Part shown: positions 1-47,322 of the stretch, one piece after another
How positions within the stretch are numbered: position 1 is the stretch's first letter
How the letters are laid out: the number at the start of each line of letters is the position of its first letter
Origin: Bacteroides sp.
GTDB taxonomy: Bacteria > Bacteroidota > Bacteroidia > Bacteroidales > Bacteroidaceae
Length of the DNA stretch: 47,322 nucleotides
Reading direction: 5' to 3'
Assembly: GCA_015060705.1 (NCBI GenBank)
Contig: SUXY01000018.1
Coordinates: 1 to 47,322 of the forward strand
Made by a program: the position numbers and the translations under genes
Notes under the pieces: model-generated
Databases searched by the model: none
What the model was told of the DNA's origin: nothing
Seen by the model: only the letters and a program-made list of their open reading frames with translations

Positions 1-981
1 GGTGGTGTTGATGTTCGTCGTATCGAAAACAAGCTCGGTATCCACGGTTCTCCGACTTGCGAATTGGTGTACAAGAATGCCAAGGCTGAACTTTGCGGTG
101 ACCGCAAGCTCGGTTTGATTAAGTACGTAATGGCTTTGATGAACGGTGCTCGTTTGGGTATCGCCGCCCAGTCGGTAGGTTTGAGCCAAGCAGCTTATAA
201 CGAAGGTTTGGCATACGCCAAGGATCGTAAGCAGTTCGGTAAGGCTATCATCGAATTCCCGGCTGTATACGACATGCTTTCTATCATGAAGGCGAAGCTC
301 GATGCCGGTCGTGCATTGTTGTACCAAACTTCTCGCTACGTAGATATCTACAAGGCATTGGATGACATCGCCCGTGAACGCAAGCTCACTCCGGAAGAAC
401 GCCAGGAACAGAAGCGTTATGCGAAGTTGGCCGATGCGTTCACTCCGTTGGCTAAGGGTATGAACTCAGAATACTGTAACCAGAACACTTACGACTGTAT
501 CCAGATTCATGGTGGTTCAGGTTTCATGTTGGAATATGCTTGTCAGCGTATCTACCGTGATGCCCGTATTACTTCTATCTACGAAGGTACCACTCAGTTG
601 CAGACTGTAGCCGCTATCCGTTACGTGACTAACGGTGCTTACTCACAGACTTTGCAAGAATACGGCATGTATCCGGTAAGTGCAGAAATGCAACCGTTGC
701 AAGACCGCATCAAGAGCATGGTAAGCAAGTTTGATGCTTGTACCAATGCGGTGAAGGAAGCTGCCAACCAGGAATTACTCGACTTTGTGGCTCGTCGCTT
801 GTACGAAATGGCTGCTGTTTGTGTGATGTCACACCTCATCATCCAGGATGCAACCAATGCTCCTGAAATGTTCAGCAAGTCGGCTTTGGTTTATGTAAAC
901 TATGCAGAAAGCGAAGTAGAAAAGCACTTCAATTTCATCCGCAAGTTCACAGCCGAACAGCTTGACAATTATCGTCAATAA
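1..981 (+). CDS. Acyl-CoA dehydrogenase, C-terminal part (5' end outside window)
   Basis: The frame is open from base 1 and stops at 979-981, so only about the last 326 residues are present. It should oxidise an acyl-CoA to the enoyl-CoA with FAD, passing electrons to an electron-transfer flavoprotein. The acyl-CoA dehydrogenase C-terminal helical domain shows the KDRKQFGKAI signature and then QIHGGSGFMLEY. The segment IYEGTTQLQ carries the glutamate that is the catalytic base in short-chain enzymes. About 120 residues after IYEGT form the extra C-terminal domain seen in the long Bacteroidota members. Codon use is strongly biased (TTG, GGT, AAG), which suggests high expression. In related genomes the gene follows etfB-etfA, but that region lies upstream of the window. 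The chain length of the substrate cannot be told. Confidence 0.93.
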   Translation, partial: GGVDVRRIENKLGIHGSPTCELVYKNAKAELCGDRKLGLIKYVMALMNGARLGIAAQSVGLSQAAYNEGLAYAKDRKQFGKAIIEFPAVYDMLSIMKAKLDAGRALLYQTSRYVDIYKALDDIARERKLTPEERQEQKRYAKLADAFTPLAKGMNSEYCNQNTYDCIQIHGGSGFMLEYACQRIYRDARITSIYEGTTQLQTVAAIRYVTNGAYSQTLQEYGMYPVSAEMQPLQDRIKSMVSKFDACTNAVKEAANQELLDFVARRLYEMAAVCVMSHLIIQDATNAPEMFSKSALVYVNYAESEVEKHFNFIRKFTAEQLDNYRQ

Positions 982-987
982 TCATCA

Positions 988-1022
988 TAAAAAAGGGTTG
1001 CTTTTAAAAGCAGCCCTTTTTA
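988..1022 (+). terminator. Rho-independent terminator after acyl-CoA dehydrogenase
   Basis: An A-tract and GGGTTGC pair with GCAGCCC and a T-tract around a small AT loop, starting 7 bases after the stop. The hairpin is close to symmetrical, so it probably also serves the convergent thioesterase gene, whose stop codon overlaps its right edge. Confidence 0.8.
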
Positions 1023-1409
1023 TTTCATTGTTTTCCGATAACCCGAAGAAGTCATGACACCAATCAACTCTCCTTCTTCATCCGTGATACGCACCTCGAT
1101 GAAAGGGATGCGATGATGATTGAACACCTCCACCGCCTCAGCATATACATATCCTTCCTTGGCTGAGCGTAAGAAGGTAATGTTCGCATTGACCGATAAG
1201 GTCAGTTGGTCATGGCTATTGGCAGCTGCCGCAAAGGCCAAATCTGCCAAAGTGAACAACGCTCCACCTTGACAGACTCCTCCAGCATTGAGATGCTCTT
1301 CCGTAACCAGCATCCTGGCTTTGGCATAACCCGGCTTTACTTCCAACAACTCTACACCAGCATTAGCCGCAAAGCGGTCAGCTATAAAGAATTCCTTGTA
1401 TTTTTCCAT
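1020..1409 (-). CDS. PaaI-type hotdog-fold thioesterase
   Basis: This is a protein of about 129 residues that probably hydrolyses acyl-CoA thioesters in the cytoplasm. The hotdog core shows EEHLNAGGVCQGGALFTLAD, the usual PaaI-like stretch at the start of the central helix, followed by a beta-sheet half ending in GELIGVMTSSGY. A start at 1409 (MEKYKEFF) is chosen over an in-frame ATG at 1466, because the upstream frame would overlap the end of the preceding gene and encodes a non-conserved leader. With this start the gene begins 4 bases after the stop of the DUF2027/Smr gene, so the two are probably co-transcribed. The substrate is unknown. Confidence 0.85.
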   Translation of the reverse strand: MEKYKEFFIADRFAANAGVELLEVKPGYAKARMLVTEEHLNAGGVCQGGALFTLADLAFAAAANSHDQLTLSVNANITFLRSAKEGYVYAEAVEVFNHHRIPFIEVRITDEEGELIGVMTSSGYRKTMK

Positions 1410-1413
1410 ACAT

Positions 1414-2457
1414 TTATCGTATTGTAACCATCGTCGCTCCAAACCCATATTCACGGAAAGAAGCATCCTGACTCTGGTAATTCTTGTACTTATACTTCAA
1501 TTCCTGCAACAAGGCTTTGCGAAGCACCCCATCCCCCTTGCCATGGATGAAGACAATCTTCTGACCTTTCTTATTCTTGTACTCATCAAGAGTCTTGCGG
1601 AATACATCGAGTTGATAATTCAAGATTTCTCCGTTGCTCATACCAGCAGTGGTATCAAGCAATTCATGGGCATGAAGGTCTACTTCCACTATTGCATTGT
1701 CCTTCGGCTTCTTGACTTCCGGCTTACGGGCAGGCTGCATGTCCTCACGTTTCTTGGTCAACAACGCCTCCTTGATGTCCTCGCCTTTCAGAAAAGTCTG
1801 ACGAGCAGGAACATCGTCCTTCACGATGTCATAAATGAGCGAAGGTTCTTCGAAGAAGTCGCTTTCGCGGAAGGTATGAAGCTTATAGAACTTCACCGTA
1901 TCGATGCGGAGCTCTACCGATACGGCCGGCTTCAGCATGAAACTCTTGTCGTCCTTGAAAGCCAACACTTGTACGGCCACATGCTCCAACTCGTTGAGGA
2001 TACTCTTCTCGAATTCCTCAATGAAGAATTTGGTGTTCGGTGCTACCGTACCGTGACTACGAACCCGCCAATTATGACCTTCCGCAGTCAGATAAGTATA
2101 GACCACCGTATAGTTACTGTCATTAATTAGATAGGCATCAAAAGCAGTCGATGAAATCGCCTTGATGTCTTGCGGAACGAAACCCAACATTACATTCAGG
2201 ATATCTCCTCCCTTGCGCTCCGGCTGACGATACGTAATGGGACGTTCTTCTTCCTTCGGTTTCGCTTCCGGCTTCGGTGCTACCGGCTTACGCTTGATGT
2301 TATAGTCATCAGTTTCAATCACCACACATTCACGCATCGGCATCGGGATATCGAAACCGTCTTCGTCCTGCACCAATACCGTATCCTTTCCTTGAAATCC
2401 ACTCACAATACCGCCTCCCACTTCACTGAGGAAGCGCACTTTATCTCCTATTTTCAT
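1414..2457 (-). CDS. DUF2027 and Smr domain protein
   Basis: This 347-residue protein has an N-terminal SH3-like segment ([16 protein letters not shown], then a charged [12 protein letters not shown] linker), a central beta-rich DUF2027 region (roughly 90-230), a second Lys/Pro-rich linker, and a C-terminal Smr domain (about 265-347). The Smr motifs DLHAHEL and [10 protein letters not shown] are both present. Smr domains are nicking or DNA/RNA-binding modules shared with MutS2, but no MutS ATPase is present here, so this is a stand-alone Bacteroidota form whose role is not established. It is the first gene of a two-gene unit with the thioesterase and is divergent from queA across a 57-bp gap. 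Confidence 0.85.
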
Positions 2458-2479
2458 TGTCTTTTCTTTTTAGTTTACG

Positions 2480-2513
2480 CAAAAGTACCGATATTTGCGC
2501 AAAATTCGACAAG
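2480..2513 (-). promoter_or_regulatory. Candidate Bacteroides-type promoter for the DUF2027/Smr gene
   Basis: On the minus strand the -7 box reads TACTTTTG (2480-2487), a full match to TANNTTTG. A weak -33 box CTTG (2510-2513) lies 22 bp upstream. The implied leader is short. A one-mismatch box GATATTTG at 2490-2497 on the plus strand could serve queA. Confidence 0.5.
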
Positions 2514-2514
2514 A

Positions 2515-3738
2515 ATGGAACAGAAAGATACCAAACATATCAAAATTAGCGAGTTCAACTACCCGTTGCCGGATGAACGGATAGCCAAGTTTCCTTTATC
2601 AACACGCGACGAGTCGAAGTTGTTGGTGTATCGCCACGGCGAAGTGAGCGAAGACCGATTCACCTCCCTCCCTTCCTACTTAGAACCGGGCGAGATGATG
2701 GTATTCAACAATACCAAGGTGATTCAGGCCCGTCTGCATTTCCGCAAGGAAACGGGTGCCCTCATCGAGGTGTTTTGCTTGGAACCAATTGCACCGAACG
2801 ACTATGTGCTATCTTTCCAACAAACCAAGCAATGCAGTTGGCTGTGTATGGTAGGTAACTTGAAAAAATGGAAAGAAGGAACCTTGAAGCGCGAAGTGGA
2901 AGTGAAAGGTCGTACCATTGTCTTAACGGCTACCCGTGGTGAATGTCGGGGTACCAGTCATTGGGTGGATTTTGCTTGGGACGACGAATCACTGACCTTT
3001 GCCGATGTACTGGAAGCCGTGGGCGAACTCCCTATCCCTCCATACTTGAACCGTGAGACACAGGAAAGCGACAAGAAGACCTACCAAACGGTATATTCCA
3101 AGATCAAAGGATCGGTTGCAGCTCCTACTGCCGGACTACATTTCACCGAACGGGTATTGAAAGCCCTCGACGAACGGGGCATCGACCGCGAAGAACTGAC
3201 GCTCCACGTAGGAGCCGGTACCTTCAAGCCCGTCAAGAGTGAAGAAATCGAAGGTCACGAAATGCATACGGAATACATTTCGGTAAACAAGCGCACCATC
3301 GAGAAGCTGATTGCACACGGCGGTCAAACCGTAGCGGTAGGTACGACTTCCGTCCGCACCTTGGAGAGCCTATATTATATAGGTATACTCATCAGCCTCA
3401 ACCCGGAAGCCAATCAGGAAGAGTTACACGTGAAGCAATGGATGCCTTACGAGCCACACCCTGCCCTAACTCCGGTAGAATCGTTGCAATGCATCCTCGA
3501 CTATCTGAACCGTCACGATATGGAGGCCTTGCACACCTCAACACAAATCATCATCGCCCCGGGCTATGAGTACAAGATAGTGAAGAAGATTGTTACCAAC
3601 TTCCACCAGCCACAAAGTACCTTGTTGCTGCTTGTTTCGGCATTTGTGAAGGGGGATTGGAAGAAGATATATGATTATGCACTGAGCCATGATTTCCGTT
3701 TCTTGAGTTACGGAGATTCATCACTCCTTATTCCGTAA
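2515..3738 (+). CDS. queA: tRNA preQ1(34) S-adenosylmethionine ribosyltransferase-isomerase
   Basis: QueA transfers and isomerises the ribosyl group of SAM onto preQ1 at the wobble base of tRNAs, giving epoxyqueuosine in the queuosine pathway. The 407-residue product shows the family start (FNYPLPDERIAKFPL), MVFNNTKVIQARL, and the characteristic AAPTAGLHFTE and HVGAGTFKPVK motifs, with an NFHQPQSTLLLL segment near the C-terminus. The open frame extends far upstream, but that extension lies antisense to the neighbouring gene. ATG at 2515 matches the conserved N-terminus. The protein is about 50 residues longer than Proteobacterial QueA, which is normal for this phylum. The Nudix gene starts 4 bases after the stop. 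Confidence 0.95.
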   Translation: MEQKDTKHIKISEFNYPLPDERIAKFPLSTRDESKLLVYRHGEVSEDRFTSLPSYLEPGEMMVFNNTKVIQARLHFRKETGALIEVFCLEPIAPNDYVLSFQQTKQCSWLCMVGNLKKWKEGTLKREVEVKGRTIVLTATRGECRGTSHWVDFAWDDESLTFADVLEAVGELPIPPYLNRETQESDKKTYQTVYSKIKGSVAAPTAGLHFTERVLKALDERGIDREELTLHVGAGTFKPVKSEEIEGHEMHTEYISVNKRTIEKLIAHGGQTVAVGTTSVRTLESLYYIGILISLNPEANQEELHVKQWMPYEPHPALTPVESLQCILDYLNRHDMEALHTSTQIIIAPGYEYKIVKKIVTNFHQPQSTLLLLVSAFVKGDWKKIYDYALSHDFRFLSYGDSSLLIP

Positions 3739-3742
3739 GATT

Positions 3743-4243
3743 ATGAAGAAAGACAACAACGAAGAAATGTTCCCCATCGTGGACGAACAAGGCAATATAC
3801 TCAGCGCTGCCACCCGTGGCGAGTGCCACAACGGGAGCAAGCTGCTCCACCCGGTAGTACACCTCCATGTATTCAACAGTCAAGGCGAAATCTATCTCCA
3901 GAAGCGTCCCGATTGGAAAGACATCCAACCGGGCAAGTGGGATACGGCCGTAGGCGGACATGTCGATTTGGGTGAAAGTGTAGAAATGGCACTGAAACGG
4001 GAAGTACAGGAGGAACTGGGTATCACCAATTTCACTCCCGAGCTACTCACCACCTACGTTTTCGAGTCCGAACGGGAGAAAGAATTGGTCTTTGCCCACA
4101 AAACCGTGTACGATGACACTATTGCCCCTAGCGATGAATTGGACGGCGGTCGTTTTTGGCCCTTGGACGAAGTCCGTGCACACATCGGCAAAGGTGTTTT
4201 TACCCCTAATTTCGAAAGCGAATTCAAAAAATTAGGGTTTTAA
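3743..4243 (+). CDS. Nudix hydrolase (YfcD / IPP-isomerase-like subgroup)
   Basis: This cytoplasmic hydrolase of 166 residues should cleave a nucleoside diphosphate linked to another moiety. The Nudix box runs GHVDLGESVEMALKREVQEE (about residues 72-91), with the spacing G-x5-E-x7-REVxEE followed by LG. The segment before it (LHVFNSQGEIYLQKRPDWKDIQPGKWD) resembles the subgroup related to isopentenyl-diphosphate isomerase and YfcD, but the isomerase-specific residues cannot be confirmed by eye. It lies 4 bases after queA and is presumably co-transcribed. The substrate is unknown. Confidence 0.88.
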   Translation: MKKDNNEEMFPIVDEQGNILSAATRGECHNGSKLLHPVVHLHVFNSQGEIYLQKRPDWKDIQPGKWDTAVGGHVDLGESVEMALKREVQEELGITNFTPELLTTYVFESEREKELVFAHKTVYDDTIAPSDELDGGRFWPLDEVRAHIGKGVFTPNFESEFKKLGF

Positions 4244-4252
4244 TCCTTTTTT
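4204..4252 (+). terminator. Terminator overlapping the 3' end of the Nudix gene
   Basis: CCCTAATTT (4204-4212) pairs with AAATTAGGG (4229-4237), followed by TTTTAATCC and a T6 run. The hairpin lies in the last codons of the gene, so the queA-nudix transcript probably ends here. Confidence 0.6.
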
Positions 4253-4275
4253 GATAAAATTTCTGCCTTAATCTA

Positions 4276-4305
4276 TTGTCAATTCAAGAAAAAGCAGTAC
4301 TTTTG
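4276..4305 (+). promoter_or_regulatory. Bacteroides-type promoter of the short unit at 4337
   Basis: TTG at 4276-4278 is followed after 19 bp by TACTTTTG (4298-4305), a full match to the TANNTTTG -7 box. Transcription would start near 4312, about 25 bases before the small ORF. Confidence 0.7.
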
Positions 4306-4336
4306 TGTTGTAAAACATAAAACTAGACATTGATAT

Positions 4337-4429
4337 ATGTTTTTAAAGGTAGAAAGATTGGTAAATTGGTTGCTCTGTCAGTGGATTGACAACAACCCGG
4401 TTGGTGCCTGGGGAATTGGCATCAAGTAA
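4337..4429 (+). CDS. Candidate small protein of 30 residues, Trp-rich
   Basis: This is an ATG-started reading frame of 30 codons, not recognised. The product has three Trp (positions 11, 16 and 25), one Cys, a basic N-terminus (FLKVERLVNWLL) that could form an amphipathic helix, and a Gly-rich tail ending WGIGIK. Three things support it: a consensus promoter about 30 bases upstream, a terminator hairpin starting 9 bases after the stop, and a fit to the whole short transcript. No Shine-Dalgarno is visible, which is usual in this phylum. Alternatives are a small regulatory RNA that happens to contain an ORF, or a leader peptide. Downstream there is no Trp biosynthesis gene to support attenuation. 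Translation is inferred, not shown. Confidence 0.5.
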   Translation: MFLKVERLVNWLLCQWIDNNPVGAWGIGIK

Positions 4430-4437
4430 AAGAAGGC

Positions 4438-4475
4438 GACGGCAAGGGAAAAAGCTCCTGCCGTTTTTTATTTAG
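4438..4475 (+). terminator. Terminator closing the small-ORF transcript
   Basis: ACGGCA plus AGGGA pairs with TCC plus TGCCGT around an A-rich loop and is followed by TTTTTTATTT. With the promoter at 4276 it defines a transcript of roughly 160 nt. Confidence 0.75.
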
Positions 4476-4515
4476 GTAGCCCTTTCAAGTATCCGAAGAA
4501 CTTAGTTCAAACAAG

Positions 4516-4614
4516 GTATACGGGCGTTTACAATAAGACCATACGTCTTACCCCGATAAGATGCTACGTCTTACTGCGATAAGACCATACATCTTTCAGC
4601 GAACGCTCGTATAC
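4516..4614. repeat. Three 23-bp tandem dyads nested in a 13-bp inverted repeat
   Basis: The outer arms are GTATACGGGCGTT (4516-4528) and AACGCTCGTATAC (4602-4614), with one mismatch. Inside are three 17-bp dyads of the form TAAGAC-N5-GTCTTA, starting at 4534, 4557 and 4580, exactly 23 bp apart with 6-bp spacers. The first is perfect and the other two are slightly decayed. The function is unknown. It could be a multi-site binding region for a dimeric protein or a cruciform-forming structure. Confidence 0.7.
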
Positions 4615-4765
4615 GTGAAAATGTACGAAATATGTACCTAGGTTCTACCTACAATGAAAGTGCTCCTTACGTTACAAATAGATAAGAAAAAAGACAATAT
4701 AAAGATTACATGGAGCTTATCTCCATGTAAAGTGAATGAAATATACAAGAAATATGCAAGAATTC

Positions 4766-4796
4766 TTTGAAAATAATGAAAATAATCCTAAATTTG
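4766..4796 (+). promoter_or_regulatory. Full-consensus promoter facing susC, inside the inverted-repeat segment
   Basis: TTTG (4766-4769), then 19 bp, then TAAATTTG (4789-4796). Transcription would start near 4803, giving a leader of about 120 nt that contains the right inverted-repeat arm and a 10-bp palindrome TTAGGCCTAA (4848-4857) before susC at 4925. The rest of 4857-4924 is AT-rich, with nothing else visible. Confidence 0.75.
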
Positions 4797-4924
4797 CGCC
4801 CGTATTTAAAAATAGGTATGCAAAAAGAAGCTAAGTTCTTCGGATACTTAGGCCTAACGATATGAATTTTCAAAACAACTATTTATCTATATTTTAAATT
4901 AATTTACTAACTTAATCGACTTTT

Positions 4925-7900
4925 ATGAAGATTAAAAACCTAGCTCAAAAGGGTAAGTATGTCTTGGTAGCAAGCATACTTGGAATGGCGACAATCTCTT
5001 CGTTCGCTGCTCCTGCAGAACTGGGAGGTACAGAATTGGCTGTTACCCAACAGACTGCAAAAATCAGAGGTACAATCTTGGATGCAAAGAACGGTGAACC
5101 AATCATCGGTGCAAACGTTCTTGTAAAAGGTACTACCAATGGTACAATCACAGATTTTGATGGTAACTATGAACTTGAAGCTCCGGTAGGCTCTACTTTG
5201 ACCGTTTCTTTCATCGGTTACAAGACTATCGAAGTAAAGGCTACTGCTGAAAAACAGACTATTCGTTTGGCCGAAGACACAGAAACTTTGGACGAAGTTA
5301 TCGTTGTTGGTTATACCACTCAACGCAAGGAAAGCTTGACAGGTGCGATGACTACTGTAAAGAGTGATAAGTTGAAGGACGTAACTACTCCTTCTGTAGA
5401 AAATATGTTGAACGGTAAGGTACCGGGCGTATACGTTGCTCCGGGTTCTGGCCAGCCAGGTGCCGGTGGTGCCGTAGTAATCCGTGGTCAGGCTTCATTG
5501 AGCGGTACTACACAGCCATTGTGGGTAATCGACGGTGTTATCGTTGGTAGCAGCGCCGGTGACTTAAATCCTGCTGATATCGAAACCATGACCGTATTGA
5601 AGGATGCTGCTTCTACAGCCATCTATGGTTCGGATGGCGCCAATGGTGTTATCGTGGTAACTACCAAGAAGGGCCGCGAAGGCAAGATGAATGTAAATGC
5701 CTCTGTTAAGATGGGTATCAGCAACGTAAACAACGGTAACTTGGAAGTAATGAACGGTGCAGAATTGTACGATTACTATGCATCTTTCGCTAACGCTAAT
5801 GAAATCTCATTCACTCGTTGGAATTCAGACCTCCGCAACAGCGACTTCAGCTGGTGGGATTTGGCTACACAGACCGGTTTCACTCAAGATTATCACGTAT
5901 CCATCTCGGGCGGTTCAGACAAGCTTCAGTCATATTTCTCTTTGGGTTACTACGATGAAACAGGTGCTGTAAAGGGTTATGACTACAAACGTTACAACTT
6001 CCGTATGAGAACTAGCTACAAGCCATTCTCTTGGTTGACAATCAAGCCATCTATCAGCGGTTCTCGTCGTGACATCTATGACCAACAGTACTCAGTAACA
6101 TCTATGTATTCTCAATTGCCATGGGATAGCCCATACGATGAAAACGGCGAATTGGTACCTCACCGTTATACTGGTTGGGTAAATGCTCAGAATACTAACT
6201 ACTTGTTGGACTACAGCTATGGTAACTATAGCGAATCAACCAACTACGAATTCATGGGTAACCTCGACTTCGATATCCGTATCACAGACTGGTTGATGTT
6301 CACTTCTGTCAACAACTACCGTTTGATCAGTTCTTCTTCACACAGCTACACAGACCCACGTTCTAATGCAGGCGTAGGTGTAAAGGGTCGTTTGTATGAA
6401 TACCGTGGCGAAACAGTACGTCGCTTGAGCAACCAAAACTTGGTTGTAAACAAAGCTTTCGGCAAGCACTCTATCAACGGTCACATCTCATTCGAGTTTA
6501 ATGATTATAGAGGCAAAAGCTTTGCCGGTAACGGTACAGGCTTCCTTCCTGGTTTCCAAGTAATGGACGTAACATCTATTCCAGAATCTATCGGTGGTGG
6601 TATTACAGAATGGGCTAAGATATCTTATTTTACAAAATGGAACTATACATACGATAACAAATACATGGGCGAAGCAATGATTCGTCGTGATGGTGCTTCC
6701 AACTTGGGTACCAATGCACAATATGGTAATTTGTTCTCTGTATCTGGTGGTTGGATTATCAACCGTGAAGAATGGTTCGATGCTGACTGGGTGGACAACT
6801 TGAAGCTCCGTGCATCTTATGGTTCTGCAGGTAACCGTCCTGGCTCAATCTATCCTCAGTACGACTTGTATTCAGCATCATCTAGCTACAACGAACAAGC
6901 TGGTGCATTGATTTCTGTAATCGGTAACAAGGACTTGACTTGGGAAAAGACATTCACAACCGGTATCGGTGTAGACGCTTCGTTCTTCAACAACCGTTTG
7001 CACATGGTATTCGATTACTATATCAAGAATACTGATAACATCATTTTTAACGTTCCCGTAACAGGTTTGACAGGTGTAACTTCTATCTACAAGAACATCG
7101 GTAAGATGCGCAATAGCGGTTTCGAACTTTCTATCGGTGGTGACATCATCCGTACTCAGGACTTGACTTGGAATGTAGAAGCTAACATTTCTCACAATGC
7201 AAATGAATTGAAAGACCTTTATGCACAGAAGCAAGCTGATGGTAGCTTTGCAGTAGTTCCGGTAATCATCAGCGACGGTAGTAGCATTGCCGGTACTATC
7301 AACCGCCGTTTGGAAGTAGGCGAGCCTATCGATACTTACTATGGTAAGGAATGGGCTGGCGTAAACCCTGAAAACGGTGCTCCAATGTGGTACAAGAATG
7401 ATGCCAATGGCAACAAGGTAACTACTTCTAACTATTCAGAAGCTGGCTACTACAAGCTTGGTACTGCTAACCCGAAACTCTTCGGTGGTTTCTCTACATC
7501 ATTGATTTGGAAGAATTTCGATTTGAACGCTGTATTCGGTTATTCAATCGGTGGCCAAATCTACAACTACTCTCGTCAGGAATATGACTCTGACGGTACT
7601 TATACAGACCGTAACCAAATGAAGTTGCACGATGGTTGGAACCGTTGGGAAAAGCCAGGCGATATCGCTACTCACCCGGTTGCTAAGTACAACAACTCAG
7701 ATAAGGGTAACTCGGCTTCTTCACGTTACTTGGAAGATAGCGACTACTTGAAGTTGCGTTCATTGTCTTTGGGTTACAACTTCAACTTGAAGCAATATGG
7801 TATCCAGAACTTGCGCGTTTCTTTGTCGGGTGAAAACTTGTTCACTTTGACAGACTACTCAGGTGTTGACCCTGAAATCCCGGCTTCTAGCGGTTCTGTC

Positions 7901-7972
7901 ATGGGTACAGCAGGCGCTAGCGTTTATCCAACAGTACGCCGCTTCATGCTCGGTCTTAATGTAACATTCTAA
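4925..7972 (+). CDS. SusC/RagA family TonB-dependent outer membrane transporter
   Basis: This 1015-residue protein imports glycan or glycopeptide fragments across the outer membrane with energy from TonB-ExbBD. A signal peptide is visible (basic start, hydrophobic 11-28, cut near AAPAELGG). A carboxypeptidase-regulatory-like domain follows (about 46-118), then the TonB box LDEVIVVGY (122-130), a plug domain (about 135-250, with NPADIETMTVLKDAASTAIYG), and a 22-strand barrel ending with the terminal strand RRFMLGLNVTF, Phe last. susD follows after 19 bp. Codon use is strongly biased, as in the chaperonin genes, so high expression is likely when the promoter is on. Expression may be phase variable through the upstream segment. 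No dedicated regulator sits next to it, and the substrate cannot be read from the sequence. Confidence 0.96.
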   Translation: MKIKNLAQKGKYVLVASILGMATISSFAAPAELGGTELAVTQQTAKIRGTILDAKNGEPIIGANVLVKGTTNGTITDFDGNYELEAPVGSTLTVSFIGYKTIEVKATAEKQTIRLAEDTETLDEVIVVGYTTQRKESLTGAMTTVKSDKLKDVTTPSVENMLNGKVPGVYVAPGSGQPGAGGAVVIRGQASLSGTTQPLWVIDGVIVGSSAGDLNPADIETMTVLKDAASTAIYGSDGANGVIVVTTKKGREGKMNVNASVKMGISNVNNGNLEVMNGAELYDYYASFANANEISFTRWNSDLRNSDFSWWDLATQTGFTQDYHVSISGGSDKLQSYFSLGYYDETGAVKGYDYKRYNFRMRTSYKPFSWLTIKPSISGSRRDIYDQQYSVTSMYSQLPWDSPYDENGELVPHRYTGWVNAQNTNYLLDYSYGNYSESTNYEFMGNLDFDIRITDWLMFTSVNNYRLISSSSHSYTDPRSNAGVGVKGRLYEYRGETVRRLSNQNLVVNKAFGKHSINGHISFEFNDYRGKSFAGNGTGFLPGFQVMDVTSIPESIGGGITEWAKISYFTKWNYTYDNKYMGEAMIRRDGASNLGTNAQYGNLFSVSGGWIINREEWFDADWVDNLKLRASYGSAGNRPGSIYPQYDLYSASSSYNEQAGALISVIGNKDLTWEKTFTTGIGVDASFFNNRLHMVFDYYIKNTDNIIFNVPVTGLTGVTSIYKNIGKMRNSGFELSIGGDIIRTQDLTWNVEANISHNANELKDLYAQKQADGSFAVVPVIISDGSSIAGTINRRLEVGEPIDTYYGKEWAGVNPENGAPMWYKNDANGNKVTTSNYSEAGYYKLGTANPKLFGGFSTSLIWKNFDLNAVFGYSIGGQIYNYSRQEYDSDGTYTDRNQMKLHDGWNRWEKPGDIATHPVAKYNNSDKGNSASSRYLEDSDYLKLRSLSLGYNFNLKQYGIQNLRVSLSGENLFTLTDYSGVDPEIPASSGSVMGTAGASVYPTVRRFMLGLNVTF

Positions 7973-7991
7973 TCCAAAAAAGAAACAAACA

Positions 7992-9713
7992 ATGAAAAAG
8001 ATATTAACCATTGCATTTGCAGCAGCTGCCTTGACAGCTTGTGATATTGAAAGATTGCCGTATGGCTCTATGTCAGCAGAGCAAATCACCAGCGATCCTT
8101 CTGCATCTCTCGATGCGTTGATGAACGGTGTATATGCACAGTTGAAAACATGGTCAGACCCAATGCACCGTTGTGGTGAATACGCTGGCGACAACATGAT
8201 GATTCGTGGTAGCTCTACCGATGCTTTCTTCGAATTCATTTCTTACTCTCGTACTCCGAACAACTATCGTTTGCAGAACTTCTGGGACTATGGTTACAAG
8301 GGTATCGCACAGGCTTCTAACATCATCAACATGATTGAAGAAGGTCAAAGTGCAGAAATCGACAACAAATTGGGTGAATGTTACTACGTACGCGGTATGC
8401 TCTACTTCTACTTTGTACGTGCATACGGTCGTCCATACTACCAGGCTCCAGACAAGAACCTCGGTGTACCTATCGTAAACGGTACTCCTGAAAACGTAAT
8501 GGGTGACTTGTTCTTGGAAGACCGTGCTACCGTTCACGAAACTTATATGCAAGCTATCAACGACTTGAAGAAGGCAGAAAGCTTGATGACTATCGACAAG
8601 GGGGCTGCTTACGCTTCAAAGGCTGCTGCTCAAGCTATGTTGTCACGTGTTTATTTGTACATGAGTGGTACTTACGAAAATCCGAATACTCAATATGCTC
8701 AGTTGGCAGTAGAATATGCTGATAAGGTAATCAACTCTGGCAACTACTCTTTGTTGAGCCGTGAAGATTTTATGAAGTACAACACTTTCACGCCGGAAAA
8801 CAATGCAGAATCTATCTTCGTTGTTAAGCGTGTAGCTTCTGAATTCTCTGGTTATGACCACTACTATGGTGTAGGCGGTATGTACGCTAACATCGGTGGT
8901 ATGGGTTGGGGCGAAATGTTCGCCAGTGCTAAGTACATCGATTTGTTGAACGAAACAGGCCGTAACGACTGGCGTCCAGACAACTATAAAATTGTAGATG
9001 CTCGTGCTGCGTTCATCGAACCGACTTATCGTGCAGACCACCAGTTGGTATTCCGTTTCATCAAGAGAGACTCTGAAACTGTAGAAAACTACGCTCAGTT
9101 CAATGCAGTAAAGAATGGTACTACTGTAACTTGTACAGATGCTGAAGGTGCTTCTTATACATTGACTCCGGTTAGTGAAGAAGAAGAAATCTACACTATC
9201 GAATACCAAGGTGCAACTTACGAAGGTGTATTGGACTACTTCATCAATTTGAACCGTGTATATCCACAGTTCTACATCACTAAGTGTTCTCGTGAAGGCG
9301 AAGATTCTCACTTGCATTCACCAGTTATCAGCCGTTTGGGTGAAATCTACTTGAACCGTGCAGAAGCTTACGCTAAGTTGGGTCAATACTCTAACGCATT
9401 GGCAGACTTGAACACTATCCGTGAACGTTCAATCGTAGGTGGCGGTTATGCTTCTTTGGATGCCAGCAACGCTGGTGACTTGATTGACAAGGAACGTCAG
9501 TTGGAATTGGCATACCAAGCAGAACGTAGCTACGACGTATTCCGTAACGGTAAGCCATTGGATCGTTCATTCCCTGGTCCTCACAACCAGGCTGAAATTG
9601 TAGAAGCTAGCGACTATCGTGTAACTTACTACATCCCACAAAACGCTATCAACGCTTATCCGGGTACTTTGACTCAGAACCCGACTGATAACAGTGGCGT
9701 TATCTTGAACTAA
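7992..9713 (+). CDS. SusD/RagB family surface nutrient-binding lipoprotein
   Basis: This is the partner of SusC, forming the lid of the outer membrane import complex. The 573-residue product starts with a lipoprotein signal (MKKILTIAFAAAALTAC, lipidated Cys17). SusD-type helical repeats follow, with LGECYYVRGMLYFYFVRAYG (TPR-like) and the C-terminal hallmark SRLGEIYLNRAEAYAKLG then DLNTIRERS and LIDKERQLELAYQAERSYD. It follows susC by 19 bp with the same codon bias, so the pair is one operon. The strong hairpin after it ends the unit, meaning no enzyme is co-transcribed with the pair. Confidence 0.96.
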   Translation: MKKILTIAFAAAALTACDIERLPYGSMSAEQITSDPSASLDALMNGVYAQLKTWSDPMHRCGEYAGDNMMIRGSSTDAFFEFISYSRTPNNYRLQNFWDYGYKGIAQASNIINMIEEGQSAEIDNKLGECYYVRGMLYFYFVRAYGRPYYQAPDKNLGVPIVNGTPENVMGDLFLEDRATVHETYMQAINDLKKAESLMTIDKGAAYASKAAAQAMLSRVYLYMSGTYENPNTQYAQLAVEYADKVINSGNYSLLSREDFMKYNTFTPENNAESIFVVKRVASEFSGYDHYYGVGGMYANIGGMGWGEMFASAKYIDLLNETGRNDWRPDNYKIVDARAAFIEPTYRADHQLVFRFIKRDSETVENYAQFNAVKNGTTVTCTDAEGASYTLTPVSEEEEIYTIEYQGATYEGVLDYFINLNRVYPQFYITKCSREGEDSHLHSPVISRLGEIYLNRAEAYAKLGQYSNALADLNTIRERSIVGGGYASLDASNAGDLIDKERQLELAYQAERSYDVFRNGKPLDRSFPGPHNQAEIVEASDYRVTYYIPQNAINAYPGTLTQNPTDNSGVILN

Positions 9714-9744
9714 GAATTAGTTTTTAACATAGATTTAGTTTCCG

Positions 9745-9788
9745 TCCCCATTGGTTAGGTTCCTTCCCTACCAATGGGGATTTTTCTT
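9745..9788 (+). terminator. Terminator after susD
   Basis: TCCCCATTGG-T-TAGG pairs with CCTA-CCAATGGGGA with one bulged base, followed by TTTTTCTTTTTT. This is a strong hairpin with a U-tract. Confidence 0.9.
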
Positions 9789-9890
9789 TTTTAGTAAATT
9801 CTACTCCGCACCATACACTACTTTAAAAATAATCATTACTTTTGCAATATATTATCAACTATTGTTTAACCTCTTAATGAATACAGCTAA

Positions 9891-10558
9891 ATGGGTAGAT
9901 TCATTAATCCCTTCACCGATTGGGGATTCAAACACATATTCGGTAGAGAAGTGTCGAAAGACATCTTGATAGAGTTTCTGAACGATTTGCTGCAAGGCGA
10001 ACGAGTGATTAAAGACCTCCGCTTCCTTAACAATGAGGGACAACCCGAACAAAAAGAATTGAGTTTTGTGACAAGTTAAGACAAATCTATATCGAACTTC
10101 CTTATTTCATCAAGAAAGAAGAGGAATGCGAAACAGATTTTGAACGTTGGATTTATGTACTAAAGTATATGGAAGTATTGGAACGTATGCCTTTTAAAGG
10201 CCGCAAGGCTGTCTTCGACCGCTTGGAGCAAATGGCCTCCAAAGCGAATATGACTGTGGCAGAACGCCAACAGTATGAAGAGGAATGGAAGAATTGGAAT
10301 GATTATTACAATACCTTGGATTATGCCAAGAAAGAAGGGTTGGAAGCAGGATACGCCGAAGGCCTACAGATTGGTATGGAGAAAGGTATAGCGGAAGGCA
10401 TGGAGAAAGGTATGGCGGAAGGAATAGAGAAAGGAATGGCGGAAGGAATGGAAAAAGGAATCATTCTTACCGCCCGGAATCTGAAACAAGCAGGCATATC
10501 CAAGAAAATCATCGCACAAACGACCGGACTTTCAACAGAAGAAATTGATCAACTTTAA
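9891..10558 (+). pseudogene. Broken Rpn-family (PD-(D/E)XK nuclease/transposase-like) gene
   Basis: The first frame (9891-10079) encodes the typical family start, RFINPFTDWGFKHIFG then ILIEFLNDLLQGE, and stops. The family's C-terminal half continues in a different frame from about 10074 (IYIELPYFIKKEEECETDF, then RWIYVLKYMEVLERMPF) and runs to 10558. The middle part, which carries most of the nuclease core residues in intact members, is missing. By comparison with usual lengths near 290 residues, I infer a deletion of roughly 80 codons plus a frame change. The tail is an 8-residue repeat (GMEKGxAE). Intact relatives are recombination-promoting nucleases often present in many copies. This copy should be inactive. 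A TACTTTTG -7 box at 9837-9844 lacks a -33 partner. Confidence 0.85.
10373..10459 (+). repeat. 24-bp tandem repeat coding for GMEKGxAE units
   Basis: Nearly four consecutive 24-bp units (GGT ATG GAG AAA GGT ATA GCG GAA and variants) encode GMEKGIAE, GMEKGMAE, GIEKGMAE and GMEKG in the C-terminal tail of the broken Rpn-family gene. Repeat number in this tail commonly varies between copies of the family. Confidence 0.85.
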
Positions 10559-10561
10559 TAC

Positions 10562-10601
10562 AAAAAAGTAGGGTGTGTCATTGGACACACCCTATTCTTT
10601 T
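10562..10601. terminator. Bidirectional terminator between the Rpn remnant and the M60 gene
   Basis: TAGGGTGTGTC (10569-10579) and GACACACCCTA (10584-10594) form a perfect 11-bp stem with loop ATTG. It has an A-run on the left and TTCTTTT on the right, so it works for both converging genes. It overlaps the end of the M60 coding region. Confidence 0.85.
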
Positions 10602-12893
10602 ACCATCCGCTTGTACAGCATACACTTCCACATCATCATCAAACGGTATGGAAGCAGGTACGGAGAATTTAAACTTATTGGAGAAATAGACCAATCGGCC
10701 TGCCTTGTACAATTCAAAAGCCACCGCTTCAGTACCATTCTTGAGTTCAATAATCTGCCCATTACGGGTATGCGTAATCGTCTGAGTGATTTTTTGATTT
10801 TCCTTGAACTGGGTATAATAACCCACATCAGCCGGTTCTACGTCCAGACCTACATCCCCAGCCTTACGGTCTTCCAAATAATAGAAAGGAGCTGCCTTCT
10901 TAGGGAACGATGCCATGTATGCCTTAGCCTCATCAATCATCTCCTGAGTAACATGATAGGTCCAATTGCCATACTGTGAATAAGCCACATTATCTACCGG
11001 CTTGAAGAAACCCCACATATCGAAAAACTCGGTCAAGTCTTCGTTCGCCACTTTACAGGCTGTCTTGGCAAACAACAATTGTCCGGCCCCCGGATCCGTT
11101 TCCACAATACGTGTCTCACGCAATGCCTTGAACATCTCCGGCCAAAAATCAGGCTGATAACCACAACGATGATAGTAATTGAACAACTGCCAATGCATGC
11201 GCAAGTGAATCTCGGTTGCTTCATTTTGGTAAACATTTTCACCACCCATATCAAACCATCCATCGCCTTCTATCAAGCGGTACTGGGCCAACTTATCCAA
11301 CGTCTCCCCACGGGAACAATACTTACCCAACTTATAGAGCGTATAGTTTGCAAACAGATTATTGGAAGATTCCGTACAACTTGGCCAATTAATGGCTCGC
11401 TGATGAATGTGACCAATCTCATGAGCCGGTCCCCAGGCATTGTCCTTGGCAGCCATTACATTTTCCTTCAGCAAGATATTCTTTAAATAAGTATACACAA
11501 AGCCTACCCGATAATCCGAAGCCCACATGTAACTCCCCTCCGGAGATATAGCAAAGAGGTGATTGTTCATCTGCGAAGGGAAAACATCTTCGATGCCCAT
11601 CAACTCATGTTGCCAACCCACAATATCGTCCCATAGGCCAATGGCAGAAAGAATATCCTCTGGAACGGCCTCTTGCAACTTGTCCCGGTGAAAATAGAAC
11701 ATCATCCGTTCACCACGAACACAGAAATACTTGTAAGAAGATTGAGCAATCAGTTCCTTATACTTCGCATTCGTCTGATGTTTTTTCAAGTCCCAATATC
11801 CAGCCACTTCGCCACCTCCCAACGGGATATGAATCTTGATAGGCTTTGCATTCGGAGAAGCCAAATCCGTGTGATAAAGCACAAACAGCATCCCCGCCTG
11901 TTTCACCTTGATTTTATTAATGCCCGATTGCAAGAAAAAGGATTCCCCCGAGGCGGCCGTTTGCACATAATCGCCGACTTGTTCTTCGCCTACATTCTGC
12001 ACACTGACAGGCTGTCCGTATGTATCACCTACCAAAATCAGGATTTCGTCATTCGCCTTCACGGTAATACCTGTAGGGTTGTCCAGCAACGTATACTTTC
12101 TGGTCATCAACTTCTCTGCCCACTCTATCGGGTCACTATATGGTTGATATTCCTGTATACGGAACTCCTTCTCGTAATCCGTATATACCTTATCACGGAG
12201 ATTTCTAGCCAACTTGGCAAAATAAGGCTGCAAAGCTTCAATCGCCTCATCGGTCACACCCGATTTCAAAGCCGAACAAGAAAGATCCGTAAACACCGAT
12301 AACAGTTCCTCGTCCATGGATGTATTTCGGGTAAAGAACTGCATCTCACTACAACTAACATACGAGTATCCCGTTCCGTCTCCCAGTCCTGTTTTGACCA
12401 CAAACTTTACCTTAGTAACTCCCTTCAACGTTTCTTTGAGACTGATGCGGCTGGATGCACTCTGCATCTTGAAATCATAAGATCCATAAAGTACATATTC
12501 CGATTGGCTTTCCGTTGCTATATACAAATCAAACTCTCCGAAATTGCCATTTCCATTGCGGGTATGATAAACAATATAGTCCATATCCGCTTTCCCATCA
12601 AAGAAATATTCCAATGTTACGGGAAATTTGGTACCTGTACCCCAAAGAGAATGGTAATGATTGGACGGATCGGTATCCCCATCCCATGTCTTTTCAATGC
12701 CATAACCATTCTGAGCCTCGCTTGCCTGGCCTCCAGTAGGATTAATCAGGATATCACCTTCGATATCCGAAATCATACCTTCTTCTTCCAAAGGAGGAAA
12801 ATCATCAATAATACTCTCTTCGTTATTGCTACAACCTGTAAAAAGGCAAACCATCAATATCCATGCCCATAATCGAATGTTTTTCATCTTCAT
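10578..12893 (-). CDS. M60-like (PF13402) zinc metallopeptidase lipoprotein, probable O-glycopeptidase
   Basis: This 771-residue lipoprotein (lipobox LFTGC, Cys21) probably faces the cell exterior. Residues about 50-190 form a discoidin/F5-8C-type module (AQNGYGIEKTWDGDTDPSNHYHS, ending VSCSEMQFF), which suggests carbohydrate binding. The peptidase domain (about 240-620) carries HEIGH at 491-495 (zinc ligands His491 and His495, catalytic Glu492), with Glu508 a candidate third ligand. Characterised M60-like enzymes cut mucin-type O-glycoproteins next to a GalNAc-bearing Ser/Thr. A second ATG two codons in is equally possible as start. It lies 102 bp downstream of the GH109 gene on the same strand, with a terminator between, so some readthrough or a separate promoter is needed. 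The glycopeptidase role is inferred from the family and its neighbour. Confidence 0.88.
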   Translation of the reverse strand: MKMKNIRLWAWILMVCLFTGCSNNEESIIDDFPPLEEEGMISDIEGDILINPTGGQASEAQNGYGIEKTWDGDTDPSNHYHSLWGTGTKFPVTLEYFFDGKADMDYIVYHTRNGNGNFGEFDLYIATESQSEYVLYGSYDFKMQSASSRISLKETLKGVTKVKFVVKTGLGDGTGYSYVSCSEMQFFTRNTSMDEELLSVFTDLSCSALKSGVTDEAIEALQPYFAKLARNLRDKVYTDYEKEFRIQEYQPYSDPIEWAEKLMTRKYTLLDNPTGITVKANDEILILVGDTYGQPVSVQNVGEEQVGDYVQTAASGESFFLQSGINKIKVKQAGMLFVLYHTDLASPNAKPIKIHIPLGGGEVAGYWDLKKHQTNAKYKELIAQSSYKYFCVRGERMMFYFHRDKLQEAVPEDILSAIGLWDDIVGWQHELMGIEDVFPSQMNNHLFAISPEGSYMWASDYRVGFVYTYLKNILLKENVMAAKDNAWGPAHEIGHIHQRAINWPSCTESSNNLFANYTLYKLGKYCSRGETLDKLAQYRLIEGDGWFDMGGENVYQNEATEIHLRMHWQLFNYYHRCGYQPDFWPEMFKALRETRIVETDPGAGQLLFAKTACKVANEDLTEFFDMWGFFKPVDNVAYSQYGNWTYHVTQEMIDEAKAYMASFPKKAAPFYYLEDRKAGDVGLDVEPADVGYYTQFKENQKITQTITHTRNGQIIELKNGTEAVAFELYKAGRLVYFSNKFKFSVPASIPFDDDVEVYAVQADGKRIGCVQ

Positions 12894-12929
12894 CAGTCTT
12901 AAGTTTTGTTTGCCGTAAATATATAAAAA

Positions 12930-12974
12930 AAGAGGCTTTAACCCCTTCTTTTTAAACAGGGATTAAAGCCTCTT
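12930..12974 (-). terminator. Terminator after the GH109 gene
   Basis: AAGAGGCTTTAA (12930-12941) is the exact reverse complement of 12963-12974, and CCC/GGG can extend the stem. Reading leftwards it is followed by a T6 run. It separates the GH109 and M60 genes. Confidence 0.85.
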
Positions 12975-12995
12975 AACACTCCTTTTTATTCGGAA

Positions 12996-14654
12996 TTATT
13001 TCTTAGCCTTCAAAATCTTTGCAATCTGAGCATCGAGCTTAGCAGCAGCCTTCACGTACTTCTTTTCAGCACTAGCCTTAGCCTTGCCTTCTGCATTCTT
13101 TGCAGCATCATAAAGCGCCCAAAGGTTCAACTTAGCAGTTGCTTCCTTCTGTGCAGCAGTGTAAGCATCAGCAGCAGCTTCAGTAGCAGCTTCTTGTTCT
13201 GCTGGAGCATAAGCGTGCTTGTAACCCTTCACGTCGTTCCAGTGACCACGTGTAAAGTCAGGGAATGTAACAGCAGCACAGTTGTTATCCATAGAAATAG
13301 CACCAAGTTCTGCCAAAGCACACCATTCAGCCATATCGTATACGTCCATATCGAGTGGCAAACCATTCTGCAAGCAGTAAACAAGACGAGCATCCATGAT
13401 GTAGTCCATACCACCGTGACCCATTTCACGACCCTTTTCACCATACTTAGTCAAGATTGGGTGATAGTACTTCTTGGTCAAAGCATCCTTTTGTTCCTTG
13501 TTCAAGAAACCATGAGCGTTGAGGTTATCTACCTTCGGAGCACCTGTACCCTTCAACACATTACCATCAATTGCAAATTCAGGAGTCGGATACTTAGTTG
13601 CATAACCCTTAGTACCTGTCAACTTGAACAAACGGTTATAAGGTTGCGGAGTCATTACGTTGTGCTGGATTTCAACTACCTTACCGTTAGCTGTACGCAT
13701 CAAAGTAGTAGTGTGGTCACCATTACGGAATTCCTTTACATCCTTACCGATATTTTCCTTAATCCAGTTCTTACCAGCAAAGCTTTCAGTATCCATCGCA
13801 ATCAAAGTAGTGAAACGGTCACCACGGTGAATATCCATACATTGTGCCACAGGGCCAAGGCCATGAGTAGCATATACGTCACCACGGTTTTCCATGTTGT
13901 ACTTCATACGCCAGTGGAGGTTATCCTTATCATTGTCATTTGGATCCTTCCAGTAATACTTCCAGAAAGCAGACAATTCATGAATGTAAGCACCTTCAGC
14001 ACGGATGATTTCACCAAACACACCGTCCTGAGCCATAGCCAAAGCATTCATTTCATAATAGTCATAGCAGCAGTTTTCGAGGATAAAGCAGTGCAAACGA
14101 GTCTTTTCAGACAAATCGATCAACTCCCAGCATTGTTCGAGGTTCATAGCTGAAGGAACTTCAATAGCTGTGTGCTTGCCATTTTCCATCGCAAACTTAG
14201 CCACAGGGAAGTGGTGGTTCCAGTCAGTAGCTACATAAACGAGGTCGATGTCCGGACGCTTGCAAAGTTCTTCATAACCCTTTTCGCCTGAATAAATAGC
14301 TGCCGGAGCCAAACCTGCCTTACGGAGATATTCCTGCTGCTTTTCAGCACGTTCTGCTTCGTAGTCACAAAGTGCAACGATTTCAACACCAGGGATGTGG
14401 CAGAAACGATTTACAGCTCCAGGGCCACGCATACCCAAACCAACGAAAGCTACACGTACAGTCTGAATAGGATCGGCCTTCAAACCAAGTACATGTTCTT
14501 GACCTGCAGGACGCTGAGGAGTATCTATAACGATAGTTCCCTTGTCCCAATGCCACTTAGTAGATGGTGACAATGATTGTGCACCCACTGTCTGGAATGA
14601 CATTGCCAATACTGCAACAAGAGCAATGGCAAAAAATCTGTTCAGTCTCTTCAT
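12996..14654 (-). CDS. GH109-type NAD-dependent glycosidase (Gfo/Idh/MocA fold), probable alpha-N-acetylgalactosaminidase
   Basis: This 552-residue exported protein has a signal peptide (hydrophobic 8-20, cut near VGAQS). The Rossmann domain begins VRVAFVGLGMRGPGAV, with the dinucleotide-binding glycines at 72-77. The domain continues through VATDWNHHFPVA and IEVPSAMN. The GH109 hallmark YATHGLGPVAQ (261-271) and the following DIHRGDRF match the family of NAD-dependent hydrolases that remove alpha-GalNAc, for example from the Tn antigen. From about residue 478 there is a 75-residue Ala/Lys/Glu-rich tail (coiled-coil-like), which is not part of the fold. A consensus promoter lies upstream. Codon bias is strong, like susCD. 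Together with the M60 peptidase it suggests stepwise attack on O-glycosylated protein. Other Gfo/Idh activities are less likely. Confidence 0.88.
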   Translation of the reverse strand: MKRLNRFFAIALVAVLAMSFQTVGAQSLSPSTKWHWDKGTIVIDTPQRPAGQEHVLGLKADPIQTVRVAFVGLGMRGPGAVNRFCHIPGVEIVALCDYEAERAEKQQEYLRKAGLAPAAIYSGEKGYEELCKRPDIDLVYVATDWNHHFPVAKFAMENGKHTAIEVPSAMNLEQCWELIDLSEKTRLHCFILENCCYDYYEMNALAMAQDGVFGEIIRAEGAYIHELSAFWKYYWKDPNDNDKDNLHWRMKYNMENRGDVYATHGLGPVAQCMDIHRGDRFTTLIAMDTESFAGKNWIKENIGKDVKEFRNGDHTTTLMRTANGKVVEIQHNVMTPQPYNRLFKLTGTKGYATKYPTPEFAIDGNVLKGTGAPKVDNLNAHGFLNKEQKDALTKKYYHPILTKYGEKGREMGHGGMDYIMDARLVYCLQNGLPLDMDVYDMAEWCALAELGAISMDNNCAAVTFPDFTRGHWNDVKGYKHAYAPAEQEAATEAAADAYTAAQKEATAKLNLWALYDAAKNAEGKAKASAEKKYVKAAAKLDAQIAKILKAKK

Positions 14655-14701
14655 TTTCTTAATTAGTAGATTAAAGTTTAAATTAATTGTTCTTTAAGCT
14701 A

Positions 14702-14732
14702 CAAAGATAAATATTTTGTGTATAAACACAAA
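14702..14732 (-). promoter_or_regulatory. Full-consensus promoter of the GH109 gene
   Basis: On the minus strand TTTG (14729-14732) precedes TATCTTTG (14702-14709) by 19 bp, both perfect. The leader would be about 40 nt, rich in A and T. Confidence 0.8.
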
Positions 14733-14749
14733 GGTATCCGCCCTAAATT

Positions 14750-15025
14750 TTACACTTTCGGTTGATTGGAAAGACCTGCTCGTTTACAATCAACCAATGT
14801 CAAGGCAAACCATATCAAGAAAAGAACAGAGAAAAGGACATTCCCATACGAAAATACCAAGAACGTAAAAGCAATTATTGCATGCAGGATACGCAAGGTT
14901 TGAGCTGGGGATATTTCTTCTTCGACACAATGAGACAGGGCATTCGCCAAAGTAACGATGAAATCATTCACACTGCATTTGATGCGTTCGTTCAACGGAA
15001 TACGGAGAGACATTTCTTTTTTCAT
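14750..15025 (-). CDS. Small membrane protein, unknown function
   Basis: Not recognised. The product has 91 residues from the ATG at 15025 (MKKEMSLRIPL), or 97 from the ATG at 15043; neither has a clear ribosome binding site. The N-terminal half is soluble and mildly charged (NERIKCSVNDFIVTLANALSH). The C-terminal half has two hydrophobic stretches with a short turn (AIIAFTFLVFSYG and VLFSVLFLIWFALTLV), so it is probably a two-helix inner membrane protein with both ends on the same side. It stands alone between groEL and the GH109 gene, downstream of the groEL terminator. Confidence 0.6.
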   Translation of the reverse strand: MKKEMSLRIPLNERIKCSVNDFIVTLANALSHCVEEEISPAQTLRILHAIIAFTFLVFSYGNVLFSVLFLIWFALTLVDCKRAGLSNQPKV

Positions 15026-15112
15026 AATCGCTTGTTTTATCATTGATATCGCAAAAGAACACCCTTATTTTGACAGAATCGGTCAGGAATTACATTTTCT
15101 TCCTTATTTTCA

Positions 15113-15149
15113 TAAAAAAACTCCCTGCCAGCATATGCTGACAGGGAGT
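15113..15149 (-). terminator. Terminator of the groES-groEL operon
   Basis: ACTCCCTGCCAGC and GCTGACAGGGAGT form a 13-bp stem (one G-T pair) with loop ATAT at 15120-15149. On the minus strand it is followed by a T7 run. Confidence 0.9.
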
Positions 15150-15171
15150 CTATCTCATGAAAAGGTATTCA

Positions 15172-17101
<1,930 letters not shown>

Positions 17102-17140
17102 AGTTATCTTGATTTATTATTAAATTCATAAAATGCATAA

Positions 17141-17163
17141 CACTTTTCTGATAGCGAAAAGTG
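17141..17163 (-). terminator. Hairpin between vsr and groES, weak terminator or leader structure
   Basis: CACTTTTC (17141-17148) and GAAAAGTG (17156-17163) form a perfect 8-bp stem with a 7-base loop, 15 bases past the vsr stop. No strong T-run follows, so it may be a weak terminator or a structure in the groES leader. Confidence 0.4.
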
Positions 17164-17177
17164 TGCCAGACCTTCAT

Positions 17178-17723
17178 TCATGCCTTTTTGTCAGTCTCGG
17201 GTGACAAAGATAGTGATTTTTCCCGATATTCGATGCCATTTTCTGCCGCAATTCCAATGTCAGGCTCCTCTACCCAATAAGACTTCGGTTGGTAATTCAG
17301 AAGCAAGATTTTATTTAGGGTATAGAGCAAACCTTGCAGATTCTCCTCACGTACCTTGGGTTTGAGTTGACATTCCCAAAACTGAATGACGTGCCACCCC
17401 ATGTCGCGAAGCTTGATGCGTCGGTCCAAGTCCCTTTCCTTGTTCCTTTCTATCTTTGCTTTCCAGAAGTCGATATTGGTTTTCGGCAAGACGTAATACC
17501 GGCATCCTTCGTGACCATGCCAGAAGCATCCGTTCACGAAAATACAAGTACGATACTTCTTCAAGACAATATCGGGTGTACCCGGCAACCGTTTCACATT
17601 GATGCGAAAACGGAAGCCGTGTGCAAAGAGGAATTTCCGTACGATTACTTCCGGCTTGGTGTTCTTGCTCTTGATGCTCGCCATGCACCGATGCCGTTGT
17701 TCGGGAGTCATTTTGTCTGCCAT
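17178..17723 (-). CDS. vsr: Very-short-patch repair (Vsr) DNA mismatch endonuclease
   Basis: Vsr nicks next to T:G mismatches that arise from deaminated 5-methylcytosine. The 181-residue protein starts MADKMTPEQRHRCMASIKSK (family consensus) and has PGTPDIV with the catalytic Asp. It continues with FVNGCFWHGHEGC (zinc and active-site Cys/His) and TNIDFWKAKIERNKERD. The family core is about 135-150 residues; the last 30 or so look like a loose extension. It sits 21 bp after the GH43-like gene on the same strand. No cytosine methyltransferase is present in the window, although vsr usually accompanies one. Confidence 0.93.
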   Translation of the reverse strand: MADKMTPEQRHRCMASIKSKNTKPEVIVRKFLFAHGFRFRINVKRLPGTPDIVLKKYRTCIFVNGCFWHGHEGCRYYVLPKTNIDFWKAKIERNKERDLDRRIKLRDMGWHVIQFWECQLKPKVREENLQGLLYTLNKILLLNYQPKSYWVEEPDIGIAAENGIEYREKSLSLSPETDKKA

Positions 17724-17744
17724 GATGCAAACTTACGAAATTTT

Positions 17745-18791
17745 TCAGTTAACCGCTTCTACTCCTTCAAAAGTAATCTTGACCGGTTTGATGAAACCAT
17801 TTTCATCGAACTCCAATTTTTCTATGCAGACTTCACGCTCGCTACCTAATGTAGAACCTAACGGGTGACGATGGTATACAATGTAGTATTGATCTTTCCC
17901 CGGCAATTGAATCACCGAATGATGTCCAGCGCCCGTTGCCACTTCCGGGTCTTGTTCCAATATTTTTCCGATACGATTGAAAGGCCCTAATGGAGAATCA
18001 GCAATGGCATATGCCACACAATAATCCGGTCCAGTCCAGCCACCTTCCGACCACATGAAATAATACTTGCCATTACGCTTCAACATAAAAGGACCTTCCA
18101 CATACTTATCCGGAGTTACTTCCTTATACAATTCTCCATCCTCAAACGGCTTCAGACTCAATAAATCATCGTTCAACTTCACCACATTGCAATGCTTCCA
18201 ACCACCGTAATACATGTAATATTGTCCGTCATCATCTCGATATACAAATTGATCAATCGGTTGCGCTCCATTGACAAAAGTCGAAATCAACGGCTTGCCC
18301 AATGCATCCTTGAATGGACCTTCCGGCTTGTCAGATACTGCTACACCGATACCTCCATATTGGTTTTCATTCTGAATATCATTGCCACCAAAGAAGATGT
18401 AATATTTATCGTTGGCACGAATAACAGAAGGGGCCCATAAAGCATATTTTACCCAAGGCACATCCCGGATGTGCAACACTTCCCGATGCTTGGTCCAATG
18501 TACCAAGTCCTTTGACGAGAAAGCATCGAAGTGCGTCTGATGGTTGTAATCGGGATTGATAGCATCCGTTTCACGCTCCATATCTGCCCGATAAGTTTTC
18601 AAATCCTCCCCATGCAACATGGACAAGGTAGGATAAATCCAATATTCATCATCAAACACAATCCCTTCCGGATCAGCATACCAACCTGCAAAAAGAGGAT
18701 TACCACTCATTTCTTTCTTCTCTGTTTTCGACGTGCAAGCTCCCAAGAACAAAAGACATGCCAAACCTGCGGTGATACTAAATTGCTTCAT
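17745..18791 (-). CDS. GH43-like glycoside hydrolase lipoprotein
   Basis: This 348-residue lipoprotein (lipobox LFLGAC, Cys19) should be anchored in the envelope. The five-bladed propeller of GH43 is evident. The first-blade Asp is in WYADPEGIVF (Asp40) and the central Asp in GAQPIDQFVYRDDDG. The acid Glu is in YVEGPFML, with FGGNDIQ, MYYGGW and HSVIQLPGKDQYYIVYHRH in later blades. GH43 enzymes are mostly arabinofuranosidases or xylosidases; the subfamily and substrate cannot be set here. It stands apart from the susCD locus and shares its strand with vsr 21 bp downstream. Confidence 0.85.
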   Translation of the reverse strand: MKQFSITAGLACLLFLGACTSKTEKKEMSGNPLFAGWYADPEGIVFDDEYWIYPTLSMLHGEDLKTYRADMERETDAINPDYNHQTHFDAFSSKDLVHWTKHREVLHIRDVPWVKYALWAPSVIRANDKYYIFFGGNDIQNENQYGGIGVAVSDKPEGPFKDALGKPLISTFVNGAQPIDQFVYRDDDGQYYMYYGGWKHCNVVKLNDDLLSLKPFEDGELYKEVTPDKYVEGPFMLKRNGKYYFMWSEGGWTGPDYCVAYAIADSPLGPFNRIGKILEQDPEVATGAGHHSVIQLPGKDQYYIVYHRHPLGSTLGSEREVCIEKLEFDENGFIKPVKITFEGVEAVN

Positions 18792-18820
18792 GACGTAGAT
18801 TTAAAGTTCATACTAATTTA

Positions 18821-18828
18821 CAAATATA
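18821..18828 (-). promoter_or_regulatory. Candidate -7 box for the GH43-like gene
   Basis: TATATTTG on the minus strand, about 30 bases before the start codon, is a full match to TANNTTTG. The -33 region is poor (TTAG near 18848). Confidence 0.5.
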
Positions 18829-18866
18829 GACATAAACATTCAAATCACTAAAAATCTCCGTCTAAA

Positions 18867-18978
18867 TTTCGCAATTAAAAAGGAAGCCGTTACTTTTGTC
18901 TAACGAAGAGAAGTATCGAAAAAGGCATATCCGCATCATCAATGCCTTATCCAAACGAAAAACGTATCTCCGTTTTAA
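18867..18978 (+). ncRNA. Possible short transcript in the gap upstream of the hydrogenase gene
   Basis: The gap 18792-19096 has no convincing gene. It holds a plus-strand promoter-like pair (TTTC at 18867-18870, 20 bp, TACTTTTG at 18891-18898). It is followed by two hairpins: AAGGCAT/ATGCCTT (18922-18948), and AAAACG/CGTTTT (18959-18976), the latter ending in Ts. This would give an RNA of about 75 nt. It may equally be a long leader of the hydrogenase operon. No known RNA family is recognised. Confidence 0.3.
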
Positions 18979-19060
18979 GTTATTCGTCATTAATACAATA
19001 AATTTAAGTATCTATGCGACAATTCTCTGCATTTTAGTACCTTCAAATATCTTTTTTGTC

Positions 19061-19068
19061 TATCTTTG
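19061..19068 (+). promoter_or_regulatory. -7 box for the hydrogenase operon
   Basis: TATCTTTG, a full match to TANNTTTG, lies 28 bases before the hydrogenase start. The -33 region is weak. Confidence 0.5.
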
Positions 19069-19096
19069 TCGCATTAATAACTAACCTTATCCTATT

Positions 19097-20545
19097 ATGG
19101 CTAACAATCTTATGATGGTTCGCCACAGACTCTTGACTGAACTCATCAAGCTGTGGAAGAACAACAAACTGACAAGTGAAGACATCGACCGATTGCCTTT
19201 ACAACTAAGTCCTAAACACTCCAAACATGCCGGCCGTTGTTGTGTACATAAAGAACGTGCCGTTTGGAAATATAAATCACTCCCTTTGTTGGGATTGAAC
19301 ATGGAGGATGAAACCGACGAATTGACTCCATTGTCAGAATACGCCAAGATGGCAATGGACCGTGCCGACAATGGCCGTCCAAAGGATGAAATCATGTGCG
19401 TAGTAGACGAAGCTTGCTCGGCTTGCGTCCAAATCAATTACGAAATTACGGATCTTTGTCGAGGCTGTACAGCCCGTCATTGTCAATATAATTGCCCGAA
19501 GGGAGCTATCCACGTGAGTGCCAAGACCGGTAAGGCATGGATTGACCACGATACTTGTGTAAGTTGTGGTATTTGTCATAAGAGTTGTCCGTATCATGCT
19601 ATCGTTTATATACCGGTTCCATGCGAAGAAGCTTGTCCTGTAAAAGCCATCAGCAAGGACGAACGTGGTATTGAGCATATCGATGAAAGCAAATGTATCT
19701 ATTGCGGTAAGTGTATGAACGCTTGTCCATTCGGTGCCATCTTCAGCATCTCACAAGTGTTCGACGTATTGCAAAGCATCCGTCGCGGTGAAAAGGTAGT
19801 AGCTTGTGTAGCTCCAGCCATCCTTGGTCAGTTCAGCACCAGCATCGAACAAGTATACGGAGCCTTCAAACTCATGGGCTTCCACGATGTATTGGAAGTA
19901 GCGGAAGGTGCCATGGAAACCACCGAAAAGGAAGCACACGAACTTCTCGAAAAGATTGCCGAAGGCCAACAGTTCATGACCACTTCTTGTTGCCCGTCAT
20001 ACATAGAATTGGTAAACAAGCACATGCCGGAAATGGAGAAGTACGTATCCAGCACCCGTTCTCCGATGTACTACACCGCCCGCATCGCCAAGAAGAAATA
20101 CCCAGATGCCAAAGTGGTATTCGTAGGACCATGTATCGCCAAGCGCAAGGAAGCTCAACGCGATGAAGAGGTGGATTTCGTCATGACCTTCGACGAAATC
20201 GGTGCATTGATGGAGGCATACGATATCAATACCGAATTTGTACAACCACATCAGATGGAAGTTGCTACCGTTCGCGAAGCTCAAGGCTTTGCTCAAGCAG
20301 GTGGTGTTATGGGTGCCGTGAAAGCATTCTTGAAGATGGAAGTGAACGGTATTCAAGTATCGGATTTACACAAGAAGAACATCGCCGCTCTCCGTGCTTA
20401 TGCCAAGACCGGCAAGGTACCAGCCAAGTTCATCGAAGTCATGGCTTGCGAAGGCGGTTGTATCACCGGCCCTGCGACCTATAGTGGAGACAAGGGTAAG
20501 CGCATGATGGTGCAGAACCTGGCGAAGTGGAAGAAGACTTATTGA
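19097..20545 (+). CDS. [FeFe]-hydrogenase catalytic subunit (monomeric, ferredoxin-type N-terminus)
   Basis: The enzyme interconverts protons and H2 using an H-cluster, probably with ferredoxin as partner. The 482-residue protein has Cys-rich iron-sulfur motifs in its N-terminal part (CRGCTARHCQYNC, CVSCGICHKSC and CIYCGKCMNAC, about 121-210). The H-cluster domain follows with all three signatures. L1 is TTSCCPSY (Cys298 and Cys299), L2 is PCIAKRKE (345-352), and L3 is EVMACEGGC (447-455). L3 ends CITGPAT rather than the GGG run of the best-known enzymes. No HydB/HydC-type bifurcating subunits lie nearby, so a group-B-like monomeric enzyme is likely. hydE starts 4 bases later. Confidence 0.94.
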   Translation: MANNLMMVRHRLLTELIKLWKNNKLTSEDIDRLPLQLSPKHSKHAGRCCVHKERAVWKYKSLPLLGLNMEDETDELTPLSEYAKMAMDRADNGRPKDEIMCVVDEACSACVQINYEITDLCRGCTARHCQYNCPKGAIHVSAKTGKAWIDHDTCVSCGICHKSCPYHAIVYIPVPCEEACPVKAISKDERGIEHIDESKCIYCGKCMNACPFGAIFSISQVFDVLQSIRRGEKVVACVAPAILGQFSTSIEQVYGAFKLMGFHDVLEVAEGAMETTEKEAHELLEKIAEGQQFMTTSCCPSYIELVNKHMPEMEKYVSSTRSPMYYTARIAKKKYPDAKVVFVGPCIAKRKEAQRDEEVDFVMTFDEIGALMEAYDINTEFVQPHQMEVATVREAQGFAQAGGVMGAVKAFLKMEVNGIQVSDLHKKNIAALRAYAKTGKVPAKFIEVMACEGGCITGPATYSGDKGKRMMVQNLAKWKKTY

Positions 20546-20549
20546 GAAC

Positions 20550-21593
20550 ATGAAAACAATCGTCGATAAGCTCTGCCACGAACATTCGTTGACCGCGGAG
20601 GAATATCGCTCGTTGTTGCTTTGCGAAGACACCATAACCAACGGCTATTTGCAAGAAAAAGCACAACAAACGACAATCGCCCGCTTTGGTCGTAACGTGT
20701 TCATCCGTGGACTTATCGAGATAAGTAACCGATGCCGTAACAATTGCTTGTATTGCGGCATACGGAAAAGCAATACGATGGTTTCCCGCTACTCCTTGTC
20801 GCGGGAAACCATTTTGGCATGTTGCAGGGAAGGATATGCCCTCGGCTTTCGTACCTTTGTATTACAAGGAGGCGAAGACCTCTCGCAAACGGACGATTGG
20901 GTGGAAGAAACCGTCCGTAACATCCGGAAGGAATTTCCGGATTGCGCCATCACCCTTTCAATCGGTGAGAAGACAAAGGAAGCTTACCAACGTTTCTTCG
21001 ATGCAGGAGCCAACCGTTATCTTCTTCGTCACGAAACATTCAACGAAGTCCATTACGGAAAGTTGCATCCTTCGGAAATGAACCGAGGCCATCGCTTGCA
21101 ATGTTTGGAAGCATTGAAGGACATCGGCTATCAAACAGGTACGGGTATCATGGTGGGAAGTCCCAGTCAAACCATTGAGCACTTGGTGGAAGACCTGCTA
21201 TTTATCGAACGCTTTCAACCGGAGATGATTGGCATCGGACCATTCATACCTCATGCCGATACACCTTTCGCCAACGAATCTGCCGGAAGCATCGACCTGA
21301 CGTTGAAACTTTTATCCATCTTCCGATTGATGCATCCTTCAGCATTGATACCTTCCACCACCGCTTTGGCTTCCCTCTCCGCCGATGGTAGAGAACGGGG
21401 CATCTTGGCTGGTGCAAATGTGGTGATGCCGAACCTTTCGCCTTCCTCCGTCCGTAAGAAGTATTCCTTATATAATAATAAGGCGGCATTCGGAAGCGAA
21501 GCGGCTGAAGGTTTGAAAGAATTGGAGAAACAATTGGAAAAAATAGGATATACCATATCGTATTTACGTGGAGATTATAACTATGAACTATAA
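20550..21593 (+). CDS. hydE: [FeFe]-hydrogenase maturase HydE (radical SAM)
   Basis: HydE works on the diiron subcluster precursor made by HydG. The 347-residue protein has the radical-SAM CX3CX2C motif RCRNNCLYCG (Cys62, Cys66, Cys69). It continues with a (beta/alpha)8 barrel carrying FVLQGGEDL, LLRHETFNEVHYGKLHP and GTGIMVGSPSQT, typical of the HydE/PylB group. The genomic setting beside the hydrogenase, hydG and hydF settles HydE over PylB. It starts 4 bases after the hydrogenase gene and overlaps the hydG start by 11 bases, so translation is probably coupled. Confidence 0.95.
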   Translation: MKTIVDKLCHEHSLTAEEYRSLLLCEDTITNGYLQEKAQQTTIARFGRNVFIRGLIEISNRCRNNCLYCGIRKSNTMVSRYSLSRETILACCREGYALGFRTFVLQGGEDLSQTDDWVEETVRNIRKEFPDCAITLSIGEKTKEAYQRFFDAGANRYLLRHETFNEVHYGKLHPSEMNRGHRLQCLEALKDIGYQTGTGIMVGSPSQTIEHLVEDLLFIERFQPEMIGIGPFIPHADTPFANESAGSIDLTLKLLSIFRLMHPSALIPSTTALASLSADGRERGILAGANVVMPNLSPSSVRKKYSLYNNKAAFGSEAAEGLKELEKQLEKIGYTISYLRGDYNYEL

Positions 21594-23004
21594 ACCCGAA
21601 TCAAAAATAGCGGAAGAATTCATTCATCATGGAGAAATCCTTGAGACATTGGAATATGCCCGCGAAAACAAAAACAACCGTCCTCTCATCGAATCACTGA
21701 TAGAGAAAGCGGCACTTTGCAAGGGACTTTCCCATCGGGAAGCCGCCGTACTCCTGGAATGTGAGGAACCCGACTTGATAGAACGTATCCAACAATTGGC
21801 CCGTGAAATCAAGTACAAGTTTTATGGTAACCGTATCGTGATGTTCGCTCCTCTATACTTGTCGAACTATTGTGTGAACGGTTGTGTGTATTGTCCATAC
21901 CATTGGAAGAACAAGACCATTCATCGCAAGAAATTGACTCAAGAGGAAATTGCCCGTGAAGTGGTGGCCTTGCAGGACATGGGACACAAGCGATTGGCCT
22001 TGGAAGCTGGCGAAGACCCAAGAAACAATCCGATAGAATACATCCTGGAATCGATAAAGACCATCTATGGCATTCATCACAAGAATGGTGCCATCCGACG
22101 AGTGAATGTAAACATAGCTGCTACTACGGTAGAGAATTATCGCAAGCTGAAGGATGCCGGTATCGGTACTTACATTCTCTTTCAAGAGACTTACCACAAG
22201 GAGAATTACGAAGCCCTTCACCCTACCGGTCCAAAGAGCAACTACGCATACCATACCGAAGCCATGGACCGTGCCATGGAAGGTGGTATCGACGATGTAG
22301 GCTTGGGAGTACTGTTCGGGTTGAATACCTACAAGTATGATTTCGTAGGCTTGTTGATGCACGCCGAACACTTGGAAGCTGCTTTCGGAGTAGGGCCTCA
22401 TACCATCAGCGTACCCCGTATCTGCCCGGCTGAAGACATTTCGCTGGAAAGCTTCCCCGATGCCATTTCGGATGACATCTTTTGCAAGATTGTTTCGGTT
22501 ATCCGCATTGCCGTACCTTATACGGGCATGATTATTTCTACCCGCGAATCGGCCACTACCCGCAAGAAGGTATTGGAGTTGGGTATCTCGCAAATCAGTG
22601 GTGGTTCACGTACCAGTGTGGGAGGCTATGCTACCCCTGAGATTCCTGAAGAGAACTCAGCACAATTCGACATTAGTGATACCCGTACTCTCGATGAAGT
22701 GGTGAACTGGTTACTCGACCTAGGTCATGTACCTAGTTTTTGTACGGCTTGCTATCGACTGGGACGTACGGGCGATCGCTTCATGTCGCTAGTCAAGACG
22801 GGACAAATTGCCAATTGTTGTGCTCCGAATGCCTTGATGACCTTGAAGGAATATCTAACGGATTATGCTTCGCCCGATACCTATGCCAAAGGCATCAAGT
22901 TGATTAAAGAAGAGATAGAACACATCCCGAATCCGAAGATCAAAGAGATTGCTTTGCGCAATTTGAAAGAGATAGAAGAAGGTAAACGGGATTTCCGTTT
23001 TTAA
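21583..23004 (+). CDS. hydG: [FeFe]-hydrogenase maturase HydG (radical SAM tyrosine lyase)
   Basis: HydG cleaves tyrosine to make the CO and CN ligands of the H-cluster. From the ATG at 21583 the product has 473 residues, the usual length. The SAM motif is NYCVNGCVYCPY (Cys97, Cys101, Cys104). The C-terminal auxiliary-cluster motif is CTAC followed, after about 22 residues, by the Cys of ANCCAPN. A GTG at 21568 in the same frame is possible, but ATG with GGAG nine bases before it is preferred. It overlaps the end of hydE. Thiazole synthase ThiH is the close relative, excluded by the C-terminal Cys motif and the context. Confidence 0.95.
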   Translation: MNYKPESKIAEEFIHHGEILETLEYARENKNNRPLIESLIEKAALCKGLSHREAAVLLECEEPDLIERIQQLAREIKYKFYGNRIVMFAPLYLSNYCVNGCVYCPYHWKNKTIHRKKLTQEEIAREVVALQDMGHKRLALEAGEDPRNNPIEYILESIKTIYGIHHKNGAIRRVNVNIAATTVENYRKLKDAGIGTYILFQETYHKENYEALHPTGPKSNYAYHTEAMDRAMEGGIDDVGLGVLFGLNTYKYDFVGLLMHAEHLEAAFGVGPHTISVPRICPAEDISLESFPDAISDDIFCKIVSVIRIAVPYTGMIISTRESATTRKKVLELGISQISGGSRTSVGGYATPEIPEENSAQFDISDTRTLDEVVNWLLDLGHVPSFCTACYRLGRTGDRFMSLVKTGQIANCCAPNALMTLKEYLTDYASPDTYAKGIKLIKEEIEHIPNPKIKEIALRNLKEIEEGKRDFRF

Positions 23005-23012
23005 TTGATTAA

Positions 23013-23097
23013 TTCACCACAGAGTAACACGGAGTCTCACAGAGTTCATTTATTAAAAGATTAAACTCCGTGGAACTCTGTGTCACTCCGTGGTGAA
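23013..23097. repeat. Dispersed hairpin repeat between hydG and hydF
   Basis: Two 34-base arms (23013-23046 and 23064-23097) match in inverted orientation at 28 of 34 positions; every difference is a transition. Each arm is itself built of repeated CACRGAGT units (CACAGAGT, CACGGAGT, CACAGAGT). This resembles REP-like palindromes scattered through many bacterial genomes. It could attenuate or stabilise the operon mRNA between the two maturase genes. Confidence 0.85.
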
Positions 23098-23114
23098 CCA
23101 TAAACACATAAGCC

Positions 23115-24296
23115 ATGAACCTCAACAATACCCCTACCGCCAACCGCTTGCACATCGCCCTCTTTGGACGACGCAATAGTGGAAAGTCATCGCTTATCAA
23201 TGCCTTGACCGGACAAGATACAGCCTTAGTATCGGATATCCCAGGTACTACTACCGACCCCGTGAGCAAAGCCATGGAGCTTCATGGTATTGGGCCATGT
23301 GTCATCATCGATACTCCAGGATTTGACGACGAAGGTACTTTGGGAGAAATGCGCATCGAACGTACTCTAAAGGCTATCGAGCGAACCGATATTGCCTTGC
23401 TCCTCTGCGAAGAAAACAATTTACAAGAGGAAGCGGCTTGGATGCAACAATTAAAAACCAAGAACATCCCCGTCATCCTGATTCTGAACAAGGCAGACAT
23501 CCGTAAGGATATTTCCTCTTTAATCGAACAAGAATTGGGAGAAAAACCTTTATTGGTCAGTGCCAAGGAAAAGCAAGGAATGGAGGACATCCGACTGGCT
23601 ATCCTAAAGAAGCTTCCACAAGACTTTGAGCAACCTTCCATTACGGGGGATTTGGTGAGTGAAAACGATTTGGTGTTATTGGTCATGCCTCAAGATATCC
23701 AAGCTCCGAAAGGTCGGCTTATCCTACCACAAGTACAAACCATGCGTGAGTTGCTCGACAAGAAATGTCTCGTCATGAGTTGCACCACCGACAAGCTTCC
23801 GCAAACCCTTCAAGCACTTGTCCGTCCACCGAAGCTCATCATTACCGACTCGCAAGTGTTCAAGACGGTATACGAACAAAAGCCTGCCGAAAGCTTGCTT
23901 ACTTCCTTTTCGGTACTGATGGCGGGATACAAGGGAGACATCCGTCAGTTTGTAGAAGGTGCTTCGGCCATTGACCGACTTACCGAACATTCACGAGTGC
24001 TGATAGCTGAGGCTTGTGCCCATGCTCCCACGACCGAAGACATCGGACGAGTAAAAATCCCTCGCCTGCTCCGTAAGAAGATAGGCGAAGGATTACAAAT
24101 CGATATGGTCAGTGGAAGCGACTTCCCGAAAGACTTGTCGGGCTATGATTTAATCATTCATTGCGGTGCCTGCATGTTCAATCGCAAACATGTTATGAAT
24201 CGTTTAGAGAGCGCTTCTTCCCAACAAATCCCGATGACGAACTATGGCATTACCCTAGCGCATCTGATGGGGATATTGGATAAGATTGTGTATTGA
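23115..24296 (+). CDS. hydF: [FeFe]-hydrogenase maturation GTPase HydF
   Basis: HydF is the scaffold on which the diiron cluster is assembled and from which it is delivered to the hydrogenase. The 393-residue product has an N-terminal TrmE-like GTPase domain: the P-loop GRRNSGKS (18-25), GTTTDPV, DTPGFDD and NKAD. A dimerisation region follows, and then the cluster-binding motif: CAH in EACAHAPTTED and HCGAC near the C-terminus. It is the last gene of the hydrogenase cluster, separated from hydG by 110 bp that hold the hairpin repeat. Its stop lies 3 bases from that of the convergent receptor-like gene. Confidence 0.95.
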   Translation: MNLNNTPTANRLHIALFGRRNSGKSSLINALTGQDTALVSDIPGTTTDPVSKAMELHGIGPCVIIDTPGFDDEGTLGEMRIERTLKAIERTDIALLLCEENNLQEEAAWMQQLKTKNIPVILILNKADIRKDISSLIEQELGEKPLLVSAKEKQGMEDIRLAILKKLPQDFEQPSITGDLVSENDLVLLVMPQDIQAPKGRLILPQVQTMRELLDKKCLVMSCTTDKLPQTLQALVRPPKLIITDSQVFKTVYEQKPAESLLTSFSVLMAGYKGDIRQFVEGASAIDRLTEHSRVLIAEACAHAPTTEDIGRVKIPRLLRKKIGEGLQIDMVSGSDFPKDLSGYDLIIHCGACMFNRKHVMNRLESASSQQIPMTNYGITLAHLMGILDKIVY

Positions 24297-24299
24297 TCG

Positions 24300-26708
24300 T
24301 TATTTACTACCTGACAAAATACCGGCATCTGTATCCGAATTACGGATACGTTGGTTTGCCTCTGATTTCTGCTTCCCGAAGTTCAAGTTGAATGACACAT
24401 TCAGCATGAACATCGGACAGAAGTCTCGGGAGAAAGCCAATTGTTTGTTGGGCGCCAACTTCGATACATTCTCCACTCCCTGATGATAATCCTTGGTGAA
24501 GGGATTATACACCATGCCTTGTATCGCCCACTTTCCCTTATTATACCCCAAGGCAACCGAATGAACGGCTTCGCTCTTGTTGATGGTTTCGCCCCAAAAT
24601 TCGTGATAAGACGTAAACATATCCAACATTGCTATCCAATTCTTGTACATCCCGATGATACTTCCACGGAATCCCCAATTGCTATGGGTATGGGTGTAAG
24701 TGTTCCCCCTACTGATGTATCGGTTAAAATAAGGATTCAACTTGATAGATACATATTGCTTGAAAGGCTGAAGTTGAAGATTAGCCTGGAAGTTCAAGCG
24801 ATGGAAAGCTTTCTGGTTATCATAGGTACGGATAAACCTTCCATTCTCGTACAAGGCTTCCTCCATGATGGGCTTGTCATCGTAACTATATCGGGCAGAT
24901 ACTTCCGCACTAACTCCTTTCGCACGATAAGATGCCGACAGGCGATTCGTGAAATAGGTGACACTCTTCAAATCCGGATTTCCCCGACGAACCTGATAAG
25001 CATCCATCGGCTGCTCCACATCGCTCAATTCCGACAAGGAAGGTGCATAGCCCGACAAGCTGGCATTGTATCGCAAGAAGACTTTACCTAACGAATAGGA
25101 CAAGTTCAACGTCGGACGGAAAATATACTTTTCCTGCTTGGCATCGCCTTGTGAATAAAAAGTACGCATTGCTCCTATTCCTAGGGTATAGTTCAGTTTC
25201 TTCACCTTCGATTGATATTCGGCAAAAAGAGAAGTCTCGGCAGTCTTCATCGACACTTTGGTCAACGCATCCCCTTGATAAACATTGTCAATTGTTGCTT
25301 GATTATGCTTCATCCCCGTTGTAAACTTACCTCCCCACAAGGGGCGTTCATAAATGGCTTCACCGATGAGGGAATATTTGTCCCCTTCTGTTTTCGAGAT
25401 AATTTCCACCGGTGTTTCTCCTTGTTCGGTCATGGAGTAGGTACGTCCATAATCACTACCGAGGTAAGTACCCACCACATCGAAATAAAGACGTTGTCCG
25501 TTCTTCAAGTTCAACTGATAATAGATATCCAACGAAGGAATGACGGTCTTGGATTGCTCACGGTCTTTCACTTCATAAACCTTATCCTCCTGATAGAGGA
25601 GCGTATTTCTATCCGTAAAGGAATGAGGAATATCTTTCGTATTGTTACGGAAAGCAATGTTCAGCATACTTTTCTCTCCATTCGTATAATTGTAGTTGAG
25701 CGATGTGGTGATGTAATCATACTTGATACGGTTGGGCGATGCAACCACTTCACGATTATGAACGACATATCCCTCTTTGTCATCCAGAGGAGCAAAGCGA
25801 CGAAGGATCTCGAGAACATCCACCTTTATGTCATCGAGATTCTTCGCTTCGCTCTGAATGACACGGGAAGGAACTGGATAGTAAAACGTCTCTTCATTCT
25901 CCCGATTCCATTCCAAATCCCGACGGCTCCATTGCATCAAAGCCGTGAAAGTCGATTTACCCTGATGATACTTACCCGACAACTGATAGTCACCGAAGCC
26001 AAGGGGCGAAACACCATTGGTCAAGTCGGCAGAGACATTACCTCCCGATTCTTTCCGCTTGACAATATAGTCAATGACCGCTGCCGCTCCTCCATAACGC
26101 AAGCCCGGTTGCTCATGGTATTCCACCCGGACAACATCCTCCGGTCGAAGAGCCACGACCTCCTCATGGGTAGCTTGCACTCCATTGATACGAAGCTGAA
26201 CCGCTTCTCCATCATTGGTAGCAATACTTTTGGTCATCGGATTGACGGTCAGTCCCGAAAACTGAAGATGTTGAAGAAGGGACACCCCATTCGTCGATGC
26301 TTTCTTTTGTGTCTCCGTAGGCATCACCAATTGGCGGTCTATCTTCTGAATCACCTTCTCGCCTTTCACCACCACTTCGTCCAATAAGGCCGATGAAGAC
26401 TTCAAACGGATTTCTCCCAAATCAATGTTCTTATTAAAAGAGGTAAGTTTCATCGTAAAGGATTCATACCCTACATACGAACATTGAAGAACATAACTAC
26501 CCGCCTCCACTTCTTTCATCAAAAAGCGACCACGAGCATCGGTCGTTACTCCCATCACTTGTTTGCCCATTTCATCGGACAAAACTACGGTTGCCCCAAT
26601 TAATGGAGAAGCATCATTATCGTCCAACACTACCCCACCGATTCGGTTACTTGCCATTGCCATGCCTTGCACTAACAGCATACTGATAAGCATAATCAAT
26701 TGTCTCAT
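24300..26708 (-). CDS. TonB-dependent receptor-like outer membrane protein with in-frame repeat insertion
   Basis: The 802-residue product belongs to the outer membrane beta-barrel group with a carboxypeptidase-regulatory-like domain. The start at 26708 (MRQLIMLISMLLVQG) gives a clean signal peptide; 19 more codons upstream look non-coding. Domains: signal (1-19), CarboxypepD_reg-like (22-103), LLDEVVVKG as TonB-box-like segment, plug (about 120-215), and barrel to the end. Residues 283-310 are encoded by an 84-bp dispersed hairpin repeat lying exactly in frame, probably lengthening an extracellular loop or periplasmic turn. The barrel continues normally afterwards, so the gene appears intact. 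It is divergent from the TPR regulator-like gene. The ligand is unknown. Confidence 0.85.
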   Translation of the reverse strand: MRQLIMLISMLLVQGMAMASNRIGGVVLDDNDASPLIGATVVLSDEMGKQVMGVTTDARGRFLMKEVEAGSYVLQCSYVGYESFTMKLTSFNKNIDLGEIRLKSSSALLDEVVVKGEKVIQKIDRQLVMPTETQKKASTNGVSLLQHLQFSGLTVNPMTKSIATNDGEAVQLRINGVQATHEEVVALRPEDVVRVEYHEQPGLRYGGAAAVIDYIVKRKESGGNVSADLTNGVSPLGFGDYQLSGKYHQGKSTFTALMQWSRRDLEWNRENEETFYYPVPSRVIQSEAKNLDDIKVDVLEILRRFAPLDDKEGYVVHNREVVASPNRIKYDYITTSLNYNYTNGEKSMLNIAFRNNTKDIPHSFTDRNTLLYQEDKVYEVKDREQSKTVIPSLDIYYQLNLKNGQRLYFDVVGTYLGSDYGRTYSMTEQGETPVEIISKTEGDKYSLIGEAIYERPLWGGKFTTGMKHNQATIDNVYQGDALTKVSMKTAETSLFAEYQSKVKKLNYTLGIGAMRTFYSQGDAKQEKYIFRPTLNLSYSLGKVFLRYNASLSGYAPSLSELSDVEQPMDAYQVRRGNPDLKSVTYFTNRLSASYRAKGVSAEVSARYSYDDKPIMEEALYENGRFIRTYDNQKAFHRLNFQANLQLQPFKQYVSIKLNPYFNRYISRGNTYTHTHSNWGFRGSIIGMYKNWIAMLDMFTSYHEFWGETINKSEAVHSVALGYNKGKWAIQGMVYNPFTKDYHQGVENVSKLAPNKQLAFSRDFCPMFMLNVSFNLNFGKQKSEANQRIRNSDTDAGILSGSK
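25779..25862 (-). repeat. Dispersed hairpin repeat, copy A (inside the receptor-like gene)
   Basis: On the minus strand it begins GTCATTCAGAGCGAAGCGAA and ends GCTCCTCTGGATGAC, with inverted arms. The length is 84 bp, exactly 28 codons, in phase with the host gene. It is the same family as the copies at 31279 and 43470 and is the most diverged of the three at its outer end. Confidence 0.9.
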
Positions 26709-26738
26709 ATTACGATTATTTTTTGTTTTTCGTTGAGA

Positions 26739-26766
26739 CAAAGTTAGGGCGAAAAGGCATTTCAAA
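26739..26766 (-). promoter_or_regulatory. Candidate promoter of the receptor-like gene
   Basis: The -7 box TAACTTTG is at 26739-26746 on the minus strand, a full match. TTTG at 26763-26766 is 16 bp upstream, shorter than the usual spacing. Confidence 0.45.
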
Positions 26767-26898
26767 CGGTTTATATCGGGAAGAACCTAAAGTGCAGATA
26801 ACTATGTAATCCACTCATAATCAACACACTTTAAAAAGAAAAGTTTATATCTGCCTTTTCCTTGCTTTATATGCAGGATGCAATATCAAAAAATCTCC

Positions 26899-26906
26899 TA
26901 TCTTTG
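26899..26906 (+). promoter_or_regulatory. -7 box for the TPR/HTH regulator-like gene
   Basis: TATCTTTG is a full match 15 bases before the chosen start. No good -33 box is seen at the expected distance. Confidence 0.45.
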
Positions 26907-26921
26907 CAGAAAAGAAACACC

Positions 26922-28430
26922 ATGCGTATATTGCTACTACTGATAACCATTGCTTTCGCCAGTTGCACATCCAAGCAAGCGAGCATCGACTTCCAACAAG
27001 TATTGGAAGACGCACAACCTCGTGCCAACCAAGGCAAGTCATTGAGTGAAGACACCCTACTTGTCCAAGCCCTAGAACATTATCAAAATATGGAGCTAAG
27101 AGATACTACGAAACTCCATCAAGCTACGATACTTGCCGCCTACCATTATTGGTGGAAAGGCGATAAACCCCAAGCATACGGTCTATTGGAATCCATCGCC
27201 GATACGGACAGAGAAGCTTTGATAACCCTAATCGATTTAGCCAGCAGAGACAATGATTTCGTCGCCTGTTACGAATACCTTAAACCGATGGTTCATGATG
27301 ATTCTGAAGACGAATTCTGGATTCAACAAGCATGGGCAGCACTACACTTTTATCTTAACCAACCCGAAGAATGTGAACGACTTTTCGACAATATCACCCA
27401 ATACATCCGCACCCCACAAGACTCTGCCCTCTATTGGCGACAAGTCCTACCCAATCATGCGGATATCATTAGTGACTATGGCAAACAAGAGAAAGCGATC
27501 CAACTTCAAGAGCAAGTCCTAAACCATTTCATGGGAAAAGACAGTATGAAGGTAGCTTTTGCACATGCTTCAATGGCACGTTATCATTTATTGCAAAACA
27601 ATCTGAAGAAAGCGGAGCAACATTTATTATTGGTAGAAAAGTATGCCAATGATGATTTCAGATACAATCCGGCCATGAACAGCTATCTGCAAATGCTTAA
27701 AAGTATCCTGAATTACGCCTTGAACAAACGTATCAACATGAAAGAATGGGCTATTTATACCAATTCCTTAGGAAACAATGCAGTAATCAAACAAGCCATG
27801 ATTGATGCCAAAGAAGAAAACAACCGCTTGCTTGCAGAACGTAACTTGAAACTGACCATCGAGAAGCAACGGACACAAATCATCACGACTTATGTGGTGT
27901 TGGCATTGATAGTCATCATTGCCGCATTGAGCTTCATCAGTTGGCGAAAGAAGCGCCAAGCCGAAGAGAAGGAAGAAGAGCTGGAAACCTTACGTATGCT
28001 TGTGACAGAATCGCAACAACATACCGAACAAAAGGACGACCGTTTCTTCAAGAAAATCATGTTGCAACAATTAGGAGTCATCCGCATGGCCGCTTCCAAT
28101 CCTACCGCCGCCAATCAGGAACTTATCCGAAGGATGTCCGAAATCGTAGACGGAGCCGTACCGGTAGATTCATTGCTCAATTGGGAAGACTTGTATCGTA
28201 CCATCGATTACATTTACGATGATTACTACACTCATCTGAAAAGCCAATATAGCGAACTCTTGAACGAAAAAGAAATCCAACTCTGTTGCTTGCTCCGTGC
28301 CAATTTCTCCACCAAGGAAATCAGTATCGTTAGCCAACAAAGCGTCCGGACGGTATATCAACGGAAGAGTGTCATCCGTCAGAAATTAGGCATGGAAGAG
28401 AAAGGAGATATTGTAGAATTCCTGGTATGA
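26922..28430 (+). CDS. TPR-containing membrane protein with C-terminal LuxR-like HTH (regulator-like)
   Basis: The 502-residue product starts at the ATG at 26922, which gives a lipoprotein signal (MRILLLLITIAFASC, Cys15); 20 further codons upstream overlap the promoter. The N-terminal 300 residues are helical, with TPR-like repeats (HASMARYHLLQNNLKKAEQH). A coiled coil comes next (EENNRLLAERNLKL), and then one transmembrane helix (TTYVVLALIVIIAALSFIS, about 327-345). The cytoplasmic part ends in KEIQLCCLLRANFSTKEIS and QSVRTVYQRKSVIRQKLG, a LuxR-like helix-turn-helix. This architecture is common in Bacteroidota. It could sense something in the periplasm and regulate the divergent receptor gene, which is inference. 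Lipidation and a later transmembrane helix together would be unusual, so the signal may act as a plain one. Confidence 0.75.
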   Translation: MRILLLLITIAFASCTSKQASIDFQQVLEDAQPRANQGKSLSEDTLLVQALEHYQNMELRDTTKLHQATILAAYHYWWKGDKPQAYGLLESIADTDREALITLIDLASRDNDFVACYEYLKPMVHDDSEDEFWIQQAWAALHFYLNQPEECERLFDNITQYIRTPQDSALYWRQVLPNHADIISDYGKQEKAIQLQEQVLNHFMGKDSMKVAFAHASMARYHLLQNNLKKAEQHLLLVEKYANDDFRYNPAMNSYLQMLKSILNYALNKRINMKEWAIYTNSLGNNAVIKQAMIDAKEENNRLLAERNLKLTIEKQRTQIITTYVVLALIVIIAALSFISWRKKRQAEEKEEELETLRMLVTESQQHTEQKDDRFFKKIMLQQLGVIRMAASNPTAANQELIRRMSEIVDGAVPVDSLLNWEDLYRTIDYIYDDYYTHLKSQYSELLNEKEIQLCCLLRANFSTKEISIVSQQSVRTVYQRKSVIRQKLGMEEKGDIVEFLV

Positions 28431-28529
28431 TAGGTCTAATGAAAAAAAAGTTGCATCTTGCATGCAATATTTCGGGCTTTTCTCTATTTATAGAGTAAAA
28501 AGAGATTATGAGCCCTTAAAAGAAAGACT

Positions 28530-29762
28530 ATGATGAAGAAATTTTTTTGCATGATGCTATTGGCAGGCTTCCTGACTGGATGCTCGAACGATGATGATGG
28601 TGCCCGTCCTAAGGAAAGAAAAATTATCGAACTTTCACGCTCAGAACAAGTGATGACGGAAGAAACCACCGACTTTGCTTTCCGATTCTTTCAACAAGTG
28701 AATGCATCCGAAACAGAACAACCCAACTGGATGATTTCACCTCTCAGCGCAAGCATGGCACTCGGCATGATAACCAACGGAGCTGAAGGAAATACATTGA
28801 AGGAAATGAAAGCGACCCTGGGATTCAGCGAAGCCAGCATTGATGAAATGAATGCCTATTATCGTAGGATTCTCACAGAACTTCCTGAATTGGACAACAC
28901 AACCCAACTGGGACTAGCCAATTCCATCTGGATTAACCAAGACTTCGAAGTGAAAAGCCCGTTTGTGGATGTAAACAAGCAGATGTATGATGCCAAGGTA
29001 AGCAATCTGAACTTCTCGGCTACCAATGCGCCGTCCACCATCAACAACTGGTGTTCCGACAAGACAAACGGTCTCATAACCAAAGTCATTGAAAACATCC
29101 AACCTGACACCAAGATGTTTCTCCTGAACGCCCTATATTTTAAAGGCATTTGGAAAAAGGGATACAATTTTCTGGAATCCAACACCCAAAAAGACAATTT
29201 CACGTGCATTGACGGAAGCGTCGTACAAGTTCCAATGATGCATCAGAGCAATTCGTACAGCTACACGACCAATGAGTTTTTCCAAATGGCACGTTTCGAC
29301 TATGGAAATGGAGCATTTGGCATGACTATCCTACTGCCCAATGAAGAGCTTGGCTTGAATGAAAGCTTAAAAGCCTTGACATCCGAAAACTGGAAGAAAT
29401 GGAATGAAGAACGTAGAAGCCAAAAACTCTTGGTCAAGTTTCCTCATCTCAACATCCAATACAGAAAGGACCTGATAAACGACATGAGTACATTAGGCAT
29501 GAAAGATGCCTTCAATTCATCGGCCGATTTCTCCGGTATTTCATCAAACCAACTGTACCTGAGCTTACTTGAACAACATACATATTTAAAAGTGGATGAA
29601 AAAGGAACAGAAGCTGCTGCTGTTACCATAGGAGGAATGTCGAATTCGGCAGGACCTGCTCCAATTCCCATCGACTTTTTCCTCAACCGCCCGTTCGCTT
29701 TCATGATAACGGAAGCAAGTACGGGAGCTGTACTCTTTATGGGTAAAGTAACGAAGCTGTAA
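28530..29762 (+). CDS. Serpin-family protease inhibitor, lipoprotein
   Basis: The 410-residue product has a lipobox (GFLTGC, Cys18) and a complete serpin fold. Landmarks are NWMISPLSASMALGM, TLLNALYFKG-like FLLNALYFKGIWKK, and the C-terminal RPFAFMITEASTGAVLFMGKV. The reactive-centre hinge is EKGTEAAAVT (357-366), with small residues at P12-P10, the sign of an inhibitory serpin. Counting from the hinge puts P1 near Ser373 in GGMSNSAGPAP, which suggests elastase- or subtilisin-like targets, though P1 assignment by counting is uncertain. Similar bacterial serpins, such as miropin of Tannerella, protect against host proteases. The gene stands alone, with an internal hairpin (CTCTAT/ATAGAG) in the 99-bp gap upstream. 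Confidence 0.92.
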   Translation: MMKKFFCMMLLAGFLTGCSNDDDGARPKERKIIELSRSEQVMTEETTDFAFRFFQQVNASETEQPNWMISPLSASMALGMITNGAEGNTLKEMKATLGFSEASIDEMNAYYRRILTELPELDNTTQLGLANSIWINQDFEVKSPFVDVNKQMYDAKVSNLNFSATNAPSTINNWCSDKTNGLITKVIENIQPDTKMFLLNALYFKGIWKKGYNFLESNTQKDNFTCIDGSVVQVPMMHQSNSYSYTTNEFFQMARFDYGNGAFGMTILLPNEELGLNESLKALTSENWKKWNEERRSQKLLVKFPHLNIQYRKDLINDMSTLGMKDAFNSSADFSGISSNQLYLSLLEQHTYLKVDEKGTEAAAVTIGGMSNSAGPAPIPIDFFLNRPFAFMITEASTGAVLFMGKVTKL

Positions 29763-29765
29763 TAA

Positions 29766-29806
29766 AAAAATCTCGGACTCATCGACATAATGAATCCGAG
29801 ATTTTC
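29766..29806. terminator. Bidirectional terminator between the serpin gene and hisS
   Basis: AATCTCGGA (29769-29777) and TCCGAGATT (29795-29803) form a perfect stem with A/T runs on both sides, serving the two converging genes. Confidence 0.85.
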
Positions 29807-29823
29807 TTTCTATCAGAAATCAG

Positions 29824-31188
29824 TTATCCCTTGATAGCCGTCAACAATTCTTCTGGAATCACCAACGATTGTTCACCAGTGGTCATGTTCTTCAAGGTGA
29901 GCTTACCTTCGTTCATTTCATTTTCTCCTACGATAGCCACGTACGGAATGTTCTTGTCGTTGGCATAGCTCATTTGCTTCTTCATCTTGGCGCTATCCGG
30001 ATAGATTTCGGCACGGATACCGGCATCACGAGCGGCCGACAATACCGGCAAGCAATAAGCCGCTTCCTTTTCGCCAAAATTCACGAACAAGAGTTGGGTA
30101 GCGTTTACGGCTTCCTTCGGATAGAGGTCGAGTTGGTTGAGTACGTCATAGATACGGTCGGCACCGAACGAGATACCCACACCGCTCATACCGCTCATGC
30201 CAAACACACCTGTCAAGTTGTCATAGCGTCCACCGCCACTGATGCTACCAATCTGTACATCGAGTGCCTTCACTTCGAAGATGGCACCGGTATAGTAGTT
30301 CAATCCACGTGCCAAAGTCAAATCGAGTTCCACTTCGCTCTTCACGCCGAGAGAGGCGACGGTCTTGAGGATGAATTCGCTTTCTTCCACACCCTTCAAA
30401 CCGGTTTCGCTAGCCGAGAGTACGGTCTTCAAGGTTTCGAGCTTTTCTTCATTGGTACCACTCAACATGATAATCGGTTGAAGCTTTTCGATAGCTTCTT
30501 GTGGAATACCCTTGGATGCGAGTTCCGCATTGACATTGTCGAGACCAATCTTGTCGAGTTTGTCGATAGCTACGGTAATGTCTACAATCTTGTCCGCTTC
30601 GCCAATGATTTCGGCAATACCGGTCAATATCTTACGGTTGTTAATCTTGATGGATACACGGATGCCGAACTTGCCATACACACGGTCAATCATCTGTACG
30701 AGTTCCACTTCGTTAAGGAGCGAGTTGCTGCCTACCACGTCGGCATCGCACTGATAAAATTCACGATAGCGACCCTTCTGAGGACGGTCTGCACGCCACA
30801 CGGGCTGGATTTGATAACGCTTGAACGGGAAGCTGATTTCATCACGGTGCATCACCACATAACGGGCAAACGGAACGGTAAGGTCGTAACGCAAACCTTT
30901 CTCACAAAACTTGCTGGCCAGCTTGGCGGCATTGCGGCTAAGCAACTCCTCATCGGTCAAGCAAGAGAAGTAATCGCCTGAGTTCTGAATCTTGAACAAG
31001 AGCTTGTCACCTTCATCGCCATACTTACCCATCAAAGTCGAAAGATTTTCCATGGATGGGGTTTCAATCTGCTGATAGCCGAAGAGGTGGAATACCTCAC
31101 GAATGGTATTGAATATATAGTTGCGCTTCGCCATTTCTACCGGCGAGAAGTCGCGTGTTCCCTTTGGGATACTTGGTTTCTGAGCCAT
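29824..31188 (-). CDS. hisS: Histidyl-tRNA synthetase
   Basis: This class II synthetase charges tRNA-His in the cytoplasm. The 454-residue product shows the start [19 protein letters not shown], motif 1 region ([13 protein letters not shown]), motif 2 ([25 protein letters not shown]), and the histidine-specific [15 protein letters not shown]. Motif 3 is near [13 protein letters not shown], with the anticodon-binding domain at the end (roughly 355-454). A TACCTTTG -7 box on the minus strand at 31235-31242 lies upstream beside a small CACCTT/AAGGTG hairpin. The next upstream element is hairpin repeat copy B. Confidence 0.97.
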
Positions 31189-31278
31189 AATTTGAGTTAT
31201 GAGTTATAAGTTATCACCTTTATTTAATAAGGTGCAAAGGTATAGTTTTTTCTTGATTCTATAAAATAAAAAAACGAT

Positions 31279-31362
31279 GTCATTCAGAGCGAAGTGAAGA
31301 ATCTCGAATACACCCACGTGAATGTATCCGAGATTCTTCGTCACTACGTTCCTCTGAATGAC
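31279..31362 (+). repeat. Dispersed hairpin repeat, copy B (intergenic)
   Basis: GTCATTCAGAG at the left and CTCTGAATGAC at the right are perfect inverted ends, and AATCTCG/CGAGATT pair further in. The length is 84 bp. It lies between the hisS promoter and the end of the YugP-type peptidase gene and could form the only strong hairpin after that gene. Confidence 0.9.
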
Positions 31363-31399
31363 AACATACGGACAGGAGGAACGGAAATATCATCTACGA

Positions 31400-32074
31400 T
31401 TAATCGCGACGACCCATATAAATCATCACATAATAAATCAAGGTTGCCAAGGAGCTGAGAGCAGCTACTACATAAGTATAAGCGGCCGACTTCAAGGCGT
31501 CTTCTGCGGCTTTGTGATTATAGCTATTGGTGATACCTGCACGACTCATCCAAGCCAAAGCACGCTGGCTGGCATTGATTTCCACCGGAAGGGTGATGAA
31601 ACTGAACAAGGTAGATGCCGCAAACAAGACGATACCTGCCAACAAAATCTGAGGCATGGATTGTACCATCAGGATACCTGCCAACAATACCCAACTCACA
31701 ATGCTGGACGAGAATTGAACCACTGGTACCAATGCCGAACGCATCTTAAGCGGAGCATATGCACGGGCATGCTGAACGGCATGACCACATTCGTGAGCCG
31801 CTACGGCCGCGGCCGCTACGCTATTGCTACCATACACCCCTTCACTCAAGTTCACGGTCTTGTTGGCCGGATTATAGTGGTCGGTTAACATACCCGGAGT
31901 ACTGGTCACCTTTACATCATAGATACCATTGTCCTGCAACATCTTGATGGCCACATCACGGCCCGTCATTCCGTTCATCAACGGCATCTTGGAATACTTC
32001 TCAAACTTGTTTTTCAAATTCGCCTGCACCAAGTAACTGATGAGGGCGATTCCAATAAATAATATCCAATACAT
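31400..32074 (-). CDS. YugP-type membrane zinc metallopeptidase (PF04298)
   Basis: The 224-residue membrane protein begins with a transmembrane helix (MYWILFIGIALISYLVQA). It has the zinc-peptidase motif HECGHAVQH (His94, Glu95, His98) and two further hydrophobic segments (about 120-160), then SAAYTYVVAALSSLATLIYYV near the end. The family occurs in most Bacteroidota and Firmicutes; its substrates are not established. It appears to be a single-gene unit. Confidence 0.88.
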   Translation of the reverse strand: MYWILFIGIALISYLVQANLKNKFEKYSKMPLMNGMTGRDVAIKMLQDNGIYDVKVTSTPGMLTDHYNPANKTVNLSEGVYGSNSVAAAAVAAHECGHAVQHARAYAPLKMRSALVPVVQFSSSIVSWVLLAGILMVQSMPQILLAGIVLFAASTLFSFITLPVEINASQRALAWMSRAGITNSYNHKAAEDALKSAAYTYVVAALSSLATLIYYVMIYMGRRD

Positions 32075-32158
32075 AATGTCTTTTTCTATTTTTGGTTAAA
32101 GATACATGAACTATCCTACAAAAGCCGTGCCAAAGCCTATCTTTTAGTAAGAATTAAG

Positions 32159-32208
32159 AAAGAATGTCAGTTTCTTGGCGGGAAATGTTAATAAGCATGA
32201 CATTCTTT
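32159..32208. promoter_or_regulatory. Inverted repeat upstream of the AraC-family gene
   Basis: AAAGAATGTCA (32159-32169) recurs as its exact complement TGACATTCTTT (32198-32208), with 28 bp between. It lies in the divergent gap between the YugP-type and AraC-type genes, about 55-100 bp upstream of the AraC -7 box, where a regulator or autoregulation site would be expected. It could also be just a hairpin. Confidence 0.4.
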
Positions 32209-32261
32209 TAAACTTTACTGAAATAACGGACATACAGAACACTTCATTCGGCCTTTTTATT

Positions 32262-32269
32262 TAAATTTG
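32262..32269 (+). promoter_or_regulatory. -7 box for the AraC-family gene
   Basis: TAAATTTG is a full match, 16 bases before the start codon. The -33 region is poor, which would fit an activator-dependent promoter. Confidence 0.5.
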
Positions 32270-32285
32270 TAGAAAACTAAGAACT

Positions 32286-33194
32286 ATGGAACAAGAAATA
32301 CAAGACATATCCATCAAACGCATTCAAGAAGCTTTGCCTAATGTAAAAGGGATAGCCAATGAATTAATCATCGACCATAACGAGTTCCTTGTACCCGAAA
32401 CAAGAAACCCGATTCATAAATATCCCATTCGGATGGACGGTTTGTTTATCGGACTCCGCGAAAAAGGGAAAGTATGCTTCAATATCAACCTGAAGGAATT
32501 CGAAGTAGGTCCCAACGATTTGGTCATCTGTTCACCGGGTGACTTGATGCAATCTTCCTCTTTACAAGACGGGGCACATCTTTCACAAATCATGATGGTT
32601 TCTTCCAATTTCCTGAAAGAGATGTACATCAGCCTAAATAGCTTCATGCCTTTCTTCGCTTCCCAAAAGGAGCACCCCGTGTTCCACTTGACCGAAGATG
32701 AAGTAAAAGAACTGACACATTTCTTCATGGGAATAAAAAGCGCCGTCGAAGGCGATGATTACTTCAAGGTAGACATCACCAAGCGATTGCTAGCGGCATA
32801 CCTATATAAATTGGGTTCTATCCTCTATCGCCATCGTCCAGAACTTCAAGCCGAAGCCGCCAAGCCTTTAAAGCGCGAAGAAATCCTGTTCAAGGAATTC
32901 ATCCGATTGGTAAGCGAGCATCATCGCAAGGAGCGTCGAGTGGACTTCTATGCTGATCAATTGTTCCTGAGTTCGAAGCATTTCTCCACCGTTATCAAGA
33001 AGGTGAGTGGAAAGACCGCGGGGCAATGGATTGATGAGTATGTGATATTGGAGGCAAAGACCTTGTTGAAGTACTCGGCCATGTCCATTCAGGAAGTGGC
33101 GTATTACATGAACTTCCCGAATCCTTCCTTCTTCGGGAAATACTTCAAGCATCATACCGGATTATCGCCTAGTGAATACAAGGCACAGATGTAA
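32286..33194 (+). CDS. AraC-family transcriptional regulator
   Basis: The 302-residue product has an N-terminal cupin-like sensing region (about 20-170). A C-terminal pair of helix-turn-helix motifs follows (about 200-302): FYADQLFLSSKHFSTVIKKV, then MSIQEVAYYMNFPNPSFFG and the family-typical YFKHHTGLSPSEYKAQ. The C-terminal HTH is well conserved; the ligand and targets are unknown. It is divergent from the YugP-type peptidase gene and ends at a bidirectional hairpin. Confidence 0.92.
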   Translation: MEQEIQDISIKRIQEALPNVKGIANELIIDHNEFLVPETRNPIHKYPIRMDGLFIGLREKGKVCFNINLKEFEVGPNDLVICSPGDLMQSSSLQDGAHLSQIMMVSSNFLKEMYISLNSFMPFFASQKEHPVFHLTEDEVKELTHFFMGIKSAVEGDDYFKVDITKRLLAAYLYKLGSILYRHRPELQAEAAKPLKREEILFKEFIRLVSEHHRKERRVDFYADQLFLSSKHFSTVIKKVSGKTAGQWIDEYVILEAKTLLKYSAMSIQEVAYYMNFPNPSFFGKYFKHHTGLSPSEYKAQM

Positions 33195-33197
33195 TAA

Positions 33198-33224
33198 GAA
33201 AGGGGCTTCCAAAGCCCCTTTCTC
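33198..33224. terminator. Bidirectional terminator between the AraC-type and nucleotidyltransferase genes
   Basis: GAAAGGGGCTT (33198-33208) pairs with AAGCCCCTTTC (33212-33222) around loop CCA, and T-rich sequence follows. Confidence 0.8.
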
Positions 33225-33234
33225 TATTTATGTT

Positions 33235-34149
33235 TTATTCAAACAACTTTTCAGGATATTCACCAGCATCAACCAATGCCTTGATCTTGTCTACTACACC
33301 CTGACGGTCCTCCGGATAAGTAACACCGAACCACTTGCTAGTAGTATCGAGGATTTCTACGGTTGCAGTACCATCGTTGATGAGCTTGTCCACCATCAAA
33401 GGAATGAAGAATTCGCTCTTCAAGTTTTCCATGTTCTTCGGATCGCTCAAGAATGACTTGAAGAATTCCTGGCTATATTCGAAGTAGTCCGGAGTAAAGC
33501 CCCAGAAGTTCATACTAGCCGGAGTTGTGTCCGGAGTAGCTACCCATTGTTCGTTTTCATCCAAATACTTCACTTCGCCATCCATGCGTTGGATCTTGGT
33601 ACGTTCTACTACAGAAGTCAGCTGATTCTTTTCATTAGCTGTACAGAGACCACGTGATACTGTACCGCTTTCACTCAATGTATTGCCTACACGGAAGCCA
33701 ACCATTGCATAAGTGTTCTTGGCACCTTCTGGAAGTTCAGACAAGAACTTACCCATTACTTGATAAGAGTCGCTACCATAGAAGTCATCGCAATTGATTA
33801 CCGCAAATGGTTCGTTAATTACACCAGCACCCATCATAACCGCATGATTAGTACCCCATGGCTTAGTACGGTCTGCCGGACAAGTAAAACCTTCTGGAAG
33901 TGCATCCAATGCTTGGAATACCAATTCACAAGGGATGTGACCTTCATATTTAGAAATAATCTTTTCCTTGAATTCTTCTTCGAAATCCTTACGGATTACA
34001 AATACCAACTTGCCGAAGCCAGCCTTGATTGCATCATAGATAGAGTAGTCCATGATTGTTTCACCATTCGGTCCCAGACCGTCCAACTGCTTCAAGCCAC
34101 CATAACGGCTACCCATACCAGCCGCTAACAAAAATAATGTAGGTTTCAT
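33235..34149 (-). CDS. Sugar-phosphate nucleotidyltransferase-like protein
   Basis: The 304-residue cytoplasmic protein begins LFLLAAGMGSRYGGLKQ, the nucleotide-binding signature of the GT-A NTP-transferase family (GlmU/RmlA-like). VINCDDFYG carries the metal-binding aspartates at about residues 119-120. No acyltransferase repeat domain is present. The sugar and nucleotide cannot be assigned. It stands alone here. A TAAGTTTG -7 box lies on the minus strand at 34187-34194, about 38 bases before the start. Confidence 0.85.
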   Translation of the reverse strand: MKPTLFLLAAGMGSRYGGLKQLDGLGPNGETIMDYSIYDAIKAGFGKLVFVIRKDFEEEFKEKIISKYEGHIPCELVFQALDALPEGFTCPADRTKPWGTNHAVMMGAGVINEPFAVINCDDFYGSDSYQVMGKFLSELPEGAKNTYAMVGFRVGNTLSESGTVSRGLCTANEKNQLTSVVERTKIQRMDGEVKYLDENEQWVATPDTTPASMNFWGFTPDYFEYSQEFFKSFLSDPKNMENLKSEFFIPLMVDKLINDGTATVEILDTTSKWFGVTYPEDRQGVVDKIKALVDAGEYPEKLFE

Positions 34150-34236
34150 AAAATCAGATTTTTTATTTAATTAAAGTTCATTACCGCAAACTTACATAAA
34201 AATCTTGAACTTATGAAACCAAAAACATCTTTTTTA

Positions 34237-36549
34237 TCAGAAAGGATATCCAATAGCAAAATGGAAGCCTAAACCATCCTTGAATTTGGGGATATTGTAA
34301 TAACCGCTCTTACCTGTTTCGTAAGGAACATGCAAGGCAATACCCAAGTCAAGACGAATCACAAGGAAGGTCAAATCGTAACGTACACCCAATCCGGTAT
34401 TCACGGCAATACTCTTGGCAAAGTTCTTCAACGTAAACTCTCCTCCCGGACGATTCGGGTCTTTCCGGAGAAGCCATACATTACCCGCATCGAGGAAGGT
34501 GGCACCATACAAATCGCCAAAGATCGGGAAACGGTATTCTACGTTGGCCTCCAACTTGACATCCCCTGTCTGGTCAAGATAGCCATACTTGGTATTTTGT
34601 CCCGGATTATAAGTACCCGGACCAATGGAGCGTACGGTAAAGGCACGGAGGCTATTTGCGCCACCGATATAGAATTGTTCGCTATACGGAGCGATGGTCT
34701 GATTGCCATACGACCACAAAACTCCTCCCATCAGTCGGGTAGCAATGTGTTGCTTCTCACCGATATTGAAGAGCATACGTACTTCAGAAGAAAGTTTCAG
34801 GAACTGGGCGAACGGGGTACCCAACAATTTCTTGTTCTTCTCGTTGAATCCTTTCCCTAAAGCCGCATAGAGCAAGGAAGTGACATTCCCCGCCGAGGTG
34901 ATCGAGGTCTCCCACCAAAGTTGGTTCTTAGGCTTCAGACGAGCATTGTCGTAGGTGAAGGTGTAGTTCATGGAAGGGATGAACTGGTCTCCCAAGCTCA
35001 ATGCCAAGGATGGATTAGTGGCGGTAATCGAGTCAAAACGTTCGGTGGTACTCATCAACGTATTGAAGGTTAGTTGGAAAGGAGTCACCGAATGTTTCCA
35101 CAATCGCGATTGACGGAACTCATAGGTCACATTGCCTCCAAACGAAAGCATGTTGAAGAACCTTGCACGGTTCAACAAATTACCGTAAAGTTTGAAGGAA
35201 GTCTTTTGCGGATAACGGGAACGAGCCAATTGACTATCTTTCCACGGAAGAATCAAGCGTGGGAAATCCAACGAAAGCGATGTTCCGATTTCGTAAGAAT
35301 TGAGTTTCGAGCTATTACCTTCCACATTCGAGTTGGTTTGCCATTCATAAGAACCCCGAAGCTCGAACGAGAGGTTGGCCCCCATTCGTTGGAAATTGTT
35401 ACGGGTAATCTTGAAGATAGCCCCCGGACCCGTCTGGTCGGTGCTCTTGGTCGTTACATTGAATTCCAGTTCAGCATTGTAAGGCTTGTCGAAAGTGGCA
35501 TACATGTTCACGTTGAGCGTATCGCAATTCGCGGTAGTATCCTTGAGCGCATACCGGAATTCCGAATAGCGGAACACTCCCATACGGGCAATGGCTTCTT
35601 GGGTATACGTTTGTCGGTCTTGCGAGAACAACTCTCCTTTCCGGAAGAAGAAATTACGCATCAAGGCACTCGGACGGATGCCCGGCTTCTTTCCGCTATA
35701 ATACAAGGTCATGGTACGAAGATTCAACGTATCGGTAGGTGGCTCGTCGTTATATCCGGTGAGATAGACCGAAGTCTTCCCCAAATAGTATTGCTTCTTC
35801 GCTTCGGAAGGGATACCGGTTTTCGGCACGACTTGCAAACCCACGTATCCTGGTTTTTGCAAGGTATCGGCCCGATAGGTCGTGAACTCCGGACGATAGA
35901 AATAATAGCCATGGTTCCGAAAAAGCGTACTCAAGCGCTGACGTTCCTCTTCCAACTTGAGGACACTGAAATTCTCTCCGCTCTTCAACACGCTTTGCGA
36001 AAGGGTGGAGTGAATCAAACTATCGGCATAGGCCGGATACTTCAAGTAAGCAATCGAATCCAAGAAGTAAGGTTGAGCCATATCGATGATATAGCTTACC
36101 TTCGCTTGCCTAGGGTCTTTTTGAGGCACTTCCTTATACGATACCGAACCATTGAAATAGCCATAATCATGAAGCAAGTTCGTAGCAACCTTGGCACGAG
36201 TTTCCCCATTGACGGAGGACATCAGCACAGGCGATGTACCCATATGGTCGAAAATCCAACGGCCCAAGCCTTTCTTGTCCTGGTATTTCTCGAAGCCATT
36301 GTACACCCACAAGCCAAAAGGAATGGGCCAACGCATGGAGCTGCTCCCGAAAATGGCATTGTTCGGAGCATAAGCCAACGCGGCTTCCACTTCGGTCAAC
36401 GCCAGAACACCGGCTGGGGTCTTGTCTTCGTTCACCACTTCCAGTTTGTCGATACCGGTGTAGAGGGTTTCTCCTTCGGGAAGGTTTTTGGTGGTAGAAC
36501 AAGATACCAACCAACAACAAAGTATTATCAATAGAAACCTATTCATCAT
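34237..36549 (-). CDS. TamA-like BamA-superfamily outer membrane lipoprotein (TamL type)
   Basis: With TamB it probably moves proteins or lipids to the outer membrane. Using the ATG at 36549 the product has 770 residues and a lipobox (CCWLVSC, Cys17). That is the mark of the lipidated Bacteroidota variant called TamL. POTRA-like domains occupy about 30-400, and a 16-strand Omp85 barrel ends in FHFAIGYPF, with EQFYIGGANSLRAFTVRSIG in the lid-lock loop region. An in-frame ATG 81 bp further upstream is rejected because it gives no signal sequence and runs inside tamB. The chosen start overlaps the tamB stop by 11 bp, so translation is coupled. Confidence 0.9.
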   Translation of the reverse strand: MMNRFLLIILCCWLVSCSTTKNLPEGETLYTGIDKLEVVNEDKTPAGVLALTEVEAALAYAPNNAIFGSSSMRWPIPFGLWVYNGFEKYQDKKGLGRWIFDHMGTSPVLMSSVNGETRAKVATNLLHDYGYFNGSVSYKEVPQKDPRQAKVSYIIDMAQPYFLDSIAYLKYPAYADSLIHSTLSQSVLKSGENFSVLKLEEERQRLSTLFRNHGYYFYRPEFTTYRADTLQKPGYVGLQVVPKTGIPSEAKKQYYLGKTSVYLTGYNDEPPTDTLNLRTMTLYYSGKKPGIRPSALMRNFFFRKGELFSQDRQTYTQEAIARMGVFRYSEFRYALKDTTANCDTLNVNMYATFDKPYNAELEFNVTTKSTDQTGPGAIFKITRNNFQRMGANLSFELRGSYEWQTNSNVEGNSSKLNSYEIGTSLSLDFPRLILPWKDSQLARSRYPQKTSFKLYGNLLNRARFFNMLSFGGNVTYEFRQSRLWKHSVTPFQLTFNTLMSTTERFDSITATNPSLALSLGDQFIPSMNYTFTYDNARLKPKNQLWWETSITSAGNVTSLLYAALGKGFNEKNKKLLGTPFAQFLKLSSEVRMLFNIGEKQHIATRLMGGVLWSYGNQTIAPYSEQFYIGGANSLRAFTVRSIGPGTYNPGQNTKYGYLDQTGDVKLEANVEYRFPIFGDLYGATFLDAGNVWLLRKDPNRPGGEFTLKNFAKSIAVNTGLGVRYDLTFLVIRLDLGIALHVPYETGKSGYYNIPKFKDGLGFHFAIGYPF

Positions 36550-39500
36550 CGTCTTTCTTTTTCTTAAAAATAAACAACTCACCCAACTTGGATACCTTCT
36601 TGCGGAGAACGACACCGACACCCGTTTCAATGACTTCGCCTTCGAGTACGCTTTCGTAGTTCTTTTCGTGGAAGAGCTTCACATAACGGGTTCCACTATT
36701 GTCCAGACGATACTCAATGGCCACATTATCAATGAAGGTTTCGTTCTTCTGAGCAGCATTACCGGTCGATACCGTTCCTCCAATCACGATACGGAAACGG
36801 TTGTTCCAGAAGCGTTTCGCAAACTGGAAGTTGTAATCGGTACCTCGACCTCCTTCGGCATCATTGGTCGATTCCATACCGAGGCTCACATCCATGGACT
36901 GGCCTACCACGTTCGATATCTGATTTTGCAAGAACGAATTGAGGGCATTATTCATGTTGAAACCTCCGGTAGCATTTCCTTCGGCCATGTACATACCGGT
37001 AACCAACATGGTTACGGCCAACTTACCCCGTTCTTCCACACTCATCGCATTGAGTTGTTCTTGCACCGATGCGTCTTCCGGCGCTTCGAGGGTAAAGGCC
37101 AAGCCCAAGGTTTCCAACCGGTCGGTCAGGGCGATGCCTACATCGAAGCTTACCATACGGGAAGCTTCCCCTTCACTACCCACATTGGCACGGATGCGTT
37201 CAGTAGCCTTGATGTTCATTTCAGGGTTCATCATATTGCCCGTCCAATTCAAGTAACTTCCGTTCCGTATATGGAAGGTCTTGAACGGAATAATCGGTAT
37301 TTCGTACTTCAATTCCCCACTAATGACCGAGTAACGTCCATTAAGGAGCATTTCCCCTTGCGGTGTATATTGGAAAGCCAAGTCGCCTCCCCCTTCCACT
37401 TCCATGTAGTTGGAGCCATCCGCGGTCAAGTCGACATGCGCTTGTACGGCTTGGTCGATATGAATGGTCATGGCAATATCCATACCCGTAAGAGTAGCGG
37501 TCGGTTTACCCGTATCTTCCACCGTTACGGTATCGTTGAAGTTGACGAATTCCACCATATCGCCCAGTCGGTCGGTCACCATGAGTGGAGAATCCTTCAA
37601 CACATAAGTGAAGTCGGTCTTGCCCAATACGTTCATGTTTCCACGCATTTTTAGTTCGTCTACCGGGCCTTTGAGGGTGGCATCTACATCTACATAAATC
37701 TTCCCGTAAGTGGTCGCCTTGCGGTTCTTTGGGGCGTTCATCAACTCGTAGTCGTTGGCCTTCATGCGGAGGTCCACCATCATCTTTTCCAAGTCAGAGA
37801 AATCCACGAAACCATTGATGGCAAAAGGTGTATCGCCCTTGGTGTAGATATTGAACTTGTCGAACATCATCTTGCTATCCACCATGTTCACCACCTTGTC
37901 GTCGAAACGGAAACCGACCGAGAGGTCAGGCATCGCCATGTTTACCGAATCGAGTTTCAAACCTCCGTTCAAGTCGGGTCGCATCGGATTGCCCGTCATA
38001 GAAAGGGTCCCGTCGATATCACCCGTAAATTCCACCATCTTTTCAGGGATGAACGGATTGAGCACCGTCAACGGGAAATGATGCAATTCAAGATCACCCG
38101 TAATGTCTTCATTGCCCAAGACATCGGCTTGGTAAATACCGTTCATGTAGACGATTTCCTGATTGTTGTGCATCAAGAACCCGTCCACATGATGTCGGCT
38201 ACTATCTCCCGGCAAATAAACGCCACTCATTTCCCAATTGCCCAGCGGACTCTTTTCGTACTGGAAATCGTCCACCCGTACATCGGCACTGACCATCATC
38301 TGACCTTTGGAATCCACGTAGTGTACAGAGCCACCCAACCAACCGTCCAGGTCCGGCATGTAAGGAATCACCTTCCGGAATTGTTGGAGTCCGATACGCG
38401 AGAGTTCCACCGTCATTTCCTGATCGGCAATGGTGTCTTCGCGATTGGTATAGAAATGGATACCGGTACCTTGTTCATCAAACAATCGGACATCCCCGAA
38501 GATTCGTCCCCGATCCGCCAGGTAGATGTAGTTCCGCTCATTCAATTTGAAAGGGCGATAGACCAACGTCGGATTTTCCGGGAAGAGCTTCATACGGATT
38601 CCCCTTCTTCCAAGGGCCGCATTCACGCCTAGATAAATACCCTTTTCCTTCTTGGCATTGAGGTATTGTAAAAGAAGTTGTGCCTTTCCATTGCCGATAT
38701 TTCCGTCCAAATCGATTTCGAAAGCTTCCTGTTCTGGTTTCGGAGTACTAATGACTCCAGCAAAGAAATCCAGTCCGTCAACTCCATGCTTCAAGTCAAG
38801 GCCGAGGGTGTCAATCGTCAAGCTATCGGTGGTGATGTTATAAAAGTAAGCTTCACCGTTGATGCCTTCTTCGGGCGAAGTTTCCAAATTCATGGATAGT
38901 TTGTCAAACGAGAAGCCTTGAACCATGCTCAAGTAGTTTCCAATCGGATTGTCCTTACCCGACTGGGCTTTCAAACAAATGCCCGGAAGCAGGGTTTTCA
39001 GTTCTTCCTGGTCAATGGTTTTCGAGGTCCATTGCTCTCCGGCACGGGCGGTAAACGCATCGACTTGTTGAAGAATTGTTTCTACATAACCCCGACCTTC
39101 GAAGTTTACGTCAAGGTCACCGGCTCGCATGTAAGCCCGAGTGGAATCCACCGAAGTAGCGAAACCCACAAAGAGGTCCTTGGTCTTGAAATTGCGTTTC
39201 GGCGCACGGACCCGAGTATCGGTCATCGAGGCATCGACCACGTATTTCTTTTGCAAGTCGCTCACGAACGACACTTCAAATTGGTGCGAAGTCAAGAAAG
39301 GCACATCCATGAGTTGCATCACTTGCCAATCAAGCTTCGGCACTTGCATGGAAAAGTGAGCCGCCACATCGTTGGGTTTCAATTTGGCATCGAGGCGGGC
39401 ATCGACTTCCATGGCCGAGTTCCGGGCCTTGAGAGCCGCATCGAGTTGATGGTTTTCGAGCGATGCGTTCAGATCATACCCCGCCAAACGATAGTTGGTA

Positions 39501-41239
39501 TAATGCACCTTGTCCACGGTTCCCTGCACGTGGAAATAAGTTTCAGGAGCAAAGAAGTCCAGTCCTTCCCCGTCGGCATGGAGATTCATCGAGACATCGA
39601 AAAGCGAGTCTTTCGGGAGGAACTGATACACGTCGAGGTCGTTGACCACGAAATCGGCCAAATAAGCATCCTTGCTTGTGTCGTACTGGGCATAGAGTCG
39701 GGCGGCTCTACGCATCTGGAAGCCTTCCGCCAAGGAAAGGGTATCGTTATGTACGGTGAGTTTCGTGCTATCCACCAAGGTTTTCGCTTGGGCTTCGGGT
39801 TGTTTCAAAAGGAAATCAGCACCCATTTTAGTTCCTGCCATGGTAAAGATACCATTCATTTGCGTTCCTCGGCGGATCGCTACCCGTCCGTCGGTCAACG
39901 GGCGCAAGAAACGCATGTCGAAGGATTCGGCCGAGAGATTGATTTCCCCACCTCTCCGGGTACTGTCCGTGAGATGCAATAAATCGCCTTCCGCCTCTAC
40001 CTTAAATGATCGGGGTAATTCAGCAGAAAAAGTGCACAAGTGCAGACGATTCAAATCCCCGTCCACTCCCGTGAGGATACGGAGAGGTTGGGACGGATAA
40101 CTCTTGATGAATTCTGGGTCCATTCCTCCGACTACCTTCACCATGTCACCCTTGCCAATCTCTGCCAACAAGCGTGCCGAAAGCACACCCGACTTTTTCA
40201 GATCGAGTACATCCCACCCGATTTGGGTTTGCAAGTCGAGCGAAGAATCGGTGGTTTTCATCACGAAACGAGGGATGTTTATGGTGGTAGAATCTGCCCA
40301 AATGCGACCTTCGGTACTCAAAAGTTCGAGTCCAGAGCGTTCAATCCAATCAAAACGGGCTATTTTTGCACGGATATCGCGTCCAGCGTAATAAACGGAA
40401 TCAATCTGCAAATCGATATTTTTAAAGCTCAGATGATTGGTGTTCAATGTTTTACCAATACTATCCGGATGTAATCGTCCTGCTTCCACACCACTATCGT
40501 AGGACAGATTTGCTTCGTTTATTGCCATTGTTTTCACGAAATAGGACGATTCTTTCAGGTCAATTTCGCCATTTCTCAACGAAACACTAGGCAATTGGGT
40601 GCGTAAATAGAGACTATCTTGAGGCATTCTCAATGCCAATCCCACATTTTCGATGTCAATCTGATCCAACAAAATCTTCCAATACACCGGTTCGGTAGCA
40701 GTCGTATCGCTCTCAGACAGGGTTCCAAGCGTGATTTCAAGGTCTGAGTTCTTTACATAAAATTCGTTGATTCGGGCCGTTTCGGGTGAAAAAATCACCC
40801 CATGGCTCTCCAAAAAAAGTTCACCCAAATGTCCATTTATGCCCATTTCATCGAGAAAATCGCGTGTATCGATGGTTGCGTTCCGGATGGAAATTTCTTC
40901 AATCTCGATTTCTTTCTTCAACAATTTCCAGAAACGGAGTTCCACCTTCAACCGTTCGAGCGAGAGAAGGGTATCATTTTTCAGGGTGTCTACGGCCAAT
41001 ACATCGCTTACCACCAAGTCGAGCGGAAAGCGTAAAGCGAGCCGTCCAACAGAGATGTTCAAGCCGGTCGACTGGGAGGCAATGGCCGATGCCTTATCTA
41101 CCGCAAACCGCTGAATGGGAGGTAGATACAGCAAGACAACCACCAGCAGAAACAACAAGAATGGCGAGGCAATAAGCCACAACCACCAGCGTCTTTTCCG
41201 AGGTGTTACAGGGATATTTGATTCTTCTTGTGGAGTCAT
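36539..41239 (-). CDS. tamB: TamB-like inner-membrane-anchored bridge protein (AsmA/DUF490 family)
   Basis: The 1566-residue protein spans the periplasm as a long beta-taco groove and partners the TamL barrel. It has a transmembrane anchor at about 15-38 (WWLWLIASPFLLFLLVVVLL). An AsmA-like start follows (VDKASAIASQSTGLNISVGRL), then a long series of beta-strand repeats. The C-terminal TamB (DUF490) domain, about 1180-1530, includes ITGDLELHHFPL, GLKLDSVNMAMPD and NRFRIVIGGTVS. It is the first gene of the tamB-tamL unit. A TATGTTTG -7 box on the minus strand at 41257-41264 may start it, with no clear -33. Confidence 0.9.
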   Translation of the reverse strand: MTPQEESNIPVTPRKRRWWLWLIASPFLLFLLVVVLLYLPPIQRFAVDKASAIASQSTGLNISVGRLALRFPLDLVVSDVLAVDTLKNDTLLSLERLKVELRFWKLLKKEIEIEEISIRNATIDTRDFLDEMGINGHLGELFLESHGVIFSPETARINEFYVKNSDLEITLGTLSESDTTATEPVYWKILLDQIDIENVGLALRMPQDSLYLRTQLPSVSLRNGEIDLKESSYFVKTMAINEANLSYDSGVEAGRLHPDSIGKTLNTNHLSFKNIDLQIDSVYYAGRDIRAKIARFDWIERSGLELLSTEGRIWADSTTINIPRFVMKTTDSSLDLQTQIGWDVLDLKKSGVLSARLLAEIGKGDMVKVVGGMDPEFIKSYPSQPLRILTGVDGDLNRLHLCTFSAELPRSFKVEAEGDLLHLTDSTRRGGEINLSAESFDMRFLRPLTDGRVAIRRGTQMNGIFTMAGTKMGADFLLKQPEAQAKTLVDSTKLTVHNDTLSLAEGFQMRRAARLYAQYDTSKDAYLADFVVNDLDVYQFLPKDSLFDVSMNLHADGEGLDFFAPETYFHVQGTVDKVHYTNYRLAGYDLNASLENHQLDAALKARNSAMEVDARLDAKLKPNDVAAHFSMQVPKLDWQVMQLMDVPFLTSHQFEVSFVSDLQKKYVVDASMTDTRVRAPKRNFKTKDLFVGFATSVDSTRAYMRAGDLDVNFEGRGYVETILQQVDAFTARAGEQWTSKTIDQEELKTLLPGICLKAQSGKDNPIGNYLSMVQGFSFDKLSMNLETSPEEGINGEAYFYNITTDSLTIDTLGLDLKHGVDGLDFFAGVISTPKPEQEAFEIDLDGNIGNGKAQLLLQYLNAKKEKGIYLGVNAALGRRGIRMKLFPENPTLVYRPFKLNERNYIYLADRGRIFGDVRLFDEQGTGIHFYTNREDTIADQEMTVELSRIGLQQFRKVIPYMPDLDGWLGGSVHYVDSKGQMMVSADVRVDDFQYEKSPLGNWEMSGVYLPGDSSRHHVDGFLMHNNQEIVYMNGIYQADVLGNEDITGDLELHHFPLTVLNPFIPEKMVEFTGDIDGTLSMTGNPMRPDLNGGLKLDSVNMAMPDLSVGFRFDDKVVNMVDSKMMFDKFNIYTKGDTPFAINGFVDFSDLEKMMVDLRMKANDYELMNAPKNRKATTYGKIYVDVDATLKGPVDELKMRGNMNVLGKTDFTYVLKDSPLMVTDRLGDMVEFVNFNDTVTVEDTGKPTATLTGMDIAMTIHIDQAVQAHVDLTADGSNYMEVEGGGDLAFQYTPQGEMLLNGRYSVISGELKYEIPIIPFKTFHIRNGSYLNWTGNMMNPEMNIKATERIRANVGSEGEASRMVSFDVGIALTDRLETLGLAFTLEAPEDASVQEQLNAMSVEERGKLAVTMLVTGMYMAEGNATGGFNMNNALNSFLQNQISNVVGQSMDVSLGMESTNDAEGGRGTDYNFQFAKRFWNNRFRIVIGGTVSTGNAAQKNETFIDNVAIEYRLDNSGTRYVKLFHEKNYESVLEGEVIETGVGVVLRKKVSKLGELFIFKKKKDDDE

Positions 41240-41340
41240 TTTTCGTTACGTTTATGCAAACATAAACAATTTTATCGGGATTATGGTTTTATTTCATGTT
41301 GTTTAACTAAAAGTCAAAAACTCGAAAAGACAACTAAACA

Positions 41341-41372
41341 TTTGGCCGTTTCACTAGTTTCCCATATCTTTG
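41341..41372 (+). promoter_or_regulatory. Full-consensus promoter of the cyclophilin-M16 operon
   Basis: TTTG (41341-41344), 20 bp, TATCTTTG (41365-41372). The leader to the start codon is about 25 nt. Confidence 0.8.
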
Positions 41373-41403
41373 TTCGTTAATTAAAACGACGACCAAAGTG
41401 CTC

Positions 41404-42240
41404 ATGAAAACAAACAATTTACTCATCCTTGCCGCCCTCATCATGGTTTTTACCGCTTGCGGTGCCGGCTCTAAAAAATCAACAGATATGGAAAAACGTA
41501 CCCAAGTGAAAATCGAAACCACAATGGGCGAAATCATTGTGGAACTGTATAACGAAACACCGAAGCATCGCGACAACTTCATCAAGTTGGCCAAGGGAGG
41601 TGTATATGACAGCACCCTCTTCCACCGCGTCATCCGTCAATTCATGATCCAGGCGGGCGACCCGGAAAGCAAGAATGCAGCCGATACTGCCCAATTGGGT
41701 AGCGGCGATGTGGGCTATACCATTCCGGCAGAATTCGTACCGAAGTTCTACCACAAGAAGGGTGCCTTGGCGGCTGCCCGCATGGGAGACGACGTAAACC
41801 CGGAACGTGCCTCATCGGGATGCCAGTTCTACATCGTAACCGGACGCAAGTTCCGCGAATCTCAACTCCTCGACATGGCCGGCCAGAAGAACAATGCCCG
41901 TATGGACACTCTCTTCAACCAATTGGCTCGTAAGCACATGAAGGAAATCTACAAGCTCCGCAAGGCCAACGATCAGGACGGTCTCTTGGAACTCCAGGAT
42001 AGCCTCGAAGCACAAGCTTACGCCCTTTACAAGGAAGAAGAGCCGTTCATGTTCACCCCGGAACAAGTTACGTCTTACACCACTATCGGTGGTGCTCCTC
42101 ATCTGGATGGATCATACACCGTGTTCGGACAAGTCGTATCGGGCATGGAAACCGTGGAAAAGATTGAGGGAACCAAGACCGGCAAGGCCGATCGTCCGGT
42201 TGAGAATGTACGGATCCTGAAAGCGACGGTATTGGAATGA
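41404..42240 (+). CDS. Cyclophilin-type peptidyl-prolyl isomerase lipoprotein
   Basis: The protein catalyses cis-trans isomerisation of Xaa-Pro bonds in the envelope. From the ATG at 41404 it has 278 residues and a lipobox (FTAC, Cys19); a GTG two codons earlier is less likely. The cyclophilin fold is clear from MGEIIVELYNETPKHRDNFI and FHRVIRQFMIQAGDP, with the catalytic Arg in FHRV. ASSGCQFYIVTG and GSYTVFGQVVSGMETVEKI follow. A helical insertion of about 70 residues (about 160-225, KHMKEIYKLRKANDQDG) splits the domain, as in other Bacteroidota members. The stop overlaps the M16 start (ATGA), so the two are translationally coupled. Confidence 0.92.
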   Translation: MKTNNLLILAALIMVFTACGAGSKKSTDMEKRTQVKIETTMGEIIVELYNETPKHRDNFIKLAKGGVYDSTLFHRVIRQFMIQAGDPESKNAADTAQLGSGDVGYTIPAEFVPKFYHKKGALAAARMGDDVNPERASSGCQFYIVTGRKFRESQLLDMAGQKNNARMDTLFNQLARKHMKEIYKLRKANDQDGLLELQDSLEAQAYALYKEEEPFMFTPEQVTSYTTIGGAPHLDGSYTVFGQVVSGMETVEKIEGTKTGKADRPVENVRILKATVLE

Positions 42241-43493
42241 TCATCGTCAATCGACATACCCTCGACAATGGTCTGCGCATCGTCCACTCCGAGGACCTGA
42301 ATACCCAAATGGTAGCACTGAACGTGCTCTACAATGTGGGAGCACGCGACGAACACCCGGATCATACGGGCTTTGCTCACCTCTTCGAACATCTGATGTT
42401 TGGTGGTTCGGTGAACATCCCGGACTATGACACCCATGTGCAGAATGCCGGTGGAGAGAACAATGCGTGGACCAACAACGACATCACCAACTATTACATT
42501 ACCCTTCCCCGTCAAAACGTGGAAACGGGATTCTGGCTGGAGAGCGACCGAATGCTCTCGCTCGACTTCAACGAAAAGAGTCTGGAGGTACAACGCCACG
42601 TGGTGATTGAGGAGTTCAAGCAACGCAACCTGAACCAACCGTATGGTGACGTAGGACACCTGGTGAGAGGATTGGTTTACAAGGCTCACCCCTACCAATG
42701 GCCGACTATCGGCAAGGAACCAAGCCACATAGAGAATGCCACACTGGATGATGTGAAGGATTTCTTCTTCCAGTTCTACGCACCAAACAATGCCATTCTG
42801 GCCGTTACGGGGAACATCTCATTCGAAGACACCGTAGCCTTGGCAGAGAAATGGTTCGGACCGATTCCGAGTCGAGACGTAAAACCTCGTCAACTGCCCG
42901 TGGAACCCGAGCAGACCGAAGAGCGTAGACTCACCGTGGTACGCAATGTCCCGGTAGATGCCCTTCACCTGATCTTCCACAAGTGCGACCGATTGCATCC
43001 CGACTACCATGTGTACGACATGTTGAGCGACCTGCTGAGCGCCGGACGTTCCAGCCGACTCATCCAGCATCTGGTTATCGAGAAGCAGATTTTCGGAAGC
43101 GTAGATGCCTATATTTCGGGCAGTATCGATGCTGGGATGTTTTATGTGGTAGGCAAGACAGCTCCAGGTATCAGCCTCGAAGAAGCAGAGGAAGCCGTAT
43201 GGAAGGAACTGGAAGCCATGAAGACGGAAGACATTGCCGAGGAAGAAATCGAGAAGGTAAAGAACCGTTATGAAAGCGAACAAATCTTCAGCAACATCAA
43301 CTACCTGAACGTAGCGACCAATCTGGCTTTCTATGAGCTCATTGGTCAAGCGGAAGACATCAACCACGAAGTAGAAAAATACCGTTCCGTTACAGCAGAA
43401 CGCATCAAGGAAGTGGCAAAACGAACCTTCGTACGGGAGAATTGTTCGGTGTTGTATTATAAAAGTAATGTCATTCAGAGCGCAACGAAGTGA
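42237..43493 (+). CDS. M16-family zinc peptidase with repeat-derived C-terminus
   Basis: The 418-residue pitrilysin-type protein has the inverted zinc motif HLFEH (in GFAHLFEHLMFGG, about residues 48-52). The downstream Glu is in VIEEFKQR. A second M16 domain lacks the zinc site (about 220-400, LSAGRSSRLIQHLV). It carries no signal peptide, so it is probably cytoplasmic. It overlaps the cyclophilin gene by 4 bp. The last seven codons (VIQSATK) and the stop come from hairpin repeat copy C, so the native end has been replaced. The catalytic fold seems complete, since the alteration is only at the extreme tail. Whether the original stop was lost or extended cannot be told without relatives. Confidence 0.88.
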   Translation: MIIVNRHTLDNGLRIVHSEDLNTQMVALNVLYNVGARDEHPDHTGFAHLFEHLMFGGSVNIPDYDTHVQNAGGENNAWTNNDITNYYITLPRQNVETGFWLESDRMLSLDFNEKSLEVQRHVVIEEFKQRNLNQPYGDVGHLVRGLVYKAHPYQWPTIGKEPSHIENATLDDVKDFFFQFYAPNNAILAVTGNISFEDTVALAEKWFGPIPSRDVKPRQLPVEPEQTEERRLTVVRNVPVDALHLIFHKCDRLHPDYHVYDMLSDLLSAGRSSRLIQHLVIEKQIFGSVDAYISGSIDAGMFYVVGKTAPGISLEEAEEAVWKELEAMKTEDIAEEEIEKVKNRYESEQIFSNINYLNVATNLAFYELIGQAEDINHEVEKYRSVTAERIKEVAKRTFVRENCSVLYYKSNVIQSATK

Positions 43494-43563
43494 AGCGAAG
43501 AATCTCAGTAACACCCACTTTATGCACTCGGGATTCTTCGTCGCTAAAGCTCCTCTGAATGAC
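43470..43563 (+). repeat. Dispersed hairpin repeat, copy C (across the M16 stop codon)
   Basis: It is 94 bp with perfect ends GTCATTCAGAG and CTCTGAATGAC. It has ten extra bases in the left arm compared with copies A and B, so the arm is closer to a full match of the right arm. It encodes the last seven residues of the M16 protein and fills the gap to the MATE gene, whose start lies 15 bases after it. Confidence 0.9.
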
Positions 43564-43578
43564 AAAATTTGAGAAAAA

Positions 43579-44898
43579 ATGATCCACCCACATCATTATA
43601 AAGCATTGTTCAAGCTCGGCCTTCCGATAGTCATTGGACAATTAGGCATGATTGTCCTGGGCTTTGCCGACACGCTGATGATTGGACATCATAGCACCGA
43701 AGACTTGGCGGGAGCCAGTTTCGTAAACAACATGTTCAACCTAGCTATTATCTTTGCCACGGGATTCTCGTATGGGCTCACCCCCATTGTGGGAAGTCTC
43801 TTCGGGAAAGGCGAACAAGAAGCCGTGGGACGAACCTTGAAAAATGCCCTCCTTGTCAATGGATTAATAGGTATCTTGCTTACCCTCGTTATGGGAGCCC
43901 TTTACCTCAATATCCACCGACTGGGCCAACCGGAAGAATTGCTTCCCCTAATGCGCCCCTATTACATTGTGTTGCTCATCTCGTTGATTTTCGTCATGCT
44001 CTTCAATGCGTTCAAGCAATTTGCAGATGGAATTACGGATACTCAAACACCCATGTGGCTTCTCATCGGAGGCAATGTACTGAACATCTTCGGCAACTGG
44101 GTATTGATTTACGGACACTTCGGATTCCCGGAAATGGGCTTGTTGGGAGCCGGTGTCGCCACTTTGACATCGCGCATCATGATGCTTCTGGCCTTTGCTA
44201 CCATCTTCTTCACCGGCAAGCGATACCAACCTTACAAAGAAGGATTCCTGTCCGGGAAATTGAACAAATCCGACTTCCTCCAACTGAACAAGCTCGGATG
44301 GCCCGTAGGCTTACAAATGGGCATGGAAACCGCTTCTTTTTCCCTTGCTACCATTATGGTCGGCTGGTTGGGCGCCACGGCATTGGCGGCACACCAAGTA
44401 ATGCTTACCATCGGACAATTGGGATACATGATGTATTACGGCATGGCCGCGGCAGTAGCCGTTAGAGTAAGTAATTTTCATGGACAAAAGGATACTGAAA
44501 GTGTACGCCATTCCGCTTCGGCAGGGTTTCATATCATCCTCCTCATGGCAATCTGCGTATCCATTCCATTGTTCTTGTTGAAAAACGAAATCGGGGGTTG
44601 GTTTACGGATAACGATGAAGTGACCCTCTTAGTAGCAAGCCTCATCGTCCCGTTCATTATCTACCAATTTGGAGACGGAATGCAATGCAATTATTCAAAT
44701 GCGCTCCGAGGCATCGCCGATGTCAAACCGGTGATGTACATCGCTTTCATTGCATACTTCATTATCTCGCTTCCGGCAGGTTACCTCTTCGGCTTTGTTT
44801 TTGATTGGGGATTGACGGGCATCTGGCTCTCCTTCCCATTCGGATTGACCAGTGCCGGACTGATGTTCTGGTGGAGATTTAGAAGTCAGACCAAATAA
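43579..44898 (+). CDS. MATE-family multidrug/organic cation exporter
   Basis: The 439-residue inner membrane protein has 12 predicted transmembrane segments in two six-helix halves. It should export cationic drugs or metabolites in exchange for Na+ or H+. Family features are the start FKLGLPIVIGQLGMIVLGF with FADTLMIGHHS and GFSYGLTPIVGSLFGKGE, mirrored in the second half by GWPVGLQMGMETASFSL and GMAAAVAVRVSNFHGQ. The substrate is unknown. It follows the M16 gene after hairpin repeat copy C and may be transcribed from the same promoter. Confidence 0.92.
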   Translation: MIHPHHYKALFKLGLPIVIGQLGMIVLGFADTLMIGHHSTEDLAGASFVNNMFNLAIIFATGFSYGLTPIVGSLFGKGEQEAVGRTLKNALLVNGLIGILLTLVMGALYLNIHRLGQPEELLPLMRPYYIVLLISLIFVMLFNAFKQFADGITDTQTPMWLLIGGNVLNIFGNWVLIYGHFGFPEMGLLGAGVATLTSRIMMLLAFATIFFTGKRYQPYKEGFLSGKLNKSDFLQLNKLGWPVGLQMGMETASFSLATIMVGWLGATALAAHQVMLTIGQLGYMMYYGMAAAVAVRVSNFHGQKDTESVRHSASAGFHIILLMAICVSIPLFLLKNEIGGWFTDNDEVTLLVASLIVPFIIYQFGDGMQCNYSNALRGIADVKPVMYIAFIAYFIISLPAGYLFGFVFDWGLTGIWLSFPFGLTSAGLMFWWRFRSQTK

Positions 44899-44920
44899 AA
44901 AGATGGTGTGTAATCCGCGC

Positions 44921-44958
44921 CAAAAAAGAAGTGGATGCGTATTTGACACATCCACTTC
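44921..44958 (-). terminator. Terminator of the RluA-type gene
   Basis: GAAGTGGATG (44928-44937) and CATCCACTTC (44949-44958) form a perfect 10-bp stem. Reading leftwards it is followed by TTTTTT. It may also stop the converging MATE transcript. Confidence 0.85.
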
Positions 44959-44965
44959 ATATTTC

Positions 44966-45637
44966 TTAATCCATATCAAAGCCGTTCCATAGGTTTCCAG
45001 CCGGTAGTGGTGCCGTCAAATCAATTAGCTCCTTGGACACCGGATGAACGAACGTCACCCTACGGGCATGCAAACAGATACTTCCATCCGGATTCGAGCG
45101 CGGAGAACCATACTTCAAGTCCCCCTTGATGGGGCATCCCATCTTCGCCAACTGGCATCGGATTTGGTGATGGCGCCCCGTCTGCAAATCGACCTCCAAC
45201 AAGTGATAGTTCTGCGAATGGCCAATCAGCTTGTAACGGAGAATTGCCTTCTTGCTGTTCGGACGCTCCTTGTCGTAAGCATACGACTTGTTCTGCTTTT
45301 CATTACGCACCAGCCAATGCGTGAGCTCACCCTCTAATTCCTTCGGACGCTCCTTCACTATGGCCCAGTACGTTTTCTTCACCTCTCCCAGACGGAACAT
45401 ATCGTTCAATCGGGAAAGCGCCTTGCTGGTCTTGGCAAACACCACCAACCCACTAACAGGTCGGTCCAAGCGGTGTGTTACCCCCAAGAACACATTCCCC
45501 GGCTTAGCATACTTTTCCTTGATGTACTCCTTCACCGTTTCCGAGAGCGGAGTATCACCGGTCTTGTCGCCTTGCACAATCTCCGAAGAAGTCTTGTTGA
45601 CGACAATGATATGATTATCTTCGTAAACGACCGTCAT
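44966..45637 (-). CDS. RluA-family RNA pseudouridine synthase
   Basis: The 223-residue protein isomerises uridine to pseudouridine in rRNA or tRNA. The catalytic motif GVTHRLDRPVSGLVVFAKT contains the essential Asp. LLEVDLQTGRHHQIRCQLA is the second conserved block. The N-terminal S4 RNA-binding domain is absent, so it is a short form, as in the RluA/TruC-type group. The target position cannot be assigned. It is convergent to the MATE gene; the fabG stop is 10 bases upstream of the start codon on the same strand, so it could be the third gene of the tetR-fabG unit. Confidence 0.9.
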   Translation of the reverse strand: MTVVYEDNHIIVVNKTSSEIVQGDKTGDTPLSETVKEYIKEKYAKPGNVFLGVTHRLDRPVSGLVVFAKTSKALSRLNDMFRLGEVKKTYWAIVKERPKELEGELTHWLVRNEKQNKSYAYDKERPNSKKAILRYKLIGHSQNYHLLEVDLQTGRHHQIRCQLAKMGCPIKGDLKYGSPRSNPDGSICLHARRVTFVHPVSKELIDLTAPLPAGNLWNGFDMD

Positions 45638-45646
45638 GAGTCGGAA

Positions 45647-46393
45647 TTACATGTTCATACCACCGTCTACCTGAATCACCTGACCAGTCACGTAAGAAGA
45701 CATGTCAGAAGCCAAGAATGTAGCAATGTTAGCCACATCTTCCGGAGTACCGCCACGACGCAAAGGAATACGCTTCGCCCATTCAGCTTTCACTTCTTCA
45801 CTCAATTGGTTAGTCATGTCAGTGATGATGAAACCCGGAGCGATAGCATTTGCACGTACGCCACGAGAACCCAATTCCTGAGCGATAGACTTAGCCAAAC
45901 CAATCATACCTGCCTTAGAAGCAGAGTAATTGCACTGACCAGCATTACCATGTACACCTACTACAGAAGCCATGTTGATGATGCTACCACCACGTTGACG
46001 CATCATGATCGGAGTACAAGCATGAATGAAATTGAACGCAGACTTCAAGTTTACGGCAATCACCGCATCCCATTGAGCTTCGCTCATACGCATCATCAAA
46101 CCGTCCTTAGTGATACCCGCATTGTTCACCAAGATATCGACAGAGCCGAATTCTTCCTTGATCTGATTTACTACCTTTTCTGTATCTTCGAAAGAAGCCG
46201 CGTTAGAAGCATAACCCTTCGCCTTCACACCGAAAGCTGCGATTTCCTTTTCTGTATTCAAACCATTTTCATCAATCACCAAGTCTGTGAATGCAACGTT
46301 TGCACCTTCAGAAGCAAACTTCAAAGCAATTGCCTTACCAATACCACGTGCAGCACCAGTTACAATAGCTGTCTTACCAGTTAATAATCCCAT
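45647..46393 (-). CDS. fabG: 3-oxoacyl-[acyl-carrier-protein] reductase
   Basis: FabG reduces beta-ketoacyl-ACP with NADPH in fatty acid elongation. From the ATG at 46393 it has 248 residues. It shows the Rossmann start TAIVTGAARGIGKAIA, NNAGI, the catalytic Ser in NMASVVG, YSASKAG (Tyr and Lys) and the C-terminal TGQVIQVDGGMNM. A much longer frame upstream is an antisense-like extension into tetR and is rejected. tetR ends 16 bp before it, so the two share a transcript. Confidence 0.95.
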   Translation of the reverse strand: MGLLTGKTAIVTGAARGIGKAIALKFASEGANVAFTDLVIDENGLNTEKEIAAFGVKAKGYASNAASFEDTEKVVNQIKEEFGSVDILVNNAGITKDGLMMRMSEAQWDAVIAVNLKSAFNFIHACTPIMMRQRGGSIINMASVVGVHGNAGQCNYSASKAGMIGLAKSIAQELGSRGVRANAIAPGFIITDMTNQLSEEVKAEWAKRIPLRRGGTPEDVANIATFLASDMSSYVTGQVIQVDGGMNM

Positions 46394-46409
46394 AATCTTA
46401 TTAATTAAT

Positions 46410-47012
46410 TTATGATTGTTCTTTAACACTTTTATGCCCCAATGCACCATACACAATCTTGGCAACATACTCCCAACCTTCACGGTCGTCCAAGTCCTCC
46501 CCAATCTTGCCACGGACATAAGGCACCTCGATACCTTTAATGCAATAGTGCAAAATATCAGCCAAGATATCAACATTATCCACCTCGAAAAGACCTTGTT
46601 CCTTGCCTTCTACCAAAATCTGCTTGAACAAGGTAATTTCGTTCATGTCGAAATTACGGCGCACTCTTTCCACTCTCCAGATATCACGGAAGAAGCTTGC
46701 ACGCAAATTACCATTACGCAAGACAATCATCTTGATGCTATCCAAGTGAGTTTCAATCAGCTTCAGTATCTTCACGTCAGGAGCAATCTTTTCCGAAGCC
46801 ACCTTGACCAATGCATCTGACAACATTTCCAATTCCGACTCTACGACCGCCATATAAATTTCCTCCTTGCTCTTGAAGTAGGTATACAACGTTCTACGCC
46901 CCTTACCGGAAGCGAGGGAAATGTCATTCATCGTCGTATTGTCTACCCCATTCTTGGCAAACAGTTGACGGGCTACATCCACTAATTTAGCTCTTGTTTT
47001 TGATACTGCCAT
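46410..47012 (-). CDS. TetR-family transcriptional regulator
   Basis: The 200-residue product starts MAVSKTRAKLVDVARQLFAK and carries the TetR DNA-binding domain (about 5-55, TTMNDISLASGKGRRTLYTYF). A helical ligand-binding domain follows. The ATG at 47012 is chosen; 12 codons upstream lie in the operator-like dyad. It heads the operon with fabG and perhaps the RluA-type gene, and probably represses it through the dyad upstream. A fatty-acyl or lipid ligand would fit the neighbour fabG but is inference. Confidence 0.92.
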   Translation of the reverse strand: MAVSKTRAKLVDVARQLFAKNGVDNTTMNDISLASGKGRRTLYTYFKSKEEIYMAVVESELEMLSDALVKVASEKIAPDVKILKLIETHLDSIKMIVLRNGNLRASFFRDIWRVERVRRNFDMNEITLFKQILVEGKEQGLFEVDNVDILADILHYCIKGIEVPYVRGKIGEDLDDREGWEYVAKIVYGALGHKSVKEQS

Positions 47013-47019
47013 AAATTCT

Positions 47020-47050
47020 TTTTGCACATTACATATACATGTGTGCAAAA
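47020..47050. promoter_or_regulatory. Candidate TetR operator overlapping the tetR-fabG promoter
   Basis: TTTTGCACA (47020-47028) recurs as its exact complement TGTGCAAAA (47042-47050), with 13 bp between. The -7 box on the minus strand, TAATTTTG (47046-47053), overlaps the right half, and CTTG (47074-47077) is a -33 box 20 bp upstream. A dimer bound here would block transcription. Confidence 0.6.
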
Positions 47051-47125
47051 TTACACTTTTTCTTTTATTCCTACAAGCAATCTAGAAATAAATATATAGA
47101 TAGAAAAGATTCGGAGTTTTTGGAT

Positions 47126-47155
47126 ATAAAAAAGGAGAAGCATTTGCTTCTCCTT
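47126..47155 (-). terminator. Terminator after the tRNA pair
   Basis: AAGGAGAAGC and GCTTCTCCTT (47132-47155) form a perfect 10-bp stem with loop ATTT. Reading leftwards it is followed by TTTTTT minus-strand sequence, 5 bases beyond the tRNA-fMet end. Confidence 0.85.
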
Positions 47156-47159
47156 GTAG

Positions 47160-47232
<73 letters not shown>

Positions 47233-47247
47233 ATGTTTACTTTTTGG

Positions 47248-47322
47248 TGGGCGTTGACGGATTCGAACCGCCGACCCTCTGCTTGTAAGGCAGATGCTCT
47301 GAACCAGCTGAGCTAAACGCCC
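47248..47322 (-). tRNA. tRNA-Val (TAC)
   Basis: A complete cloverleaf on the minus strand. The acceptor stem GGGCGTT / AACGCCC is perfect, the anticodon loop CTTACAA gives TAC (Val), and the T-loop GTTCGAATC is standard. Its 5' base is the last base of the window. It lies 15 bp upstream of tRNA-fMet on the same strand, and the two share the terminator. Confidence 0.93.

Follow-up and report, generated by a model that had tools for sequence, protein, structure and literature searches.

A putative phase-variable promoter switch upstream of a susCD operon in Bacteroides, most likely flipped by a tyrosine recombinase

Region 4487-4849 of the analysed DNA is very probably a phase-variable promoter switch of a susCD operon, flipped by a tyrosine recombinase that most likely belongs to a family encoded on contigs C54 and C72 of the same genome. 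The window, i.e. the whole stretch of 47,322 nt under analysis, is contig C55 of a 2.95-Mb, 118-contig Bacteroides sp. genome that is 88% complete (labelled G000). An invertible promoter at susCD had been proposed in a preliminary description of this DNA, and this reading is supported by comparison between species rather than by reads: orthologous segments occur in four related species, in two of which, G019 and G011, they lie in opposite orientations.

In the proposed mechanism, a site-specific tyrosine recombinase would pair two oppositely oriented 15-bp sites and invert the intervening DNA. As read here, the promoter would fire into susC-susD (ON). After inversion its -7 box would be located at 4540-4547 on the minus strand, aimed leftward at the upstream terminator, and susCD would be OFF, since no TANNTTTG box was found between the right arm and the susC ATG. 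Inversion in this strain, the acting enzyme and the effect on expression are predictions of this model. The features concerned are compiled in Table 1.

Table 1. Features of the predicted switch and its surroundings (window coordinates)
Feature	Position	Strand	Remarks
Left inverted-repeat arm	4487..4505	+	core recombination site AGTATCCGAAGAACT at 4488-4502
Right inverted-repeat arm	4831..4849	-	core site 4834-4848, AGTTCTTCGGATACT on the + strand
Predicted invertible segment	4506..4830	.	325 bp between the arms; orthologous segment in both orientations in G019/G011
Whole switch including arms	4487..4849		363 bp
Palindromic element	4509..4616	.	three 23-bp units, about 100 bp; 26 places in the genome
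Bacteroides-type promoter	4766..4796	+	TTTG (4766-4769), 19-bp spacer, TAAATTTG (4789-4796); points at susC (ON orientation); sequence match
susC (SusC/RagA TonB-dependent transporter)	4925..7972	+	TIGR04056, 825 bits; predicted switch target
susD	7992..9713	+	PF14322, PF07980; co-directional with susC, 19 bp after it
Terminator-like hairpin with T run	4434..4470	+	after upstream small ORF; read by eye

The arms are 100% complementary over 19 nt each at a distance of 325 nt, as the preliminary description had it, and constitute the sole perfect inverted repeat of at least 15 bp in the window (arm distance up to 2000, loop of at least 50). When the whole window was simulated 60 times with an order-2 Markov model, no run yielded an arm above 16 bp. 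Both arms lie downstream of a small gene and its terminator and ahead of the susC ATG. Facing short inverted repeats surround the promoter, the arrangement that characterizes invertible promoters of the Bacteroidales, and the -33 TTTG and -7 TANNTTTG elements inside the segment, identified by sequence match, would serve the gene in one orientation only. It had also been claimed that a full-consensus promoter in the segment points at susC and that the opposite strand holds no matching box. Both claims were borne out: the gap between the TAAATTTG box and the susC ATG is 128 nt, and on both strands of 4425-4984 the only TANNTTTG box is that of this promoter. Arms well beyond chance expectation together with a single inside promoter aimed at susC count for a switch. 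Function probably resides in the 15-bp site AGTTCTTCGGATACT (4488-4502 on the minus and 4834-4848 on the plus strand) and not in the full 19-bp arm.

The best solved relative of the susC product is 8aa4, a SusC homolog. The next promoter match upstream (4276-4305) lies ahead of a small ORF and the terminator-like hairpin, the latter recognized by eye, which would isolate susC from upstream transcription. This 30-codon tryptophan-rich ORF (4337-4429) between its own promoter and the terminator looks like a conserved leader-type peptide; similar small ORFs were noticed by eye after the NUDIX gene in loci L039, L040 and L043, and the promoter stretch of the ORF matches many genomes of the genus. 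The NUDIX neighbor was tried as an anchor for the locus and dropped: six of 80 loci (228 confirmed) were read downstream, and none showed by eye a susC gene directly there, so susCD is not generally located beside NUDIX. Bacteroides, Phocaeicola and Bacteroidaceae assemblies, many of animal-gut origin, make up most of the top-ranking named relatives of this NUDIX gene, suggesting a Phocaeicola-type commensal. Downstream of susCD, on the opposite strand, genes for an M60 (enhancin-like) peptidase and GH109 occupy 10578-14654, and in G033 (L038/L125) an M60 peptidase gene sits directly upstream of susC. These neighbors suggest use of mucin-type glycopeptides.

The susC protein was searched in 61 genomes of the genus, with only 12 or 13 candidates scored per genome, which yielded at least 15 orthologs at 60% identity or more, including that of the window. 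G007, whose upstream region is mostly masked, and G042, where the contig ends, were dropped, leaving 13 readable orthologs. A facing AGT-N9-ACT pair with sites 158 to 346 bp apart is present in five of these 13, namely those encoding the five most similar proteins: G000 itself, G025 (81%), G040 (79%, partial), and G019 and G011 (75% each). Three of the five segments (G000, G025, G011) have their inside -7 box directed toward susC, and two (G019, G040) have it directed away. Each of the eight orthologs devoid of a pair has a -7 box facing susC, with an additional box pointing away further upstream in G055, G028 and G015. No facing pair was detected at six paralogs of 43-44% identity.

The arms of G019 and G011 are identical to each other (AGTATTTTAAGAACT). 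Compared to direct alignment, which gave 140 identities, the 257-bp inner segments share 196 identities when one is taken as reverse complement (mean 139 and maximum 149 in 50 shuffles), whereas their flanks align in direct orientation with 217/239 and 249/266 identical positions. At this orthologous locus the segment therefore occurs in both orientations across sister species, which we regard as the decisive case for the predicted inversion. The comparison of G025 and G040 leans weakly to the reverse complement (91 vs 80 identities, without shuffle control). The full promoter with -33 and -7 elements is found in the segments of G000, G025 and G040, pointing away from susC in the last. The segments of G019 and G011 contain the -7 box only, with no TTG at the distance asked by the full promoter pattern, and immediately beyond the segment both genomes have another -7 box that faces away from susC, which counts against the switch reading. 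G033 matches the start of the window's susC with 89% DNA identity across some 210 bp, but no arms were found upstream of susC and the promoter there appears by eye to be fixed. Gain or loss of switch control at this operon thus seems to be rapid. The sequence AGTATCTGAAGA in the G033 susC leader was considered as a remnant arm and, being imperfect and in the wrong orientation, was not used.

Each arm of the window contains a 15-bp site of the form AGT-N9-ACT. Since this motif was first derived from the window and contig C57, independent tests are provided by contig C31, the orthologs and the recombinase loci. In the own genome, the regions upstream of 28 of the 31 Plug-domain genes were searched, comprising 26 stretches (one of only 96 bp) plus the window, and a facing pair was defined by at least 13/15 matches within 1 kb. 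Among these 27 stretches AGT-N9-ACT formed three facing pairs, compared to one for the other 63 trinucleotides together. Besides the window, the pairs are located on C57 (AGTTCTGCTTGTACT, 211 bp apart) and C31 (AGTTCTTCATGTACT/AGTTCTTCATGGACT, 157 bp), and each of the three encloses a promoter aimed at a SusC/TonB-receptor gene. Likewise, 20 ortholog and paralog stretches contained five facing AGT pairs, one of them likely due to chance, vs one for control trinucleotides. A further species, G037, has a one-mismatch pair in the gap that separates the end of an upstream gene from a susC. The signal is confined to facing pairs: single AGT-type sites are not enriched (89 matches vs 147 for the reversed control), and single-site scans, falling below reversed controls, carry no weight on their own.

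When the threshold was lowered to 12/15, unequal arms differed only at position 4 or 12 (C31, C54, G040, G037, L300, L305). The sole exception, the 109/411 pair of L280 with mismatches at positions 5 and 8, was taken as chance. Because mismatches within pairs are restricted to these two positions, the central 7 bp are constant, and indeed identical, within each accepted pair, while all seven pairs of the own genome (window, C57, C31, two on C32, C54 and C72) have different centers. Given the mechanism of tyrosine recombinases, constancy within and difference between pairs is what their overlap region would look like. A private overlap sequence per locus would allow one enzyme to serve several promoters without joining them.

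The expectation that the arms are repeated elsewhere stood in part. Neither the own genome nor the 60 relatives contain a further intergenic copy of the exact arm. With up to three mismatches allowed, it occurs at seven places in the own genome, the two arms and five in open frames, and its 13-bp core matches 20 times in 61 genomes, the two arms and 18 in open frames of at least 90 codons; both were rejected as regulon marks. Thus, the exact arm marks no regulon, but the relaxed site class does, being present at SusC/TonB-receptor promoters and at genes of the recombinase family.

Several further loci came to light. A 17-bp inverted repeat in L184, between divergent susC genes and with three promoter matches inside, was discarded as a shared EPVIGA coding motif recognized by eye, and the inverted repeats of L173, L201 and L208 were rejected as switches because no promoter match lies inside. 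L265 (G000:C32:50819-51670) comprises two tandem small segments with facing AGTTC-type sites 137 and 141 bp apart, located between short ORFs (starting MRKNYVKP/MMEKKSYVKP) and a DegT-type aminotransferase gene; the pattern used found no promoter match in them. In L271 (G000:C72:18612-25234) two 15-bp palindromic sites (AGTTCCCCCGGAACT and its inverse) lie 6.6 kb apart, one before susC and one before a recombinase gene, and enclose DnaB/Toprim-like and Lin1244-like genes, making it a candidate invertible block or pair of mobile-element ends. Two contigs of G000, C11 at its start (L205) and C61 at its end (L273), terminate at the same-class site AGTTCCCAGAGAACT, beside a third tyrosine recombinase; a repeat or mixed orientation may have stopped the assembler there.

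A whole-genome search for tyrosine or serine recombinases, suggested earlier as a check, returned 13 Phage_integrase and four Resolvase matches, none of them on the contig of the window. The candidate family consists of proteins of about 385 aa with an Arm-DNA-bind_5/Phage_int_SAM_5/Phage_integrase architecture, encoded on C54 and C72. The gene for the C54 protein (386 aa) adjoins susC and is enclosed by a facing pair of the same class, one site of which lies inside the susC frame; the C72 protein (385 aa) shares 54% identity with the C54 protein. At E 1e-80 or better, 54 matches to the family came from 45 of the 61 genomes. At least 18 loci carry a facing AGT pair (18 of the 30 loci returned of the 54 matches, with C72 of the own genome among the 30), the next best trinucleotides at the same 30 loci being AAA with seven and TGA with five. 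The remaining 12, including those of G040, G037 and C72, showed no facing pair within the stretch scanned. In 17 of the 18 cases the pair straddles the gene of the recombinase, and one of its sites falls into a frame in which a short pattern recognized SusC-type N-terminal motifs. The second site falls, in 14 of the 17, into an outward-reading frame on the opposite side of the gene. Six of these frames were translated, and all six contain a TonB Plug domain without a CarboxypepD_reg domain, i.e. they are SusC bodies without the head. The layout is that of a cassette that would move one susC head between two bodies. In such loci of relatives (L300-L326), which look like two-way SusC head-swapping cassettes, facing sites flank the recombinase gene: one falls within the coding sequence of susC, its partner within a SusC body that lacks the head. 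Translated at L309, the site AGTTCTGCAAAGACT gives S-S-A-K-T.

Since AGT-N9-ACT pairs straddle its genes in 17 of the 30 loci, the C54/C72 family is likely to provide the enzyme of the switch, to which it is tied by adjacency to the sites. These 17 loci link the family to the site class, not to action at the window, and genomes that lack a pair at their susC ortholog encode the family as well, which counts against the assignment. We therefore also weighed a real switch operated by another enzyme, either a different phage-integrase-type protein or a serine recombinase (Mpi/Hin-type) of this genome. The number of integrase and resolvase matches, their absence from the window's contig and the link by adjacency leave some room for this alternative, as does a 212-aa serine recombinase encoded on C57, the contig of the second SusC switch, which is distantly like Mpi (68.7 bits vs a cut-off of 272). 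The straddling of C72/C54 family genes by the same site class argues against it. Serine invertases have a 2-bp core, whereas the variable central 7 bp that are identical within pairs fit a tyrosine-recombinase overlap. We consider another enzyme unlikely, though it is the strongest of the alternatives.

Improbable, and more so than a different enzyme, is a locked or decayed switch with intact arms, at which inversion has ceased in this lineage and susCD is constitutive or otherwise regulated. The own species is known in the one orientation read here, and in the close relative G033 the promoter at this position looks fixed by eye. Against this speak the 19-bp arms without a single mismatch, a state that would be expected to decay soon at an idle site, and the existence of both orientations among sister species.

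The palindromic element between the arms is dispersed and not specific to invertible segments. Its pattern matched 65 times in the genome vs once in the control, and it was also matched in a few relatives. As single-stranded DNA it folds far better than shuffles (z -4.6) and is possibly a REP-like repeat. Copies in L118 (2413-2812) and L123 (2449-2746) lie inside perfect inverted repeats of 14 and 16 bp that are unrelated to the window arms, enclose no promoter match and are possibly larger composite repeats. A diverged copy was seen by eye inside the C57 segment, and its presence in two switches may be coincidence. That the arms are a chance or structural feature (hairpin, terminator or repeat element) without recombination is highly improbable: the element does lie between them and two of its seven other copies read sit inside inverted repeats of their own, but the arms are outside the element, exceed chance and represent a site class that recurs at further SusC promoters, and none of these seven copies was accompanied by them.

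A phase-variable promoter switch flipped by a tyrosine recombinase thus remains our preferred reading. It would extend the phase-variable nutrient receptors by a Phocaeicola-type SusCD pair, and sister species would offer one orthologous switch in natural ON-like and OFF-like states. Private 7-bp centers combined with shared half-sites make a testable rule by which one recombinase could act on many promoters without rearranging the chromosome. We see about even chances for a broader view, in which, within this genus, the recombinase of the SusC head-swapping cassette, with its sites inside the coding sequence of susC, also flips separate SusC promoters, the 7-bp centers keep the loci apart so that one enzyme runs many independent switches, and sister species differ in which susCD operons have come under or escaped such control.

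For the tyrosine recombinase Tsr0667 of Bacteroides fragilis, Nakayama-Imaohji reportedly gave in 2009 the site consensus AGTYYYN4GDACT. Relative to this consensus the window site AGTTCTTCGGATACT is off at one constrained position (position 11, A for G) and the G019/G011 site likewise fits except for A in place of G, while the C57 and C31 sites fit in full.

The capsule promoters of Bacteroidales that are controlled by the serine master invertase Mpi are flanked by the repeat ARACGTTCGTN (PMC8375218). The window resembles them in having a Bacteroides-consensus promoter between short inverted repeats with predicted ON/OFF control, but differs in the repeat, the probable enzyme class and the target, which is SusCD instead of capsule; inspection by eye found no ARACGTTCGTN on either strand of the arm AAGTATCCGAAGAACTTAG. 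With PhaseFinder, SusC/SusD and polysaccharide invertible regions were found in gut Bacteroidales, including Phocaeicola dorei (PMC10939037), so that SusC/SusD-linked inversions in this group are already in print. Like these regions, the window switch is flanked by inverted repeats and lies in or near susC/susD genes; there, reads provide evidence for both orientations, whereas here comparison between species does. The switch resembles the Tsr0667 system, which controls SusC/SusD invertible regions in B. fragilis (PMC4747536, PMC11852207). Both share the target genes, the tyrosine-recombinase setting, a 15-bp AGT...ACT site and the combination of local susC shuffling with separate inversions elsewhere, and the private central 7 bp per locus noted here set the present sites apart from Tsr0667 as described.
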